Below are positions 1-64,000 of a stretch of 64,000 bases of DNA, piece by piece. A model generated the notes under the pieces. The model did no database searches, was not told where the DNA came from, and worked only from the letters and a program-made list of their open reading frames with translations. Numbering within the stretch: position 1 is the first letter of the stretch; each line of letters starts with the position of its first letter. The position numbers and the translations under genes are program-made. The DNA comes from Microbacterium hydrocarbonoxydans (GTDB lineage Bacteria; Actinomycetota; Actinomycetes; Actinomycetales; Microbacteriaceae), in the NCBI RefSeq assembly GCF_011752045.1, contig NZ_JAAKXW010000003.1, forward strand, positions 186,001-250,000, written 5' to 3'.

Positions 1-1075
1 CCTGACGGTGACGCTGGCCCGCGCGCTCGCGGCGGGCTGCGGGGCGGGCGTCGAACCCCACCCCGTCGTCGCGGATGTCGAGCCGCAGCTCGTCGGGCTG
101 CGCGGTGAGGCTCACGACGACACGGGTGGCCTGCGCGTGCTCGGCGACGTTCGCGAGCGCGCCGCGCACCGTGCGGATGACGGCCGCGGCGACCGGCAGC
201 GGCACATCGGCGACGGCGCCGTGGCTGCGGAACGAGGCGTCGACGCCGACGGCATCCGCCACCACCCGCCGGATCGCGTCCGGGAGGGATCCCGCGGCGC
301 CGTCCAGCTCGGCCGGGGCGAGGTCGCGCACGACCCGGCGCACCTCGTCGAGGCCCTCGCGGGCGGAGTCGGCGGCCGTGCGCACCTGGGCGCGCGCCTC
401 GTCGGGGCGCCGATCCCACTGCTGCTGCGCGGCCTGGAGCAGGAGGTTGATGCTGGAGAGGTCCTGCCCGACGGAGTCGTGGATCTCGCGGGAGAGCCGG
501 GCCCGCTCGGCGAGAGCACCGGCGCGGTGCTCGGCGGCGGCGAGCTCGGCCTGGGTCGCCGTGAGCTCGTCGAGGAGCTGCTGACGTGCGCGCGCCTCCC
601 GGTCGAGGGCCCGGTAGGCGACGATCGTCGCGACGGCGATGCCGATGGGACCGGCGACGATCGTGGGGTCGACGTCGGCGGCGAGGCGCAGCTCAGCGAC
701 GACCACCACGGCGGTCATCCCGGCCACGACCGCGCTCGCCGGCCAGAACGGGAGGATCTGCAGCACCGCGAAGGCGAGGGGCACGGCGCACCAGGCGAAG
801 GAGGGGGCGGTGAGGGTGAGCGCCACCCAGGCGGCCACCGCCACGAGCGTCCAGGCCGCGGGCCAGGCGCCGCGGCGCGGCACGAGGCCCTGCACGGCGG
901 CCACCGCCGCGAGCACGACGGCCCCGGCGAGGACCGGCACCATCATCGCCGAGTCGTCGTGCCGGAGCACGTAGCGGATTCCGCACACCGCGATCATCGC
1001 GAGCAGCACGGAGCGCAGCATCCGCCCGAACCGCACGGGGGCGAGGATGCCGCGGGCGCCGTCCATCGTGTCCAT
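1..1075 (-). CDS. NarL-type sensor histidine kinase, 3' end cut by window edge
   Basis: A membrane sensor kinase that would autophosphorylate on His and pass phosphate to a LuxR/NarL-type response regulator. Reading from ATG at 1075, about 358 codons are visible with no stop before the window edge. Residues 20-155 hold several hydrophobic segments. A coiled linker (about 158-195) leads into a HisKA_3 phospho-acceptor box, LSREIHDSVGQDLS, with the likely acceptor His near residue 199. Further on are the N-box (ALANVAEHA) and the first glycine box (DDGVGFD) of the HATPase domain; the last glycine box lies outside the window. Another ATG 9 nt inside is possible. The partner regulator would be expected just past the left edge. 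The ligand cannot be inferred. Confidence 0.88.
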   Translation of the reverse strand, partial: MDTMDGARGILAPVRFGRMLRSVLLAMIAVCGIRYVLRHDDSAMMVPVLAGAVVLAAVAAVQGLVPRRGAWPAAWTLVAVAAWVALTLTAPSFAWCAVPLAFAVLQILPFWPASAVVAGMTAVVVVAELRLAADVDPTIVAGPIGIAVATIVAYRALDREARARQQLLDELTATQAELAAAEHRAGALAERARLSREIHDSVGQDLSSINLLLQAAQQQWDRRPDEARAQVRTAADSAREGLDEVRRVVRDLAPAELDGAAGSLPDAIRRVVADAVGVDASFRSHGAVADVPLPVAAAVIRTVRGALANVAEHAQATRVVVSLTAQPDELRLDIRDDGVGFDARPAARRERAGQRHRQ

Positions 1076-1080
1076 CACGG

Positions 1081-2682
1081 TCAGCCTAGGGACGAACCGC
1101 GCCCTGCGGCATCAGCCGATCGGCTACTCGACGGGGCGACGCGGAAGCGGATGCGGGCGCCCGGCGGCAGCTGTGCGGCGAGGTCGAGGCAGCGGTCGGT
1201 GAGGGCGCCGACGATCGGGTACCCGCCGGTCAGAGGATGATCCGCGAGGAACAGCACCGGCTGCCCGTCCGGCGGCACCTGGATCGCTCCGGTGACCGCG
1301 CCCTCGCTCGGCAGCTCCCCGGTGATCGCGCGCTCGAGCGGCACCGGTCCGCGGAGCCGGATGCCGACCCGGTCGGACCGCGGCGTGACCTCCCACTCCT
1401 GCTCGGCGAGGGTGCGCAGGGCGCCCTCGGTGAACCAGTCCGCGCGCGGTCCCAGCGTGATCTCGAGGTCGACGAGATCACCGGATGCCGGCAGCGTCCG
1501 CGGCACCGCGTCGGGCTCGACCGCGTGCGGGGCACCGTCCCCGATCCCGACGACGTCGCCGGCCGCGAGCGGCGCCGGGCCGAGACCGGCGAGCGTGTCC
1601 GTCGCACGGCTGCCGAGGGCGAGCTCGCCGCGGATGCCGCCGCGGGCCGCGATCACGTACCGGAGTCCGCGCACCGGCGGCTCGAGGTGCAGCGCGTCGC
1701 CACTCGACATGCCGAAGGGGGCGCCGTGCGGGACCGGCCGCTCATCGCCGGCGGCATCCGTGACGATGAGGCCTCCGACGGCGCCGGCAACCGCGAGCAC
1801 CGCGGAGCCGCGCACCCGCAGCACCGCGCCGCCGACGTTCTCCAGCACGGCGGCGCCGCGACCGTTTCCGACGGCCCGGTTCGCGTCGCCGAGGGCGGTG
1901 CGGTCGGCGGCGCCGGAGGCCGAGACGCCGAGAGCGGCGTGCCCGGGGCGCCCGCGGTCCTGCACGAGTAGCTGGAGACCCGGGTGGACGACCTCGATGG
2001 CAGCATCGGACGCTTCCCCGCGGTCGTGGGCGCTCGCTCGCGCGGCGAGCGAAGGCGCGACGATCGGGGGGCCGTCCCGCTCGGCCCGTGCGAAGCGGAC
2101 CACCGTGCCCGGCGACAGCAGCGCCGGTGGATCGCGGTCGACGTCCCACATCGCGGCGTCCGTCTGTCCGATCAGCTGCCAGCCGCCGGGGCTCTCACGC
2201 GGATAGACGCCAGTGAAGGGACCGGCCAGCCCGACCGATCCCGCCGGCACGCGGGTGCGCGGCGACGAGCGGCGCGGTACGTCGAACAGCGGATCCGAGC
2301 CGACGAGGTAGCCGAACCCGGGAGCGAAGCCGGAGAACGCGACGCGCCACTCGGCCGCGAGGTGCCGAGCCACCACCTCCTCCGCCGTGAAGCCGAGGAG
2401 GTCGGCGACCGCGGCGAGGTCCTCGCCGTCGTATCGCACGGGTATCGTCACCGCCCGCGACGGGACCGGCAGCACGGCATCCGCGGGGATTCCGCGCAGC
2501 AGCTCGGTAAGCTCCTGCGCCGACACCTGCAGCGGATCGAAGCGCACCAGCACCGTGCGCGCGCCCGGCACCCGCTCGACGACACCGGGGAGCCCGGCCG
2601 CACCGAGATGGATCCGCATCGCCTCGTCGAGGTCGGCGGCCTCGACGAGCAGCGCCCGATCGGATGCCGTGAGGACGCGCAT
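1081..2682 (-). CDS. pxpBC: 5-oxoprolinase subunits B and C fused in one protein (PxpB-PxpC)
   Basis: Part of ATP-dependent 5-oxoprolinase, which opens 5-oxo-L-proline (pyroglutamate) to glutamate together with PxpA. The protein has 533 aa. The first roughly 205 residues are the KipI/PxpB domain (FSGFAPGFGYLVG, then RVPAGSVGLAG and PRESPGGWQLIG). The rest is the KipA/PxpC domain (LQLLVQDRGRPGHAALGVSASGAAD near its start, GAIQVPPDGQPVLFLADHPLTGGYP near its end). In many bacteria these are two genes; here they are one reading frame. ATG at 2682 is chosen because it starts the PxpB homology and lies 4 bp after the pxpA stop, which indicates an operon. The open frame upstream of it is only the shadow of pxpA. 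Confidence 0.92.
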   Translation of the reverse strand: MRVLTASDRALLVEAADLDEAMRIHLGAAGLPGVVERVPGARTVLVRFDPLQVSAQELTELLRGIPADAVLPVPSRAVTIPVRYDGEDLAAVADLLGFTAEEVVARHLAAEWRVAFSGFAPGFGYLVGSDPLFDVPRRSSPRTRVPAGSVGLAGPFTGVYPRESPGGWQLIGQTDAAMWDVDRDPPALLSPGTVVRFARAERDGPPIVAPSLAARASAHDRGEASDAAIEVVHPGLQLLVQDRGRPGHAALGVSASGAADRTALGDANRAVGNGRGAAVLENVGGAVLRVRGSAVLAVAGAVGGLIVTDAAGDERPVPHGAPFGMSSGDALHLEPPVRGLRYVIAARGGIRGELALGSRATDTLAGLGPAPLAAGDVVGIGDGAPHAVEPDAVPRTLPASGDLVDLEITLGPRADWFTEGALRTLAEQEWEVTPRSDRVGIRLRGPVPLERAITGELPSEGAVTGAIQVPPDGQPVLFLADHPLTGGYPIVGALTDRCLDLAAQLPPGARIRFRVAPSSSRSADAAGRGSSLG

Positions 2683-2686
2683 CGGC

Positions 2687-3457
2687 TCACGCCCCGCGGC
2701 CGGCGAACGGCTCGATGACGACGCCGGCGGACTGCAGCATCCGCCGGGTCTCCGCCGCCATCGCGACCGCGCCGGGGCTGTCGCCATGCACGCAGATCGA
2801 CTGCGCATCCACGCGCACGTCCGTGCCGTCGATCGCACGGACCACGCCCTCACCGGCCAGGCGCAGCATCCGCTCGGCGACGGCTCCGGCATCGTGCAGC
2901 ACAGCGCCCTCGACGCTGCGCGGAACGAGCCCGCCGTCCGGCAGGTACGCCCTGTCGGCGAACGCCTCCGAGGCGACGCGGAGTCCCACGCGCTCGGCGA
3001 CCTCCAGCACGACGCTCCCGGCAAGCCCCAGCAGCACGAGGCGCGGATCGACGGCCCTGACCGCGGCCACCACGGCCGCGGCCTGGATCTCGTCGCGAGC
3101 GATCCTGTTGTACAGCGCCCCGTGCGGCTTCACATAGGCGACCTCACCGCCGACCGCCGAGGCCAGACCGGTCAGCGCGCCGAGCTGGTACTCCACCTCG
3201 GCCTGGAGCGTCGCCGGATCGACGTCGACGTCGACCCGGCCGAAGTTCTCGTAGTCGCGGTAGCCGGGGTGCGCGCCGATCACGACGCCGCGGGCCACCG
3301 CGGCGGCGAGCGTCTCCCTGATGCCCTCGGGGCTGCCGGCGTGGAAGCCGCAGGACACGTTCGCGCTGGTGACGATCTCGAGCATGGCGACGTCGTCGCC
3401 GACCACGCGGTCGGGGACGTTCTCTCCGAGATCCGAGTTCAGGTCGATGGCCGCCAT
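2687..3457 (-). CDS. pxpA: 5-oxoprolinase subunit A (PxpA, LamB/YcsF family)
   Basis: Catalytic-side subunit of the PxpABC 5-oxoprolinase, cytoplasmic. The 256-aa product starts with the family hallmark IDLNSDLGE and shows [25 protein letters not shown] and [10 protein letters not shown], all typical of LamB/YcsF proteins, at normal family length. ATG at 3457 is the start of homology; the frame runs 45 codons further upstream without family similarity. It is first in a two-gene operon, with pxpBC beginning 4 bp after its stop. No transporter gene for oxoproline lies next to it in the visible part. Confidence 0.94.
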
Positions 3458-3764
3458 GTCACCAGTGTGCCCCCATGCAGGGCGGTCGAGGCCCTCCGGG
3501 GAGTCTTCGCACGGACGGGACGTCCCCCGCCATCCGACATCCGGCGAGAGATGCCGCGACTTTCGGGCAGGCGAGCCCCGGGCATTTCTCACCTGAGTGC
3601 AAAAAGTGCTCGGCGCGCCGCGAGCCCTCTTGACCTCGAGTAAACACGGCGGTTACCGTGAGCGGGCTTCGGCACGATCGGTGGAGCAAGGAAGCCCCGC
3701 CGTGGCCGGAGCCTGCTCGCCGACCCGGCGGGTGGTCATCGCTCTGCACAGAAGGATCACTGTT
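3458..3764. promoter_or_regulatory. Divergent intergenic region with a probable promoter for the metzincin gene
   Basis: This 307-bp stretch separates pxpA (minus) from the secreted protease (plus). On the plus strand TTGACC at 3630-3635, an 18-bp spacer and TACCGT at 3654-3659 form a reasonable sigma-70-type promoter, giving a leader of about 100 nt. A GAAGGAT ribosome-binding site lies just before the TTG start. I see no operator palindrome and no convincing coding frame here. Confidence 0.45.
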
Positions 3765-4586
3765 TTGCGACTCACGAGAACATTCGCGCTCGCCGCCACC
3801 GCGGCAGCCGCACTCTGCATCGGCGCCGCCATCCCGGCATCCGCTGCGACCCCCACCGCCGATGACGCCGACGTCCCCTCCTACCAGGAGTTCGCGGCGT
3901 CGACCTACCGGGATGTCGACGGCAGCTACATCGTCAACGGAGACGAGGTGATCTCCACCCAGGGCGAGCTGAAGAAGTTCTACGACTTCATGCTCAACGG
4001 CCCCGACACGTCGACCGACGGCCTCATCGTCAACACCGTCAACGGCGCCGACGACAAGTGGTCGGCCTCGCAGGTGAGCAACCTCACCTACTGCGTCAGC
4101 ACGAAGTTCGGCTCGCGTCACGCCGACGTCGTCAGCGCGATGGCCAGCGGCGCGGCGCTCTGGGAGTCCGCCTCCTCGAAGATCAACTTCGTGTACGTCG
4201 GCAGCGCCGACGGCAACTGCACGACGCGGAACAAGTCGATCGTGTTCTCGGTCGAGCCGGTGCAGACCTCGCAGTACATCGCCAGGGCGTTCTTCCCGAG
4301 CACGCCGGACCGCCAGCAGAACGTCCTCATCGACGACTCGATCTGGTCCTCCGGCTCCTGGACCCCGACCAACATCCTCGGCCACGAGCTCGGCCACGTC
4401 CTCGGCTTCCGCCACGAGCACACCCGCCCCGAGTCGGGCACCTGCTTCGAGGACAGCAACTGGCGTCCGCTCACGCCGTACGACTCCTCGTCGATCATGC
4501 ACTACCCGCAGTGCAACGGCACCTCCGACGACCTGTCGATGACCAGCGCCGACCGCGCCGGCGTCGTCGCCCTCTACGGGAACTGA
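3765..4586 (+). CDS. Secreted metzincin metalloprotease (astacin/matrixin-like)
   Basis: An extracellular zinc endopeptidase. From TTG at 3765 the product is 273 aa: a signal peptide (basic MRLTRTFALAATAAAALC, cleavage after PASA near residue 28), a short propeptide-like stretch and a catalytic domain. The zinc motif HELGHVLGFRHEH begins at residue 207 and matches HExxHxxGxxHE of astacins and matrixins, and SIMHYPQ about 30 residues later is the Met-turn. TTG is chosen because GAAGGAT precedes it at good spacing and the signal peptide begins there; an in-frame extension to 3597 has no signal-peptide logic. Two or more Cys pairs are possible. A hairpin terminator follows. The exact MEROPS family (M10, M12A or M57) is not settled by eye. 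Confidence 0.85.
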   Translation: MRLTRTFALAATAAAALCIGAAIPASAATPTADDADVPSYQEFAASTYRDVDGSYIVNGDEVISTQGELKKFYDFMLNGPDTSTDGLIVNTVNGADDKWSASQVSNLTYCVSTKFGSRHADVVSAMASGAALWESASSKINFVYVGSADGNCTTRNKSIVFSVEPVQTSQYIARAFFPSTPDRQQNVLIDDSIWSSGSWTPTNILGHELGHVLGFRHEHTRPESGTCFEDSNWRPLTPYDSSSIMHYPQCNGTSDDLSMTSADRAGVVALYGN

Positions 4587-4615
4587 CACCGCTCTCCTGA
4601 GCGTCGTCGAAGCAG

Positions 4616-4645
4616 CGGGGCCCGGTCGATCACGACCGGGCCCCG
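4616..4645. terminator. Bidirectional hairpin terminator between convergent genes
   Basis: A perfect 13-bp stem (cggggcccggtcg at 4616-4628 pairing with 4633-4645) with a 4-nt atca loop lies between the 3' ends of the metzincin gene (plus) and the GH6 gene (minus). There is no long U tract, as is usual in this GC range. Confidence 0.7.
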
Positions 4646-4662
4646 CGTCCGTCATCGCGCGA

Positions 4663-5901
4663 TCATCCTCCGTGCGCGATCGCCGGGACGGCGTTGTCGA
4701 TGAGCTCGTCCGCCATCTCGGTGAACCAGTGCCCTGCCGGCGGATCCACGGCGCCCCGCGCCGGGTCCTCGGGACCTCCGGTGCCGCGGTAGCACTCGCC
4801 GTCGGACTCGCCGGGCACCTTGATCCAGAGATACGCGTCGATCAGCGCGTGACCCGTGCTCGTCGTCGGCCGTGCGCCGAGACCGCGGTCGGGCGGGTTG
4901 CACCACACCTGCGGATCCGGGTAGACCTCGGTCGGAGTCCAGGTCCCGACGCCGTTGCGGCTGGTGTCGATCACGAAGTGCGGCTGGCGCGCCTCGTCCG
5001 GCACGAGTCCCGCCTCAGCGTACGCCTGGTCGAAGGCCGCGTCCGTGAGGGGCCAGGTCGAGAAGTCGCCGGGGTCGGCCGGGTGGAACTGACTGGGGCA
5101 CGAGGCCGTGTCCCGTGACGCGTGCAGCGCCAGATCGATGCAGCGGGAGATCCAGGTGCCGTACGCGATCTCGCGCTCCGTCAGCGAGTAGTTCGAGACG
5201 TTGAGGAAGAATCCGTCGGCCCGCTCGACGCCCGCCTCGATCAGACGTCCCGAGATGTCGCCGACGTTGAGCCACGCGGAGAGCGTGCCGTCGAGGTAGA
5301 CCGCGGTGCGGGGCAGGGCCGACAGCACGTCGACGGCGTGTTCGAGCATCTCGTAGCGCTCGGTGGCGGCAGTCTCCGGATCAGCCTCGGCGGGCCGGCA
5401 CCATTCCAGCTCGCCGGAGGCGGTCGTGTGCCACGGGATGATCCCGAGGCCGTCCGGCTCGAGGATGACCACGGCGTCCTTGTTCCCGATCCCCTTGGCG
5501 AAGGCGTCGATCCAGGCCCGGTACTCCGCCGCGGATCGCGCACCTCCCGAGGAGTACTGCGAGCAGTCCCGGAAGGGGAGGTTGTACGCGACCAGCACCG
5601 GGACGGCCGCGTCGGAATGCGCACCGGCGACCAGTCGCCTGACGTCGCGCTTCACCTCGTTCGCGGTGCCGCCGGTGAGCCACGACGCACTCGGCACCGA
5701 TGCGAGGAGCAGAGCATCCTCACGGGCGTCTCCGGTGAGGCCCTCGGCGGCTTTCAGGGTGGTGCTCCGCGGGTTGACCCAGAGGGGAGCATCCTCGTCG
5801 AGCGGATTGCCGGGAGGCGCCGCGGCTGCGGCGAGCGGGCTGATGGCGAGGAGGGCGACAGCCACGAGCGCGGCGCGTCGCAGCGGGGATGGAATCTGCA
5901 T
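4663..5901 (-). CDS. Secreted GH6 cellulase (cellobiohydrolase/endoglucanase)
   Basis: Hydrolyses beta-1,4-glucan outside the cell with inversion, typically releasing cellobiose. The 412-aa protein has a signal peptide (residues 1 to about 28) followed directly by a GH6 domain. VAYNLPFRDC (106-113) fits the family signature with Asp112, and ILEPD places the general acid at Asp150; WVNP, DTSRNG, WCNPPDRGLG and YLWIKVPGESDG are further GH6 blocks. No cellulose-binding module is present, so it may act on soluble or amorphous glucan. Start ATG 5901 has an AAGGA site. A perfect CebR-type palindrome lies 32 bp upstream of the start and the cebR-like gene is next door, so induction by cellobiose is expected. 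The endo or exo mode is not decidable here. Confidence 0.92.
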   Translation of the reverse strand: MQIPSPLRRAALVAVALLAISPLAAAAAPPGNPLDEDAPLWVNPRSTTLKAAEGLTGDAREDALLLASVPSASWLTGGTANEVKRDVRRLVAGAHSDAAVPVLVAYNLPFRDCSQYSSGGARSAAEYRAWIDAFAKGIGNKDAVVILEPDGLGIIPWHTTASGELEWCRPAEADPETAATERYEMLEHAVDVLSALPRTAVYLDGTLSAWLNVGDISGRLIEAGVERADGFFLNVSNYSLTEREIAYGTWISRCIDLALHASRDTASCPSQFHPADPGDFSTWPLTDAAFDQAYAEAGLVPDEARQPHFVIDTSRNGVGTWTPTEVYPDPQVWCNPPDRGLGARPTTSTGHALIDAYLWIKVPGESDGECYRGTGGPEDPARGAVDPPAGHWFTEMADELIDNAVPAIAHGG

Positions 5902-5932
5902 CGGTTCCTTTCGGTGGTCACTTCATCGTGCG

Positions 5933-5946
5933 TGGGAGCGCTCCCA
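5933..5946. promoter_or_regulatory. CebR-type operator upstream of the GH6 cellulase
   Basis: A perfect palindrome TGGGAGCGCTCCCA, identical to the CebR box known from Streptomyces cellulose-utilisation genes. On the minus strand TTGACA (5976-5981) and a weak GAGACT (5953-5958) with 17-bp spacing form the likely promoter, which puts the operator at or just after the transcription start. Confidence 0.85.
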
Positions 5947-6011
5947 CGGAACAGTCTCGACGGCCCTGAGCGACCTGTCAAGGACAGTCCGGCCGACGGA
6001 GGGACTCGCTG

Positions 6012-7007
6012 TCAGGCGGAGGCGCGAACGACCAGCTCGGTCGGCAGGATGGTCACGCGCTCCGCATCCCGGCCAGCCAGAACGTCGAGCAGCACCGACG
6101 CCATCGTCTCCCCCTGCGCGTACATCGGCTGCCGCACCGTCGTCAGCGGCGGATCCACGCTGAGCGCGATCTGCGAATCGTCGAAGCCCACGATCGCGAC
6201 GTCGCCGGGCACGCGCACGCCGGCTCCGCGGAGCACATGCAGCACGCCGCGGGCCATGAGGTCGCTCGCGACGAAGATCCCATCGGGGAGCTCGCCGCTC
6301 GCGAGCAGGCGACGGGCGGCATCCGCACCGCCCTCCTCTGTGAACCCGCCGTCGATCTCGGCCACCCGCTGCAGCCCGCCGGCTGCGGCCGCTTCGCGGA
6401 AGCCCTGCAGACGGTCGACGGCGGCGGGCATGGTGAGCGAGCCGGAGACGGTGGCGATCCTCCGGCATCCCCGGTCGATGAGCCGCTGCGTGGCGATCCG
6501 GCCGCCGATCACGTTGTCGACGTCGACCACGTAGTCGCCGGGGCGAGCCTGCACCGGCCGCCCTCCGAACACCACCGGCACCGCTTCCGCGATGCGGTCG
6601 ACGAAGGAATCGCTCGTGTGGTGCGACACGATGATCGCCCCGTCGACACCGCCGTTGCGCACGAAGGACGTCATCTTCGCGCCGGGGTCGTCGCTCGCGA
6701 TCAGCAGGTTCAGGATGTAGTCGGTCCGGGTGATCCGCGCGCTGATCCCGGCGACGATCGCCCCGAAGAACGGGTCGCCGAAGAACCGCGTGGTGTCCTC
6801 GGGGACGATCAGCGCGATCGCGTGCGTCTGCCGGGAGGCCAGCGAGCGGGCCGCCCTGTTGGGGACGTAGTTCAGCTCGTCGATGGCACGGCGCACGGCG
6901 GCGAGCGCCTCGGGGCTCACCGCGGTGGATCCGTTCACCACCCGCGAGACCGTGGATCGGGACACGCCTGCCGCCGCCGCGACCTCTTCGATCGTCGCCC
7001 TGCCCAT
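6012..7007 (-). CDS. cebR: LacI-family repressor, CebR-like
   Basis: A DNA-binding repressor that should leave its operator when cello-oligosaccharide binds. The 331-aa protein has the N-terminal LacI helix-turn-helix (ATIEEVAAAAGVSRSTVSRVVNGS, about 3-26), the hinge helix region (AARSLASRQT) and a periplasmic-binding-protein-like effector domain ending in ILPTELVVRAS. It sits between the GH6 gene and the GH1/ABC operon, both of which carry the CebR palindrome, so assignment as CebR rests on context plus operator identity. I see no palindrome before its own start. TATCCT on the minus strand near 7060 could be its own -10. The gene symbol is by analogy. Confidence 0.82.
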   Translation of the reverse strand: MGRATIEEVAAAAGVSRSTVSRVVNGSTAVSPEALAAVRRAIDELNYVPNRAARSLASRQTHAIALIVPEDTTRFFGDPFFGAIVAGISARITRTDYILNLLIASDDPGAKMTSFVRNGGVDGAIIVSHHTSDSFVDRIAEAVPVVFGGRPVQARPGDYVVDVDNVIGGRIATQRLIDRGCRRIATVSGSLTMPAAVDRLQGFREAAAAGGLQRVAEIDGGFTEEGGADAARRLLASGELPDGIFVASDLMARGVLHVLRGAGVRVPGDVAIVGFDDSQIALSVDPPLTTVRQPMYAQGETMASVLLDVLAGRDAERVTILPTELVVRASA

Positions 7008-7022
7008 CGGTCCCCCGTCATC

Positions 7023-7084
7023 GTTCGAATCGCGCAGATGGCTGCATCCAGGCCCAGGATACGGTCATCCGCGCGACTCGAAAC
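7023..7084. repeat. Imperfect inverted repeat between bgl (GH1) and cebR
   Basis: gttcgaatcgcgc at 7023-7035 is nearly complementary to gcgcgactcgaaac at 7071-7084, enclosing about 35 nt. It sits in the short gap between the GH1 stop and the cebR start on the minus strand and could weaken read-through from the ceb operon into cebR. Confidence 0.4.
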
Positions 7085-7096
7085 GCACGGACGCCG

Positions 7097-8530
7097 TCAG
7101 AGAGCGCGCGCGGCGATGATGCGCGCGTACTCCCGCCCCGAGTCCTTCACGGTGCGCTCCTGGGTCTCGTAGTCGACGCGGACGATGCCGAACCGCTTGT
7201 CGTACCCCCACGCCCACTCGTAGTTGTCCATCAGCGACCAGTAGAAGTAGCCGCGCACGTCCACGCCCGCGTCCAGGGCGTCGAGCGTCGCCGCGAGATG
7301 GTCGCGCAGGAACGCCGTGCGGTCGGCATCCGGCACCCTCCCGTCGACCACGACGTCGTCGTAGGCGGCCCCGTTCTCCGTGACATAGAGCGGCACGTCG
7401 CCGGCGTAGTCCTCGGCGACCCGCTTCAGCAGGCGCGTGAGCCCCTCGGGCTGCACCTCCCAGTCCATCGCGGTGCGGGGCAGTCCGCGCTCGACCCAGT
7501 GCACATCGCCTGCGGCGGGGAACGGCGAGGCCGTCGCCCGGGCGCCGGCGGACTGATCGCCATCGTGCGGAGTCCCGCCCGCGTCTCCCTGCGGATGCCC
7601 GGAGAGGAGCTCGCCGTGGTAGTAGTTGATGCCCAGCGCATCCAGCGGCGTGGAGATGATGTCGAGATCGCCGTCGTGCACGGCATCCTGCCAGCGGCTG
7701 ATCGCGTCGCCGTCGACCTCGCGGATGTCGCGGACGACATCGCTCGGGTACTCGCCGTGGAACACCGGCGAGAGGAACCAGCCGTTGAACTGCCCGTCGA
7801 TGCGGCGCGCGGCGTCGACGTCGGCGGGGTCGTCGACGTCGGCCGGGTCGGCGACGGTGAGGTTCAGCGTGATGCCGAGGTCGAGGGACGCGTCGCGGGC
7901 GCGCAGCTCCTGCACGGTGCGCCCGTGCGCGAGCAGCAGGTGATGCGCGGCGAGCAGCCCGTCGCCGATGTCGGTGCGCCCGGGGGCGTGCACGCCGGCC
8001 GTGTATGAGAGGAACGAGGAGCACCACGGCTCGTTCAGGGTCGTCCAGTGCTGCACCCGGTCGCCGAGGGCGTCGTGCATGGTGAGCGCGTACTCGACGA
8101 AGCGCTCGACGGTGTCGCGGCTCGTCCACCCGCCCTTCTCCTCGAGCGCCTGCGGCATGTCCCAGTGGTACAGGGTCAGCCAGGGCAGGATGCCGGCGTC
8201 GAGCATCTCGTCGACGAGCCGGCTGTAGAAGTCCACCCCCTGCCGGTTCACCGCTCCGCCGTCCGGGCGCACCCGCGACCACGAGGTGGAGAAGCGGTAG
8301 GTCTGCAGGCCGAGCTCCTTCATCAGGGCCACGTCCTCGCGGTAGCGGTGATAGTGGTCGCAGGCGACGTCGCCGGTGTCCCCGCCGATCACGGCTCCCG
8401 GCACGCGCGAGAACGCGTCCCAGATGGAGGCCGTGCGTCCGTCCACGAAGGCGGCTCCCTCGATCTGATAGGCCGCGGTCGCGGCGCCGAACAGGAAGCC
8501 CTCGGGGAAGGTGCGCGTCATGGGGGTCAT
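7097..8530 (-). CDS. bglC: GH1 beta-glucosidase (cellobiase)
   Basis: Hydrolyses cellobiose and short cello-oligosaccharides to glucose in the cytoplasm after import by the upstream ABC system. The 477-aa protein has the GH1 start motif FPEGFLFGAATAAYQIEGA, the acid/base Glu in TLNEPW (Glu167), the nucleophile in YVTENGA (Glu385) and YFYWSLMDNYEWAWGY near the end. No signal peptide is seen. The start ATG at 8530 overlaps the stop of the upstream permease as ATGA, so it is translationally coupled; ATG at 8521 is an alternative. It is the last gene of the binding-protein/permease/permease/GH1 operon, the same arrangement as cebEFG-bglC of Streptomyces, hence the symbol by analogy. Confidence 0.93.
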   Translation of the reverse strand: MTPMTRTFPEGFLFGAATAAYQIEGAAFVDGRTASIWDAFSRVPGAVIGGDTGDVACDHYHRYREDVALMKELGLQTYRFSTSWSRVRPDGGAVNRQGVDFYSRLVDEMLDAGILPWLTLYHWDMPQALEEKGGWTSRDTVERFVEYALTMHDALGDRVQHWTTLNEPWCSSFLSYTAGVHAPGRTDIGDGLLAAHHLLLAHGRTVQELRARDASLDLGITLNLTVADPADVDDPADVDAARRIDGQFNGWFLSPVFHGEYPSDVVRDIREVDGDAISRWQDAVHDGDLDIISTPLDALGINYYHGELLSGHPQGDAGGTPHDGDQSAGARATASPFPAAGDVHWVERGLPRTAMDWEVQPEGLTRLLKRVAEDYAGDVPLYVTENGAAYDDVVVDGRVPDADRTAFLRDHLAATLDALDAGVDVRGYFYWSLMDNYEWAWGYDKRFGIVRVDYETQERTVKDSGREYARIIAARAL

Positions 8531-9444
8531 CCTTTCACCGCACCCTGCATGATGCCACTGACCAGCTGCTTGCCTGCGACCACGAAGAGGAGCAGGAGCG
8601 GAATGGTCGAGAGCAGCACGCCGGCGAGGACGATCGAGTAGTCGACGAAGTGGTTCGACTGGAGCAGCGAGAGCGCCACGGGGAGGGTGGGGTCCTGACG
8701 GTCGAGCACGATGAACGGCCAGAAGAAGTTGTTCCAGCTCGACACGAAGGTGAACAGCGCGAGCATCGCGGCGGCGGGGCGGGCAGCGGGGAGGCCGATC
8801 GTCCAGAAGGTGCGGAACGAGGATGCCCCGTCCATGCGCGCCGCCTCGATGAGCTCGTCGGGGACGGCCTGGGTGAGGTACTGCGTCATCCAGAACACCC
8901 CGAAGGCGCTGGTGAGCGCGGGGATGATCACCGCACCGGTGCTGCCGGTCCAGCCCAGTTCGCTGAACAGCACGTACAGCGGCACGACGCCCAGCTGCGT
9001 GGGGACGGCCATCGTGCCGACGACGAACGCCAGCAGCCAGCCGCGGCCCTTGAACCTCAGCTTCGCGAAGGCCCAGCCGGCCAGCGTGGAGAAGAAGACC
9101 ACGGATGCCGCGATGAGCGCGGAGGTGTAGACCGAGTTCCACAGCGCCCGCCAGAAGTTCACCGCCGGGTCGTTCATGACGGCGAGGGCGTTCGACCAGA
9201 AGTTGCCGCCAGGGATCCACGACATCTCCGGGTCGCGGATCGTGTAGGCGTCTCCGGAGCCGATGAGGAAGGACCAGTAGAAGGGGAACACGCTGCCGAG
9301 CAGCACGATCGCCAGGCTCCCGTAGACGACCCAGCCTGGCCGGGTTCCGCGCACGCGGCGGGGCCTTCCAACCCGCGGCTGCGACGAGCGCGATCGCTCG
9401 GAGGATGCCGGGGCCTCGGCATCCGCCCTCTCGATGACGGTCAT
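8527..9444 (-). CDS. cebG: Sugar ABC transporter permease (CebG-like)
   Basis: One of two membrane subunits of a CUT1-type importer for cellobiose or cellotriose. The 305-aa product has about six membrane segments after a polar N-terminus of about 35 residues, and the EAA loop that contacts the ATPase (ELIEAARMDGASSFRTFWTIGLPAARPA, about two thirds along). It ends in SGIMQGAVKG, typical of MalG-type permeases. ATG at 9444 overlaps the upstream permease stop as ATGA. No ATPase gene is in the operon, as in Streptomyces where a shared MsiK protein serves; that partner is inferred. Confidence 0.9.
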   Translation of the reverse strand: MTVIERADAEAPASSERSRSSQPRVGRPRRVRGTRPGWVVYGSLAIVLLGSVFPFYWSFLIGSGDAYTIRDPEMSWIPGGNFWSNALAVMNDPAVNFWRALWNSVYTSALIAASVVFFSTLAGWAFAKLRFKGRGWLLAFVVGTMAVPTQLGVVPLYVLFSELGWTGSTGAVIIPALTSAFGVFWMTQYLTQAVPDELIEAARMDGASSFRTFWTIGLPAARPAAAMLALFTFVSSWNNFFWPFIVLDRQDPTLPVALSLLQSNHFVDYSIVLAGVLLSTIPLLLLFVVAGKQLVSGIMQGAVKG

Positions 9445-10388
9445 GACCTCTTCCCTTCTCCGCGCACCAGGGCGCGGGTGACGAGCAGGTTGATCACGCC
9501 GATCACGAGCACGATGAGGAACAGGATCCAGGCGAGCGCCGAGGCGCGCCCGAAGTTCCACTCCCCCCAGCCGATGTTGTAGAGGTACAGCGTGATCGTC
9601 AGCCACTGGCTGTTGGAGCCCCCGGTTCCGTACTGGTCGTACATGCGCGGTTCGTCGAAGATCTGCAGGCCGCCGATCGTCGAGGTGATGATGACGAAGA
9701 TGAGGGTGGGGCGCAGGCTCGGCAGCGTGATCGCGAAGAACTGGCGCACCCTGCCCGCGCCGTCGACGGTGGCCGCCTCGTAGTAGTCCCGCGGGATCGC
9801 CTGCATCGCCGCGAGCAGGATGAGGGTGTTGTAGCCGGTCCAGCGGAAGTTCACCATGGTGGCGATCGCGACGTGGCTGGCGAAGGCGTTCGAGTGCCAG
9901 TTCACCGGCCCCGCACCGATCTGGGCGAGGAGGGTGTTGATGAGGCCGTACTTGTCGCCGAACAGGTTCGAGAAGATCAGCGCCACCGCCACGGGCGCGA
10001 CCACGTACGGCACGAGCACGCCCATCCGCCAGAAGGTCTTGGCTCGGATGTTCTGGTCGAGCATCGCCGCGATGACGACGGCCGCGATGAGCTGCGGGAT
10101 GCTCGACAGCAGGAAGATGCTGAACGTGTTGCGCAGCGCGATCCAGAACTTCGGCTGGCTCAGCACGTAGGCGTACTGATCGAAGCCGATGAAGGTGCCG
10201 GAGCCGCGCACCTGATCCCAGTCCATGAAGGAGATCACCGCGGTGTACGCGATCGGGAACAGCCCCACCACGAGGAAGAGCAGGAAGAACGGGGAGATGT
10301 AGAGGTACGGGGAGAGCTTGACGTCCCAGCGCGACAGGCGCTGGCCGAAGCCCAGGCGCCTGGTCGGCGCGGCGGATGCTGTGGTCAT
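9441..10388 (-). CDS. cebF: Sugar ABC transporter permease (CebF-like)
   Basis: The second membrane subunit of the cello-oligosaccharide importer, 315 aa, MalF-like. It has a hydrophobic first segment (PYLYISPFFLLFLVVGLFPIAYT), six or more membrane spans and the EAA motif (YYEAATVDGAGRVRQFFAITLPSLRPTL). ATG at 10388 begins the homology; the open frame upstream belongs to the shadow of the binding-protein gene. It is separated from the binding-protein gene by 56 nt carrying a strong hairpin and overlaps the next permease by 4 nt. Confidence 0.9.
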   Translation of the reverse strand: MTTASAAPTRRLGFGQRLSRWDVKLSPYLYISPFFLLFLVVGLFPIAYTAVISFMDWDQVRGSGTFIGFDQYAYVLSQPKFWIALRNTFSIFLLSSIPQLIAAVVIAAMLDQNIRAKTFWRMGVLVPYVVAPVAVALIFSNLFGDKYGLINTLLAQIGAGPVNWHSNAFASHVAIATMVNFRWTGYNTLILLAAMQAIPRDYYEAATVDGAGRVRQFFAITLPSLRPTLIFVIITSTIGGLQIFDEPRMYDQYGTGGSNSQWLTITLYLYNIGWGEWNFGRASALAWILFLIVLVIGVINLLVTRALVRGEGKRS

Positions 10389-10405
10389 GTCGGTCCTCGG
10401 ATCGG

Positions 10406-10437
10406 GACCGGCCCCTCCGTGGAAGGAGGGGCCGGTC
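10406..10437 (-). other. Intercistronic hairpin between binding-protein and permease genes
   Basis: A perfect 13-bp stem (10406-10418 with 10425-10437) and a 6-nt loop fill the gap after the binding-protein stop. Such hairpins commonly act as partial terminators or 3' stabilisers that leave more binding protein than permease; that role is inferred here. Confidence 0.65.
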
Positions 10438-10444
10438 ACGTCGG

Positions 10445-11719
10445 CTACTTGATCGCCTCGACCTCGGAGACCCACTGCTTCCAGGAGGTGTCCGCGTCCT
10501 GCGTGCCCTCCTCGACGCGGGTGAGGGCCTTCTGCATCGCGTCGTTGATCTGGAAGTAGAACTCGCCCTTGAACGGCGCGACGGTCACGGCCTGCGCGCG
10601 CTCGGAGAGGATCTGCCCGGTGGGGGCGTCTGCGAAGAACGCGTTGGTGGCGCCGAGGAGCGTGTCGTCGCTGAGCGCGTCGTTCTGGCTCGGGAAGGTC
10701 CCCGCGTTCTCGAACGCCTTGACCTGCTGCGCGGGGTCGGTCAGCCAGTCGGCGAACTCCTGCGCCGCCTCGACGTTCTTCCCGTTCGCGGGCACCGTGA
10801 GGTACGAGCCGCCCCAGTTGCCGCCGCCGTTCGGGAACGCGTTCGCGATGTCCCAGCCGGTGACGCCCTCGGCGTTGCCCTCGATGACTCCGAGCATCCA
10901 GCCGGGGCAGAGCATGGTGGCGAAGGCGCCGTTGGAGAGGCCGGCGAACCAGTCGTCGGACCACTGGCCGAGGTGCGCGGACTGCGTGGCCGAGGCCTCG
11001 AGCACCTGCTCGTAGATGTCCTTCACCTCGTCGTTGCCGGTTGCGATGATCTCGCCGGACTCCGGGTCCTCGTAGGCGGCCTCGACCTGGTTGATCATGC
11101 CCTGGTAGGTGCCGCCGGCGGAGTCGAAGAACGCCTTGCCGGTGGCGGCGGTGTACTGCTCGCCGAGCTCGAAGTAGGTGTCCCAGTCGCCCTCGAGGAG
11201 CGCGGCGACCTCTTCGCGATCGGTGGGCAGGCCCGCGGCGGCGAACAGGTCGCTGCGGTAGCAGACGCCCTCCGGGCCGATGTCGGTGCCGTAGCCGATG
11301 AGGTTGCCGTCCTTGTCGGTGGCGGCATCCGTCTTCCAGTCCAGCCAGCGGTCCTTGAGCGACTCGTCGACCGGCGCGAGCAGGTCGGCGTACTGCATGA
11401 CCTCCGGCAGCCAGTCGACCTCGATCGCCTCGATGTCGGCGAGGCCGCTCTTGCCGAGCTTCTGGAAGTAGTTCTCGCGGGCCTCGTTGCTGGTCGCCGC
11501 ACGGTTGTGCACGATCTTCACGTTCGGGTGCTCGTCCATGTACTCCTGGAGGAGCTCGTCGGTGTAGCCGAAGTCGTTGAACGTCGCGACGGTCAGCGTG
11601 ATCTCGCCGTCCGGGTCGGCGGCGCCGGCGTCGCCGGACGCGCAGCCGGCGAGGGCGATGGCGGTGACGGATGCCGCGGCGGCGGTCGCCAGCATCCGGT
11701 TGCGGGCACGTGTGTTCAC
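10445..11719 (-). CDS. cebE: Cello-oligosaccharide-binding lipoprotein (CebE-like)
   Basis: The extracellular solute-binding subunit of the ABC importer, anchored by lipid. The 424-aa protein starts at GTG 11719 behind AAAGGAG. It has a basic n-region, a hydrophobic stretch and the lipobox ALAGC with Cys26, followed by a polar linker and a family 1 sugar-binding fold (VATFNDFGYTDELLQEYMDEHPNVKI; GTDIGPEGVCYRSDLF; GNWGGSYLTVP). It is first in the operon, under the promoter carrying two CebR boxes. Cellobiose or cellotriose as ligand follows from the CebR boxes and GH1 partner, not from binding residues. Confidence 0.9.
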   Translation of the reverse strand: MNTRARNRMLATAAAASVTAIALAGCASGDAGAADPDGEITLTVATFNDFGYTDELLQEYMDEHPNVKIVHNRAATSNEARENYFQKLGKSGLADIEAIEVDWLPEVMQYADLLAPVDESLKDRWLDWKTDAATDKDGNLIGYGTDIGPEGVCYRSDLFAAAGLPTDREEVAALLEGDWDTYFELGEQYTAATGKAFFDSAGGTYQGMINQVEAAYEDPESGEIIATGNDEVKDIYEQVLEASATQSAHLGQWSDDWFAGLSNGAFATMLCPGWMLGVIEGNAEGVTGWDIANAFPNGGGNWGGSYLTVPANGKNVEAAQEFADWLTDPAQQVKAFENAGTFPSQNDALSDDTLLGATNAFFADAPTGQILSERAQAVTVAPFKGEFYFQINDAMQKALTRVEEGTQDADTSWKQWVSEVEAIK

Positions 11720-11770
11720 GGGTCACTCCTTTGTGCAGGGTCGTGCTGTGGATGGGGTCTTCCGGAGCTG

Positions 11771-11784
11771 TGGGAGCGCTCCCA
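11771..11784. promoter_or_regulatory. CebR-type operator 1 of the ceb operon
   Basis: A perfect TGGGAGCGCTCCCA, extended to an 18-bp palindrome by flanking TG/CA. It lies just downstream of the predicted transcription start, about 50 bp before the cebE-like GTG start. Confidence 0.88.
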
Positions 11785-11798
11785 CAAACTGGGGAGTC

Positions 11799-11828
11799 AC
11801 TCTATGGGAGCGCTCCCACAACTGTCAA
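11799..11828 (-). promoter_or_regulatory. ceb operon promoter with CebR-type operator 2 inside the spacer
   Basis: On the minus strand TTGACA (11823-11828), an 18-bp spacer and TAGAGT (11799-11804) form a near-consensus promoter. The spacer contains a complete TGGGAGCGCTCCCA (11805-11818) touching the -10 box, so bound repressor would block polymerase directly. The centres of operators 1 and 2 are 34 bp apart, a little over three helical turns. Confidence 0.85.
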
Positions 11829-11845
11829 GCGCTCTGCGCGGCCGG

Positions 11846-11927
11846 GACGATTCGCGGAGGGGGTGACGATTCACGGTGCCATCGACCGCGAAGCATCCGT
11901 GAATCGTCGTCGTGTCCGCGGATCGTC
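11846..11927. repeat. Nested inverted repeats between the ceb promoter and apt
   Basis: Outer arms gacgattcgcgga (11846-11858) and tccgcggatcgtc (11915-11927) match 12 of 13. Inner arms acgattcacgg (11866-11876) and ccgtgaatcgt (11897-11907) match perfectly around a 20-nt centre. The whole could fold into one long two-step hairpin. Its function is unknown; it divides two divergent transcription units (the intergenic region is 11720-12021). Confidence 0.5.
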
Positions 11928-12021
11928 GCCGAGCCGGCGGGCAGCCCGGCGGCGGGTGCCGGGCGGCCGGGCGGCGGGCGGGGCGGATGCCGATCGGATG
12001 CCGGGCGCGTAGCCTTGTCCG

Positions 12022-12552
12022 GTGCCCGACACCGAACTCTCCCCCGCCCTCGCCCGCGCCGAGTCGCTGATCCGCAGCATCCCGAACTACCCGCAGCCGG
12101 GCATCGTGTTCCGCGACATCACTCCGCTGCTCGCCGACGCCGAGGCCCTGCGCGCGACGACCGAGGCGATCGTCGCGCCGTTCGCCGGAGAGTTCGACGT
12201 GGTCGCCGGCATCGAGGCGCGCGGGTTCCTGCTCGCCGGCGCCGCCGCGATCGCCGCGGGCGTCGGCCTCATCCCGATCCGCAAGGCGGGCAAGCTGCCG
12301 CGGCCGGCGGCATCCGTCGATTACGCCCTCGAGTACGGCACCGCGACGATCGAGATGCACGACGACCTCCCCGTCGGGTCGCGTGTGCTCCTCATCGACG
12401 ACGTCCTCGCCACCGGAGGCACCCTCGCCGCCGGCCGCGAGCTCGTCGAGCGCCTCGGCGGCCGCGTCGCCGGGATCTCGGTCCTGTTCGAGATCGACGG
12501 CCTCGGCGGCCGCGAGCTCGTCGGCGATCTGCACACCGTCTTCCGCGCCTGA
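12022..12552 (+). CDS. apt: Adenine phosphoribosyltransferase
   Basis: Salvages adenine with PRPP to AMP in the cytoplasm. The 176-aa protein has the family pattern IPNYPQPGIVFRDITPLL near the start, AGIEARGFL, and the PRPP-binding loop VLLIDDVLATGGTL. The start is GTG at 12022. TAGCCT at 12010-12015 ends 6 nt before it and no ribosome-binding site is visible, so a leaderless transcript is likely. In Gram-positives apt often sits near relA or secDF; here it is followed by purS-purQ. Confidence 0.93.
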   Translation: MPDTELSPALARAESLIRSIPNYPQPGIVFRDITPLLADAEALRATTEAIVAPFAGEFDVVAGIEARGFLLAGAAAIAAGVGLIPIRKAGKLPRPAASVDYALEYGTATIEMHDDLPVGSRVLLIDDVLATGGTLAAGRELVERLGGRVAGISVLFEIDGLGGRELVGDLHTVFRA

Positions 12553-12708
12553 ACCCGCCGCGCTCTTCTTCACCGACGCCCCATCTGACCGCCGACGTTC
12601 CGGTGGGGCGTGGACGCTCACGGGGGGGCGTCGACGCTCCGGCGAGGTGCGGCGAGAAGTCCCGGTAGACTGGACGCGCCCGTCCGCCCGCGACTTCCGG
12701 AGCCGTTC

Positions 12709-12953
12709 ATGCCCACCATCGTCGTCGACGTCATGCCCAAGTCCGAACTGCTCGACCCGCAGGGGAAGGCCGTCTCCGGCGCGTTCGCCCGCCTGGGCGT
12801 CGAGGGCTTCACCGACGTCCGCATCGGCAAGCGCTTCGAGCTCACCGTCGAGGGCGAGGTCACCGACGAGCTGCTCGCCGAGGCCAAGCGCGTCGCCGAC
12901 GAGGTGCTCTCCAACTCCGTGATCGAGGACGTGGTCGGCATCGAGGTCGCCGA

Positions 12954-12957
<4 letters not shown>
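12709..12957 (+). CDS. purS: Phosphoribosylformylglycinamidine synthase subunit PurS
   Basis: The small structural subunit (82 aa, normal length) that joins PurQ and PurL in the FGAM synthase complex of purine biosynthesis. It starts [22 protein letters not shown], the typical PurS beginning, and continues with VRIGKRFEL and [14 protein letters not shown] 12709 is preceded by a weak GGAG. TAGACT at 12666-12671 may be its -10 box, giving a leader of about 30 nt. Its stop overlaps the purQ start as ATGA. Confidence 0.95.
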
Positions 12958-13661
<704 letters not shown>

Positions 13662-13887
13662 GCTTCCTCCGCGGCGCTGCGGCGCCGACGGCATCCGATC
13701 TCCCGTGTTCCGGAGAACCCCCGGATGCCCGTGAACCGGTATTCCGCGACCCCATCTGCGGATTCCTGTGCTTGCCCGCACAACCCCGGTTAACGAGCCG
13801 GAACTCGCCATTCCGGCGAGCCCTCCCGCGTGTTACTTTGGCCCCGTCGTGCCCGGCGATCCCGGGCCAGCGCACAAAGGAGTGAAC

Positions 13888-16185
13888 GTGAAACGACGTA
13901 CCCGCGGCATCATCGCCGCAGCCGCCACAGGTGCGACCCTCATCGCCGGCGCCATGGTGGTCCCCCCGGCCACGGCCGCACCATCGGGTGACGGGCCCAC
14001 CTCGGACGGAGCATCGGCGCAGCGATCCGACAACCGCCCCGGCCCGCTGACCGACAGGCAGAACGAACGGCGCAAGGCCGCCCAGCGCCTGATCCTCTCC
14101 GGCCAGGCCTCCCCGAACGAGGACGGCGTCGTCGCCCTCAACGCCGAGGGCGACAAGTACTACGAGGCGGCCGTCACCGGAACCGGCCGGCTGTTCACCA
14201 TCCTCGCCGAGTTCGGAGACCAGGGCAGCGGCAAGCTCGGCACGGAGCCGGGTCCGCTGCACAACGAGATCCCCGAGCCGGATCGCATCGTGAACAACAG
14301 CACGCACTGGCGGGCCGACTTCACCACCGAGTACTACGAGACGCTGTTCTTCGGCGACGGCGAGTCGATGGCCGACTTCTACTCGAAGCAGTCCTCCGGC
14401 AACTACACCGTCGACGGATCCGTCAGCGACTGGGTCCAGGTGCCCGGCAACGCGTCCACCTACGGAGACAACACCATCGAGGATTACGGCGGCGCCTGGC
14501 AGTTCATCGCGGACGCCGCGAACGCCTGGTACCAGGCCCAGCTCGACGCGGGCCGCCCGGCGGCGGAAGTGCTCGCGGAGCTGCAGTCCTTCGACGTCTG
14601 GGACCGCTACGACCACGACAACGACGGCGAGTTCGACGAGCCGGACGGCTACATCGACCACTTCCAGGCCGTGCACGCCGGCGAGGGCGAGGACGCAGGC
14701 GGCGGCGCGCAGGGCGAGGACGCCATCTGGTCGCACCGCTGGTACGTGAACCAGACGGACTTCGGCGTGACCGGTCCGGCCGGGGCCGAGTTCGGCGGCG
14801 CCCAGATCGGCGACAGCGGCATCTGGATCGGCGACTACACGGTCGAGGCGGAGAACGGCGGACTCGGCGTCTTCGCGCACGAGTACGCCCATGACCTCGG
14901 CCTTCCCGACTTCTACGACACGGCGGGCGGCGAGAACTCGAGCGCGTTCTGGACGCTCATGTCCAGCGGCTCGTGGCTCGGCCACGGCACCGAGGACATC
15001 GGGACGACGCCGAACTACATGGGTCCCTGGGAGAAGCTGCAGCTCGGCTGGCTCGACTACAGCATCGTGAGCCCCGGCGAGGGCGGCACGTACACCCTGA
15101 GCCCCGCCGCACTGCAGGTCGACGGTCAGGACCAGGCCCTCGTGGTCGACGTCCCCGACGTGGAGACGACGAGCACCGTCGTCGACCTCGCCGGCGGGCA
15201 CGCCTGGTGGACCTCCAGCGCCGACGACCTGAACACCACCCTCACCCGGACGCTGGATCTCAGTGCGGTGCGGTCGGCGACGGTCAGCGCGAGCGCCTGG
15301 TACGACATCGAGGCCGGCTACGACTACCTGTACGCCGAGTACTCGACCGACGGCGGTGCGGAGTGGACGTCTGCGGGGAGCCCGATCAGCGACAGCTCGG
15401 ACGGGCGCTGGAAGACGCTCCGGTACTCGGTGCCCGGCGGCAGCGCCGACACGCAGTTCCGCTTCCGCTACCAGAGCGACGGCGGCGTGCACCTCGCGGG
15501 CGCCTTCATCGACGACATCGTCGTGAAGAGCGGCGGCACCACCCTGTTCACCGACGATGCGGAGGGCGGTGAGAACGGCTGGACCGCCGCGGGCGGCTTC
15601 GCTCTCAGCGACGGCACCTCGACGGCATCCGGCGACCGCTACTACCTCGCCGAGAACCGCACGTACGTCGGCTACGACACCACGCTGCAGACGGGGCCGT
15701 ACCAGTTCAGCAAGGGCATCACCGCGCCGGACTGGGTGGAGCACTTCCCGTTCCAGGACGGCATGGTGGTCTGGGCGGTCGACGAGTCGTACAGCGACAA
15801 CAACACGATCGAGCACCTCGGCCATGGCCTGGCGCTGCCGGTCGACGCCAACGCGGTGCCGATCATGTATCCGGACGGGACGATGCCGAGCAACCGGCGC
15901 CAGCCGTTCGACGCCGCGTTCGGCCTGAACCCGCTGGACAGCGTGAGCCTGCACAAGGAGGTCACCGTCGGCCACGGCAAGAAGGCGACCGTCGACACTC
16001 TCGCCGCGAGCTCGACCCCCGGCATGCAGACGGCCACGTTCGACGACAGCGTCACCGACGCCTTCTACGACGAGGCCAACCCGCTCGGGGGCGTCCTCGT
16101 CGCCGGACACGGCGTGACGATCACCGTCACGGACCAGAACACCGGCGGCACGATGACGATCTCGGTCGCCAACCCGGCGGAGTGA
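13888..16185 (+). CDS. Secreted M6-family metalloprotease (immune inhibitor A-like)
   Basis: A large extracellular zinc protease. From GTG 13888 (behind AAAGGAG) the product is 765 aa: a signal peptide (VKRRTRGIIAAAATGATLIAGAM, cleavage near residue 33), a propeptide, then a catalytic domain with HEYAHDLGLPD beginning at His331 (HExxHxxGxxD, as in M6 InhA) and Met-turn-like MSSGSWLG. Residues from about 400 form a jelly-roll module interrupting the sequence (YDYLYAEYSTDGG; FRFRYQSDGGVHLAGAFIDDI) as in InhA proteins, with the VEG-like tail after it. Acidic GAGEG and DNDGEFDEPDGY stretches suggest calcium binding. The gene is monocistronic with its own terminator. Targets are unknown. Confidence 0.9.
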   Translation: MKRRTRGIIAAAATGATLIAGAMVVPPATAAPSGDGPTSDGASAQRSDNRPGPLTDRQNERRKAAQRLILSGQASPNEDGVVALNAEGDKYYEAAVTGTGRLFTILAEFGDQGSGKLGTEPGPLHNEIPEPDRIVNNSTHWRADFTTEYYETLFFGDGESMADFYSKQSSGNYTVDGSVSDWVQVPGNASTYGDNTIEDYGGAWQFIADAANAWYQAQLDAGRPAAEVLAELQSFDVWDRYDHDNDGEFDEPDGYIDHFQAVHAGEGEDAGGGAQGEDAIWSHRWYVNQTDFGVTGPAGAEFGGAQIGDSGIWIGDYTVEAENGGLGVFAHEYAHDLGLPDFYDTAGGENSSAFWTLMSSGSWLGHGTEDIGTTPNYMGPWEKLQLGWLDYSIVSPGEGGTYTLSPAALQVDGQDQALVVDVPDVETTSTVVDLAGGHAWWTSSADDLNTTLTRTLDLSAVRSATVSASAWYDIEAGYDYLYAEYSTDGGAEWTSAGSPISDSSDGRWKTLRYSVPGGSADTQFRFRYQSDGGVHLAGAFIDDIVVKSGGTTLFTDDAEGGENGWTAAGGFALSDGTSTASGDRYYLAENRTYVGYDTTLQTGPYQFSKGITAPDWVEHFPFQDGMVVWAVDESYSDNNTIEHLGHGLALPVDANAVPIMYPDGTMPSNRRQPFDAAFGLNPLDSVSLHKEVTVGHGKKATVDTLAASSTPGMQTATFDDSVTDAFYDEANPLGGVLVAGHGVTITVTDQNTGGTMTISVANPAE

Positions 16186-16201
16186 TCTTCGCCTGACAGC
16201 A

Positions 16202-16239
16202 GTCCGGGCCCGTCCCCTTCCCCGGGGGCGGGCCCGGAC
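16202..16239 (+). terminator. Hairpin terminator after the M6 protease gene
   Basis: gtccgggcccg at 16202-16212 pairs with cgggcccggac at 16229-16239, and an inner cccc/gggg pair extends the stem. It lies 17 nt after the stop codon. Confidence 0.7.
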
Positions 16240-16288
16240 TCGTGTCCCGGTGCGGCGTCAGACCTGGCCGACGGCGAGGCCGGGAACG

Positions 16289-16717
16289 TCAGATCCCGGC
16301 CGGGGGCCAGACGCCGATCAGCACCGCCATCACCACGACCGTCACGAGCTCGTGCGCGATGTTGAGGGTCGTGAGCTTCGTCGAGCGTCCCTCGAACGCG
16401 TCGTGCGTGATGAACCGCGCCGCGGTGAACCCGGCCCAGAGCGTGACCCCGGTGACGATCGCGCCCCAGAGGAACGACCCGCCGTAGAAGTGCCAGGCGA
16501 TGGCGGATGCTCCGGCGAGCACCCATGCGGTGATGAAGCTCACGATCACGGTGGTGATGATGGGCATCGTCGCGCTCGACGCCGGCCTGTCCATGTCGAC
16601 ATTCGCCAGCTGCGACCAGCGCGTGCCGAACACCTTCGGCGCGTACCAGACGGAGCCGACGAGCATGCTCGAGGCGGTGGCCAGCAGCACCGCCCAGTAG
16701 TTGATCTCGGGAACCAT
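16289..16717 (-). CDS. DUF1761 membrane protein
   Basis: A 142-aa integral membrane protein with about four hydrophobic segments. It starts MVPEINYWAVLLATASSMLVGSVWYAPKVFG, the usual opening of DUF1761 proteins (a WY.P.lFG motif after the first span). Function is unknown in the family. ATG 16717 is chosen because GGAGG lies 5 nt upstream; an in-frame GTG at 16729 overlaps that site and is less likely. It is convergent with the M6 protease gene and apparently monocistronic. Confidence 0.8.
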   Translation of the reverse strand: MVPEINYWAVLLATASSMLVGSVWYAPKVFGTRWSQLANVDMDRPASSATMPIITTVIVSFITAWVLAGASAIAWHFYGGSFLWGAIVTGVTLWAGFTAARFITHDAFEGRSTKLTTLNIAHELVTVVVMAVLIGVWPPAGI

Positions 16718-16828
16718 GACAGCCTCCACTCCTCGGATGCCGTCACCCTACTCCCCGTTGCAACTCCGCGCCTCCGTGTGCTCGCCGACACGCCTGCCGA
16801 ACCGATTCGATGCCCTGTCTGGCGGGAA

Positions 16829-16842
16829 TGTAAGCGTTTGCA
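16829..16842. promoter_or_regulatory. LacI-type operator on the GH13 promoter
   Basis: TGTAAGCGTTTGCA fits the LacI-family consensus TGnAAnCGnTTnCA at every fixed position. It ends one base before TAGCCT (16844-16849), which sits 6 nt before the GH13 start codon, so it covers the -35 region of a probable leaderless promoter. The LacI gene at 18615 is the obvious candidate ligand. Confidence 0.75.
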
Positions 16843-16855
16843 CTAGCCTGTTCCC

Positions 16856-18514
16856 ATGGCACAGCTTGAACAGATCGCAGCCCCCGGTTCCGAGTGGTGG
16901 CGCAGTGCGGTCATCTACCAGATCTACCCCCGCTCCTTCGCCGACGCGTCCGGTGACGGCATCGGCGACCTGCCCGGCATCACCAGCCGTCTGGACTCGC
17001 TCAAGGACCTCGGGATCGACGCGATCTGGCTGAGCCCGTTCATGACCAGCCCGCAGCACGACGCCGGCTACGACGTCGCCGACTACCGCGACGTGGACCC
17101 GCTATTCGGCACCCTCGCCGACTTCGACGAGATGCTCGCGCAGGCGCACGCCCGCGGCATCCGCGTGATCGTCGACCTGGTCCCGAACCACTCCTCCGAC
17201 CAGCACCCGTGGTTCCAGGAGGCGCTGAAGGCCGGCCCCGGCAGCCCCGAGCGTGCACGCTACGTCTTCCGCGACGGGCGCGGGAAGAACGGCGAACTCC
17301 CGCCGAACAACTGGGAGTCGGTGTTCGGCGGCGGCATGTGGGAGCGCGTCGTCGAGGCCGACGGCACCCCCGGCCAGTGGTACCTGCACATCTTCGACGC
17401 CACCCAGCCCGACTTCGACTGGACGAACGAGGAGGTCAAGGAGGAGTTCCGCTCCATCCTCCGCTTCTGGCTCGACCGGGGCGTCGACGGCTTCCGCGTC
17501 GACGTGGCGCACGGCATGGTCAAGGAGGCCGGCCTCCCCGACTACGCCCCCGTGGCGGACGCCGACTCCATGGGCGGCAACGACGAGGACGTGCCTTACT
17601 GGGGCCAGGACGGCGTGCACGACATCTACCGCGACTGGCACCAGCTGCTCGCGGAGTACGACGGCGACCGCGCCCTGTGCGGCGAGGCCTGGCTGCCGAC
17701 GCTGAAGCAGACCGCGCTGTGGGTGCGCCCCGACGAGATGCACCAGACGTTCAACTTCCCGTACCTGATGACCGCGTGGGACGCGAAGGCCCTGGGCGAC
17801 GTCATCCGCGAGTCCCTCGACGAGTTCGGCAAGGTCGGCGCCCCGAGCACCTGGGTGCTCTCCAACCACGACACCGTGCGGCACACCACCCGGCTCGCGG
17901 CGACGCGACTTCCCCACGGCGAGGGCATCGGGCCGAAGACTCCGAACAAGCCCGCACCCGAGATCTCCCTGGCCCGCGGCCGCGCCGCGACCACTCTCAT
18001 GCTCGCCCTCCCGGGTTCCGCCTACCTGTACCAGGGCGAGGAGCTGGGCCTTCCCGAGGCGATGGAGATCCCCGACGAGTTCCGTCAGGACCCGACCTGG
18101 TTCCGCACCGAGGGCAAGCGATACGGACGCGACGGATGCCGCGTGCCGCTGCCCTGGGAGGCGGATGCCCCCGCGTTCGGCTTCAACGACACCGGCCTCT
18201 CCTGGCTGCCGCAGCCGGCCGAGTGGGCGGAGTACGCCCGTGACGCGGAGTCGTCCGACCCGACGTCGACACTGGCGCTCTACAAGGAGCTCCTCGCCGC
18301 GCGCCGCGAGCACGGCTTCGGCAACGGCTCCCTGATCTGGGAGGATGCGGGGAAGGATGCCGTGGCCTTCCGTCGCGGAGACGTGCACGTGGTCGCGAAC
18401 CTGGGCACCAAGCCGCTGCCGCTGCCCGCCGGCGCGACCGTGATCCTGAAGAGCCAGCCTTTCGACGGCGACGCCCTTCCGGTCGACACCGCCGTCTGGT
18501 ACACCACGGCCTGA
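16856..18514 (+). CDS. GH13 alpha-glucosidase / oligo-alpha-glucosidase
   Basis: A cytoplasmic retaining enzyme expected to release glucose from alpha-linked oligosaccharides such as maltose, isomaltose or sucrose-type substrates. The 552-aa protein shows YQIYPRSFADASGDGIGDLPGI, the GH13 regions DLVPNHSS, GFRVDVAHG with nucleophile Asp216, GEAW with acid Glu277, and SNHDT with Asp339, then a C-terminal beta domain. No signal peptide is seen. Start ATG 16856; no ribosome-binding site, but TAGCCT lies 6 nt upstream, suggesting leaderless initiation. It is probably controlled by the LacI gene downstream through the operator at 16829. The linkage preference (alpha-1,4 or alpha-1,6) is open. Confidence 0.92.
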   Translation: MAQLEQIAAPGSEWWRSAVIYQIYPRSFADASGDGIGDLPGITSRLDSLKDLGIDAIWLSPFMTSPQHDAGYDVADYRDVDPLFGTLADFDEMLAQAHARGIRVIVDLVPNHSSDQHPWFQEALKAGPGSPERARYVFRDGRGKNGELPPNNWESVFGGGMWERVVEADGTPGQWYLHIFDATQPDFDWTNEEVKEEFRSILRFWLDRGVDGFRVDVAHGMVKEAGLPDYAPVADADSMGGNDEDVPYWGQDGVHDIYRDWHQLLAEYDGDRALCGEAWLPTLKQTALWVRPDEMHQTFNFPYLMTAWDAKALGDVIRESLDEFGKVGAPSTWVLSNHDTVRHTTRLAATRLPHGEGIGPKTPNKPAPEISLARGRAATTLMLALPGSAYLYQGEELGLPEAMEIPDEFRQDPTWFRTEGKRYGRDGCRVPLPWEADAPAFGFNDTGLSWLPQPAEWAEYARDAESSDPTSTLALYKELLAARREHGFGNGSLIWEDAGKDAVAFRRGDVHVVANLGTKPLPLPAGATVILKSQPFDGDALPVDTAVWYTTA

Positions 18515-18530
18515 TCAGCACACACCATCC

Positions 18531-18591
18531 GCTCCGGTATGAGTTCCTGCGGCCTTCCGGCCTCGAACACGACGAGAACTCATACCGGAGC
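18531..18591. repeat. 15-bp inverted repeat between GH13 and lacI-type genes
   Basis: gctccggtatgagtt (18531-18545) and its exact complement aactcataccggagc (18577-18591) enclose 31 nt holding a smaller ggcc-ttcc-ggcc hairpin. It probably acts as a terminator or RNA structure separating the GH13 message from the regulator. The second arm ends just before the regulator's AGGAGGA ribosome site, so pairing could also hide that site. Confidence 0.6.
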
Positions 18592-18614
18592 AGGAGGATC
18601 GAGGAAGGAAACCC

Positions 18615-19622
18615 ATGGCGAGCATCGATGAGGTCGCCCGGCTCGCCGGGGTCTCCACGGCGACCGTATCCCGGGCCCTGAGCGGGCGAGGGCACGTCTC
18701 GGAGTCCGCGCGCCAGCGCGTGCAGGAGGCGGCGTCCTCGCTCGGCTACGTCGTGTCCTCGCGCGCCTCGAGCCTCGCCTCCGGGCGCACCCGGAACGTC
18801 GGCGTCGTCGTGCCGTTCCTCGACCGCTGGTTCTTCAGCACCGTGCTCTCCGGGGTGTCCTCGGCGCTGATGCGCGAGGGCTACGACATCACGCTCTACA
18901 ACATCACCGCCGACAAGGACGTGCGCCGGCACGTGTTCGACACGTTCCTGCGCCGGCAGCGGGTGGATGCCGTGATCGCCGTCTCGATCGAGCTCGACGA
19001 GGGCGAGACGCAGCAGCTGCTCGACCTCGGGCTCCCGGTGATCGCGATCGGCGGCCCGAACCCGAAGCTCGACACCCTCACGGTCGACGACCTCGCCGTC
19101 GCCCAGCTCGCCACCGAGCACCTCATCGGACTCGGGCACCGCGACATAGCCCACATCGGCGCGAACCCCGAGTTCGACCAGGACTTCCACATCCCGACCA
19201 ACCGCCGCCAGGGCTTCGAGAGGGCGCTGGCCAAGGCCGGCATCCCGCTGAACCCCGCGTTCCTGGAACCCGCCGACTTCACCGTCGAGGGCGGGTACCG
19301 CGCCGCGAAGCAGCTGCTCGGCCGTCCCGGCCCCCGCCCGACGGCCGTGTTCGCGGCGTCCGACGAGATGGCCATCGGCGCGATCCTCGCCGCCCGCGAC
19401 CTCGGCTTCCGCGTGCCGGAGGACCTCTCGATCGTCGGCATCGACGGCCACGAGCTCGGCGAGTTCTTCAAGCTGACGACGGTCGACCAGTTCCCGCTCG
19501 GCCAGGGCGAGCGGGCGGCGGATGCCGTGCTCGCGAAGCTCGCCGAGGACGGCGCCACCCGCGTCCCGGCCGCGCTCCCGTACGAGCTGAACGTCCGCGG
19601 CACGACCGCACGGCTGCAGTAG
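18615..19622 (+). CDS. LacI-family transcriptional regulator of the GH13 gene
   Basis: A sugar-responsive repressor of 335 aa. The helix-turn-helix ASIDEVARLAGVSTATVSRALSGRGHVS (2-29) is followed by the hinge (SRASSLASGRTRNVGVVVP) and an effector domain (AAKQLLGRPGPRPTAVFAASDEMAIGAI, IVGIDGHELGEF). It sits 100 bp downstream of the GH13 alpha-glucosidase on the same strand, and a perfect LacI-type palindrome lies on that gene's promoter, so a local regulator role is likely. The effector, probably a glucose-containing sugar, is inferred. GAGGAAGGA precedes ATG 18615. Confidence 0.87.
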   Translation: MASIDEVARLAGVSTATVSRALSGRGHVSESARQRVQEAASSLGYVVSSRASSLASGRTRNVGVVVPFLDRWFFSTVLSGVSSALMREGYDITLYNITADKDVRRHVFDTFLRRQRVDAVIAVSIELDEGETQQLLDLGLPVIAIGGPNPKLDTLTVDDLAVAQLATEHLIGLGHRDIAHIGANPEFDQDFHIPTNRRQGFERALAKAGIPLNPAFLEPADFTVEGGYRAAKQLLGRPGPRPTAVFAASDEMAIGAILAARDLGFRVPEDLSIVGIDGHELGEFFKLTTVDQFPLGQGERAADAVLAKLAEDGATRVPAALPYELNVRGTTARLQ

Positions 19623-19776
19623 GAGCGCGGCGGACTCGATCCCGTCTTCACCGGTACTCGGACGCCGGAAGCGACAGGCATCCAATGCGGGTGGAACGAA
19701 CTCGGCGTCACCGGCCCGATTCCAGTCCCGGCATCGCGCCGAGGCTGATCGCCCGGGTCCAGCTCAGGTCGCGACC

Positions 19777-19828
19777 CCGTAAGGATTCCGTCAGGACCGC
19801 AGCCGATGCCGTAGGGATGGCGTGAAGA
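19777..19828. promoter_or_regulatory. Composite direct-repeat element upstream of ktrB (K site A)
   Basis: Two 20-bp units, ccgtaaggattccgtcagga at 19777-19796 and ccgtagggatggcgtgaaga at 19809-19828, have starts 32 bp apart. Each unit holds two CCGT/GCGT half-sites 11 bp apart. Almost the same element is found before kimA and before the KdpD-like kinase gene. A TAAGGT -10 box (19856-19861) follows 27 bp later, without a good -35, as expected for an activated promoter. The rest of the 246-bp gap 19623-19868 holds nothing else I can name. Confidence 0.75.
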
Positions 19829-19868
19829 TGCCGAGCAGGCATGCCCCCTCGCGCGTAAGGTCGTCGGA

Positions 19869-21230
19869 GTGATCCTGGCCGAACGCATCCCCGCTCCTCG
19901 CCGTCCTCGGCATCTCGCCCCGGCGCAGACGATCGCGGCCGGCTTCGGCTCCGTGATACTCCTCGGCACCGTGCTGCTCATGCTGCCGGCATCATCGGCC
20001 GCGGGCCGCTGGACGGGTTTCGTGGAGGCTCTGTTCACGTCGACGTCCGCGGTCTGCGTGACCGGGCTGATCGTCGTCGACACACCCGTGTACTGGAGCC
20101 CCTTCGGCAAGATCGTCATCCTGCTGCTCATCCAGCTCGGCGGGCTGGGGATCATGCTGCTCGCCTCGCTCGTCGGGCTCGCGCTGGCTCGCCGCCTGTC
20201 GGTGCGATCGCGTATCGTCACCAGCGCGGAGACGAAGTCGCCCGGCACCGGCGACGTCCGTGGCGTCGCCGCCGGCATCCTGGTGACGACGCTGACGATC
20301 GAGGCCGTCGTCGCCCTCCTGCTGTTCGTCCGCTTCTTCGCGGGCTACGGCTATGACCCGGGTCGCGCGGCCTGGCACGCGATCTTCCACGCCGTCTCCT
20401 CGTTCAACAACGCCGGGTTCGCGCTCTACACCGACAGCCTGATGGGCTTCGTGGCGGACCCGTGGATCATGTTCCCGATCTGCGCCGCCATCATCCTCGG
20501 CGGCGTCGGCTTCCCGGTGCTCCGGCAGCTGCGTCGCGAGCTGCGGCGTCCGCTGCACTGGACGATGAACACCCGAGTGGTCCTCGTCACCACGGCGGCG
20601 CTGCTGGCTCTCGGGATGCTGGCGGTCACCGTCATCGAGTGGGGCAACCCGCGCACCCTCGGCGCCCTCGACCCGTGGTCCCGGCTGCTCGCCGGCTTCA
20701 CCTACTCGGTGCAGGCCCGTACGGCCGGCTTCAACTCGATCGACATCGCGCAGCTGCACGATGAGACCTGGCTCGTCACCGACGTGCTCATGTTCATCGG
20801 CGGCGGACCTGCGGGCACCGCGGGCGGCATCAAGGTGACCACGTTCGCCGTGCTGTTCTTCATCATGTGGACGGAACTGCGCGGCGGCACCGCGGTGAAC
20901 GTGTTCGGCAAGCGTCTCTCGCGCGCCGTGCACAGGGAGGCGATCACCGTCGTTCTCGTCGCGATCGGGGCGGTGATGGCCGGTGTCATCGCGATCCTGG
21001 CGCTGACCGATCTCGACCTTGACAAGGTGCTGTTCGAGGCGGTGTCGGCCTTCGGCACGGTGGGCCTGTCGACGGGCATCACCGCCGCGCTCCCTCCTGC
21101 CGCCCAGCTCATCCTCGTGCTGCTGATGTTCCTGGGCCGACTCGGCCCGCTGACCCTCGGTTCAGCGCTCGCCCTCCGTGAGCGCCGGATCGCCTACGAG
21201 CTGCCCAAGGAGCGACCGGCGATCGGCTGA
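19869..21230 (+). CDS. ktrB: KtrB/TrkH-type potassium channel subunit
   Basis: The membrane pore of a Ktr-type potassium (possibly sodium-coupled) uptake system. The 453-aa protein has the four-fold membrane-pore-membrane layout, with selectivity-loop sequences TSTSAVCVTGLIV, SSFNNAGFALY, ARTAGFNSIDI and AFGTVGLSTGI carrying the conserved glycines. GTG 19869 is taken as the start; TAAGGT ends 7 nt upstream and there is no clear ribosome site, so translation is probably leaderless. ktrA follows after 30 nt. The composite repeat upstream suggests control by the KdpDE-like pair at 48.9-51.1 kb. Confidence 0.92.
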   Translation: MILAERIPAPRRPRHLAPAQTIAAGFGSVILLGTVLLMLPASSAAGRWTGFVEALFTSTSAVCVTGLIVVDTPVYWSPFGKIVILLLIQLGGLGIMLLASLVGLALARRLSVRSRIVTSAETKSPGTGDVRGVAAGILVTTLTIEAVVALLLFVRFFAGYGYDPGRAAWHAIFHAVSSFNNAGFALYTDSLMGFVADPWIMFPICAAIILGGVGFPVLRQLRRELRRPLHWTMNTRVVLVTTAALLALGMLAVTVIEWGNPRTLGALDPWSRLLAGFTYSVQARTAGFNSIDIAQLHDETWLVTDVLMFIGGGPAGTAGGIKVTTFAVLFFIMWTELRGGTAVNVFGKRLSRAVHREAITVVLVAIGAVMAGVIAILALTDLDLDKVLFEAVSAFGTVGLSTGITAALPPAAQLILVLLMFLGRLGPLTLGSALALRERRIAYELPKERPAIG

Positions 21231-21260
21231 TCGCGGACGCTCGTGCAGAAAGGACCCTCC

Positions 21261-21956
21261 TTGCGAAACTTCCTCTCCTTCGGCCACGACGCCCGCCGCA
21301 TCGCGGAGGCCGACTCCGTCGCAGTGATCGGACTCGGCCGGTTCGGCACCTCGCTCGCTCTGGAACTCATGGCGTCGGGCACCGAGGTGCTCGGCATCGA
21401 TGGCGACGAGGACGTCGTGCAGTCCCTCAACGGGGAGCTCACCCAGGTCGTGCGCGCCGACTCGACGAAGCTCGAGGTGCTCCGCCAGCTCGCCGTGGAC
21501 GAGTTCGACCGCGTCGTCGTCGCGATCGGCAGCGACATCACCGCCTCCATCCTCACCGCCTCGCTGCTGCTGCAGCTCGAGGTGCCGGTCATCTGGGCGA
21601 AGGCCCTCGACGAGCGACACGGTGCCGTGCTGGAGCAGCTCGGGGTGCACCGTGTGATCTACCCGGAGAAGGACATGGGCCGCCGGGTCGCGCATCTCGT
21701 GCGCGGTGCCGCGGCTGACTACCTCGAGATCGACAAGGGATTCGCCGTCGTGAAGACGATCGCCCCGCGTGCTCTGCACGGCGTCACTCTGGCCGAGGCC
21801 GGGGTGCGGGCCGAGCACGGCATCACGGTCGCAGCGCACCGCTCGGAGGCGGGCTCGTGGGCGAACGCGGCCCCTGAGACGGTGCTGCAGGCCGGTGACA
21901 CGGTGCTCATCGTCGGGCCCATCGAGAAGGTCGAGCGCTTCGCGCAGCTCCGGTGA
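21261..21956 (+). CDS. ktrA: KtrA/TrkA-type cytoplasmic gating subunit
   Basis: The regulatory RCK subunit that binds nucleotide and opens KtrB. The 231-aa protein has the Rossmann loop VIGLGRFGTSLA near residues 20-31, the acidic end of the second strand (VLGIDGDEDVV) and a C-terminal RCK_C domain (GVTLAEAGVRAEHGITVAA; LQAGDTVLIVGP). TTG 21261 is preferred because AGAAAGGA lies 6 nt upstream; GTG 21243 would place that site inside the gene. It forms a two-gene operon with ktrB. Confidence 0.9.
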   Translation: MRNFLSFGHDARRIAEADSVAVIGLGRFGTSLALELMASGTEVLGIDGDEDVVQSLNGELTQVVRADSTKLEVLRQLAVDEFDRVVVAIGSDITASILTASLLLQLEVPVIWAKALDERHGAVLEQLGVHRVIYPEKDMGRRVAHLVRGAAADYLEIDKGFAVVKTIAPRALHGVTLAEAGVRAEHGITVAAHRSEAGSWANAAPETVLQAGDTVLIVGPIEKVERFAQLR

Positions 21957-21978
21957 GAGCCGCCGAGTCCGCAAGGGG

Positions 21979-22007
21979 TTGACGCTGCCTGAACAAGTGT
22001 TTAGCAT
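21979..22007 (+). promoter_or_regulatory. Promoter and probable autoregulatory operator of the TetR gene
   Basis: TTGACG (21979-21984), a 17-bp spacer and TAGCAT (22002-22007), ending 7 nt before the ATG. The spacer holds an imperfect palindrome, TGAACA-AG-TGTTTA (21990-22003), placed for self-repression. Confidence 0.65.
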
Positions 22008-22014
22008 CCTGAAC

Positions 22015-22704
22015 ATGCGGTCAGCATCCGACGATCTGACGACGCGCGCACGAATCCGCGACGCGGCGGTCGGGCTGTTCGCCCGCCAGGGGTTCGCGCG
22101 GACGAGCCTGCGTCAGATCGCCGAGGATGCCGGCGTGAGCGCCGCTCTGATCGTGCATCACTTCGGCAGCAAGGAGGGGCTTCGCGAGGAATGCGACCGG
22201 TTCGTCGTGCACTCCATGCTCGACGACAAGGAAGAGCTGATGGGAGCCGACGCCGCGGCGATGATGCGCGCGGCGCTCGACTCGCCGGAGAGGTACGGAC
22301 CCATGCTCGACTACCTGTCGCGCATGCTCACCGAGGACACCGACGCCTCCGACCGCCTGTTCGACGCCTTCCTGACCGGCACGCGGCGGATGATGCAGGG
22401 CCAGATCGCCGCGGGGCTGATGCGAGAGCCGTCCGACCTGGAGGCGACCGCCGCCTACCTCACGCTGTACGGTCTCGGACCGGTCGTCCTCCAGCGTCAG
22501 CTCACCCGTGCCTTCGGGGAGACGCGGCTGTCAGTCGCCCTGCTGGAGCGTTCCACCCTCCCCGTGCTGGAGATGTTCACGCACGGCCTGTACACGGACG
22601 ACCGCCTGCTCGTGGCGGCGCGCGAGGCATTGGGGCGGCGGTCGGGACCGCGTTCGGACAAGGGCGAGAACGACCCGAATCAGGACCCGGATCCGCCACG
22701 CTGA
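22015..22704 (+). CDS. TetR-family regulator of the adjacent ABC exporter
   Basis: A 229-aa repressor-type protein. The N-terminal helix-turn-helix is RIRDAAVGLFARQGFARTSLRQIAEDAGVSAALIVHHFGSKEGLREECDRFV (about residues 10-60, quoted here as a family pattern split by position: RIRDAAVGLFARQGF, then TSLRQIAEDAGVSAAL, then IVHHFGSKEGL). The C-terminal ligand domain is unassigned. ATG 22015 lies 7 nt after TAGCAT, so the message is probably leaderless. It precedes an ABC ATPase and permease by 48 bp, the common layout of drug-exporter operons. Confidence 0.88.
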   Translation: MRSASDDLTTRARIRDAAVGLFARQGFARTSLRQIAEDAGVSAALIVHHFGSKEGLREECDRFVVHSMLDDKEELMGADAAAMMRAALDSPERYGPMLDYLSRMLTEDTDASDRLFDAFLTGTRRMMQGQIAAGLMREPSDLEATAAYLTLYGLGPVVLQRQLTRAFGETRLSVALLERSTLPVLEMFTHGLYTDDRLLVAAREALGRRSGPRSDKGENDPNQDPDPPR

Positions 22705-22752
22705 GGCGCGCTCCGTGACCCTGATCGTCCCCATCTGAAAGGAGCAGGGACT

Positions 22753-23691
22753 GTGACCCCTGCCATCGACCTCATCGACCTGCACAAGAGATACGGGCGC
22801 CGCACCGCGGTCGACTCGCTGAGCCTCACCGTGGAACCCGGCACCGTGTTCGGCCTGATCGGCCCGAACGGCGCAGGCAAGACCACCACCCTCCGCCTGA
22901 TCCTCGACATCATCCGTCCGACCTCCGGTGCGGTACGCGTCCTCGGAGAGGATCCCCGATCCGGCGGTCCCTCGCTGCGCCGGCGCATCGGCTTCGTCCC
23001 CGGGGAGCTCCGTCTCGACGGGCGCATGACCGGCAGGCGCCTGCTCGACTTCTACACCGGGGTGTCCGGCCCCGTGCCGGCCGGGCGGATCGACCGGCTC
23101 TCGGCGCGGCTCGGCCTCGATCTGACGCGTCGCGTCGGCACTCTGTCGAAGGGGAACAAGCAGAAGCTCGGCATCGTCCAGGCGTTCATGCACGAGCCGG
23201 AGCTGCTCGTGCTCGACGAGCCCACCAGCGGGCTGGACCCCCTCGTGCAGCGGGAGTTCCTCCAGCTCGTGCGCGAGGCGCGGGATCGAGGGCAGACCGT
23301 GCTGCTGAGTTCTCACGTGCTCAGCGAGATCCAGCAGGCCGCCGACACGGTGGCGGTCCTCAGCGCCGGCCGCCTCGTCGCCGAGGGCGATGTCTCCTCG
23401 CTCCGCCTCGGCGCCGTCCGCCGGGTCCGGGCGGGTTTCGACGACGTCGACGCGGAGGAGCTGCGCCGGGAGCTGCAGCTCATCCCGCATCTCGCCGACG
23501 TGGAGATCACCCGGGCCGACGGCTCCGCCCGGCTCTCCGCGACCGTGGAGGGCGACATCGACCCCTTCGTCAAGACGATCGCCCGCCACCGGCTCACCGA
23601 CCTCTCCGTCGAGGAGCCGGATCTCGAGGAGTCGGTGCTCCGGCTCTACGGAAGTCCGCACCCGTCGGCGGAGGAGGCCGGTCATGCGTAG
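22753..23691 (+). CDS. ABC exporter ATPase
   Basis: The nucleotide-binding subunit of an ABC-2-type exporter, probably for a drug or antibiotic. The 312-aa protein has Walker A GPNGAGKTTT, the signature LSKGNKQK (a variant of LSGGQ common in this exporter class), Walker B LLVLDEPTSGLD and the switch His in LLSSHVLSE. About 80 residues follow the ATPase core, as in DrrA-like proteins. GTG 22753 is preceded by AAAGGAG. Its end overlaps the permease gene by 8 nt. Confidence 0.92.
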   Translation: MTPAIDLIDLHKRYGRRTAVDSLSLTVEPGTVFGLIGPNGAGKTTTLRLILDIIRPTSGAVRVLGEDPRSGGPSLRRRIGFVPGELRLDGRMTGRRLLDFYTGVSGPVPAGRIDRLSARLGLDLTRRVGTLSKGNKQKLGIVQAFMHEPELLVLDEPTSGLDPLVQREFLQLVREARDRGQTVLLSSHVLSEIQQAADTVAVLSAGRLVAEGDVSSLRLGAVRRVRAGFDDVDAEELRRELQLIPHLADVEITRADGSARLSATVEGDIDPFVKTIARHRLTDLSVEEPDLEESVLRLYGSPHPSAEEAGHA

Positions 23692-24484
23692 GCCGCTTGC
23701 GACGCTTCGACGCGAGCACCGCGAGACGTGGCGCAGCCTCCTCGGCTGGACGATCGGCGTGGCCGGGGTTCTCTTCATGTACCTGCCGCTGTTCCCGAGC
23801 ATCGGCGGCGGCGGCCAGATGCAGCAGATCGTCGACAGTCTGCCGGCCGAGCTCGTGAAGACGCTCGGCTACGACCTTATCGGCACCGGCGCGGGTTACG
23901 CGCAGAGCACGTTCTACGGGCTGATCGGGTTCCTGCTGCTCACCATCGCCGCGATCGGCTGGGGCGCCGAAGCCATCGCCGGCACGGAGGAGTCGGGCCG
24001 TCTCGAGCTCGATCTCGCCCACGGGATCGGCCGGGTGCCCTACGCGCTCGAGATGGCGGTCGCCATGCTGATCCGCCTCGCCTGGCTCGGCGCCTTCGCC
24101 GGAGTCCTGGTGCTCGCCCTGAACGAGTCCGCGTCGCTCGGAATCGAGCCTTCACGGATCCTCGACGCCACGATCGCCCTCGTCGGCGTCACGATGCTCT
24201 CCGGCGCCCTCGCACTGTTCGTCGGCGCCCTGACGGGTCGCCGCAGCCGCGGGGTCGCCGCAGGTGCCGGGATCGCGGTCGCCGGGTACGCGTTCAACGC
24301 GATCGCGAATCAGGTGGAGGATGCCGAATGGCTGCGCCTCCTCTCCCCGTACTCCTGGGCCTATCACCGGCCTCCGCTCACCGAGGGGCTCGATCCGGCC
24401 GGCTGCGCCGCTCTCTGGGCGGGCGTCGCGGTGCTCGTGACCGGGAGCGCCTGGGTGCTGCATCGAAGGGACGTCGTGGGCTGA
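23684..24484 (+). CDS. ABC-2-type exporter permease
   Basis: The membrane subunit paired with the preceding ATPase, 266 aa with about six membrane segments (LLGWTIGVAGVLFMYLPLFP, STFYGLIGFLLLTIAAIGWGA, LDATIALVGVTMLSGALALFVG, AAGAGIAVAGYAFNAIA and a C-terminal span). The start is ATG 23684 behind GGAGGAGG, overlapping the ATPase stop. Many such permeases have two halves and about 530 aa; this is a half-length form and may dimerise. The substrate is unknown. Confidence 0.85.
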   Translation: MRRPLATLRREHRETWRSLLGWTIGVAGVLFMYLPLFPSIGGGGQMQQIVDSLPAELVKTLGYDLIGTGAGYAQSTFYGLIGFLLLTIAAIGWGAEAIAGTEESGRLELDLAHGIGRVPYALEMAVAMLIRLAWLGAFAGVLVLALNESASLGIEPSRILDATIALVGVTMLSGALALFVGALTGRRSRGVAAGAGIAVAGYAFNAIANQVEDAEWLRLLSPYSWAYHRPPLTEGLDPAGCAALWAGVAVLVTGSAWVLHRRDVVG

Positions 24485-24529
24485 ACCGGCGGTCGAGGGG
24501 CTCCGCGCCGCGCCCGCGCGGCGTCGGGC

Positions 24530-25858
24530 CTACTCGCCTCGCTCGTAGACGTCGGGGATCCCGTCGGCATCCTCGTCGACGGCGTCCTGCTCCTCGATCA
24601 GCCGGTAGTGGCGGTTGCGCAGGCCGAGGATGACGGATGCCGTCAGGGCGGCGAGCACCGACGCGAGCAGGATCGCGACCTTGGCCGCGTCGTGCTCGAC
24701 GCCTCGGGGGAAGCTCAGCTCGGCGATGAGGAGGGACACCGTGAACCCGATCCCCGCGAGGACGCCGACGCCGATGAGGTCGATCCAGCCGAGGCCGTCG
24801 CTCATCCTGCTGCGGGTGATCCTCGTGGTGAGCCAGGTGGTGAGGACGATGCCGACGGGCTTGCCGAGCACCAGCGCGCAGACGATCGCGATCGTCACCG
24901 GGTGCGTGATCGTCTCGATCAGGCCATCTCCCGCGAAGGCGACTCCGGCGGCGAAGAACGCGAAGACGGGCACGGCGAAGCCGGCGGAGAGAGGGCGGAA
25001 GCGATGCTCGAACTCCTCGGCCAGGCCGGCATCCTCGACGCCGTCGTCGCCTGTCGCGTGAGAGCGGACCGGGATCATGAAGCCGAGCAGGACGCCGGCG
25101 ATGGTCGCATGGATGCCCGACGCATGCACGAACGCCCAGACGACGATGCCGACCGGGAGGAGGATCAGCCAGGCGGCGAACCGGTTGCGGAGGAAGAACC
25201 CGCGGCGGCGCTGAGCGAGGACCGCATAGAGGGCGAGGGCGAGGATCGCCCCCGGTATCGGCATCGGATCGAGGTCGTCGGTGTAGAAGACGGCGATGAT
25301 GACGATCGCGATGAGGTCGTCGACGACCGCCAGGGTGAGCAGGAAGAGACGGAGCCGTGCAGGCAGGTGCGAGCCGATGATCGCGAGCACCGCCACGGCG
25401 AAGGCGATGTCGGTCGCGGTGGGCACCGCCCAGCCTCTCAGCAGTTCGGGCTGCGGACCCACGATGATCATGTAGATCACCGCGGGAACGACCACACCGC
25501 CGACGGCCGCCGTGACCGGGACGATGGCCCTGCGGATGTCGCGGAGGTCGCCCACCGTGAACTCCCGCTTCAGCTCGAGACCGACGAGGAAGAAGAAGAT
25601 CGCGAGCAGCCCGTCGGCCGCCCAGGCACCCAGGCTGAGCCGGAGATGCCACGGCTCGTAGCCGAACTCGAGATCGCGCAGCGCGAAGTAGCTGTCGGCG
25701 AAGGGCGAGTTCGACCAGATGAGCGCGATCGCGGCCATGGCCACGAGCAGGATGCCGCCGACGCTCTCCCTGCGCAGCAGCGCGCCGATGCGCACGACCT
25801 CGCGGTGGCTGCCACGCGTGGGGAAGACGGAGGAACGGGAAACGGGGGATTCAGCCAT
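24530..25858 (-). CDS. nhaA: Na+/H+ antiporter NhaA
   Basis: Exports sodium in exchange for protons to control internal sodium and pH. The 442-aa protein has the NhaA blocks [45 protein letters not shown] and the paired ion-binding aspartates in [13 protein letters not shown], plus [15 protein letters not shown]. About 11-12 membrane segments are present. Start ATG 25858 with GGAG 8 nt upstream. The C-terminus carries [12 protein letters not shown], which resembles a short calcium-binding DxDxDG loop and is not part of the core family. The potassium genes nearby suggest an ion-homeostasis neighbourhood. Confidence 0.93.
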
Positions 25859-25968
25859 GTGAGTGCTCCGAGGTGTCGACGGACGGCGTTGTCGACCAGG
25901 CTTCCCGACGCTCCGCGTCCACCCTACCGCGGGTGGGGCGCGCTCGTCGCGACGGCTAGGCTCGGGCC

Positions 25969-27183
25969 ATGACGATCGACCTCGAAGCGCTCTACACCGA
26001 TCTGCACCAGCACCCTGAGCTGTCGTTCCAGGAGACGCGCACCGCCGGCATCGCCGCCGCCCACCTGCGCGATCTCGGCCTCGAGGTCGAGGAGGGGGTC
26101 GGCATCACCGGCGTCGTGGGCGTGCTGCGCAACGGCGAGGGCCCCGTCGTCTGGGTCCGCGCCGACATGGACGCGCTGCCCGTCGAGGAGCAGACCGGGC
26201 TCGCCTACGCGAGCACCGCCAAGGGCATCGACCCGTCAGGGAACACCGTTCCGGTCATGCACGCCTGCGGGCACGACATGCACGTCACCGCGATGATCGG
26301 CGCCGTCGAGAAGCTCGTCGCCGAGCGCGCGGACTGGAGCGGCACCCTCGTCGTCCTGATCCAGCCGGCCGAGGAGTACGGGGCGGGCGCCAGGGCGATG
26401 CTCGACGACGGCATCCTCTTCCGCTATCCGAAGCCCGACGTCGTGCTCGGCCAGCACGTCACCCCGCTGCCGGCCGGAGTCGTCGGGGTCCGATCCGGCA
26501 CGCAGATGGCGGCATCCGACGGGCTCACCGTCACGCTGCACGGCCGCGGCGGACACGGCTCGCGTCCGCACGCGACGATCGACCCGGTCGTCATGGCGGC
26601 CGCCACGGTGATGCGCCTGCAGACCATCGCCTCGCGCGAGATCGACCCGCAGGGTGTCGGCGTCGTCACGGTCGGCTCGATCCACGCGGGCCTGAAGAAC
26701 AACATCATCCCTGCGGAGGCGAAGCTCGAGCTGAGCCTGCGCTATCCGAACGAGCAGGCGCGGGAGAAGGTGCTCGCCAGCGTCGAGCGCATCGTGCGCG
26801 CCGAGGCCGCGGCTTCCGGGGCCGAGCGCGAGCCCGACATCGAGACCCTGCACACCCTGCCGGCCACGATCAACGACGCGGATGCCACGGCCAGGGCGAC
26901 CGCGGCGATCCAGCGCGCCCTCGGCGAGGCATCCGTCATCGACCCCGGCATGTTCACCGGCAGCGAGGACGTCTCCTGGTTCGCCCGCGACGCCGGAGCG
27001 CCGCTGGTGTTCTGGTTCTGGGGCGGCCATGACCCGGCGAAGTTCGCCGCGGCGGTCGCGGCGGGGCGTCAGGAGCAGGACGTCCCGACCAACCACTCGC
27101 CGTTCTTCGCGCCGGAGATCCACCCCACGATCGAGGTCGGCGTCACCGCGATGTCCGCCGCCGCGCGGGAATTCCTCGGCTGA
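25969..27183 (+). CDS. M20D amidohydrolase (N-acyl amino acid hydrolase type)
   Basis: A cytoplasmic metal-dependent hydrolase that removes acyl or related groups from amino acids; members cleave hippurate, N-acetyl amino acids or auxin conjugates. The 404-aa protein has the M20 landmarks [26 protein letters not shown], the Glu pair in [18 protein letters not shown] and the dimerisation lid [13 protein letters not shown] 25969 lies 6 nt after TAGGCT (25957-25962) without a ribosome site, hence probably leaderless. The substrate is not predictable. Confidence 0.9.
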
Positions 27184-27225
27184 TCGCCCGCGTCCCTCGG
27201 GCGGCGCCTTCCCCTCCGGGGCGCG

Positions 27226-27260
27226 TTGTCGTCGCCTTCCGATGCCGAGGGCGACGACAA
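27226..27260. terminator. Hairpin terminator between convergent genes
   Basis: ttgtcgtcgcc (27226-27236) pairs exactly with ggcgacgacaa (27250-27260), with flanking G/C tracts lengthening the stem. It separates the M20 gene (plus) from the (p)ppGpp synthetase gene (minus). Confidence 0.65.
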
Positions 27261-27293
27261 GGCGCACCCCGCTGAGCCTCGCCCGTGGCGGAC

Positions 27294-27989
27294 TCAGACC
27301 CCGACGACGCGGGGCGGCGGCGGGGCGAGCTGCCGCTGCGGCACGCCATGCGCCTCTCGGTGCAGCCGCTCCATGCGCAGGTCGAGCTCGGCGGCGGCAT
27401 CCGCGGCGTCCGTGAGGCTCTCCACGAGGTGCGCAGGCACCTGGTTGGAGAACTTGTAGTAGATCTTGTGCTCGAGGCTCGCCCAGAAGTCCATGGCGAT
27501 GGTGCGGAACTGCACCTCGACCGGCACCGACAGCGCGCCGGTGGAGAGGAACACGGGCACCTCGAGGATGACGTGCAGGCTCTTGTAGCCGTTCGGCTTC
27601 GGGTTGGCGATGTAGTCCTTCACGACCCGCACCGTGATGTCGTCCTGCGCGGTGAGCAGGTCGAACAGCCGGTACACGTCGGCGATGAAGCTGCAGGTGA
27701 CGCGCACGCCGGCGATGTCGGTGATCTCCTCGCGGATGCGTGCGAAGTCGGGTTCCTCGATGCCCTTGCGCGCGATCTTCTCGACGATGCTGTCCGGCGT
27801 CTTCACCCGGCTCTTCACGTGCTCGATCGGGTTGTACGCGTGGTGGTGGGTGAACTCGTCGCGGAGGATGGAGATCTTCGTCTCCACCTCCCGCATGCCG
27901 AACTCGTATTCGCGAAGGAAGCGCTGGAACTGATCACGCAGCTCCTTCGCCTCGCTGATCGCCCGCTCGTCGACGGAAACCGTGCTCAT
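27294..27989 (-). CDS. Small (p)ppGpp synthetase (RelQ/RelP-like)
   Basis: Transfers pyrophosphate from ATP to GDP or GTP to make the alarmone (p)ppGpp; no hydrolase (HD) domain is present. The 231-aa protein has the synthetase motifs SRVKTPDSIVEKIARKG, ITDIAGVRVTC, NPKPNGYKSLHVIL and VEVQFRTIAMDFWASLEHKIYYK. This length fits small alarmone synthetases. ATG 27989 is preferred over one six codons upstream because TAACGT (27997-28002 on the plus strand as acgtta) ends 7 nt before it, suggesting a leaderless message. It is monocistronic. Confidence 0.9.
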   Translation of the reverse strand: MSTVSVDERAISEAKELRDQFQRFLREYEFGMREVETKISILRDEFTHHHAYNPIEHVKSRVKTPDSIVEKIARKGIEEPDFARIREEITDIAGVRVTCSFIADVYRLFDLLTAQDDITVRVVKDYIANPKPNGYKSLHVILEVPVFLSTGALSVPVEVQFRTIAMDFWASLEHKIYYKFSNQVPAHLVESLTDAADAAAELDLRMERLHREAHGVPQRQLAPPPPRVVGV

Positions 27990-28034
27990 ACGCTCGACGT
28001 TACGCATCCGTGATCGGAAACGGCTGTGCGTCGG

Positions 28035-29108
28035 CTATGGGCGCGACGCGACCGCGGCCTCCGTCCTCGCGTCCGCGAGCTCCTGGCCGGAGAGCAGGCC
28101 GGGCAGGCCGCGGCCGAGCCGGGTGGTGAACACCAGGATGACGGCGATGAGGATCAGTGCCGACGAGATCGCGTCGAACACGCCGCCGAGCAGCGGCAGC
28201 GCGCCGACGCCGCCGATCCCGCCGGTCCAGCGCAGCGCACGTGCGAGCGGCACGGGCAGACGCGAGCCGTCGTAGCGGAGCTGCACGGCGAAGTCGCCGA
28301 CGGAGCGTCCGGTGGCGAGGATGAGCAGCAGCCAGGCTCCCGCGGCGAGCGCCGTGCCCGCGAAGGACGCGACGACCCCGTCGAGCACCGCCTGCCTGTC
28401 ACCGACGCCGTACTGCAGCCAGATCTGCGTGGCGATCGAGCCGCCGAACTGCACGAACCCGAAGGCGAGTCCGTCGCAGAGCATCGCCAGTGCGCGACGG
28501 CCGCGCGTGACCGGTCGCGGCGCCCCGGCATCCGGGCTCACCCTCATGCCGCGACGGCTCGCCGGCACGACGAGAGCGAGGAGCGCGCCGATCGCGGCGC
28601 CGGTCGTGTTCGTCAGGAGGTCGCCGACGTCGAAGAACCGGTACGCGCAGGGGTAGAGCCCCCACACGCCGGTGAGCTGGGTGAACTCGACGAACAGCGA
28701 GGTGCCGAGCCCGACGGCGAGGGCGGTGAGGATGCCGCGGCCTCCGAGCACCCGGAGGAAGAATCCGAGCGGCACGAACAGGAGCACGTTGAAGACGAGC
28801 TGCAGGAGCGCAGGATGCCGCAGCGGATCGCCCGGCTCCGTGAACGCCTTCTGCAGATCGTGCACGACCGACATCGGGTCGGTGATCATGCCGACGCAGC
28901 GGATCGACTCCGGGTCGGGAAGGGGCAGCAGGGTGTACGTCCAGATCGCCCAGAAGTAGACCAGCGCCCCCGCCCAGAGCACGAAGCGACCGAATCCCAG
29001 GCGTCCGCGGCGCCGGTAGGAGATGGCGACGAACGGCACGAACAGGAGCACGCCGACGATGCCGCCCAGGCCGATCGCGAAGAGCGCGGAGAGGACTTGG
29101 CCGGACAC
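28035..29108 (-). CDS. VanZ-family / RDD-like membrane fusion protein
   Basis: A 357-aa integral membrane protein. The first half is a VanZ-type domain (WAIWTYTLLPLP; NVLLFVPLGFFLR; FVEFTQLTG; RFFDVGDLLTNTTGAAIGALL). The second half, after a basic linker (GRRALAMLCDGLAFGFVQF), resembles an RDD domain with the characteristic arginine and aspartate and a central span. VanZ-type proteins affect low-level glycopeptide resistance in some Firmicutes; the role here is unknown. GTG 29108 lies 7 nt after TAGGAT on the minus strand, so the transcript is probably leaderless. It is divergent from kimA and shares the composite element between them. Confidence 0.82.
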   Translation of the reverse strand: MSGQVLSALFAIGLGGIVGVLLFVPFVAISYRRRGRLGFGRFVLWAGALVYFWAIWTYTLLPLPDPESIRCVGMITDPMSVVHDLQKAFTEPGDPLRHPALLQLVFNVLLFVPLGFFLRVLGGRGILTALAVGLGTSLFVEFTQLTGVWGLYPCAYRFFDVGDLLTNTTGAAIGALLALVVPASRRGMRVSPDAGAPRPVTRGRRALAMLCDGLAFGFVQFGGSIATQIWLQYGVGDRQAVLDGVVASFAGTALAAGAWLLLILATGRSVGDFAVQLRYDGSRLPVPLARALRWTGGIGGVGALPLLGGVFDAISSALILIAVILVFTTRLGRGLPGLLSGQELADARTEAAVASRP

Positions 29109-29129
29109 CTTCCCGATCCTAATCGGGGG

Positions 29130-29182
29130 CCGTAAGGATTCCGTGAGGAGGCCGCAGGGCGTCCGTAGGGATTCCGTGAGGA
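29130..29182. promoter_or_regulatory. Composite direct-repeat element between VanZ-RDD and kimA (K site B)
   Basis: The clearest copy: ccgtaaggattccgtgagga at 29130-29149 and ccgtagggattccgtgagga at 29163-29182, unit starts 33 bp apart, each with two CCGT half-sites 11 bp apart. TAGCGT (29209-29214) follows 26 bp later for kimA, and TAGGAT for the divergent gene is at 29116-29121 (complement), so bound protein could act on both promoters. Confidence 0.8.
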
Positions 29183-29222
29183 CGGCATGAGCGGCCCGCC
29201 CGGCGGAGTAGCGTCGCCCGAC

Positions 29223-31325
29223 GTGCCGAACGTAACCCGGGAGACCCCGGACGCCCCTCAGATCGCCAAGCGGATCCTCATCGGAGACCCGCTCACCAGC
29301 GAGCAGGCCGACCACCAGCTGCTCCCGAAGAAGATGGCGCTGCCGATCTTCGCCTCGGACGCGCTGAGCTCGGTGGCCTATGCCCCGCAGGAGCTGGTCA
29401 TGATCCTCCTCATCGGAGGGCTCACCTTCCTGTCCTTCACGCCGATCGTGGCCGTGGCGGTCGTGGTGCTGCTGACGGTGGTGGTGCTCAGCTACCGCCA
29501 GCTCATCAAGGCGTATCCGTCCGGCGGCGGCGACTACGAGGTGGCCTTCAAGAACCTCGGCGAGATCCCCGGTGTGGTCGTCGCGTCCGCCCTGCTCGTC
29601 GACTACGTGCTCACCGTCGCCGTGTCAGTGGCCTCCGGCGTGGACAACATCATCTCCGCCGTACCGGCGCTCGATCCGCTGCGCGTCGAGCTCGCCGTCG
29701 GCTTCGTCATCCTCATCATCATCGTGAACCTCCGCGGAGTGCGCGAGGCCTCCCTCGTCTTCGCCATCCCGACCTACGTGTTCATCGGCTCCGTCGGCTT
29801 CATGATCGCGACCGGCCTGGTGCGGACGATGCTCGGCGACGCACCGGTCGCGTCCAGCGCCGAGTTCGCCGTGCATGCCGAGAGCCTCAGCCAGGCGGCG
29901 GTCATCCTGCTCATCCTGCGCGCCTTCTCGAGCGGATGCTCCGCTCTCACGGGTGTGGAGGCCGTGTCGAACGGCGTCCCCGCCTTCCGCTCGCCGAAGG
30001 TGCGCAACGCGCAGACCACCCTGGTGCTCATGGGCACCATCGCGATCTGCCTGTTCTCGGGCCTCACCGCGCTCGCCCTGATCAGCGGGGTGCACTACGC
30101 CGAGAACCCGTGCGACCTCGTCGGCTTCGACTGCACGAACCCGCAGCCGAGCCTGATGGCCCAGATCGCGGCGGCGACGTTCGGCGGCGGGAGCATCCTG
30201 TTCTTCATCGTGCAGGCCGCGACGGCCTGCGTGCTGCTGCTCGCCGCCAACACGGCGTTCAACGGGTTCCCGCTGCTCGGCTCGGTGCTCGCCCGCGACG
30301 GCTACGCGCCGAAGGCGCTGAACACGCGCGGCGACCGGCTCGTCTTCTCGAACGGCATGATCATCCTCGGCATCGTCGCGATCGGCGTCCTCGTGGTGTT
30401 CCGGGCGCAGCTGACGACCCTCATCCAGCTGTACATCATCGGCGTGTTCGTCTCGTTCTCGCTCGGCCAGATCGGCATGGTCCGGCACTGGCGGCGGGTC
30501 CTCCGCGAGCAGGCGGGCAAGGGCGATCCCGCGGCGGCATCCGATCGCCGCTCGGCGCGAGCCGGCCTGGTGATCAACTCGCTGGGCGCCACGTTCACCG
30601 TGCTGGTCCTGCTGATCGTGACGATCACGAAGTTCACGCACGGCGCCTACCTCGTATTCTTCGCGATCCCCGTCCTCGCGTTCCTGATGATGGGCGTGAA
30701 GCGGTACTACCGCGACGTCGAGCACGAGATCGCGATCGACGACACCACGCACTTCGGCGCGACCGGCGACGTCGCCCTCGTCCTCGTGAACAAGCTGCAG
30801 AAGCCGGTCGTGAAGGCGGTCGACTACGCGATCGCCGCCAAGCACGGCAAGACGATGGCGATCCACGTGGCCGTGTCGGCTGAGGAGGCCGCGCAGCTGC
30901 AGAAGGAGTGGGAGGACCATCTGATGCCGATCCCGCTCATCATCGTGGAGTCGCCCTATCGCTCGTTCGCGCAGCCCGTCGCGGAGTTCATCGAGAAGTA
31001 CCGGAAGAAGCACGGCTCCTCGGTCGTGACCGTGTACCTGCCGCAGTACATCGTCGGCCACTGGTGGGAGACCTTCCTGCACAACCGCCGCGCCCGCCGC
31101 ATGGCGAGCCAGCTGATGCTCGTGCACGGCGTCTCGATCACGCTGGTGCCGTGGCTCCTCGACTCCTCCGAGCTGATCTACGGCCGCCGGTCGCGTCCGG
31201 TGCCCGGTCAGGAGCGCGCCGGACGGCCGGTGGTCGTGAACGGACGCAGGGCGCACCGGCCCGAAGGACCGCCGGCCGAGGATCGCACGGCCCGGAAGGG
31301 CGCGGGCGAGAGCGCCGGGGTCTGA
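29223..31325 (+). CDS. kimA: KimA-type potassium importer (APC superfamily)
   Basis: A proton-coupled high-affinity potassium importer of the KimA (YdaO) type. The 700-aa protein has a short cytoplasmic start (RILIGDPLTSEQADHQLL), then FASDALSSVAYAPQE, LSYRQLIKAYPSGGGDYEV, LLVDYVLTVAVSVASG and LRAFSSGCSALTGVEAVSNG, a pattern I recall from Bacillus subtilis KimA, with about 12 membrane spans and a C-terminal cytoplasmic domain of about 190 aa. GTG 29223 is chosen because TAGCGT ends 8 nt upstream, matching ktrB; ATG 29187 in the same frame would overlap the promoter. The shared upstream element and the presence of ktrAB support a potassium role; a general amino acid permease is the alternative. 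Confidence 0.83.
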   Translation: MPNVTRETPDAPQIAKRILIGDPLTSEQADHQLLPKKMALPIFASDALSSVAYAPQELVMILLIGGLTFLSFTPIVAVAVVVLLTVVVLSYRQLIKAYPSGGGDYEVAFKNLGEIPGVVVASALLVDYVLTVAVSVASGVDNIISAVPALDPLRVELAVGFVILIIIVNLRGVREASLVFAIPTYVFIGSVGFMIATGLVRTMLGDAPVASSAEFAVHAESLSQAAVILLILRAFSSGCSALTGVEAVSNGVPAFRSPKVRNAQTTLVLMGTIAICLFSGLTALALISGVHYAENPCDLVGFDCTNPQPSLMAQIAAATFGGGSILFFIVQAATACVLLLAANTAFNGFPLLGSVLARDGYAPKALNTRGDRLVFSNGMIILGIVAIGVLVVFRAQLTTLIQLYIIGVFVSFSLGQIGMVRHWRRVLREQAGKGDPAAASDRRSARAGLVINSLGATFTVLVLLIVTITKFTHGAYLVFFAIPVLAFLMMGVKRYYRDVEHEIAIDDTTHFGATGDVALVLVNKLQKPVVKAVDYAIAAKHGKTMAIHVAVSAEEAAQLQKEWEDHLMPIPLIIVESPYRSFAQPVAEFIEKYRKKHGSSVVTVYLPQYIVGHWWETFLHNRRARRMASQLMLVHGVSITLVPWLLDSSELIYGRRSRPVPGQERAGRPVVVNGRRAHRPEGPPAEDRTARKGAGESAGV

Positions 31326-31375
31326 GGCCGGGTCCAGACCTCAGTCGGATGCTCCGACCGAGGATGCCTGCGGTC

Positions 31376-31404
31376 GGGGTGCGGGGCTGCGAGCCCCGCA
31401 CCCC
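31376..31404. terminator. Bidirectional hairpin terminator between kimA and GH27
   Basis: A perfect 13-bp stem (ggggtgcggggct at 31376-31388 with 31392-31404) and a 3-nt loop lie between the convergent kimA and GH27 genes. Confidence 0.72.
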
Positions 31405-31409
31405 GTGTG

Positions 31410-33857
31410 TCATCTCGTGACGTAGGACAGCGAATCGATCCGCAGCACCTCGCCGGACGCCTTGACGATCCGGATGGTGTGCTCGCCCTTCTTGAGGGTG
31501 TCGCTGCGGAACAGCTCCTGCTGGGTGAGACGCGTGTCGCTGTGCAGGTCGACGGTGTCGACGAGCTCGTCATCGATGTAGATCTCCGCGGTGCCCTGAT
31601 CGGGACCCACGGCACCGGTGATCGACACCGAGGATCCCGTGAATGCGAGAGTCACGGAGGCCCCGTCGGCACTCGTCCAGTGGACGTCGTCGCGGAGGTC
31701 GCCGCGGAAGCGGAAGGAGATGTCCGTGTCTCCGTCCGGCAGCGAGGCGAGCAGATCCTTGCCGAGCGTGAGCGTGTTCCCGTCGAGCGTGTACTCGTCT
31801 CCGGCGGACAGGCTCTCGCCGTTCAGGGACACCTCGACGAGCTCGCCGGGATCGCGCAGCAGCGTGACCACGGCGTCTGCCGGAGCGGCACGGTCGAAGG
31901 CCACATGATCGATGTCGAGCACCCCCTCCTGCACGACGTCGAGCCGGTCGAGCAGCATGAACTGACCGGTCTTCTTCACGACGCGCAGCGTGTGGGTGCC
32001 GTTGGGCAGATCCCGGACGCTGTACACGACCTGCTGGGCGCCGCGCCCCTCCGCCTGGAACGTGTCGACGGTGTCGACGAGCACGCCGTCGAGGTAGACC
32101 TCGGCTTCGCCCTGCGATTCGTGCGTCTCGGTCACCCAGTCGATGCCGGTCCCGACGAAGACGTGCTCGAAGGCGGCGCCGTCGGCCTCGGCGTAGTGCA
32201 CGTCGTCCTGGTAGTCGCCCAGCCCGCGACCGGTGCTGTGCCCCCAGTTGCCGCTGTACACGATCCCGGAGTCGCTGTCGTTGAGGACGACGACGTTCGA
32301 CGCGCCGGGCTCGGGCGCTTCACCGCCGGCGCTCGAGTCGTACACGGAGACGGTGAGATCCTGCGTCCGCGCCGGGACCTCCATGCCCGCATTGCGGTTC
32401 CATTCGCCGTCGTACCCGAGCCGGGCATCGTCGTCGTTCAAGGTGATCGCGGTCTTCCGCTCCGGGCTGAACGTGTACAGTGCCGCGCCGTGGACCGGGA
32501 TGTCCTCGGCCACGAACTCGCCGGTGACGCCACCCAGGTTCTTGCCCTTCCAGAGGTCCCGCACCTTCGCCGACCCGTCGATGCCCAGTGCCTCGAGCGA
32601 CACCGCGATGTCTGCATCCGTGCGTCCGAGATTGAACACGGCGACGGTGACCGAGCCGTCGGGGTTCACGGCATACCAGGTCTGGCGAGACGTTCCCGTC
32701 GAGACGGGATGCGCAGGGATCCCCGCCTGGTTCACGGCGATGACCTCGCGATTCGTGAGGAGCGAGATGCCGTACTCGTCGAGCTGCGTCATGTCGTTGC
32801 CGATGTACATCGGCGCGGCCGACACCGCCCACAGCGTCGCCGCCGTCCGTCGCTCATCCTTCGTCAGCCCGTCCATCTGCCCGTTGCCGACGTTGAGGGA
32901 GTCGAGGTCGTTCCACCCGTCCGGGCCGGCGTGGCGCCACCAGTCGGCGAGCTTGGGGAAGAGGCGTGCGATGTTGTCCCAGGTGGTCAGCGCCTCCTTC
33001 TCGCAGTAGCACTCCACATCCCAGTCGATGCGCCAGCCGTCGGCGTACTGCTTCCAGTACTCGGCGTAGCGGATGTCCAGCGCCCAGGAGAGCTCGAACC
33101 AGATGTCGTTGCGCTCGAGCGCCGTCGACCAGGCGGCCACGTCGTCCCGGGCGTCGAGCGTGAGGTCGCCCACGCCCGATCCCGGGGTCACGCTGTCGAA
33201 CTTCACGAAGTCGACGCCCCAGGAGCCGATGAGGTCGGCGATGGAGTCCACGTACGCCTGCGCGCACGGATTGGAGAAGTCGATGCGGTGCCCGATGCCC
33301 CAGTAGTCGGCCTGCTGCACCGGCTGCTTCACGATGTCCCCGGTCGAGCACTCCGGCGCTCCCGCGATGGGCAGGTCGGCCTCCGCCACCTCCGGGGAGA
33401 TGCCGGGGATGAAGTACAACCCGACCTTCTGCCCGTTGGCGTGGATGTGATCGATGACCGCCTGCAGACCGTCGGGGAAGAGGGTCTCGCTGGGCACGGG
33501 ACGCCCGTTTCCGTCGACGCCGTCGTTCCATCCGGCGTCGATGTTGATGTACTCGTAGCCGTAGTCCTGCAGGGTGCCGTGCATGGCATCGGACTGCGCG
33601 ATGATCTGATCGGCGGTGATCCACTTGCCGTCGCCCGAGTACACCTGCATGCTGTAGCTGCTCCACCCCATGTACGGAGCGGAGCCGGCCTCCTCCGTCT
33701 TCGCCGCTGCGGCGGGTGTCGACGGGGAGGAGGCAGGGGCTGGGCCGGTCGCCGCATGGGCCGTGGACGCGGCCGTCCCGGCGCCGAGGGCGAGAGCGCC
33801 GGCTGCCAGCGCGGCCGGCCATCGCAGCCGGGATTCCGTGCGATAGATCTTCTTCAT
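31410..33857 (-). CDS. Secreted multidomain GH27-like alpha-galactosidase
   Basis: An extracellular glycoside hydrolase likely to remove terminal alpha-galactosyl (or related) residues. The 815-aa protein has a signal peptide (cleavage near AHA, residue 35) and a catalytic barrel from about 60: APYMGWSSYSMQ, YEYINIDAGWN, GQKVGLYFIPG, GVDFVKFDS with the probable nucleophile Asp, and RIDWDVEC with the probable acid/base. A beta domain follows (to about 440). The C-terminal third has three modules: a jelly-roll-like unit (DDVHYAEADGAAFEHVF), an X2-like immunoglobulin module (LDIDHVAFDRAAPADAVV) and a second jelly-roll-like unit (DDVHWTSADGASVTLAF), an internal duplication. Start ATG 33857 behind GAGAGGAAA. 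The substrate is inferred from the family only. Confidence 0.82.
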   Translation of the reverse strand: MKKIYRTESRLRWPAALAAGALALGAGTAASTAHAATGPAPASSPSTPAAAAKTEEAGSAPYMGWSSYSMQVYSGDGKWITADQIIAQSDAMHGTLQDYGYEYINIDAGWNDGVDGNGRPVPSETLFPDGLQAVIDHIHANGQKVGLYFIPGISPEVAEADLPIAGAPECSTGDIVKQPVQQADYWGIGHRIDFSNPCAQAYVDSIADLIGSWGVDFVKFDSVTPGSGVGDLTLDARDDVAAWSTALERNDIWFELSWALDIRYAEYWKQYADGWRIDWDVECYCEKEALTTWDNIARLFPKLADWWRHAGPDGWNDLDSLNVGNGQMDGLTKDERRTAATLWAVSAAPMYIGNDMTQLDEYGISLLTNREVIAVNQAGIPAHPVSTGTSRQTWYAVNPDGSVTVAVFNLGRTDADIAVSLEALGIDGSAKVRDLWKGKNLGGVTGEFVAEDIPVHGAALYTFSPERKTAITLNDDDARLGYDGEWNRNAGMEVPARTQDLTVSVYDSSAGGEAPEPGASNVVVLNDSDSGIVYSGNWGHSTGRGLGDYQDDVHYAEADGAAFEHVFVGTGIDWVTETHESQGEAEVYLDGVLVDTVDTFQAEGRGAQQVVYSVRDLPNGTHTLRVVKKTGQFMLLDRLDVVQEGVLDIDHVAFDRAAPADAVVTLLRDPGELVEVSLNGESLSAGDEYTLDGNTLTLGKDLLASLPDGDTDISFRFRGDLRDDVHWTSADGASVTLAFTGSSVSITGAVGPDQGTAEIYIDDELVDTVDLHSDTRLTQQELFRSDTLKKGEHTIRIVKASGEVLRIDSLSYVTR

Positions 33858-33938
33858 GATTTCCTCTCGTGGTGGGTTCGACGGTGAACCCCGCGCCCCT
33901 TCGCGCGGTTCCCAGGAAGGCGGGAGCGGAGTGCCCGG

Positions 33939-36119
33939 TCAGTGCACCCGCTCGAGATCGAGCAGCAGCGCCTGCTGCGGGTTGAGTGTCGGCATCGGCA
34001 GGCCGGCTCGCGTCAGCAGGAGCCCCGGCATGAGGAATCCGTCCCGCGCCGCGGCGTCGAGCCACGCGGGATCCGTCCCCTCATGCATCCGCGGAGTGCC
34101 GAGCTCGGTGCGCAGACGGATGCGGAACGTCGCCTGCGGATCCAGGCCGGGGAACACGATGCGACCGCTCTGCCCGGCGTCCGAAGTCGCGAGGCGCGCC
34201 CACGTGAACAGAGCTCGCGCGCCATCCTCGGCGACGATGCCCGTCAGCATCGTGGCCTCATCCGCGAGGTCGGCGTTCACGATCCGTCCTGAGTGGATCA
34301 GCGGGCGCAGCTCGCGGTACAGCCGTGACCAGGCGGCGATCGTCGCGAGCTCGTCCGCAGACACCTGGGTGAGATCGGCTTCGATCCCGGCGTGCGCGGT
34401 GAGCGCGATGATCAGCCGGAACGCCAGGTCGGTCTCCCGATGGGTCGTGTGCGATCGTCGTGCGCCGAGATGCGAGCCGATCAGCTCGGGCGGCACCAGC
34501 ATCCTCGTCCAGCGCTCGATGCGAGCCCGCTCCACAGGGTCGTTGCAGTCGGACGCCCAGAGCCGGTCCGTGCGGTCCAGGATGCCGAGGTCCACGCGAC
34601 CGCCGCCGCCCGAGCACGTCTCGATCTCGAGCTCCGGGTGCCGTGCGCGAAGCTCGTCGAGCATCCGGTACAGCGCGAGGGTCTGCGCGCGCACCCGTGG
34701 CCGGTCGCCGCCGTCATGATCGGCGACCGGCTCCATCAGATCCCGGTTGTGATCCCACTTGATGTAGTCGATGGAGTGTGCGACGACGAGCGCGCTGATG
34801 CGCTCGAGGACGACGGCGTAGGCGTCGGGGTTCGCGAGGTCGAGCACCTGCTGATGCCGGGCCGTCGCACCGGCTCCGCTGCGAGGGGCGAGCACCCAGT
34901 CGGGATGCGCACGCGCCAGCTCGGAGTCGGGATTGATCATCTCGGGCTCGAACCAGAGGCCGAACTGCATGCCGCGCTCATGGACGGCGTCGGCGAACGG
35001 GCCGAGACCGTCCGGCCACACGCTCTCGTCGACGACCCAGTCGCCGAGCCCTGCGGTGTCGTCGCGGCGCCCGCGGAACCACCCGTCGTCGAGGACGATC
35101 CTCTCGACCCCGACCTCGGTCGCCCGGTCGGCCAGCTCCGTGAGCCGCTCGAGGTCGTGGTCGAAGTACACGGCCTCCCAGGTGTTGAGCACGAGCGGAC
35201 GGGGCTGCGGGGGATGCTGCGGGCGCGATCGCAGTCGGTCATGCAGGCGCGCGGCGATCCCGTCGAGACCCATGTCGGACCACGTGAACAGCACACGGGG
35301 AGCGTCATACCGCTCCCCGGGCTTCAGGATCACTTCGCCCGAGCGCAGGAGCTCACCGGCGCCGAAGACGCGCGAGAACTCGCCGGCGCCCTCGGGAAGC
35401 CTCTCGGCGAGATACTCGCCGTCCCCGCTCCACGCGAGATGCGCGCTCCACACCTCGCCATGACCGAAGCCGAAGCCGGCGGTGCCGACGCTCAGCAGAT
35501 ACGGCGCGTCGTGCCCCGGCTTGCCCCGGCGTGCGCGGCGCGCGTGGGTGCCGAAGGGAAGGATCTGCCGCTGCGGCGAGCGCTCGCGGCACCACTTCCC
35601 GCTGAAGTCGAGCAGCTCCTCGGCACGATCCGGCAGGGGCAGGAGGATGCGCAGTCCGTCCAGGAGGTAGTCGGAGGAGTCGGTGTTCTCGATCGAGGCA
35701 TCGACGGAGAGCACGCCCGCCGGGTCGAGGACGCAGACGAGCCGGGATCGCGTGCCCGTCACGGCGTCGGCGAGTTCGATGCGGATCGTGCCGCCACCGG
35801 CATCCGCGTGCTCCACCTCGACGTCCACCACGGCCGGGCGCGGTGTCGTCGCGGTCCCCCGCCGGTTGCCGCTCTGCGCGGGCGTACCGACCCACCCGTC
35901 CTGTTCCGCGGGCCAGAGGGTGAACAGGCGCGGCAGGTCGGGAGCGTTGTTGAGCACCGCCGGGGTGGCGCTCTCCCGCAGCGCGGCGAGCGCGGGCGCG
36001 TCCAGCCGGCCGAGGTCGGCGCCCCAGTGCAGCACGCGCGGCACGCGGCCGGCGTGGTCGATCACGAATGCGACGCCCGCTGCGCGCAGCACCGTCATCG
36101 ATGCGTCTCCGGTGACCAT
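33939..36119 (-). CDS. GH36 alpha-galactosidase
   Basis: A retaining alpha-galactosidase acting on raffinose-type or other alpha-galactosides, with no signal peptide and so cytoplasmic. The 726-aa protein has an N-terminal beta-sandwich domain, then VLNTWEAVYFDHD, ERIVLDDGWFRGRRDD, GLWFEPEMINPDSELARAHPDWVL, the nucleophile in DYIKWDHNRDL (Asp456), ETCSGGGGRVDLGIL and WASDCNDP (Asp524/Asp527) with the acid/base. ATG 36119 is chosen because GGAGGGG lies 6 nt upstream; the frame extends further into the promoter. It is divergent from GH95, with the shared control region holding a TAATTAC/GTAATTA palindrome. GH27 follows 81 bp downstream and may be co-transcribed. Confidence 0.92.
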   Translation of the reverse strand: MVTGDASMTVLRAAGVAFVIDHAGRVPRVLHWGADLGRLDAPALAALRESATPAVLNNAPDLPRLFTLWPAEQDGWVGTPAQSGNRRGTATTPRPAVVDVEVEHADAGGGTIRIELADAVTGTRSRLVCVLDPAGVLSVDASIENTDSSDYLLDGLRILLPLPDRAEELLDFSGKWCRERSPQRQILPFGTHARRARRGKPGHDAPYLLSVGTAGFGFGHGEVWSAHLAWSGDGEYLAERLPEGAGEFSRVFGAGELLRSGEVILKPGERYDAPRVLFTWSDMGLDGIAARLHDRLRSRPQHPPQPRPLVLNTWEAVYFDHDLERLTELADRATEVGVERIVLDDGWFRGRRDDTAGLGDWVVDESVWPDGLGPFADAVHERGMQFGLWFEPEMINPDSELARAHPDWVLAPRSGAGATARHQQVLDLANPDAYAVVLERISALVVAHSIDYIKWDHNRDLMEPVADHDGGDRPRVRAQTLALYRMLDELRARHPELEIETCSGGGGRVDLGILDRTDRLWASDCNDPVERARIERWTRMLVPPELIGSHLGARRSHTTHRETDLAFRLIIALTAHAGIEADLTQVSADELATIAAWSRLYRELRPLIHSGRIVNADLADEATMLTGIVAEDGARALFTWARLATSDAGQSGRIVFPGLDPQATFRIRLRTELGTPRMHEGTDPAWLDAAARDGFLMPGLLLTRAGLPMPTLNPQQALLLDLERVH

Positions 36120-36133
36120 CGAACCCCTCCATC

Positions 36134-36156
36134 TAATTACTTGACATCGGTAATTA
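36134..36156. promoter_or_regulatory. AT-rich palindrome in the GH36/GH95 divergent promoter
   Basis: TAATTAC-N9-GTAATTA, a 23-bp perfect-arm palindrome standing out in GC-rich DNA. On the plus strand TTGACA (36141-36146) lies inside it, with TACGCT (36165-36170) 18 bp further as a -10 for GH95. A related palindrome precedes the ABC operon at 45640. The ROK regulator of this locus is the likely binder (inference). Confidence 0.72.
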
Positions 36157-36237
36157 ATCACGTTTACGCTGGCATCGCAAGCAAAGATCCGAGGTTTCCG
36201 CCTCGCTGCGACTCTCGACCGCCTCGACAGGAAGACG

Positions 36238-38652
36238 ATGACGCCTTCGCCGGAACACCAGACCCTTCGCCTGTCCTGGCATCGCCCTGCTGACGGGTGG
36301 GAGGAGGCTGTGCCCCTCGGCAACGGCCGGATAGGAGCGATGGCGTTCGGGGGCCCGACCGGACGCTACGCACTCAACGACGCGACCCTGTGGTCGGGGC
36401 ACCCGGACGGGCCCGCCGCGGCTCTGCGCGACGTCGTCGCGGCGGGCGCGGGTCCCGACCGCCTTGGGGAGATCCGCGCAGCGCTCGACGCCGGGGACAT
36501 CCGCACGGCAGAGCGACTGCTGATGGCCTTCGAAGGGCCGTACTCGCAGGAGTTCCTGCCACTCGGAGACCTCGAGGTCCGCGTCGCCGGCGCCGGCGCC
36601 TCTCCGCGCGTGCTCGATCTCGACGACGCCGTGCTCACCGAAGAGCTCGGGGTCCCGGGCGGGACCCTGGTGCGCAGGTCGTGGGTCTCCGCCCCCGCCC
36701 AGGCGCTGCTCGTCGAGATGACGGCGGACGTCGAGTTCACGGCGACCCTGAGGCTGACCACACCGCTGCGCGGCAGGCTGGCGGCCGAGTCCGGGCGGAT
36801 GACGCTCGACGTCGTCGCACCGATCGACGGGGCTCCCCTGCACGAGACGTCGGTCGTCCCGCCCCTGCGGTACGCCGAAGACGACGGCGGCTACGACGCG
36901 TTCACGGCCGTCGCCGCCGCATGGAGCAGCGACGGATTCGCGGAGGCCGCGCCCGAAGGCGCGACTGTCCGCGGAGCCCGCCGGCTGCTGATCGCCCTCT
37001 CCACATCGTCCCGCGCCGCGTCGTGGTGGGCCGGCGCGGGCGAGGAGTGGCGGACCGTCTCCCGCGAGACGATCCGGGACCGCGCCAGGACCCAGGCGGA
37101 GACCGCGGCCGACCGCGCTCCCTCCGCCCTGCTGTCCGAGCACATCGCCGACCGTCGGCGCATGGCCACGGCGCGGTTCGCGATCGGCAGCCGTCGTGGA
37201 GGAACGTGGGATGTCGCCGTCGATGTGCTCCGCACGGAGGACCCGGCGCTGGCGGCGACCGTCATCGCGGAGTACGGCGCCTACCTCCTGGCTTCGTGCT
37301 CACGCAGCGGCGGGCCCGCCGCGAACCTCCAGGGCATCTGGAACGACCAGCTGCGCCCGGCGTGGTCGTCGAACTACACCATCAACATCAACACCGAGAT
37401 GAATTACTGGGCGGCTCCCGTCCTGGGCATGAACGACCCGGCGGAACCGCTCCTCCGTCTCGTCGAGCACCTCGCTCGCACCGGGGCTGACACGGCGCGC
37501 GTCCTCTACGGCGCCCGCGGCTGGGTCGCTCACCACAACAGCGATCTCTGGGGCTGGTCGCTGCCCGTCGGAGGCGGGCATGGAGCTCCGAGCTGGGCGA
37601 TCTGGATGATGGGCGGGGTCTGGCTGACCCACAACCTGTGGGACGCGTACGAGTTCAGCGGCGACCAGGACCTGCTCCGGACGCGCATCTGGCCGCTGCT
37701 CCGCGGAGCCGCCGAGTTCTGCCTCGACTGGCTGACACCCGACTCGGAGGGACGCCTGCGCACCTCACCCTCCACATCACCCGAGAACTCCTACGTCGCC
37801 GGAGACGGCGCGGCGACCGCGATCGGCCTCACCGCCGCATCCGATCTGCTCCTCATCCAGGCGCTGTTCGAACGAGCCCTCGAGGCGATCCGGATCCTCG
37901 GCCTCGAGGATCCCGAGCTCCTCGAGGAGCTCGAGCGGTCTCTCGCCGCCCTCGCGTCCGTCGGCATCCGCGCCGACGGACGGCTCTCGGAGTGGTCGAG
38001 CGACGTGGTCGAGGTGGAGCCGCTGCATCGTCACCTGACGCCGCTGATCGGGATGTACCCGCTCGAGACCACCACGCGCGAGCGCACTCCGGAGCTCTTC
38101 GAGGCGGGCGTGCGGCTGCTCGACGCCCGGGGCCCGGGTGCCATGGGCTGGTCGTGGGCATGGAAGATCGCCTTGCGCGCCCGCATCGGCGACGGCGACG
38201 GCGCAGCGGCTCTCCTACTCGAGGCCCTCACCCCCTTCGACGGCGACGCGACACGACACGGCCCTGTCGACGGATCGGAGTGGGGCGGGATCCTCCCCAA
38301 CCTCTTCAGCACGCATCCGCCGTTCCAGATCGACGCGAACCTCGGCTTTCCCGCGGCGATCGCCGAGATGCTGGTGCAGAGCCACGGCGGTCTGATCCGG
38401 CTGCTGCCCGCCCTGCCGTCGTCCTGGCCGCGCGGCGAGGTGCAGGGGCTTCGGGCTCGCACCGGCGTCGCCGTGGACCTCGAGTGGCGCGACGGGCTTC
38501 TCTCCCTCGCGCGGCTGCGCAACCTGCGGAGCGAGGAGCACGTGGTGACCGTCACCTGCGCCGGACAGTCGCAGATCGTGCGGATGCGCGGAGGGGAGAC
38601 TGTGGAGCTCACCGCCGTCGGCGCCGTCACCGGAGTCGGTCATGCTCACTGA
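36238..38652 (+). CDS. GH95 alpha-L-fucosidase or alpha-L-galactosidase
   Basis: An inverting enzyme that removes alpha-1,2-linked L-fucose or L-galactose. The 804-aa protein has the GH95 opening [16 protein letters not shown]...[11 protein letters not shown], an N-terminal beta domain, and the catalytic barrel with [32 protein letters not shown] as separate blocks (LQGIWND, then [13 protein letters not shown], whose Asn pair is catalytic in the family), [15 protein letters not shown] and [12 protein letters not shown] near the end. No signal peptide, so intracellular action on imported sugar is likely. ATG 36238 behind AGGAAG. The downstream esterase overlaps by 11 nt. Whether it prefers L-fucose or L-galactose cannot be fixed by eye. 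Confidence 0.9.
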
Positions 38653-39622
38653 GGCCGAGGTCGCCGACGTTCCCATCACGCAGACGGAACCTGCGGACTT
38701 CGATGCGTTCTGGAGCGAGACCATCGCGGAGGCGCGACGGCTCCCGATCGACGTGACGGTGACCCCGCACGACACGGGTCTCGCGGTCATCGATGTCTTC
38801 GACGTCTCATTCCGCGGCTTCGGCGGCACCCGCATCCGCGCGTGGCTCCGCATGCCGCGTGGCATCGGCGCGCCGATGCCCGGGCTGGTGCAGTTCTACG
38901 GCTACGGGAACGGCAGAGGTCACGCCCTGCGCGACCTGCGCTGGGCCGCCGCCGGCTATGCGCACCTGGCCGTGGACGTGCGCGGTCAGGGGCACGGCGA
39001 CACCGACGACGATCACGCCGACGGCGGCCCCTCCGCCGGCGGATTCCTCACCCGTGGCCTGCGCTCACCGCACGAGTACTTCTATCGGCGCGTGTTCACC
39101 GACGCGGTGCGAGCAGTCGAGGCGCTGCGGAGCCTCGACCATGTCGACGCGTCGCGCGTCGGCGTCGTCGGGGCGAGTCAGGGAGGAGGCATCGCGCTGG
39201 CGACGGCCGGCCTCGTGCCCGACCTGGCTCTCGCGATCATCCAGGCGCCGTTCCTGTGCGCGCTCGATCGTGCCGCAGACCTGAGCTTCGAAGAGCCGTA
39301 CGCGCTGCTCGCCCGGCACTTCGCCGATCGGCGCACGGAAGCCGCGGTCGCCCTCGACACCCTGCGCTACTTCGACGGCATCAATCATGCGAAGCGCGCG
39401 ACCGCACCCGCCCTGCTGAGCACGGGGCTGCGTGACGGCATCACCCCGCCCGCGACGGTGCTTCCCGCGTTCAGCGCCTACGCTGGCGAGAAGCGCGTCG
39501 TGCTCTGGCCTTACAACGGGCATGAGGCGGGCGGCGATCTCGACGAGCAGAACGCCATCGCCTTCGCCGCAGATCGACTGGCACCGCAGCGGGGATCCGA
39601 CACCGAACCGGACGAGGGATGA
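38642..39622 (+). CDS. CE7-like acetyl esterase (acetyl xylan / cephalosporin C deacetylase family)
   Basis: A cytoplasmic alpha/beta hydrolase expected to remove acetyl groups from imported oligosaccharides. The 326-aa protein has [10 protein letters not shown], the nucleophile elbow GASQGGGI, and late acidic and His residues ([16 protein letters not shown]), in the AXE1 pattern. Length fits CE7. Start ATG 38642 overlaps the end of the GH95 gene, so the two are co-translated. The link to a fucosidase and alpha-galactosidases suggests a decorated, acetylated plant glycan. Confidence 0.85.
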
Positions 39623-39629
39623 ACGAACG

Positions 39630-40796
39630 ATGGACCACCAGACCGCCGCACGCACCAGGCTGATCAGCTCGTCATCGGATGCCGGGTCGAAGGTGTTCGC
39701 GACGATCCTCACGCGCAGCCCGATCAGCCGCATCGACATCGCGCGGCACACCGGGCTCTCGCAGGCCGCAGTGACCAAGGCGGTGTCGCCGCTCATCGCC
39801 GCCGGCCTCGTCGACGCGCCGCCCGCGGCACATCGCGATGGGAACCCGGGTCGCCCCGTGGCCCCCGTGTCGATCATCCCCGATGCGATGGTGATGATCG
39901 GCATCAAGGTGAACGTCGACGAGGTCATCGCCGTCGCGACGGACCTCGCCACCGCCGTGATCGCCACGAAGCGACGACCGCTGTCCCACCACGACCCGCG
40001 TTCGGTCCTCGACGCGATCGCGGCGGTCGTCGGGGAGCTCGAGGCCGACCTGGGTCCGAGATCCGCAGCGATCGCCGGACTCGGCGTCTCGGTGTCGGGC
40101 GACGTCGACACCGCGAGCGGCGTCGTCCGCGAGTCGGCCATCATGGGCTGGGCCGACGTGCCCTTCGGCGAGCAGCTCGCCCAGCGCATCGGCCGTCCCA
40201 TCACGCTGGAGAACGACGTCCATGCCCTCACCGTCGGCGAGCACTGGTTCGGCGTCGGGCTGGGTACCGCCTCGTTCGCGATCGTGACGATCGGACGCGG
40301 AATCGGCAGCGGGCTGCACCTCAACGGTCAGGTCGTGTCCGGCGCGTACGGCGTCGCCGGGGAGATCGGCCACCTCCCGCTGGCCGATCCCGCACGCGTG
40401 TGCAACTGCGGACGCCGCGGATGCGTCGAGGCCGTCGCGTCGACGGGCGCCATCGAGGCGGCCGTGTCGGCCGCCCACGGCCGCGTCATCGACATCGACG
40501 AGGCGGCGCGCCTCTCCCACGAGGGCGACGAGGCCGCACGGAGCGCGTTCCGCGAAGCGGCGGTCATCGTCGGCACCGCCATCGCGACACTCGTCAACCT
40601 CGCGGGACCCGAGCTCGTCATCATCGGCGGAGAGGGGGTCTCGAACTTCGACCTGTTCGACCGCACCCTGCGGGAAGCCTTCGAGGCGCATGCGTTCGGA
40701 GCAGCCGCCCGGTGCCGCATCGTCACGCGTCCGCACACCTTCGAGGACTGGGCCCGCGGAGCCGCAGCGGCGGCGATCCAGTCACTCGTCGGCTGA
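39630..40796 (+). CDS. ROK-family transcriptional regulator
   Basis: A sugar-sensing repressor of the NagC/XylR type. The 388-aa protein has an N-terminal winged helix (TRSPISRIDIARHTGLSQAAVTKAV, about 28-52) and a ROK sugar-kinase-like domain with GLGVSVSGDVD, ENDVHALTVGEHWFG, GRGIGSGLHLNGQV, GEIGHLPL and the zinc-binding CNCGRRGCVEA. ATG 39630 follows the esterase stop by 7 nt. It lies inside the oligosaccharide locus and is the best candidate to bind the AT-rich palindromes at 36134 and 45640. The effector is probably a sugar from the locus (inference). Confidence 0.88.
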   Translation: MDHQTAARTRLISSSSDAGSKVFATILTRSPISRIDIARHTGLSQAAVTKAVSPLIAAGLVDAPPAAHRDGNPGRPVAPVSIIPDAMVMIGIKVNVDEVIAVATDLATAVIATKRRPLSHHDPRSVLDAIAAVVGELEADLGPRSAAIAGLGVSVSGDVDTASGVVRESAIMGWADVPFGEQLAQRIGRPITLENDVHALTVGEHWFGVGLGTASFAIVTIGRGIGSGLHLNGQVVSGAYGVAGEIGHLPLADPARVCNCGRRGCVEAVASTGAIEAAVSAAHGRVIDIDEAARLSHEGDEAARSAFREAAVIVGTAIATLVNLAGPELVIIGGEGVSNFDLFDRTLREAFEAHAFGAAARCRIVTRPHTFEDWARGAAAAAIQSLVG

Positions 40797-40838
40797 GCTC
40801 CACGTCCCGGAATCCTTCATCCGCCCGAGAGGTCACAC

Positions 40839-41927
40839 GTGCCCGTCATCACCGCCGCCCGCGCCACGCTCGTGGACATCCCCGTCGAGAGCGTCCGCAC
40901 AGACGCGATCCAGGCCTTTCTGAAGCAGGAGACGATCGTCGTCGACCTTACGACCGACGACGGCACTCCGGGGCGGGGATACGCGTACACGATCGGCACG
41001 GGAGGCCGCGCCGTGCTGGCGATGCTGCGAGAGCACCTGCTCCCGGCGATCATCGGCGAGGACATCCGCCGTCCCGAGCGCGTCTGGCGCCACACCCTCT
41101 CCCAGACCCGGGCGACGAGCATCGGCGCGATCACGTCCCTCGCGCTCGCCGCGATCGACACGGCGGTGTGGGATGCCCGATGCCGGCACGCCGGCGAGCC
41201 GCTGTGGCGGCTCGCCGGCGGCGCGGAACCCGAGGTCAGGCTCTACGACACCGAGGGCGGCTGGCTCCACATAGACACGGACACCCTCGTGCAGAACGTC
41301 ATGGCTGCCCGTGCGGGCGGCTGGCACGGGTCGAAGATCAAGGTCGGGTCCGCCAGTGCGCGACGCGACGAGGAGCGGCTCCACGCCGTCCGCGACGCCG
41401 TGGGCCCCGACTACCCGATCATGGTCGACGCCAACCAGTCGCTCTCCCTCGCCGACGCGCGAGCACTCGCCCGCGTGCTCGAGCCGATCGGCATCACGTG
41501 GCTCGAAGAGCCGCTGCCCTCCGACGACGTGACGGCGCACGCGCGTCTGACCGAGTCCACGGGGATCCCCATCGCGGTCGGAGAGTCCCTGTACTCGGTC
41601 GGCCAGTTCGCGGAGTACCTCACCCGGGGCGCAGCGACCATCGTCCAGCCGGACGTCGCCCGCGTCGGCGGCATCACCCCCTGGCTGAAGATCGCGCATC
41701 TCGCCGAGACCCTCAACACCCCGGTGTGCCCGCACTTCCTGATGGAGCTGCACGTCAGTCTCGTGGCGGCAGTGCCCAACGGCCGGATCGTCGAGTTCAT
41801 CCCCCAGCTCAGGGCGATCACGCGCACCGACCTGCCCGTGACCGGCGGGCGCGTCGTCGCCCCGGAGGAACCCGGGATCGGGATCGACTGGGACGAGGAC
41901 GCGATGGACGACCTCCGCGTGGCGTGA
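40839..41927 (+). CDS. Enolase-superfamily acid-sugar dehydratase (mandelate racemase type)
   Basis: A magnesium-dependent enzyme probably dehydrating an aldonate such as L-fuconate, L-galactonate or another sugar acid. The 362-aa protein has the base-bearing KIKVG, metal ligands in IMVDANQ, WLEEPLP and VGESL, then QPDVARVGGI and the His of CPHFLMELH. Together these mark the mandelate-racemase side of the superfamily. GTG 40839 has AGAGG upstream. It is the last plus-strand gene of the locus; no aldose dehydrogenase or aldolase partner is visible. The substrate is unknown. Confidence 0.85.
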   Translation: MPVITAARATLVDIPVESVRTDAIQAFLKQETIVVDLTTDDGTPGRGYAYTIGTGGRAVLAMLREHLLPAIIGEDIRRPERVWRHTLSQTRATSIGAITSLALAAIDTAVWDARCRHAGEPLWRLAGGAEPEVRLYDTEGGWLHIDTDTLVQNVMAARAGGWHGSKIKVGSASARRDEERLHAVRDAVGPDYPIMVDANQSLSLADARALARVLEPIGITWLEEPLPSDDVTAHARLTESTGIPIAVGESLYSVGQFAEYLTRGAATIVQPDVARVGGITPWLKIAHLAETLNTPVCPHFLMELHVSLVAAVPNGRIVEFIPQLRAITRTDLPVTGGRVVAPEEPGIGIDWDEDAMDDLRVA

Positions 41928-41934
41928 GCCGGAG

Positions 41935-41979
41935 GATGACGATGCCCGCCGGTCGATCCGACCGGCGGGCATCGTCATC
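41935..41979. terminator. 21-bp perfect-stem bidirectional terminator
   Basis: The arms 41935-41955 and 41959-41979 are exact complements with a 3-nt loop, lying between the convergent dehydratase and binding-protein genes. It is the strongest hairpin I find in the window. Confidence 0.8.
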
Positions 41980-41985
41980 AGCAGC

Positions 41986-43611
41986 TCACAGCGCGTCGTA
42001 CAGCGCCTGCTGCAGCTCCAGGTAACGTGCCACCCCGAGGCCGTCCAGGTCGTCGAGATAGGCCTGCCACGCGCTGTCGTCGTCGATGTCGCGCTGCCCG
42101 GTCACGAACTCCGCCTGCGCCTGGGTGATGTAGTTCGAGATGTTCGTCTGGAGATCCGCCAGCTCCGCAGACGTGTCGGGGTCGGGCCACAGCTTCTCCG
42201 ACGGGAACAGGATGCTCTCGTCCGGGCGGTACGGCTCGTACGCCTGGGAGGCGATGAGCAGGCGCCGCTCATAGCCGTCCGGCGAGTAGACATCCTCAGG
42301 GACCACCTGCGCGTTGCGGTACTCCAGGGAATCCCAGTACTGCGCCATCGACCGCCACGCGGCGTTCGACGTCTCGTCGTAGGTGAGTGGCTTGAACGTC
42401 GGCTCCAGCTCGGGGTCGAGTGCGACGTCGCCTTCTTCGGCGGGCACCCACGCCTCGCCTTCGGGACCCATTGCGCCCCGCCTGTCGCCCTCGTCGGTGA
42501 CGAGGTAGTCGATGAGCTTGATCGCCTTGATCCGCTCCTCCTCGGTCGACTTGTTCGTCAGCGCGAACATCCCGAGCGGGTTCACCGGCGATCGCCAGGT
42601 CGCGTACTGCGTTCCGTCAGGTCCCGCTACCGGGGCGAGGGCGTCGTAATGCGTGTCGCGTCCGTCGGGGGACTCGGCCGACACGAACACATAGGGGTGC
42701 AGCGACACGGCAGACCCGAGGATCTCTGCGCTCGCGTTGTCCCCGATTGCCTTGAGGGCATCGCCGTTCTGCGTGAACGCCGTGGTGTCCAGCAGACCGT
42801 CCTCGGCGAGCGAGGTCACGTACCTCAGCCCCTCGCGCCAGTCATCCGTCGTCGCCGCCAGCTGCACCTCGTCGCCGTCCCTGGTCAGCGGAGGAGTCGC
42901 GCCGTTGCTGTACGGGACATAGGTGAACGCGTTCAGGAAGTAGTTGACGATGGGCTGGGTGGACTCGCCGCTCAGGGGCACCTCGTCCTGCTGGCCGTTG
43001 CCGTTCGGGTCGCCGTTCTTGAACGCGAGCAGCACCTCGCGGAGCTCCTCGGTCGTGGTCGGCTGCTCGAGGCCCAGCGTGTCGAGCCAGGCGCTGTTGA
43101 TCCACAGCTTCGAGGGGAAGCTGCAGTGGAAGCACTCGCTCCACTGCGTGAGCGCGTAGATGTGCCCGTCCGGCGCCGTCACCGACTGCTTCCAGTCGGG
43201 CTTCTCCTCGAAGCGCTCCTTGAGTGCGGGCGCGTGCTCGTCGATGAGGTCCTCGAGGGGGACGAGCACGCCCTGCTGACCGTACTTGAGGATCTCGCTG
43301 CGAGAGAAGGCGTCCACCCACGGCACGAGGAAGTAGGCGTCCGGATAGTCGCCGCTGGCCAGGGAGACCTGGCGCTTCTCGCCCGCGACGCTGCCGTCGT
43401 AGGTCGTGGTCTGCCATTCGAAGTCGATGTCGAACTTCTTCTCGACCTCCTGCGTGAACGAGTTGTCCGCGAGCGAGCCGTTGTCGCCCTGAGGGCCGAA
43501 GGCCACGAGCCGGTCGGCATCGTCGCTCGGCGCGGTGCAGGCCGCGAGCGCGAGCGCGCTCACCACGACCATGCCGGCTGCGGCGGCCCCTCGGATGGTG
43601 CTGTGTCTCAT
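41986..43611 (-). CDS. Oligosaccharide-binding lipoprotein (LipO/LplA-type)
   Basis: The extracellular binding subunit of a CUT1-type importer. The 541-aa protein has a lipobox ending at Cys25 (ALAAC) and the long two-lobed fold of LipO-type proteins (FPSKLWINSAWLDTLGLEQPTTTEEL; NGDPNGNGQQDEVPL, a calcium-binding-like loop; TNKSTEEERIKAIKLIDYLVT). This length and the DPNGNGQQDE loop are typical of binding proteins for larger oligosaccharides. ATG 43611 behind AAAGGAG. It is last in its operon, after the two permeases. The sugar is inferred to be a product of the neighbouring hydrolases' glycan. Confidence 0.88.
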   Translation of the reverse strand: MRHSTIRGAAAAGMVVVSALALAACTAPSDDADRLVAFGPQGDNGSLADNSFTQEVEKKFDIDFEWQTTTYDGSVAGEKRQVSLASGDYPDAYFLVPWVDAFSRSEILKYGQQGVLVPLEDLIDEHAPALKERFEEKPDWKQSVTAPDGHIYALTQWSECFHCSFPSKLWINSAWLDTLGLEQPTTTEELREVLLAFKNGDPNGNGQQDEVPLSGESTQPIVNYFLNAFTYVPYSNGATPPLTRDGDEVQLAATTDDWREGLRYVTSLAEDGLLDTTAFTQNGDALKAIGDNASAEILGSAVSLHPYVFVSAESPDGRDTHYDALAPVAGPDGTQYATWRSPVNPLGMFALTNKSTEEERIKAIKLIDYLVTDEGDRRGAMGPEGEAWVPAEEGDVALDPELEPTFKPLTYDETSNAAWRSMAQYWDSLEYRNAQVVPEDVYSPDGYERRLLIASQAYEPYRPDESILFPSEKLWPDPDTSAELADLQTNISNYITQAQAEFVTGQRDIDDDSAWQAYLDDLDGLGVARYLELQQALYDAL

Positions 43612-43673
43612 TGCCGGAATCTCCTTTGACCGGTTCGTTGTTCTCGGGTTGTTGTGGTGGGTCTGCGGGGCGA

Positions 43674-44627
43674 TCAGCCCTTGACGGCGCCGATCATGAT
43701 GCCCTTCGTGAAGTACTTCGCGACGAAGGGATAGGCGATCAGCATGGGAACGGTCGCGATCACGACCGTCGAGTACTTGAGGAGATCGGCGAGCTCGCGG
43801 CGACGGAGCTGCTCGGCGACGTCTCCCCCGGCGCCGACGTCGTTCAGGACGAGCAGCCCCCGGAGGACGAGCTGGAGCGGCTGCAGATCGGCGCTGCGCA
43901 GATACAGCAGCGCGTCGAAGTAGGAGTTCCACTGCATGATGGCGTACATGAGCGCGATCACCGCGAGGAGCGGCTTCGCGAGAGGCAGGACCACGGTCCA
44001 CAGGATCCTGAGCTCGCTCGCGCCGTCCAGCTGCGCCGCCTCGTAGACCTCGTCGGGGATGGAGGTGCGGAAGAACACGATGGCGATGATCACCTGCCAC
44101 ACCCCGATCGCGTTGGGCAGCAGCATCGCCCATCGCGTGTCGAGAAGCCCGAGGGACTGCACCACGAGATACAGCGGGATCACTCCCCCGCTGAACAGCA
44201 TCGTGAAGACGACGCCCGCAGTGATCGCCTTCCGTCCGAACAGCTGGGTCCGGGAGAGCGGATAGGCGATGGCGACGGTGCCGGCGATGCTGATCACGGT
44301 GCCGGCGACGGTGTAGAAGATCGAGTTCGCGAACCCGCGGAGGATCGCGGGGTTGCCGAGCGCCTCCTGATAGCCGAGGAAGGTGACATCGACCGGCCAG
44401 AAGAGCACCCGGCCGGAAGATACGGCCTGCGGGCTGGACAGCGAGCTCGCCACGATGTTGAGAAGCGGAAGCAGCACGACGAGGAGGAAGACGCTGAGCA
44501 GGATGTAGGCCGCGATGACGAAGCCGCGGTCCGCCCTGGTCTCCTTCACCTTGACGCCGCGAGAGCCGGGATCCCTGCGCTTCTTCCCGGTCGCCGTGAT
44601 CAGCGCTTCCGTGTCGATCGTCGTCAC
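43674..44627 (-). CDS. Oligosaccharide ABC permease (LplC/YtcP-type)
   Basis: A membrane subunit of the oligosaccharide importer, 317 aa, with a basic N-terminus and six membrane spans. The EAA loop is EVYEAAQLDGASELRILWTVVLPLAKPLL, and the end is KGIMIGAVKG, usual for LplC/YtcP proteins. GTG 44627 overlaps the preceding stop as GTGA; an in-frame GTG one codon upstream is possible. No ATPase gene is nearby, so a shared MsiK-like ATPase is likely (inference). Confidence 0.9.
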   Translation of the reverse strand: MTTIDTEALITATGKKRRDPGSRGVKVKETRADRGFVIAAYILLSVFLLVVLLPLLNIVASSLSSPQAVSSGRVLFWPVDVTFLGYQEALGNPAILRGFANSIFYTVAGTVISIAGTVAIAYPLSRTQLFGRKAITAGVVFTMLFSGGVIPLYLVVQSLGLLDTRWAMLLPNAIGVWQVIIAIVFFRTSIPDEVYEAAQLDGASELRILWTVVLPLAKPLLAVIALMYAIMQWNSYFDALLYLRSADLQPLQLVLRGLLVLNDVGAGGDVAEQLRRRELADLLKYSTVVIATVPMLIAYPFVAKYFTKGIMIGAVKG

Positions 44628-45622
44628 CACAGTCCGTTTCCCGTCACTCGCTTGGACACCCCGTTGACCACGAGCAGCAGCACCAGGCTGATCACGGCGT
44701 TGAAGAGACCGACGGTGGCACCCAGGCTGAAGTTCGCGTTCAGGATTCCCGTCTTGTACACGTACGTCGGGATGATCTCCGAGGTGGACAGATTCAGGGC
44801 GTTCTGGAACAGGAACGCCTTCTCGAAGCCGATCGCCATGATGTTGCCGACGCCGAGGATGAGGATGATCGTCGCCGTCGGCATGAGGGCGGGGATGTCG
44901 ACGTTCCAGATCTTCTGCAGCCGGGACGCGCCGTCGATCTTCGCCGCCTCGTAGAGCGACACGTCCACGGATGCCAGCGCCGCGAGGTAGATCACCGCCG
45001 AGTAGCCGGTCGTCGTCCAGATGTCGGTGGCGACGTAGATGTGCCGGAAGAAGTCGGCGTCGGCGAGCAGGTCCACCTGCCCGGCGCCGAAGAAGCTGAG
45101 AGTGCGTCCGAGGAGCCCGACGCGCGGCGACAGCAGGAGGATCGTCATCGAGACGACCACGACCGTGGAGATGAAGTAGGGCGCGTAGGTCACCATCTGC
45201 ACCGTGCGCCTGAAGAAGCGCAGCCGCACCTCGTTCAGCGCGAGCGCCAGGATGATCGGGAGCGGGAAGCTCGCGATCAGCGTGTAGGCGGCGAGGATGA
45301 AGGTGTTCCCGACGAGCCTGGGGAACACCGGGTTGCGGAAGAGGTTGGCGAAGTTGTCGAACCCGACCCACGGGCTTCCCCAGACGCCGTCGATCGGGTT
45401 GTAGTTCTTGAAGGCGATCACGGCGTTCGCCATCGGGATGTACTTGAAGACGAGGAACCAGGCGACGGGCAGCAGCAGGAGCAGGTAGAGCTGCCAGTAT
45501 CTGCGCAGGCTGCGCCTCAGACGCGCACCGGCGCGGGTGCGGGGGGACCGTCCGCGGAGGGTCGACCCGGGCGGCGTCGCCCGGTCGTCGACGGGCACGT
45601 GCTGCTCAGCGCTGAGCGTCAT
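44624..45622 (-). CDS. Oligosaccharide ABC permease (LplB-type)
   Basis: The first gene of the importer operon, 332 aa. After about 40 polar residues come YWQLYLLLLLPVAWFLVFKYIPM, VIAFKNYNPIDGVWGSPWVGFDNF and the EAA loop SLYEAAKIDGASRLQKIWNVDIPALMP, a pattern typical of LplB/YtcQ-associated permeases. ATG 45622 with GAGAGG upstream. Its promoter region contains the ATTAC-N8-GTAAT palindrome. Confidence 0.9.
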   Translation of the reverse strand: MTLSAEQHVPVDDRATPPGSTLRGRSPRTRAGARLRRSLRRYWQLYLLLLLPVAWFLVFKYIPMANAVIAFKNYNPIDGVWGSPWVGFDNFANLFRNPVFPRLVGNTFILAAYTLIASFPLPIILALALNEVRLRFFRRTVQMVTYAPYFISTVVVVSMTILLLSPRVGLLGRTLSFFGAGQVDLLADADFFRHIYVATDIWTTTGYSAVIYLAALASVDVSLYEAAKIDGASRLQKIWNVDIPALMPTATIILILGVGNIMAIGFEKAFLFQNALNLSTSEIIPTYVYKTGILNANFSLGATVGLFNAVISLVLLLVVNGVSKRVTGNGLW

Positions 45623-45639
45623 GGCTGACCTCTCGGTGG

Positions 45640-45657
45640 ATTACTTTACGTCGTAAT
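45640..45657. promoter_or_regulatory. AT-rich palindrome upstream of the ABC operon
   Basis: ATTAC-N8-GTAAT, similar in arms and in the core (tttacgtc against ttgacatcg) to the palindrome at 36134. On the minus strand a TAAAGT -10-like box (45643-45648 complement) lies inside it, 20-odd bases before the start codon. It probably shares the ROK regulator. The remainder of the 145-bp gap up to 45767 shows nothing else. Confidence 0.6.
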
Positions 45658-45767
45658 ATAACCCCGGCCACACAGATGCGCAAGCATATTCATCCGATGT
45701 CTCGACGAGCGCCGCGGACACGACGATGCCGAGGTGAAGCGAACGACAGCCAACCCCTGCCCCGGCT

Positions 45768-47174
45768 TCAGCCCTCGGCGAGCACGGACCCGAGGATGCC
45801 GGCGGCCTCGGCGAACCGCGCCGGGTCGGCGCTCGCGTAGTTGAGGCGCACATAGGGGCCCGCGGGCTCGGCCGGGAACCATTCGGCACCCGGGGCGAGG
45901 ATGACGCCGCGCAGCTCGCATTCGCGGACCACGTGAGAAACCTCGGCCCCCTCGGGAAGGCGCAGCCACACGTTGAGCCCGCCGGCCGGGACGGTCTCGA
46001 CGACGCACTCGGGCGCCTGCGCGGCGAGGGCCGAGAGCAGGAGGTCGCGCCGCGCGCGCAGCTGCTCGCGGAAGCCGCGCAGGTGCGTGCGCCAGCCCGG
46101 CTGCGTGACGACGTCGAGGGCCGCCGCCTGCAGCAGGCCGCTGACGTACATCGACTCCGCCGCGCGGTCGGCGAGGATGCGCTCCCTGGCCGGTCCCCGC
46201 GCGATCACCGCCGCGACCCGCAGCGCCGGCGACACGCTCTTGGTGAGCGACCGCAGGTAGACGACGTGACCGTCGTCGTCGAGAGCGGCGATCGGGCGCG
46301 GCTCCGCGTCGATGGCGAGGTCGTGCGCCCAGTCGTCCTCGATGAGGAAGGCGCCGTGCCGGCGCACGGTGTCGAGCACGGCTCGGGATGTCTCCGCGGC
46401 CCACTGCGCACCCGTCGGGTTCGCGAAGGTCGGCTGCGCGTAGAACGCACGAGCGCCGGTCTGCGCGAACGCGCGCTCGACATCGTCGGGGTCCGGTCCC
46501 TGAGGACCCGTGGGGATCGGAACGAGCACGACGCCGGCCTGCTCCGCAGCGAGCAGCGCACCCCAGTAGGTCGGCGACTCGATCAGCAGAGGCTGCCCTG
46601 GCCCGACGACGGCGCGGAAGATCGAGCTCAGCCCGCTCTGGCTTCCCGAGATGATGAGCGCGTCGCGCCCCGTCGCCGGGGTGACACCGGCGGGCGCGGC
46701 CTCGGCCAGCTCGCCGGCGAACCAGGCCTGCAGCGCGGGAAGACCTGCAGCCGGCGACCTGGTCAGCGCGATCTCGGTGCGGGCGGCGCGGGCGAGCGCC
46801 TGGCGGACGAGCCGCTCCGGAAGCAGGTCCACGGCCGGATAGCCGGAGTGCAGGCCGATCACGTCCGGAGCCGCCGTCCGCTGCGTCGAGGAGAGCGCGG
46901 CGGTGCGGTTCGGCGGGGCGCCGAGGGCGGCCGTCTGCCAGCCGTAGTCGACGGGGCGGGCCGTGCGCGCGGCGCGGACGAAGGTGCCGACGCCGGGGCG
47001 GGACTCCACGAGCCCGAGCGCCGCGAGCTGCCGCATCGCCTTCTGCACGGTGACAGGGCTTGCGCCGTACTCCGCCGTCAGGGCCCGGTTCGACGGGACC
47101 TGCGCCCCCGGCGGCGCCGCCGCGATCCATGCGCGGAGTCCGGTGAGGATCCGCTCGGTGCTATCCTGACTCAT
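45768..47174 (-). CDS. MocR/PdxR-type regulator (GntR DNA-binding plus aminotransferase fold)
   Basis: A transcription regulator with an N-terminal GntR winged helix (residues about 5-68: PSNRALTAEYGASPVTVQKAMRQL, GLVESRPGVGTFV) fused to a class I aminotransferase-like domain that binds PLP. The PLP lysine is Lys312 in SLTKSVSPALR, with FANPTGAQW and EDDWAHDL at the expected places. Length 468 aa is normal. ATG 47174 overlaps head to head with the EamA start; TACTCT on the minus strand lies 8 nt upstream. It probably controls the divergent EamA exporter. Confidence 0.9.
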   Translation of the reverse strand: MSQDSTERILTGLRAWIAAAPPGAQVPSNRALTAEYGASPVTVQKAMRQLAALGLVESRPGVGTFVRAARTARPVDYGWQTAALGAPPNRTAALSSTQRTAAPDVIGLHSGYPAVDLLPERLVRQALARAARTEIALTRSPAAGLPALQAWFAGELAEAAPAGVTPATGRDALIISGSQSGLSSIFRAVVGPGQPLLIESPTYWGALLAAEQAGVVLVPIPTGPQGPDPDDVERAFAQTGARAFYAQPTFANPTGAQWAAETSRAVLDTVRRHGAFLIEDDWAHDLAIDAEPRPIAALDDDGHVVYLRSLTKSVSPALRVAAVIARGPARERILADRAAESMYVSGLLQAAALDVVTQPGWRTHLRGFREQLRARRDLLLSALAAQAPECVVETVPAGGLNVWLRLPEGAEVSHVVRECELRGVILAPGAEWFPAEPAGPYVRLNYASADPARFAEAAGILGSVLAEG

Positions 47175-48168
47175 GAAAGAACAGAGTAGCGTTATCCACC
47201 CGAAAGCGTCAGCGCTATCGACACGCGCCGGCCTCTGCTGGGGTCTTCTCGGCGTCGCCGCCTTCTCGTTCACGCTCCCTTTCACCCGCATCGCCGTCGC
47301 CGGCCTGTCTCCTCTGTTCATCGGAGCCGGGCGCGCGGTCGTCGCCGCCGTTCTCGCTGCCATCGCGCTCACGGCGACCAGACAGCATCTCCCGACGCCG
47401 GGCCAGTGGGCGCGGCTGGCGATCGTCGCCGGCGGCGTCGTCGCGGGGTTCCCGCTGCTGACCTCTTTCGCGATGACGACCGCTCCGGCCAGCCACGGCG
47501 CCGTGGTCGTCGGCATCCTGCCCGCAGCGACGGCAGCCATGGTCGTGCTGCGCACCCGCGAGCGCCCCCGCCCCGCCTTCTGGGCGTTCGCCGCACTCGG
47601 CGCGGCCGCCGCCGTCGGCTTCGCCTCGCTGCAGAACGGAGGACTGGGCGAGCTCCGATGGGCCGACCTGCTGCTGTTCGGCGCCGTGCTCGCCGCGGCG
47701 ACCGGCTACGCCGAGGGAGGCCTGCTCGCCCGCGAGCTCGGCGCCTGGCAGACCGTCTCCTGGGCCCTCGTTCTCGCGGCGCCCCTGATGGCGTCGCTGA
47801 CCGTGTTCGCGGCGATCGCGCAGCCCCCTGCCGGGACCCCGGTCGAATGGCTCGCCTTCGCGTATCTCGCCGCGGTGAGCATGTTCCTCGGCTTCTTCGC
47901 CTGGTACCGCGGCCTCGCGATCGGCCCGATGGCGCAGGTCAGCCAGGTGCAGCTGGTGCAGCCGGTGATGGGCCTCGCCTGGGCCGCCCTCCTCCTGCAC
48001 GAGCCGCTCGGCTGGCCGACGGTGCTCGGCGGGGTCGCTGTCATCGCCTGTGCCGCCCTCGCCGTCCGCACCCGCCTGAGCCCCGCCCGCAGCCGCCTGA
48101 ACCCCGTCCGCCTGAACTCGGCGCACTCCCGCCTGAACCCCGCCCCGATCACCCCTGAGGAGTCCTGA
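47173..48168 (+). CDS. EamA-family (DMT) metabolite exporter
   Basis: A ten-span drug/metabolite transporter-type protein of 331 aa with two EamA repeats (GLLGVAAFSFTLPFTRIAVAGLSPLFIGAGR; LLLFGAVLAAATGYAEGGLL; MAQVSQVQLVQPVMGLAWAALLLHEPLG). The last roughly 35 residues hold a repeated SRLNP element outside the membrane domain. ATG 47173 lies 5 nt after TATCCT (47162-47167), so it is probably leaderless. It is divergent from the MocR regulator, and the next gene starts inside its stop codon. Confidence 0.88.
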   Translation: MKEQSSVIHPKASALSTRAGLCWGLLGVAAFSFTLPFTRIAVAGLSPLFIGAGRAVVAAVLAAIALTATRQHLPTPGQWARLAIVAGGVVAGFPLLTSFAMTTAPASHGAVVVGILPAATAAMVVLRTRERPRPAFWAFAALGAAAAVGFASLQNGGLGELRWADLLLFGAVLAAATGYAEGGLLARELGAWQTVSWALVLAAPLMASLTVFAAIAQPPAGTPVEWLAFAYLAAVSMFLGFFAWYRGLAIGPMAQVSQVQLVQPVMGLAWAALLLHEPLGWPTVLGGVAVIACAALAVRTRLSPARSRLNPVRLNSAHSRLNPAPITPEES

Positions 48169-48767
48169 TGCGTCACACGCCCCGCTACCTGATGACCGAC
48201 CCCGAGGACGTCAAGCGCCTCGTCCGGAGGAACCCCTGGGCGACGTTCGTCTCCCCTGCCCGGGGCGGCCTCGTCGCCTCGCACTATCCGGCGCTGCTCG
48301 AGGAGGACGCGGACGGCATCGTGATCGTGAGCCACTTCGGGCGCCCCGATGAGGAGCTGCACGAGCTCGGCGCGCACGAGATCCTGGTGATCATCCAGGG
48401 CCCGCACGACTACGTCTCGCCGAGCCTGTACGCTCCCGGCGACCTGGTGCCGACGTGGAACCACGTGACAGCGCACCTCTACGGCACGCCGGAGATCCTC
48501 GGAGAGGAGGAGAACTACGCCATGCTCTCCCGCCTCACGGATCACTTCGAGCAGCACCGCCCCGGCGGACGCAGCCTCGCCGAGGACGAGGCGGGCACCC
48601 GTCGCGCCGCCAAGGGCACCGTCGGCCTGCGGATGCGCGTCGTCCGCTTCGACGCCCGCGCCAAGCTCAGCCAGAACAAGCCCGCCGAGGTGCGGGAGGA
48701 CATCGCCCGCTCCTTCGAGCGGACCAATCCGCTGCTCGCCGCGGAGATGCGGCGGATCGACGGCTGA
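48168..48767 (+). CDS. PaiB-like FMN-binding protein
   Basis: A 199-aa protein of the PaiB family (annotated in Bacillus as a negative transcriptional regulator; the fold binds FMN). It shows MRHTPRYLMTDPEDVKRLVRRNPWA, FVSPARGGLVASHYPALL, VIIQGPHDYVSPSLY and TWNHVTAHLYG, then RLTDHFE and KLSQNKPAEVREDI. The start ATG overlaps the EamA stop by one base (TGATG), so the two are coupled. The actual role, detoxifying enzyme or regulator, is uncertain. Confidence 0.87.
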   Translation: MRHTPRYLMTDPEDVKRLVRRNPWATFVSPARGGLVASHYPALLEEDADGIVIVSHFGRPDEELHELGAHEILVIIQGPHDYVSPSLYAPGDLVPTWNHVTAHLYGTPEILGEEENYAMLSRLTDHFEQHRPGGRSLAEDEAGTRRAAKGTVGLRMRVVRFDARAKLSQNKPAEVREDIARSFERTNPLLAAEMRRIDG

Positions 48768-48799
48768 CGCGCGCTGCCTGGAGCATCCGGGGACGGATG

Positions 48800-48851
48800 C
48801 CGTGAGCATCCCGTATGCGTCGGCACCCGGACCGTATGGATCCCGTGAGGA
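48800..48851. promoter_or_regulatory. Composite direct-repeat element upstream of the KdpD-like gene (K site C)
   Basis: ccgtgagcatcccgtatgcg (48800-48819) and ccgtatggatcccgtgagga (48832-48851) have unit starts 32 bp apart and half-sites 11 bp apart, matching the elements before ktrB and kimA. The right unit is better conserved. A TTGAAT at 48878-48883 stands at the same distance as the -10 boxes of the other two, while a second candidate -10, TAGGAT, is at 48937-48942. This suggests autoregulation. Confidence 0.72.
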
Positions 48852-48949
48852 TCGCCGACCGTGGCGCCGCATCCGGATTGAATCGAGCGGTGCCCGTCGC
48901 CGACGGCGCGCACGCACGTGCCGGGAGACGGCGGAATAGGATTCGGAGA

Positions 48950-50434
48950 ATGAGCGCAGATCGGATGCCGAGGCGCGGCCGTGCCGGCGCCCTGCCGGCC
49001 GGTGCAGTGCTGCTGCCCCGCATCGCGGGAGGCGCACTCGGCTGGCGGCGCCAGCTGGCCGGCTTCACCGTCGCGCTCGTCTGCGGTCCCCTGCTCACCT
49101 GGCTGCTGCTGACGCTGCGCCGTCCGGAGTCGATCACGGCCGAGGTGCTCTCTTATCAGCTCCTCGTCGTCATCGTCGCGCTGATCGGCGGGCTGTACCC
49201 CGCGGTGTTCGCGGCGGTGCTCTCCGGCATCACCCTCGACTTCCTCTTCGTCGCCCCGCAGTTCACGATCACCGTCGAGCATCCTCTGCATCTGGTCGCC
49301 CTTCTGCTGTACGTCGTGATCGCCGTGCTGGTCAGCCTCATCGTCGACCAGGCCGCCCGCCGTGCCCGCGCAGCGAACCGCGCCGCGGAGGACGCGGAGC
49401 TGCTCGCCGCCGTCGCAGGCAGCGTCCTGCGCGGCGAGAACGCCGCGCAGGCCCTGGTCAGCAGGACGCGTGAGGCGTTCGGCCTCGCCGGCGTGCGCCT
49501 GCTCGCCGCCGACGGCGAGGTGCTCGCCCGCGACGGAGAGCCGCTGGCCGACGGACGGATGACGACCGTGCCGGTCGGCGCTCCCGTCGACGGCAGCGCG
49601 CGCGCCGTGCTCGAGCTGCACGGGCATCCCCTCGACGCCCCGTCGCGCCGGCTGCTCGACGCGATCGTGGCGCAGCTGTCGGCCGCGATCGAGCACACCG
49701 ACCTGCGTGCGACCGCGAAGGAGGCGGAGGCGCTCGCCGAGACCGATCAGGTCCGCAGCGCGCTGCTGTCCGCGCTGAGCCACGATCTCCGGCGCCCCCT
49801 CGCCGCCGCGGTCGCCGCGATCGGCGGCCTCCGCGGGGCGCACGATCTCTCCGCCGCCGATCGCGAGGAGCTGCTCGCGACCGCCGACGAGAGCCTGAGC
49901 ACCCTCACCACGCTGGTGACCGATCTGCTCGACGTGAGCCGCGTGCAGGCGGGCGTGCTCGCGGTCTCGGCGGTGCCGATCGACGCTGCGGGCATCATCC
50001 TCGCGGCGATCGACGAGCTGGGGCTCGGCCCTGCCGACGTCGAGCTGCGCCTGGACGCGTTCCTGCCGCCGCTGCTCGCCGACCCCGTGCTGCTGCAGCG
50101 CGTCATCGTGAACGTGCTCGCCAACGCCCACCGGTTCTCCCCCGCGCAGACGCGGGTCGTCATCACGACCGCGCGGTCGGGCCCGATGGCGGAGATCCGC
50201 GTCATCGACCGGGGAGAGGGAGTGCCGGCGGAGCGCCGCGACGAGATCTTCCAGCCGTTCCAGCGGCTCGGCGACACCGACAACGCCACCGGGCTGGGCC
50301 TGGGCCTGGCCCTGTCCCGCGGCTTCGCCGAGGGCATGGGCGGCACGCTCACCCCCGAGGACACGAGGGGCGGCGGCCTGACGATGGTGATCGCGATGCC
50401 CCTCGCCGCCGACGACCGGAAGGACACGGAGTGA
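48950..50434 (+). CDS. KdpD-like sensor histidine kinase lacking the KdpD/Usp sensor domain
   Basis: The sensor of a two-component pair. The 494-aa protein has a DUF4118-type four-span membrane domain (VALVCGPLLTWLLLTL to LVSLIVDQAARRA, about 35-145), a GAF-like middle (about 150-250), the phospho-acceptor region LLSALSHDLRRPLAAAVAAI with His278, the N-box NVLANAHRFSP and the ATP lid GEGVPAERRDEIFQPFQRLG. Classical KdpD has about 390 further N-terminal residues (KdpD and Usp domains), absent here. ATG 48950 is preceded by TAGGAT 7 nt upstream; GTG 48890 in frame is possible but the added codons have poor GC3. It overlaps the regulator gene by 4 nt. No kdpFABC is nearby. Confidence 0.87.
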   Translation: MSADRMPRRGRAGALPAGAVLLPRIAGGALGWRRQLAGFTVALVCGPLLTWLLLTLRRPESITAEVLSYQLLVVIVALIGGLYPAVFAAVLSGITLDFLFVAPQFTITVEHPLHLVALLLYVVIAVLVSLIVDQAARRARAANRAAEDAELLAAVAGSVLRGENAAQALVSRTREAFGLAGVRLLAADGEVLARDGEPLADGRMTTVPVGAPVDGSARAVLELHGHPLDAPSRRLLDAIVAQLSAAIEHTDLRATAKEAEALAETDQVRSALLSALSHDLRRPLAAAVAAIGGLRGAHDLSAADREELLATADESLSTLTTLVTDLLDVSRVQAGVLAVSAVPIDAAGIILAAIDELGLGPADVELRLDAFLPPLLADPVLLQRVIVNVLANAHRFSPAQTRVVITTARSGPMAEIRVIDRGEGVPAERRDEIFQPFQRLGDTDNATGLGLGLALSRGFAEGMGGTLTPEDTRGGGLTMVIAMPLAADDRKDTE

Positions 50435-51102
50435 AGCTCCTCATCGCCGACGACGACCCGCAGATGGTGCGGGCTCTGCGCATCACCCTCTCCGCACACG
50501 GCTACGAGGTCGTCGCCGCCGCCGACGGTGCGGCCGCCGTCGCCCTCGCCGCGCAGACGCACCCGGACATCATCATGCTCGACCTGGGGATGCCGCACCT
50601 CGACGGCCTCGAGGTGATCCAGGCGCTGCGCGGCTGGACGACCGTGCCGATCATCGTCGTCTCCGGCCGCACCGACTCCGCGGACAAGGTGGACGCACTG
50701 GATGCCGGCGCCGACGACTTCGTCACCAAGCCGTTCCAGGTCGACGAGCTGCTCGCGCGCCTGCGCGCGCTCTCCCGTCGCAGCGTGACCGCGGGCGGGG
50801 AGTCCACCGTGGCCTTCGGCGACGTCGTCGTCGATCTCGCCACGAAGACGGTCACCCGGGCGGGCTCGCGCGTGCACCTCACACCGACGGAATGGAGGAT
50901 GCTGGAGCATCTGTCCCGGCATCCGGGAGCCCTCGTCACCCGTCAGGACCTGCTGAAGGAGATCTGGGGCAGTGAGCAGGTCGCGGACTCCGGCTACCTG
51001 CGCCTGTACATGTCGCAGCTGCGGAAGAAGCTGGAGACGGAGCCCAGCGCGCCCGCGCATCTGCTCACCGAGTCGGGGATGGGCTACCGGCTCGTGCCCT
51101 GA
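50431..51102 (+). CDS. KdpE-like OmpR-family response regulator
   Basis: The DNA-binding partner of the preceding kinase. The 223-aa protein has a receiver domain (acidic ADDD near residue 7, phospho-acceptor Asp51 in IIMLDLGMP, VVSGR and Lys in VTKPF) and a C-terminal OmpR winged helix (HLTPTEWRMLEHLSRHPGALVTRQDLLKEIWG; LRLYMSQLRKKLE). HLTPTEW and EIWG follow the KdpE pattern. It starts GTG 50431 inside the kinase stop (GTGA). OmpR-type regulators bind direct repeats about 10-11 bp apart, like those in the three composite elements, so it is the prime candidate to bind them. Confidence 0.9.
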   Translation: MKLLIADDDPQMVRALRITLSAHGYEVVAAADGAAAVALAAQTHPDIIMLDLGMPHLDGLEVIQALRGWTTVPIIVVSGRTDSADKVDALDAGADDFVTKPFQVDELLARLRALSRRSVTAGGESTVAFGDVVVDLATKTVTRAGSRVHLTPTEWRMLEHLSRHPGALVTRQDLLKEIWGSEQVADSGYLRLYMSQLRKKLETEPSAPAHLLTESGMGYRLVP

Positions 51103-52716
<1,614 letters not shown>

Positions 52717-52792
52717 CGCCGCTGCCGCGGCATCCGCTCTCCCTGCGAGGCGGATGCCGCGGCTTCGTGCGTCCGGAGGCCGGTGCCCGGTC

Positions 52793-53734
52793 TCAGCCGC
52801 GCATCGCGACGCCGCGGCGCCAGTACCCCATGAACGCGACCTGCGCGCGGTCGATGCCGAGGTCCTTCACGAGGTGGCGGCGGAGCGTCGTGACGACGCC
52901 GCTCTCGCCGGCGATCCAGAAGTAGCGGTCGGCGGGAGCATCCGCCGGCGCGATCTCCTCGCCAAGGCCGGAGTACACCGGGGTCTCCCAGAGGAGCTCC
53001 TCCCCGTCGATGTCGCGGACCTCGACAGCGGTGTGCGCGTCGCCGAGGTGCGCGAGCACGGCCGGGATGAGCAGCGCGCCGTGCAGCTCCCCGCCGGCGC
53101 GCGGCAGCCAGGTCACTTCGACGCCGACGGGCGCGGCGATGGGGAGGATGTCGTCGGCCGTGGGCACCTCGATGAACGCGGTGCCGCGCAGATCGCCCGG
53201 GGCGTCCTCGAGGATGCGGGCGATCGCCGGGGCCGCGGTCTCGTCACCGGCCAGCAGCACCGAGGATGCCGTGCCGGGGGCGTACTCGATGCCGCCGCGG
53301 TCCTCGCGGCCGCGGCGCGGTCCGACCAGGAAGATCTCGTCTCCGGGCTTCGCCGCGCTCGCCCAGGTCGAGGCAGGACCGGTGAGTCCGGGCTGCAGGT
53401 GCAGCACGAAGTCGACGACCACCTCGCTGCCGGCCTCGGACACGACGAGCTCGCGCACCGAGTAGGTGCGCATCGAGCCGCGCTCCTCCTCCGGCACGGC
53501 GAGGAACGCACCCCACCAGTCCTCGGAATCGCGATCGAGGGGCGGGAGGACGCCGGATGCGGGCGGGAAGATCAGCTTGATGCGCGTGTCGTAGACGTCG
53601 CCTGGCGTGCCGAAGTCGTCGAGATCCGCACCGCCGAACGTGACGCGCACGAAGTTCGGCGACACCCTCTCGACGGAGCGCACCTCGGCGAGGGCGAGGA
53701 TGTAGGGCGATCGCGTTGCGGTCTCAGCGGACAT
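52793..53734 (-). CDS. Siderophore-interacting FAD-binding reductase (ViuB/YqjH type)
   Basis: A cytoplasmic ferric-siderophore reductase that frees iron after import. The 313-aa protein has the FAD-binding RTYSVR, VDFVLHLQPG and GPASTWASAAKPGDEI, and the NAD(P)H-side LLAGDETAAPAI, WIAGESGVV and FMGYWRRG. Its ATG 53734 lies 11 nt inside the end of the ATPase gene, so it is co-translated as the last gene of the iron-uptake operon. Confidence 0.92.
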   Translation of the reverse strand: MSAETATRSPYILALAEVRSVERVSPNFVRVTFGGADLDDFGTPGDVYDTRIKLIFPPASGVLPPLDRDSEDWWGAFLAVPEEERGSMRTYSVRELVVSEAGSEVVVDFVLHLQPGLTGPASTWASAAKPGDEIFLVGPRRGREDRGGIEYAPGTASSVLLAGDETAAPAIARILEDAPGDLRGTAFIEVPTADDILPIAAPVGVEVTWLPRAGGELHGALLIPAVLAHLGDAHTAVEVRDIDGEELLWETPVYSGLGEEIAPADAPADRYFWIAGESGVVTTLRRHLVKDLGIDRAQVAFMGYWRRGVAMRG

Positions 53735-54524
53735 GGTGCCTCCCGATGGGCGTGACCAGCGGCTTGCCGGAAACGGGGTCTGTGGTGACGTGGTTGGCGA
53801 GGCCGAAGACCTCCTGGACGAGTTCCGCGGTGACGACCTCGTGCGGGGTGCCCGTGGCGTGCACGCGACCGTCCTTCATGGCGACGAGCTCGTCGGCGTA
53901 GCGCGCGGCGAGGTTCAGGTCGTGCAGCACCATGACGATGGTGGTGCCGCGCGAGACGCTGAGGTCGGTGAGCAGGTCGAGCACCTCGACCTGGTGCGCG
54001 ACGTCGAGGAAGGTCGTCGGCTCGTCGAGCAGCAGGATGTCGGTCTCCTGCGCGAGGGCCATCGCGATCCAGACGCGCTGCCGCTGGCCGCCGGAGAGCT
54101 CGTCGACGCTGCGGTCGGCGAGCTCGGCGGTGCCGGTGGCCTCGAGCGCATCGGCGACGACCTCGTAGTCGTGCGCTGTCCAGCGAGACAGCATCCGCTG
54201 GTGCGGGTGGCGTCCGCGGCCGACGAGGTCGGCGACGGCGATGCCCTCCGGGGCGATCGGCGACTGCGGCAGCAGCCCCAGCACCCGGGCGACCTCCTTC
54301 GTCGGTCGGGCGTGCACGGACTTGCCGTCGAGCACGATCTGCCCGGCGGTCGGCGACAGGAGCCGCGCGAACGAGCGGAGCAGCGTCGACTTGCCGCATC
54401 CGTTCGCCCCGACGATGGTGGTGATCCGGCCGGGGGCGAGGGTCAGGTCGAGTCCGTCGATGACGGTGCGGTCGCCGTAGCCGAGGGTGACGGACTCGGC
54501 CGACAGGGTGTGCGCCGCGGTCAC
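53724..54524 (-). CDS. Iron-siderophore ABC transporter ATPase (FecE/FepC type)
   Basis: The energising subunit of the siderophore importer, 266 aa. It has Walker A VGANGCGKSTLLRS, PQSPIAPEGIAVADLVGRGRHPHQ (a FecE-class block), the signature ELSGGQRQRVWIA, Walker B ILLLDEPTTFLD and VLHDLNLAARYAD. GTG 54524 overlaps the preceding permease stop (GTGA). Confidence 0.94.
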   Translation of the reverse strand: MTAAHTLSAESVTLGYGDRTVIDGLDLTLAPGRITTIVGANGCGKSTLLRSFARLLSPTAGQIVLDGKSVHARPTKEVARVLGLLPQSPIAPEGIAVADLVGRGRHPHQRMLSRWTAHDYEVVADALEATGTAELADRSVDELSGGQRQRVWIAMALAQETDILLLDEPTTFLDVAHQVEVLDLLTDLSVSRGTTIVMVLHDLNLAARYADELVAMKDGRVHATGTPHEVVTAELVQEVFGLANHVTTDPVSGKPLVTPIGRHHVR

Positions 54525-55579
54525 AGGGAGCCTCCCGAGCGGTTGGTGCGGATGAGCAGGTGGATCAGGTACGGGGCGCCGAGCACACCCGTGATGACGC
54601 CGACCGGATATCGGGCGCCGAGCGCGAACTGCCCGATGAGGTCGCCGCCGAGCACGAGCAGGGCGCCCACGAGTCCCGCGGGGAGCAGCAGGTTCGCCCC
54701 GGGGCCGGTGAGGCGCGCGGCGATCGGTCCCGCCATGAACGCCACGAAGGCGATCGGGCCGGTCGCGGCGGTGGCGAAGGCGAGCAGCACGACGGCGCCG
54801 AGGATGAACAGCACGCGGGTCGCGTTCACGCGCACGCCGAGTCCGGATGCCGAGTCGTCGCCCAGCCTCATCGCGCCGAGTGCTCGCCCCTGCAGCAGCA
54901 TCAGCGGCACGGTGACGGCCGCCGCGAGCGCGAGCGGCAGGACGCGCTCCCAGGAGGCGTTGTTGAGGCTGCCGGTCAGCCACTGCATGGCCGTCTGGAT
55001 GTCCCAGTTCGCGGCGCGCGACAGCACGTAGGAGATCACGCTCTGCAGCATCGCCGCCACGCCGATGCCGATGAGGATCAGGCGGGTGCCCGCGAAGCCG
55101 CCCCGGTTCGAGAGCAGGTAGATGACCGCCGCGGTGACGAGCGCGCCGGCCAGGGCGAGCAGAGAGACGACGGGGCCGTTCAGCGAGAGCACGACGATGC
55201 CGAAGACGGCCGCCGCCCCTGCGCCGTTGGAGATGCCGATGATGTCGGGCGAGGCGAGCGGATTGCGCAGCAGCGTCTGGAAGGAGACGCCGGCGATGCC
55301 GAACGCGAGACCGGAGAGGATGCCGAGCACCGCCCGCGGCAGCCGCAGCTCCCCGACGGTGAACGAGGCGCCCGGCACGGTCTGCCCGAGGATCACGCGG
55401 ATGATCTCGTCGAGGCCGTAGAGGGTGTTGCCGACCATGAGGGCTGTGACGAACAGGGCGAGGAGCAGGATGCCGAGCGCGATGCTCACGCTCGCGTGAC
55501 GACGGTGGCGGGCGCGGCGGCCGGCGATGACGGCCACCACGCGGTCGGCCGCGGGCGCCTGCTGCGTGAGAAGGGTCAC
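54521..55579 (-). CDS. Iron-siderophore ABC permease (FecD/FepG type)
   Basis: One of two FecCD-type permeases, 352 aa with about nine to ten spans. It has LRLPRAVLGILSGLAFGIAGVSFQTLLRNPLASPDIIGISNGAGAAA as the family block near the first third (LRNPLASPDIIGI is the key part), and YPVGVITGVLGAPYLIHLLIR at the end. The GTG start overlaps the previous stop. It forms a heterodimer with the other permease. Confidence 0.94.
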   Translation of the reverse strand: MTLLTQQAPAADRVVAVIAGRRARHRRHASVSIALGILLLALFVTALMVGNTLYGLDEIIRVILGQTVPGASFTVGELRLPRAVLGILSGLAFGIAGVSFQTLLRNPLASPDIIGISNGAGAAAVFGIVVLSLNGPVVSLLALAGALVTAAVIYLLSNRGGFAGTRLILIGIGVAAMLQSVISYVLSRAANWDIQTAMQWLTGSLNNASWERVLPLALAAAVTVPLMLLQGRALGAMRLGDDSASGLGVRVNATRVLFILGAVVLLAFATAATGPIAFVAFMAGPIAARLTGPGANLLLPAGLVGALLVLGGDLIGQFALGARYPVGVITGVLGAPYLIHLLIRTNRSGGSL

Positions 55580-56631
55580 AGTTCACGCACCTTCTGGCGG
55601 CGGACGATCCAGATGAAGAACGGGGCGCCGAGGACGGCGGTGATGATGCCGACCTGGATCTCCTCGGACGAGGGGGCGATCACGCGGCCGACGACGTCGC
55701 TCGCCGTGAGCAGCGCGGCACCGGCCAGGGCGGAGAAGGGCAGCAGCCAGCGGTGATCGGTGCCGACCAGCATCCGGCAGAGGTGCGGGATGACGAGGCC
55801 GACGAAGCCGATGGGGCCGGCGATCGCCGTGGCCGCGCCCGCCAGGATCACCGCCCCGAGCGCGGAGACGAGGCGCGTGCGGAAGACGTGCTCGCCGAGG
55901 CCGGCGGCCATGTCGTCGCCGAGGGCGAGGGAGTTCATGCCCCGCGCGGAGGCGAAGCAGATGAGCGCACCGGCGGCGAGCACGGGAGCCGTGATCGCGA
56001 TGCGCGGCCATTCCGCGCCGCCGACCCCGCCGATCTGCCAGGACTGGAAGGCCTGCAGCAGGTCGACCCGCGGCAGCATGATGGCGCTGACGAGCGAGGC
56101 GAACGCCGCGGAGGTCGCGGCGCCGGCGAGGGCGAGCTTGAGCGGGGTGGCGCCGCCGCGGCCGAGGGAGCCCACCGTGTAGACGAAGGTCGCGGCGACG
56201 GCGGCGCCGGCGACGGCGAGCGCCATCTGGCCGTAGGGGTCGCTGATGCCGGCGAAGGCGATGCCGACGACGACCGCGAGCGCCGCGCCGTTCGAGACGC
56301 CGAGGATGCCGGGGTCGGCGATCGGGTTGCGCGTCACGGCCTGCATCGTCGCGCCGGCGAGCGCGAGCGCCGCGCCGACGAGGATCGCGAGCACTGTGCG
56401 CGGGATCCGCTTGATGATGGCGGCCTGCGCGATGGTGTCGTCGTGTCCGCCGAGGGCCGCGAGGACGTCGTCGACCGACACCTCCCGCACGCCGAACGAG
56501 ACGGAGAGGATGGCCAGGACGGCGAGGACGCCGGCCCCGGCGAGCAGCCAGGCCGCGCGCACCGCCACCGGGCGCCGCAGGTCTGCGGCGCCCGGGTTCA
56601 CGCGGCCCTTGTGGGGTGCGATGGCGGTCAC
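55576..56631 (-). CDS. Iron-siderophore ABC permease (FecC/FepD type)
   Basis: The other FecCD-type permease, 351 aa. It shows RIPRTVLAILVGAALALAGATMQ, TRNPIADPGILGVSNGA, GPIGFVGLVIPHLCRMLVG (the coupling region) and VGIITAVLGAPFFIWIVRR. GTG 56631 starts 21 nt after the binding-protein stop. Confidence 0.94.
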   Translation of the reverse strand: MTAIAPHKGRVNPGAADLRRPVAVRAAWLLAGAGVLAVLAILSVSFGVREVSVDDVLAALGGHDDTIAQAAIIKRIPRTVLAILVGAALALAGATMQAVTRNPIADPGILGVSNGAALAVVVGIAFAGISDPYGQMALAVAGAAVAATFVYTVGSLGRGGATPLKLALAGAATSAAFASLVSAIMLPRVDLLQAFQSWQIGGVGGAEWPRIAITAPVLAAGALICFASARGMNSLALGDDMAAGLGEHVFRTRLVSALGAVILAGAATAIAGPIGFVGLVIPHLCRMLVGTDHRWLLPFSALAGAALLTASDVVGRVIAPSSEEIQVGIITAVLGAPFFIWIVRRQKVREL

Positions 56632-56652
56632 GATCGTGCTGCTCCCGCGGTC

Positions 56653-57675
56653 TCAGCCGGCGAGCGGCTTCGCGAGCACGGCGAAGTAGTCGTCGAGGCC
56701 CCACGGGATGGACAGCGGCGACGGGTTCGCAGAGGCCGCGAGCGGCGTCGCGTCGCCGAGCACGGCGATGCGTCCCTCCGCGATGGCGGGGATCTTCGAC
56801 AGCAGCGGGTCGGCCTGCAGCAGCGGGACGATCGACTCGTCGCCGTAGGTGACGAACACGTCGACGTCGCTGAAGGTATCGGCCTCTTCGGCGCTGACGC
56901 TGAGGTAGAACTCGGTGCTGTCGGCGTTCTCCTCGACGGCGGCCGGGAACGGCAGGCCGATGTCGTGCAGGTAGCCGGGGCGCGTGTCGATGGCCGTGTA
57001 GTAGCCGACCTGGCTGAGGTCGGACGGGTCGATGTACGAGAAGAGGAGCTTCTTGTCCTTCAGCTCGGGGTGCGCCTCGAGAGCGGCATCCGCCTGTGCG
57101 TGCAGATCCGCGATGAGGGCCTCGCCCTCCTCCTCGAGGCCGAGCGCCTTCGAGTTCAGGGCGATCATGTCGTCGACCGAGGTGCCCCAGGCGATCTCCG
57201 GGTAGGCGACGACGGGTGCGATCTTGGAGAGGGTGTCGTACTCCTCCCGGGTCAGACCCGAGTACGAGGCGAGGATGACGTCGGGGTTCGTGTCGGCGAC
57301 GGCCTCGTAGTCGATGCCGTCGGTCTCGTCGAACAGCACGGGAGTCTCGGCACCGAGCTCCTCGAGCTTGTCCTCGACCCAGGGAAGCACGCCGTCTTCG
57401 TCGTCGTCGCCCCAGGTGGCCTTGCTCATGCCGACCGGCACGATGCCGAGCGCCAGCGGCACCTCGTGGTTCGCCCACGCGACGGTGGCGACGCGCTCCG
57501 GCTTCTCGGTGATGGTGGTCTCTCCGTACACGTGCTCGATCGTGACGGGGAACGCGGAGTCGGAGGCCGGGTTGCCGCCGGCGGGAGCGTCTTCGGCAGT
57601 GGCAGGGGCGCAGGCGGTGAGGCCGAGGGCGAGTACCGCTGCGGCGCCGAGGGCGACCAGAGGGGAAGTGCGCAC
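56653..57675 (-). CDS. Iron-siderophore-binding lipoprotein (FecB/FepB type)
   Basis: The extracellular siderophore receptor of the importer, 340 aa, with lipobox LGLTAC (Cys22 from this start) and a helical-backbone two-lobed fold (PERVATVAWANHEVPLALGIVPVGM; NPDVILASYSGLTREEYDTLSKIAPVV; VFVTYGDE). GTG 57675 is preferred because AAGGA lies 7 nt upstream; ATG 57681 two codons earlier is almost touching that site. It is first in a five-gene operon ending with the reductase. Iron-regulator boxes lie upstream. Confidence 0.92.
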   Translation of the reverse strand: MRTSPLVALGAAAVLALGLTACAPATAEDAPAGGNPASDSAFPVTIEHVYGETTITEKPERVATVAWANHEVPLALGIVPVGMSKATWGDDDEDGVLPWVEDKLEELGAETPVLFDETDGIDYEAVADTNPDVILASYSGLTREEYDTLSKIAPVVAYPEIAWGTSVDDMIALNSKALGLEEEGEALIADLHAQADAALEAHPELKDKKLLFSYIDPSDLSQVGYYTAIDTRPGYLHDIGLPFPAAVEENADSTEFYLSVSAEEADTFSDVDVFVTYGDESIVPLLQADPLLSKIPAIAEGRIAVLGDATPLAASANPSPLSIPWGLDDYFAVLAKPLAG

Positions 57676-57727
57676 AGGCATGTCCTTCGGGTAGGTGGGG
57701 GACTTCGACGCGAGGGGGCGCCGCGGC

Positions 57728-57746
57728 TTTGGTAAGCCTGCCCTAA
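57728..57746. promoter_or_regulatory. IdeR/DmdR-like iron box 1
   Basis: The sequence from 57728 matches the IdeR/DtxR consensus TTAGGTTAGGCTAACCTAA at about 14 of 19 bases; on the minus strand TTAGGTTAGG is contiguous just beside it (complement of 57743-57752). Derepression at low iron is expected. Confidence 0.65.
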
Positions 57747-57758
57747 CCTAACACATAC

Positions 57759-57777
57759 TTAGGTAAGCCTTAACTCC
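57759..57777. promoter_or_regulatory. IdeR/DmdR-like iron box 2
   Basis: TTAGGTAAGCCTTAACTCC shares about 13 of 19 bases with the IdeR/DtxR consensus, including TTAGGT and GxCT. The two boxes start 31 bp apart and lie 50-100 bp before the binding-protein gene. The rest of the 57676-58014 gap, apart from the csp terminator, holds nothing I recognise. Confidence 0.55.
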
Positions 57778-57963
57778 ACTCGACATCGAGGACCAGCGCT
57801 GCCCGCTCGGCCTGTCACGCGCGCCCGGGATCAGACGCCGAAACGAGCGCGAGGCCGAAAGAGCATCCGAAGGAGCATCCGGAGCTGCCTTTCTGACCTC
57901 GCACCAGACGACGGGATGCTGCTTCGGCCCGGCACCCGCGCGAAACGCCGCGGGAAAAGCGAA

Positions 57964-57995
57964 AACCGGCCGGACCCCGAGGGGTCCGGCCGGTT
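57964..57995 (-). terminator. Rho-independent terminator of the cold-shock gene
   Basis: A 15-bp perfect stem (57964-57978 with 57981-57995) is followed, on the minus strand, by a T-rich run (ttcgctttt). It lies about 20 nt after the cold-shock protein stop. Confidence 0.82.
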
Positions 57996-58014
57996 CGCGA
58001 AGTCTGTCGCGTGC

Positions 58015-58218
58015 TCAGAGAGCGCGGATGTTCGCCGCCTGCATGCCCTTGGGGCCACGCTCAGCGTCGAATTCGACCTTCTGGTTCTCACGGAGCTCCT
58101 TGAAACCGGAGCCGGTGATAGCCGAGTAGTGGGCGAAGAGGTCGTCGGTGCCGTCATCGGGAGCGATGAAGCCGAAGCCCTTTTCCGCGTTGAACCATTT
58201 CACAGTGCCAGTGGCCAT
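58015..58218 (-). CDS. cspA: Cold-shock protein (CspA family)
   Basis: A 67-aa single-stranded nucleic-acid-binding protein acting as RNA chaperone. It shows [23 protein letters not shown] with RNP1 KGFGFI, the RNP2-like LFAHYSAI, and [18 protein letters not shown]. This full-length single OB-fold domain is normal for the family. Monocistronic with its own terminator; an AAAGTAGAAA leader precedes the ATG. Confidence 0.96.
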
Positions 58219-58291
58219 GTGTTTCTACTTTCTGTTGAATGACCGCTCGCGCGGCCTGCACCGCGACGAGTCATCCGCCGCGTGTGCTCGG

Positions 58292-61246
58292 TCACCGTAC
58301 CACGGCAGGCTGACGAGAAGCCTCGACGTCGAGATGCCGCTGCGCGGCGACGGCCGCCTCGGTGCGCGAGCTGACGCCGAGTTTGCGGAGAACGGCCGAC
58401 ACATGCACGCTCACGGTCTTCACGCTGATGAACAGCCTCTCGCCGATCTGCCGGTTGCTGAGCCCCTCCGCGATGAGGCTCAGCACCTGCCTCTCCCTGG
58501 CGGTGAGGAGCAGCGTTTCGGCATCCTCCTCGATGCCGGCGGAGCGGAGTCCCGCGGCCGAGGCGAGGTCCTCGACGATCCGGATGAGCCCGGCGTGCTC
58601 GATGCGGGCCGCGATGCCCGCCGCCTCGTCGAGGAGGCGTCCCGCACCGGCGCGGTCGCCGTGCTCGATGAGCATCCGCGCCCGCTCCAGGCGGGTCATC
58701 ACGCGGAAGACGACGGGGACGTCCTCGCCGTCGGCGAGCCGCACGGCATCGTCGAGCGCTTCGGCAGTGGGCGTGAGCAGCGCGTCGAGGATCGCCGACC
58801 ATATGTCTCCCCGCAGCTCCGTCGACTGTGCGTTCCACGCCTGACGCACCTCCCCGATCGCGGCCTCCACGTCGGCGCCATGGGCGCGGAGCTCGGAGAC
58901 GAGCCAGCCGGCCTGCAGGAGCAGTCGCCGCTGATGGATCAGGACCGGCCGTTCGTCGCGCAGCATCCCGCGGATCTCCTCGAGCGCGCCGGCGAGATCG
59001 CCACGGCTCTGGGCCACCTCCACGCGCATCATGACCTCGTCGTACCAGATCTGCCGCTCGGCGCGCCCGGTCTCCTCGAAGGCGGGCTGCCACTCCTGCA
59101 TGACCTCGGCCGCCTCCTCATGACGGCCGCGCCAGCAGAGGACGCGCACCCGCGTCATCGTCGCGTACATGTGGAAGATGCGCAGCGTGTTCTGGGAGAG
59201 CTCGCGCGCGAGCATCCCCTCCACTCGCCCGATCTCACCCAGCTCCAGCAGCGGCACGGCCATGTTCTGCGTCATCACTGCACCGGAGGTGCGCTCCACG
59301 CCGTACTCCCTGGCGCGGACCAGCCCCTCCTCTGCCACGCGCACCGCATCGCGGTAGCGCCCGAGGAGCCCGAGGAGGTCGGAGTAGTTGACCCGGTATC
59401 GCATCTCCGCGTTGGTGCCCCTGGCGAGACTCAGCGCGAGCGCGTACTCGCGGTGCCCCTGCTCGATCTCGCCGCGGTGCGTGCGCGCGGCGCCGCGGAT
59501 GTTCGCGGCGATGGAGGCCTCGTCGTCGTCTCCGGCGCGGGCCGCCCGCTCGCCGGACTCGGTCGCGAGGACGATCGCCTCGTCGAGGCGGCCGGCGATC
59601 ATGTAGCGGCTGGCCAGCTGGGTGAGGACCGAGGCCCGCAGGCGATCGTCGTCCACGCGCTCGAGCAGGGCGAGGGATTCGTGCAGCAGCTCGATCACCC
59701 CCGGCCTGCCGAGGTTCATCGTGTAATAGGCCTTGTCGCGCAGCAGGCGGGCGTGCATCCTCGGGTCGACCACGGCCGGGTCGATCTCCGAGAGGGCGAC
59801 GTTGACGACCGCGAGCGCGCGCTCCCCGTCTCCGCCGTTGCGCAGCACCGAGCCCAGGGCGCGCAGCAGCTCGAGGCGTTCGACGCCGGCGACCTCCGCG
59901 GCATCCGGAACCTGAATCCACAGGTCGAGCACGAGCTCTCCGAAGCGCGCCGCGGAGGCGAAGGCGAAGCGCGCCTTCGCGTCGAACATCGCGTTCACCG
60001 CGGCGGCGAGAGCCTTGCGGTCGTCCTGCGCGAGCTGCCAGTGGTAGGCGAGAGCAGCCGAGTCGCCGGTGTCGCTGCCGGCACACTCCGCCTCGAGCAC
60101 CTCGGCGTAGGCGCGGTGCAGGCGCGCCCGTTCGCCGGGCAGCAGGTCGTCGTGCACGGCCTCGCGCAGCAGCGCGTGCCGGAAGCGGTAGTAGTCGTCG
60201 TCGACCACGACGAGGATGCCGCTGCGCGTCGCCTCGCGGATGCCCTCGTCGAGACGGTCCTCCGGCAGGGCGGCGAGCCGCGTCACCAGCGGATGGGAGA
60301 GAGGGCGTTCCGCCCCCGAGACGACCTGGACGACGCGGCGGGCGTCGTCTCCCAGCCGGTCGAAGCGCGCGAGCAGCAGGTCTCGGAGACTGTCGGGCAG
60401 CGGGCCCTTCGCGCAGCCCGCGATCTCCTCGACGAAGAACGGCACGCCCTCGGCACGCTGTTGAATGCGCTCGAGAGCGGTGTCGCTGAGCCGGTGCCCG
60501 GTGATCTGCTCGGCGAGGCTGCGCACAGCATCCTCGCCGAGTCGTTCCAGACCGATCCGCTCGAGCAGGCGCCCGCGCGTGGCCTCGCCGATGAAGCGGC
60601 TGACGGCATCGCCACGGCGGACGTCGTCGGTGCGGCAGGTGAGGATCAGGAGGATGCGACCGCGGCCGAGCGTGCGCAGCAGGAACGACAGGATGGCGAG
60701 GGTCGACTCGTCGGCCCAGTGCAGGTCCTCGACGACGATGACCTGCGGCGCGTGCTCCGCGGCTGCCTCGATGAGGGCGGCGATCGCGTCGCGGAGGCGG
60801 TCGGGGCTGGTGCGCTCGCGCTCGGTGGCGCTGAGCTCGGGGAGCAGGGTGCCGAGAGCCTCGACTCCCACGCCGAGGTGCTCGCGGACGCGGTCGGCGC
60901 CGAGGCGGGCGACGATCGAGCGGAGGATCGCGGCCAGCGGCCCGAAGGGCGAGCGTGCCGCACCGAGGTCGAGGCACCAGCCGACGTGCACGTCGGCTCC
61001 GGTCGCGATGTCCGCCGCGAACTCACGCAGCAGCCGGGACTTGCCGATGCCCGCCTCGCCCTCGACGAGGACGGCCGCCGGGATGCCCTCACGGGCCCGG
61101 TCGAACAGCACGCGCACATGGGCGAGGTCGGCGTCGCGGCCGACCATCGTCGCGGTGGGGGCGATCGGGGGCATGGACTCATCGTCCCACCCCCGACCGA
61201 CATCGGGCGCCGATCCGGAGATCTCCGGCGGCGCGACCGTGCTCAC
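58292..61246 (-). CDS. Large ATP-dependent LuxR-type transcriptional regulator (LAL/MalT-like)
   Basis: A 984-aa signal-integrating regulator. After a short leader comes an AAA-type ATPase domain: Walker A GEAGIGKS at 63-70, Walker B VIVVEDLHWAD. A long helical region with TPR-like repeats follows (about 380-880), and a C-terminal LuxR helix-turn-helix (LLTARERQVLSLIAEGLSNRQIGERLFISVKTV). The start GTG 61246 overlaps the upstream small gene's stop (GTGA); Met at 61174 is an alternative. Targets and ligand are unknown; the adjacent csp gene is separate. Confidence 0.9.
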   Translation of the reverse strand: MSTVAPPEISGSAPDVGRGWDDESMPPIAPTATMVGRDADLAHVRVLFDRAREGIPAAVLVEGEAGIGKSRLLREFAADIATGADVHVGWCLDLGAARSPFGPLAAILRSIVARLGADRVREHLGVGVEALGTLLPELSATERERTSPDRLRDAIAALIEAAAEHAPQVIVVEDLHWADESTLAILSFLLRTLGRGRILLILTCRTDDVRRGDAVSRFIGEATRGRLLERIGLERLGEDAVRSLAEQITGHRLSDTALERIQQRAEGVPFFVEEIAGCAKGPLPDSLRDLLLARFDRLGDDARRVVQVVSGAERPLSHPLVTRLAALPEDRLDEGIREATRSGILVVVDDDYYRFRHALLREAVHDDLLPGERARLHRAYAEVLEAECAGSDTGDSAALAYHWQLAQDDRKALAAAVNAMFDAKARFAFASAARFGELVLDLWIQVPDAAEVAGVERLELLRALGSVLRNGGDGERALAVVNVALSEIDPAVVDPRMHARLLRDKAYYTMNLGRPGVIELLHESLALLERVDDDRLRASVLTQLASRYMIAGRLDEAIVLATESGERAARAGDDDEASIAANIRGAARTHRGEIEQGHREYALALSLARGTNAEMRYRVNYSDLLGLLGRYRDAVRVAEEGLVRAREYGVERTSGAVMTQNMAVPLLELGEIGRVEGMLARELSQNTLRIFHMYATMTRVRVLCWRGRHEEAAEVMQEWQPAFEETGRAERQIWYDEVMMRVEVAQSRGDLAGALEEIRGMLRDERPVLIHQRRLLLQAGWLVSELRAHGADVEAAIGEVRQAWNAQSTELRGDIWSAILDALLTPTAEALDDAVRLADGEDVPVVFRVMTRLERARMLIEHGDRAGAGRLLDEAAGIAARIEHAGLIRIVEDLASAAGLRSAGIEEDAETLLLTARERQVLSLIAEGLSNRQIGERLFISVKTVSVHVSAVLRKLGVSSRTEAAVAAQRHLDVEASRQPAVVR

Positions 61247-61464
61247 CGGGCGACGGCCGGCTCGCAGACCGCGGCGCCGCGGGTGTCCGCGACCGCTCGC
61301 GCCGACGACGGCACGAGCAGGCGCAGCAGCCGGGAGACCAGGCCGGGGCGCGCCACGATCTGGTCGGCGTGCTCCGCGAGGAAGCGCCGGCACGCGGCCC
61401 TGCGCTCCATCTGCTGCAGCTCGACGCGGGCGACCTGGTCGGTGAAGTACGGGTGCTCGAACAT
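61243..61464 (-). CDS. Small 73-aa protein coupled to the LuxR-type regulator
   Basis: A short protein starting MFEHPYFTDQVARVELQQMERR, charged and probably helical, with a basic AVADTRG-type tail and two Cys. ATG 61464 follows a good AGGAG, and its stop overlaps the regulator start by 4 nt, so it is likely expressed and coupled. I do not recognise a characterised family. It could modulate the regulator or serve mainly to couple translation. Confidence 0.7.
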   Translation of the reverse strand: MFEHPYFTDQVARVELQQMERRAACRRFLAEHADQIVARPGLVSRLLRLLVPSSARAVADTRGAAVCEPAVAR

Positions 61465-61585
61465 GACATCTCCTCTTTCGCTGTACCCCTACACTCCGCT
61501 CTGAGGCGGGGGCACGGCATCGGGAGGATTCCCTATCTTCGTGGGCTCTTCGGGCTGCGGCTGTCCCTAGTCCGGCGCGAGCGCC

Positions 61586-62641
61586 TCAGACACGCAGCAG
61601 CGTCGGGCGCGCCGACGGGCGTGAGCGCTCGGGGGCGAGGATCGCGAGCACCCTGACCAGGGTCGTCATCCAGAGCAGTCCGAGGCCGACCACGATCGCC
61701 TCGAGCGCGGTGACCCCGTACACGCCGAACGGACGCCACAGCAGCACCGCCGCGACGACCAGCCCGACGACGCCCACGGTGGTGATCACCAGCGCATGCG
61801 GACGTCCGGGGATCACGACGGCGGTCCACACGGCCGCGGCGGCGAAGAGCACGAGCGCCGAGAACGCGGCGATGTTGTGCGGGATGTGCGCGCGGTGCAG
61901 CGGCAGCAGGCCGACCGCGGCGAGCGCGGCCCCGGTCGCGGCCCAGAGCACCACCACGACGGCGATCCGGCCGAGCGCCGCGTCGCCGAGCATCCGGTGC
62001 AGATCCCGCCCGATGTACGAGCCGACGGTCGCGACGAGGAGCCCGGCGACCACCAGGGTGCCGTTGAACGCCCAGGCGCCCGCCCCGTTCCCCAGGGCGG
62101 AGAAGTTGTGCTCCCACCAGCGCGGGTCGGCGGCCGTCGCCATCGCGAACAGGGTGCCGATCACGAGGTAGCCGAACAGGATGCCGGCGAGGTCGGCCGT
62201 GCGCAGGCCGATGCCCGCGCCGTAGGCGAAGCGCCCGCCGACGGCTGCGGCGACCCCGGTGAGGACACCGCCTCCTGGCGCTCCGAGCTCGAGGCCCTGC
62301 AGGCCGGCGGCGAGGATCTCGGAGACGAGCAGCACCCCCATCGCCGTCACGCCGCCGAAGGCGACGGTCAGCGCCACCGCGGAGAGGTCTGAGATCACGG
62401 CCTGCCAGCGCGGCATGGGCGCGGTCTCGCCGCGGCGGTGCCGCACGGTGCTGAACGCGAAGGCGGCGGCTGCGAGAAGCCCCGCGATGAGGGCGATCCG
62501 GGGCGCGAGCGATCCCTCGCCGGTGAGCGGGCGCGGCTCGCCAGCCAGGAGCAGGATGCCGCCGCCCGCGCCGAACGCGAAGCACACGACCGTCGCCCAG
62601 ACGGCCTCGGTCTCGCCCCGCAGTCGCTGCGCCTCGTCCAT
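61586..62641 (-). CDS. Multi-span membrane protein (DUF998-like)
   Basis: A 351-aa protein with about ten hydrophobic segments. WWEHNFSALGNG and IPHNIAAFSALVLF match the DUF998 pattern (a W..nfS.LG block and HN..A...F). The first third (VCFAFGAGGGILLLAGEPRPLTG to VSEILAAGLQG) lies outside that domain. ATG 62641 is taken as start; a TTG at 62653 in frame is possible. Function is unknown. Confidence 0.72.
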   Translation of the reverse strand: MDEAQRLRGETEAVWATVVCFAFGAGGGILLLAGEPRPLTGEGSLAPRIALIAGLLAAAAFAFSTVRHRRGETAPMPRWQAVISDLSAVALTVAFGGVTAMGVLLVSEILAAGLQGLELGAPGGGVLTGVAAAVGGRFAYGAGIGLRTADLAGILFGYLVIGTLFAMATAADPRWWEHNFSALGNGAGAWAFNGTLVVAGLLVATVGSYIGRDLHRMLGDAALGRIAVVVVLWAATGAALAAVGLLPLHRAHIPHNIAAFSALVLFAAAAVWTAVVIPGRPHALVITTVGVVGLVVAAVLLWRPFGVYGVTALEAIVVGLGLLWMTTLVRVLAILAPERSRPSARPTLLRV

Positions 62642-62926
62642 GCCTCCATGCAAGCATCCGCCGCCGACGGGGTCGACCGCCTCGCCGGGGCGGCCGGGAT
62701 CGCGAAGTCACCCGCCTCGCGGGGCGTGCGCGCGTTCACTCGCCGGAGCGCACACGCCGATACGGCGCAACCACCGCGCCGGACGCCGAGGTGCGCCGAA
62801 CGGCCGCCTCCCAGGCTCTGGCGCGACACTTTCGCGCACGCACCCCCGACCTCTGCGCGCACGTCCACGACGCCGATCACGCACGGACGGCTGAAGCGGA
62901 TGCCGCAGCCGCACTACCGTGGGAGC

Positions 62927-63964
62927 ATGCGCATCCCCGCCGCGATCCGCGCCTCCAAGCGCTCCCCGCTGCTGCAGGTCGTGAAGTCCGCCGCGGCGAC
63001 GATCGCGGCGTGGCTGATCGCGGGATGGGCCTTCCCCGGCCAGCTGCCCGTGTTCGCCGCGATCGCCGCGCTCCTCGTCGTGCAGCCGAGCGTGAACCAG
63101 TCGCTGTCGAAGGCGCTGGAGCGCAGCATCGGCGTGATCATCGGGGTGCTGGTCGCCGTCGGACTCGGGCTTCTCCTCGGCTCGCCGAGCTGGATCGTGC
63201 TGCTGGCGATCGTCGTGGCGATGCTCGTCGCCTGGGTGTTCCGCGCCTCCCCCGGCACGGGCAACCAGGTGGCGATCTCCGCCATGCTCGTGCTGGCGCT
63301 GGGCTCGTCGAGCCCCGAGTACGCGTTCGCCCGCATCGCCGAGACGCTCATCGGCGTCGTGATCGGCATCGTCGTGAACGCACTCATCGTGCCGCCGGTG
63401 CTCACGGGACCTGCCCGCCGCGACCTGGGCCTGCTCGGGAGGGAGCTCGCAGCCAGCCTCGACCGCCTCGCTGCCGCCCTGGGGCAGCCGCAGACCCCGG
63501 CACAGCTGCAGGAGCTGATGCTGCAGGTGCGGCTGCTGCGCCCGATGAAGGACGCCGCCGAGGCATCCATCGCGGCCGGCGAGGAGTCCCTCACCCTGAA
63601 CCCGCGCCGCTCCGCGCACCGCGAGGAGCTGCGCGAGATGCGGGCGCTGCTCGAGCGCCTCTCGCCGATCGTGACGCAGACGATCGGCATGACCCGCGCT
63701 TATTTCGACCACTACGACGACGCCCTCGGCGAGGAGCCGGCGGTCACCGCGATCGCCGAGCAGCTGCGCCGGGCCGGGCACGACGTGCGCCTCGCCGTGC
63801 AGACCGCGGCGGTCTCCCCCGAGCCCGAGGCCCTGACCTCGGCGATCCCCGCGCTGACCGCTCCGCTGGTGATCCACCCTCCGGCATCCGGTCACTGGAT
63901 CCTCATCGGCTCGCTCATGGAGGACCTCCGCCGCATCCGCGGGGAGCTCCTCGACGAGGACTGA
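62927..63964 (+). CDS. FUSC-type membrane protein (aromatic-acid-exporter-like)
   Basis: A 345-aa protein with an N-terminal bundle of about six hydrophobic segments (AAATIAAWLIAGWAFPGQLPVFAAIAALLVVQPSV; GVIIGVLVAVGLGLLLGSPSWIVLLAIVVAMLVAW; ISAMLVLALG; LIGVVIGIVVNALIVPPVL) and a long cytoplasmic helical C-terminus, as in FUSC/ArAE exporters. ATG 62927 lies 6 nt after TACCGT (62915-62920), with GGGAG also near, so it may be leaderless. The substrate is unknown. Confidence 0.83.
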   Translation: MRIPAAIRASKRSPLLQVVKSAAATIAAWLIAGWAFPGQLPVFAAIAALLVVQPSVNQSLSKALERSIGVIIGVLVAVGLGLLLGSPSWIVLLAIVVAMLVAWVFRASPGTGNQVAISAMLVLALGSSSPEYAFARIAETLIGVVIGIVVNALIVPPVLTGPARRDLGLLGRELAASLDRLAAALGQPQTPAQLQELMLQVRLLRPMKDAAEASIAAGEESLTLNPRRSAHREELREMRALLERLSPIVTQTIGMTRAYFDHYDDALGEEPAVTAIAEQLRRAGHDVRLAVQTAAVSPEPEALTSAIPALTAPLVIHPPASGHWILIGSLMEDLRRIRGELLDED

Positions 63965-64000
63965 CCGCTCCTCGCTGTTCACGATTCCTCAGAAACCCTG

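Follow-up and report, generated by a model that had tools for sequence, protein, structure and literature searches.

A shortened KdpD and predicted KdpE-type boxes at K+ uptake genes of Microbacterium

What remains of a KdpD sensor kinase when its front part and the Kdp pump are both gone, and which genes might such a kinase still serve? The question is raised by a kinase and an OmpR-type response regulator encoded in a 64,000-nucleotide stretch of Microbacterium hydrocarbonoxydans DNA, referred to here as the window. An earlier note, which placed the genes exactly, described the kinase as a shortened KdpD without adjacent pump genes and left its link to potassium open. Features of the window are collected in Table 1.

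Table 1. Genes, predicted boxes and -10-like elements in the window
Feature	Position	Strand	Remarks
ktrB/trkH-type K+ transporter	19869..21230	+	PF02386
ktrA/trkA-type regulatory subunit	21243..21956	+	PF02254, PF02080
KdpE-type box before ktrB	19777..19797	+	26.7 bits
KdpE-type box before ktrB	19809..19829	+	24.7 bits
-10-like TAAGGT before ktrB	19856-19861
kimA, K+ transporter gene	29187..31325	+	probable start GTG 29223
KdpE-type box before kimA	29130..29150	+	25.6 bits
KdpE-type box before kimA	29163..29183	+	32.3 bits
-10-like TAGCGT before kimA	29209-29214
GntR/aminotransferase, EamA, FMN_bind_2 genes	45768..48767	-, +, +	mark the deletion site
Possible weak partner box	48800..48820	+	32 bp upstream of the kinase box; 0.9 bits by matrix, two CCGT repeats by eye
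KdpE-type box before kinase	48832..48852	+	30.8 bits
-10-like TTGAAT before kinase	48878..48883	+
Short KdpD kinase gene	48950..50434	+	494 aa; KdpD residues 1-11, linker, 4 predicted membrane helices (DUF4118), GAF-like region, HisKA, HATPase_c
KdpE response regulator gene	50431..51102	+	223 aa; 4-base overlap with the end of the kinase gene

Descent of the kinase and loss of the pump

Pfam placed DUF4118 at residues 41–144 of the short kinase, HisKA at 269–335 and HATPase_c at 378–486, in agreement with the early entry into the membrane domain described before. PF02702 (the KdpD domain) was found neither in this protein nor anywhere in the 3.65-Mb, 9-contig genome, which bears out the lack of a KdpD/Usp sensor domain and makes the kinase a truncated KdpD descendant, not a complete KdpD. 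By the same result, a detached sensor domain, for which the genome was also searched, was not found. Residues 165–257 form an alpha/beta region in the structure model (pLDDT 72.6, pTM 0.40); Pfam GAF had no match in any of the 41 kinases scanned, and in a structure search the kinase core dominated the matches. The best NCBIfam match of the kinase was the KdpD equivalog PRK10490, with a score of 159.9 bits where the cut-off is 1123, a shortfall to be expected with the front of the chain missing. For the regulator, the best matches were KdpE models and structures, namely PRK10529 in NCBIfam (230 bits, under the cut-off of 325) and 4kny in the PDB (1.6e-59), and it is 93% identical to KdpE of G120, a congener with full-length KdpD.

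Among the matches listed from 247 genomes of the genus, the closest kinase was that of G289 (84% identity), which is also short. Next came full-length KdpDs with frames of ~820–880 residues, matched over their C-terminal parts at 76–80% identity; further down these matches identity drops to ~60%. A phylogeny against KdpD placed the kinase inside the KdpD group, as sister to G289 (SH-aLRT 99) and nested among full-length KdpDs of the genus. Identity and tree position rule out an unrelated DUF4118 kinase and indicate that the short kinase is a descendant of KdpD. Its start, MSADRMPRRGR, aligns with MTAERMPRRGR, the N-terminal sequence of full-length KdpD in G120, and from residue 18 onward it corresponds to the linker that precedes the first membrane helix. 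About 354 residues are missing in frame between the retained first 11 residues and this linker, comprising the front two-fifths of KdpD (the serine-kinase and Usp domains). The absence of the N-terminal sensor region noted earlier therefore holds, and the size then given, ~390 aa, does not. The N-terminal sequence is common to the window kinase and G289, and the deletion is therefore probably older than the divergence of the two.

Neither KdpA (PF03814) nor Kup had a match anywhere in the genome, which encodes KimA and two TrkH-type transporters. The window KimA is 78% identical to an ortholog in G185 that matches the potassium transporter KimA of entry 6s3k (2.1e-116). Elsewhere in the genus, for example in G120 and G266, the GntR/aminotransferase, EamA and FMN_bind_2 genes precede kdpFABC; the order in G120 is kimA, GntR/aminotransferase, EamA, FMN_bind, GNAT, two genes, kdpA, kdpB, kdpC, kdpD and kdpE. 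The short kinase of the window directly follows the GntR, EamA and FMN_bind genes, and ~0.24 kb in the window takes the place of ~8.9 kb in G120. From this conserved flanking order we conclude that kdpFABC, already seen not to adjoin the kinase, is absent from the assembly because it was lost in place.

Boxes of the KdpE type before K+ uptake genes

The DNA before the short kinase is similar to stretches upstream of kdpA and of kimA in relatives. A 21-bp matrix was trained on 27 kdpA-upstream regions only, and its consensus, CCGTATGGATACCGTGAGGAC, consists of two 11-bp direct repeats. The five best matches in the window (two before ktrB, two before kimA and one before the kinase) scored 24.7–32.3 bits and the sixth 13.4 bits, and when the window was resampled 30 times under a first-order Markov model, the maxima averaged 11.4 bits and did not exceed 21.7. 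A kdpA box of at least 20 bits was present in 26 of the 27 loci, which are the training set itself. When 86 partly overlapping loci (1.08 Mb), chosen around K+ genes, were scanned, 81 of 84 matches of at least 20 bits lay no more than 760 bp ahead of kimA, kdpA, the kinase or ktrB, and two of the three leftover matches fell in the kimA promoter on the opposite strand. The third (L238 position 485, in G255, 20.2 bits) was upstream of no recognised K+ gene. No box at 20 bits was found for 12 control gene classes or for the second TrkH.

The position of the boxes was regular. Among 29 kimA promoters, a TANNNT motif starts 25 bp downstream of the box in 15 and at 36 bp, a further helical turn away, in 10; for ktrB, the motif follows at 25–26 bp in all six promoters with a box of at least 18 bits. 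This spacing would put the box near -58 to -38, a usual place for activators. The promoter of the short kinase has ATTGAATCGAG where kdpA promoters carry GTTGNATCG, at equal distance from the box, and the old kdp promoter thus probably now drives the short kinase. As a separate observation, the -10-like element lies only 7–8 bp before the GTG start of kimA (29209–29223) and ktrB (19856–19869), as also seen in relatives, a gap that suggests leaderless transcripts of these two genes.

The box also resembles a known KdpE site. The minimal M. smegmatis site, CCGTAAAGAAACCATCAAGGCC, reported from footprint and EMSA in the accessible text of PMC5401905, aligns with it, and both the register and the two-repeat layout match. 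By our matrix this site scores 8.4 bits, which was reached by 1 of 20,000 shuffles and by 7 in 100,000 positions of fetched DNA. E. coli KdpE, as far as described in the available part of PMC3264566, likewise uses two direct repeats, spaced at a period of 11 bp (6 bp + 5 bp), but their sequence is T-rich. With KdpE-type boxes predicted upstream of kimA, of ktrBA and of the kinase gene, the potassium link that had been left open gains support.

Short kinases and boxes across the genus

DUF4118 was above the cut-off in 63 genomes of a family sample of 120, and the window genome was the only one of the 63 without PF02702. Within the genus (247 genomes), among the matches listed, DUF4118 was found in 186 genomes and KdpA in 159, and 30 genomes had DUF4118 without KdpA. 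Again among the matches listed, a shortened KdpD was present in 20 of these 30: the kinase was without any N-terminal part in 14, kept the Usp part alone in four, and had lost the GAF-like region too in two. The others had full-length KdpD (G223, G317 and G240), an 812-residue frame read from the table alone (G249, a 72% complete genome), a different DUF4118 kinase (four genomes) or weak matches alone (two genomes). In G335 (L240) and G174 (L241), KdpD is cut to the membrane and kinase domains (~370 aa) and lies directly after kimA. The different kinase (L242–L245 in G150, G155, G286 and G363) has ~350–370 aa, no GAF-like region and its own response regulator, and in G155, G286 and G363 it adjoins a membrane protein of ~600–630 aa that looks permease-like by eye; it is possibly part of another K+-type system. 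Two candidates for shortened kinases, in G354 and G320, were rejected as frameshifted full-length KdpDs and counted as full, and the "Usp-only" kinases of G097 were dropped, since they lie at contig ends. A scan of 18 loci from named genomes included three from Microbacterium and one from a Microbacteriaceae MAG.

All 22 fetched stretches with a shortened kinase were without adjacent kdpABC, a comparison drawn among the matches listed, in which a short kinase with an intact pump next to it may have gone unnoticed; one of the stretches (L161, in G331) has only ~1.2 kb of sequence between the kinase and the upstream contig end. Full-length KdpD with kdpABC missing or reduced was found at five loci (G223, G317, G240 and the second loci of G303 and G234), so domain loss does not follow at once. 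Together these counts fit an order in which the pump is lost first and the domain second. G303 (L254) and G234 (L255) carry a complete kdp locus and a second one where kdpAB is lost and a kdpC remnant lies beside full KdpD; these remnants are deletion intermediates. In G186 and G308, a short kdpDE pair and a complete kdp locus occur in the same genome. The tree comprised 106 fetched rows (22 shortened and 84 full) out of the 186 genomes with DUF4118; kdpA was taken as present for most full rows and not checked row by row, and the more distant kinases of G150, G155, G286 and G363 as well as the Microbacteriaceae MAG L180 were left out. On this tree, loss of the N-terminus takes at least five changes; as drawn and with no regain, seven lineages are counted, some of them at weakly supported forks.

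The boxes were also followed through these relatives. Twenty pump-less genomes have both KdpD and kimA; leaving out the upstream DNA of G240 and G249 and the second kimA of G273, and counting each locus once, all 18 examined had a kimA box. The same was true of all four genomes that carry a pump-less locus in addition to one with the pump, and of 7 of 15 with a pump only, which suggests that the control of kimA is older than pump loss. For G317 and G320, kimA was counted with a score just below 20 bits on the gene strand and 26.8 and 28.9 bits on the other. When shared ancestry was allowed for, the association between pump loss and the kimA box was not significant, there being too few independent pairs for this correction (4 pairs; 1.5 the same way, 0 opposite). 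A ktrB box of at least 20 bits was present in 5 of 16 cases, with 19.4 bits in G278; none was found in the sister genome G289 (0.3 bits), nor in G140, G121 and G234. The controls were four kimA and three ktrB genes from genomes classed by absence of KdpD alone, not of KdpE; none of the four kimA, of which one is a fragment containing a stop, and none of the three ktrB had a box.

An own box of at least 20 bits preceded 8 of the 16 kinases without any N-terminal part, and G325 had 18.8 bits. The test covered 400 bp before the membrane part, which falls inside the gene where Usp or the full N-terminus is kept and is thus invalid there; in G135 and G212, box-like stretches lie ~490 bp upstream, beyond this range. 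Seven of the 16 had no own box, and six of these directly follow kimA, the seventh (G129) following kimA, sufS and sufU. G298 and G186 have the order kimA, short kdpD, kdpE, ktrB and ktrA. In G319, a short kinase is present and neither kimA nor a ktrB of the window type was found.

A proposed K+ regulator without its pump

We think it likely that KdpDE outlasted its pump because it activates KimA and KtrBA in response to K+, and that it has discarded the domain responsible for phosphorylating KdpB. After the in-place deletion of kdpFABC and ~354 N-terminal KdpD residues, which would have left the kdp promoter before the shortened kinase, we infer that the remaining KdpD domains report K+ to KdpE: at low K+, KdpE would be phosphorylated by short KdpD and, bound as KdpE~P to the paired 11-bp direct repeats, would switch on ktrBA, kimA and kdpDE. 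According to the accessible part of PMC11018627, the N-terminal domain of E. coli KdpD is a serine kinase that phosphorylates and inactivates KdpB, and K+-sensing sites have been suggested in its TM/GAF part. The N-terminal part may therefore have become dispensable, its known enzymatic job having no substrate after pump loss.

The signal itself could be another one. The rewired system might respond through its membrane domain to osmolarity, turgor or envelope state and still drive the K+ uptake genes; osmotic adjustment is a further role of KimA and KtrBA. The kinase has lost its N-terminal input, and E. coli KdpD without its N-terminus, in the available text of PMC2714519, responds to K+ limitation and lacks repression at high K+; the N-terminus also helps hold KdpE on DNA there, and short KdpD might thus signal differently. 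In contrast, membrane-domain dN/dS, in pairs chosen by hand from the tree, was 0.12–0.21 in 8 short-type pairs and 0.03–0.19 in 11 full pairs; for the membrane domain and the regulator, the mean was slightly higher in short-type than in full pairs, which points to mild relaxation at most. Together with the TM/GAF sites suggested for E. coli, this makes a non-K+ cue unlikely in our view.

It is less likely still, and indeed improbable, that a different regulator of the OmpR family uses the boxes and that short KdpDE controls something else. The assignment of the box comes from co-occurrence and similarity, and only seven control genes came from KdpD-less genomes, but the box precedes kdpA throughout nearly the whole training set, is absent before kimA and ktrB of the KdpD-less congeners examined, and resembles the M. 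smegmatis KdpE site. The short kinase did arise by deletion, its pump is gone, and the 58 of 247 genus genomes with neither DUF4118 nor KdpA show that the whole system can be lost, but a decaying, functionless kdpDE remnant is very hard to reconcile with a dN/dS of 0.16 against G289, with values of 0.11–0.27 in 8 short-type pairs versus 0.10–0.24 in 11 full pairs, with a phospho-acceptor His and residues of what we take to be the N and G boxes that are invariant across 41 kinases, with a regulator kept in 20 of 20 loci compared, and with boxes at three promoters. By these ratios the short kinase is under continued purifying selection.

Returning to KdpDE as an activator that survived its pump, the system is like classical KdpD/KdpE of E. 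coli and M. smegmatis in its membrane domain, histidine kinase, KdpE partner and direct-repeat site with an 11-bp period, the box sequence being M. smegmatis-like; it differs in lacking both the KdpD (serine kinase) domain and the Usp domain, in that kdpFABC was not found, and in its predicted targets, kimA, ktrBA and kdpDE. Split KdpD, a separate KdpD/Usp protein plus a TM/GAF/DHp-CA kinase, has the same domain order in its kinase half, whereas the window genome has no PF02702 protein; the survey in question, in the text accessible to us, is confined to species in which a Kdp pump is annotated (PMC11018627). In laboratory deletions of E. coli KdpD, a similar piece was removed in frame (PMC2714519, as far as available), whereas the truncation described here is natural, common to two species and accompanied by pump loss. 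The window KimA belongs to the same transporter family as that of Bacillus subtilis, which is inactivated by c-di-AMP according to the available part of PMC10117811, and differs in that a KdpE-type box precedes its gene. In the literature searched, as far as its text was accessible, no description was found of KdpE controlling kimA or ktr, or of KdpD shortening coupled to pump loss.

A wider proposal, to which we give somewhat better than even chances, is that the genus has repeatedly split the two enzymes of KdpD, the serine kinase being lost only where kdpABC is gone (in the loci examined) and the histidine kinase persisting to activate a KimA–KtrBA regulon in response to K+. Loss would be stepwise (pump, KdpD domain, Usp and, in two genomes, the GAF-like region), and the membrane and kinase domains alone would then suffice for K+ signalling.

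The role of the large N-terminal half of KdpD and the site of K+ sensing are long-standing questions. Natural truncations, none of them next to kdpABC in the 22 loci examined, point to the N-terminus as a pump accessory, and short KdpDs are ready-made minimal sensors for testing membrane or GAF-like sensing. Our analysis also proposes a specific sequence as the candidate KdpE box of Microbacterium, and it suggests how a regulator dedicated to one transporter can persist after the loss of that transporter, having others under its control already.
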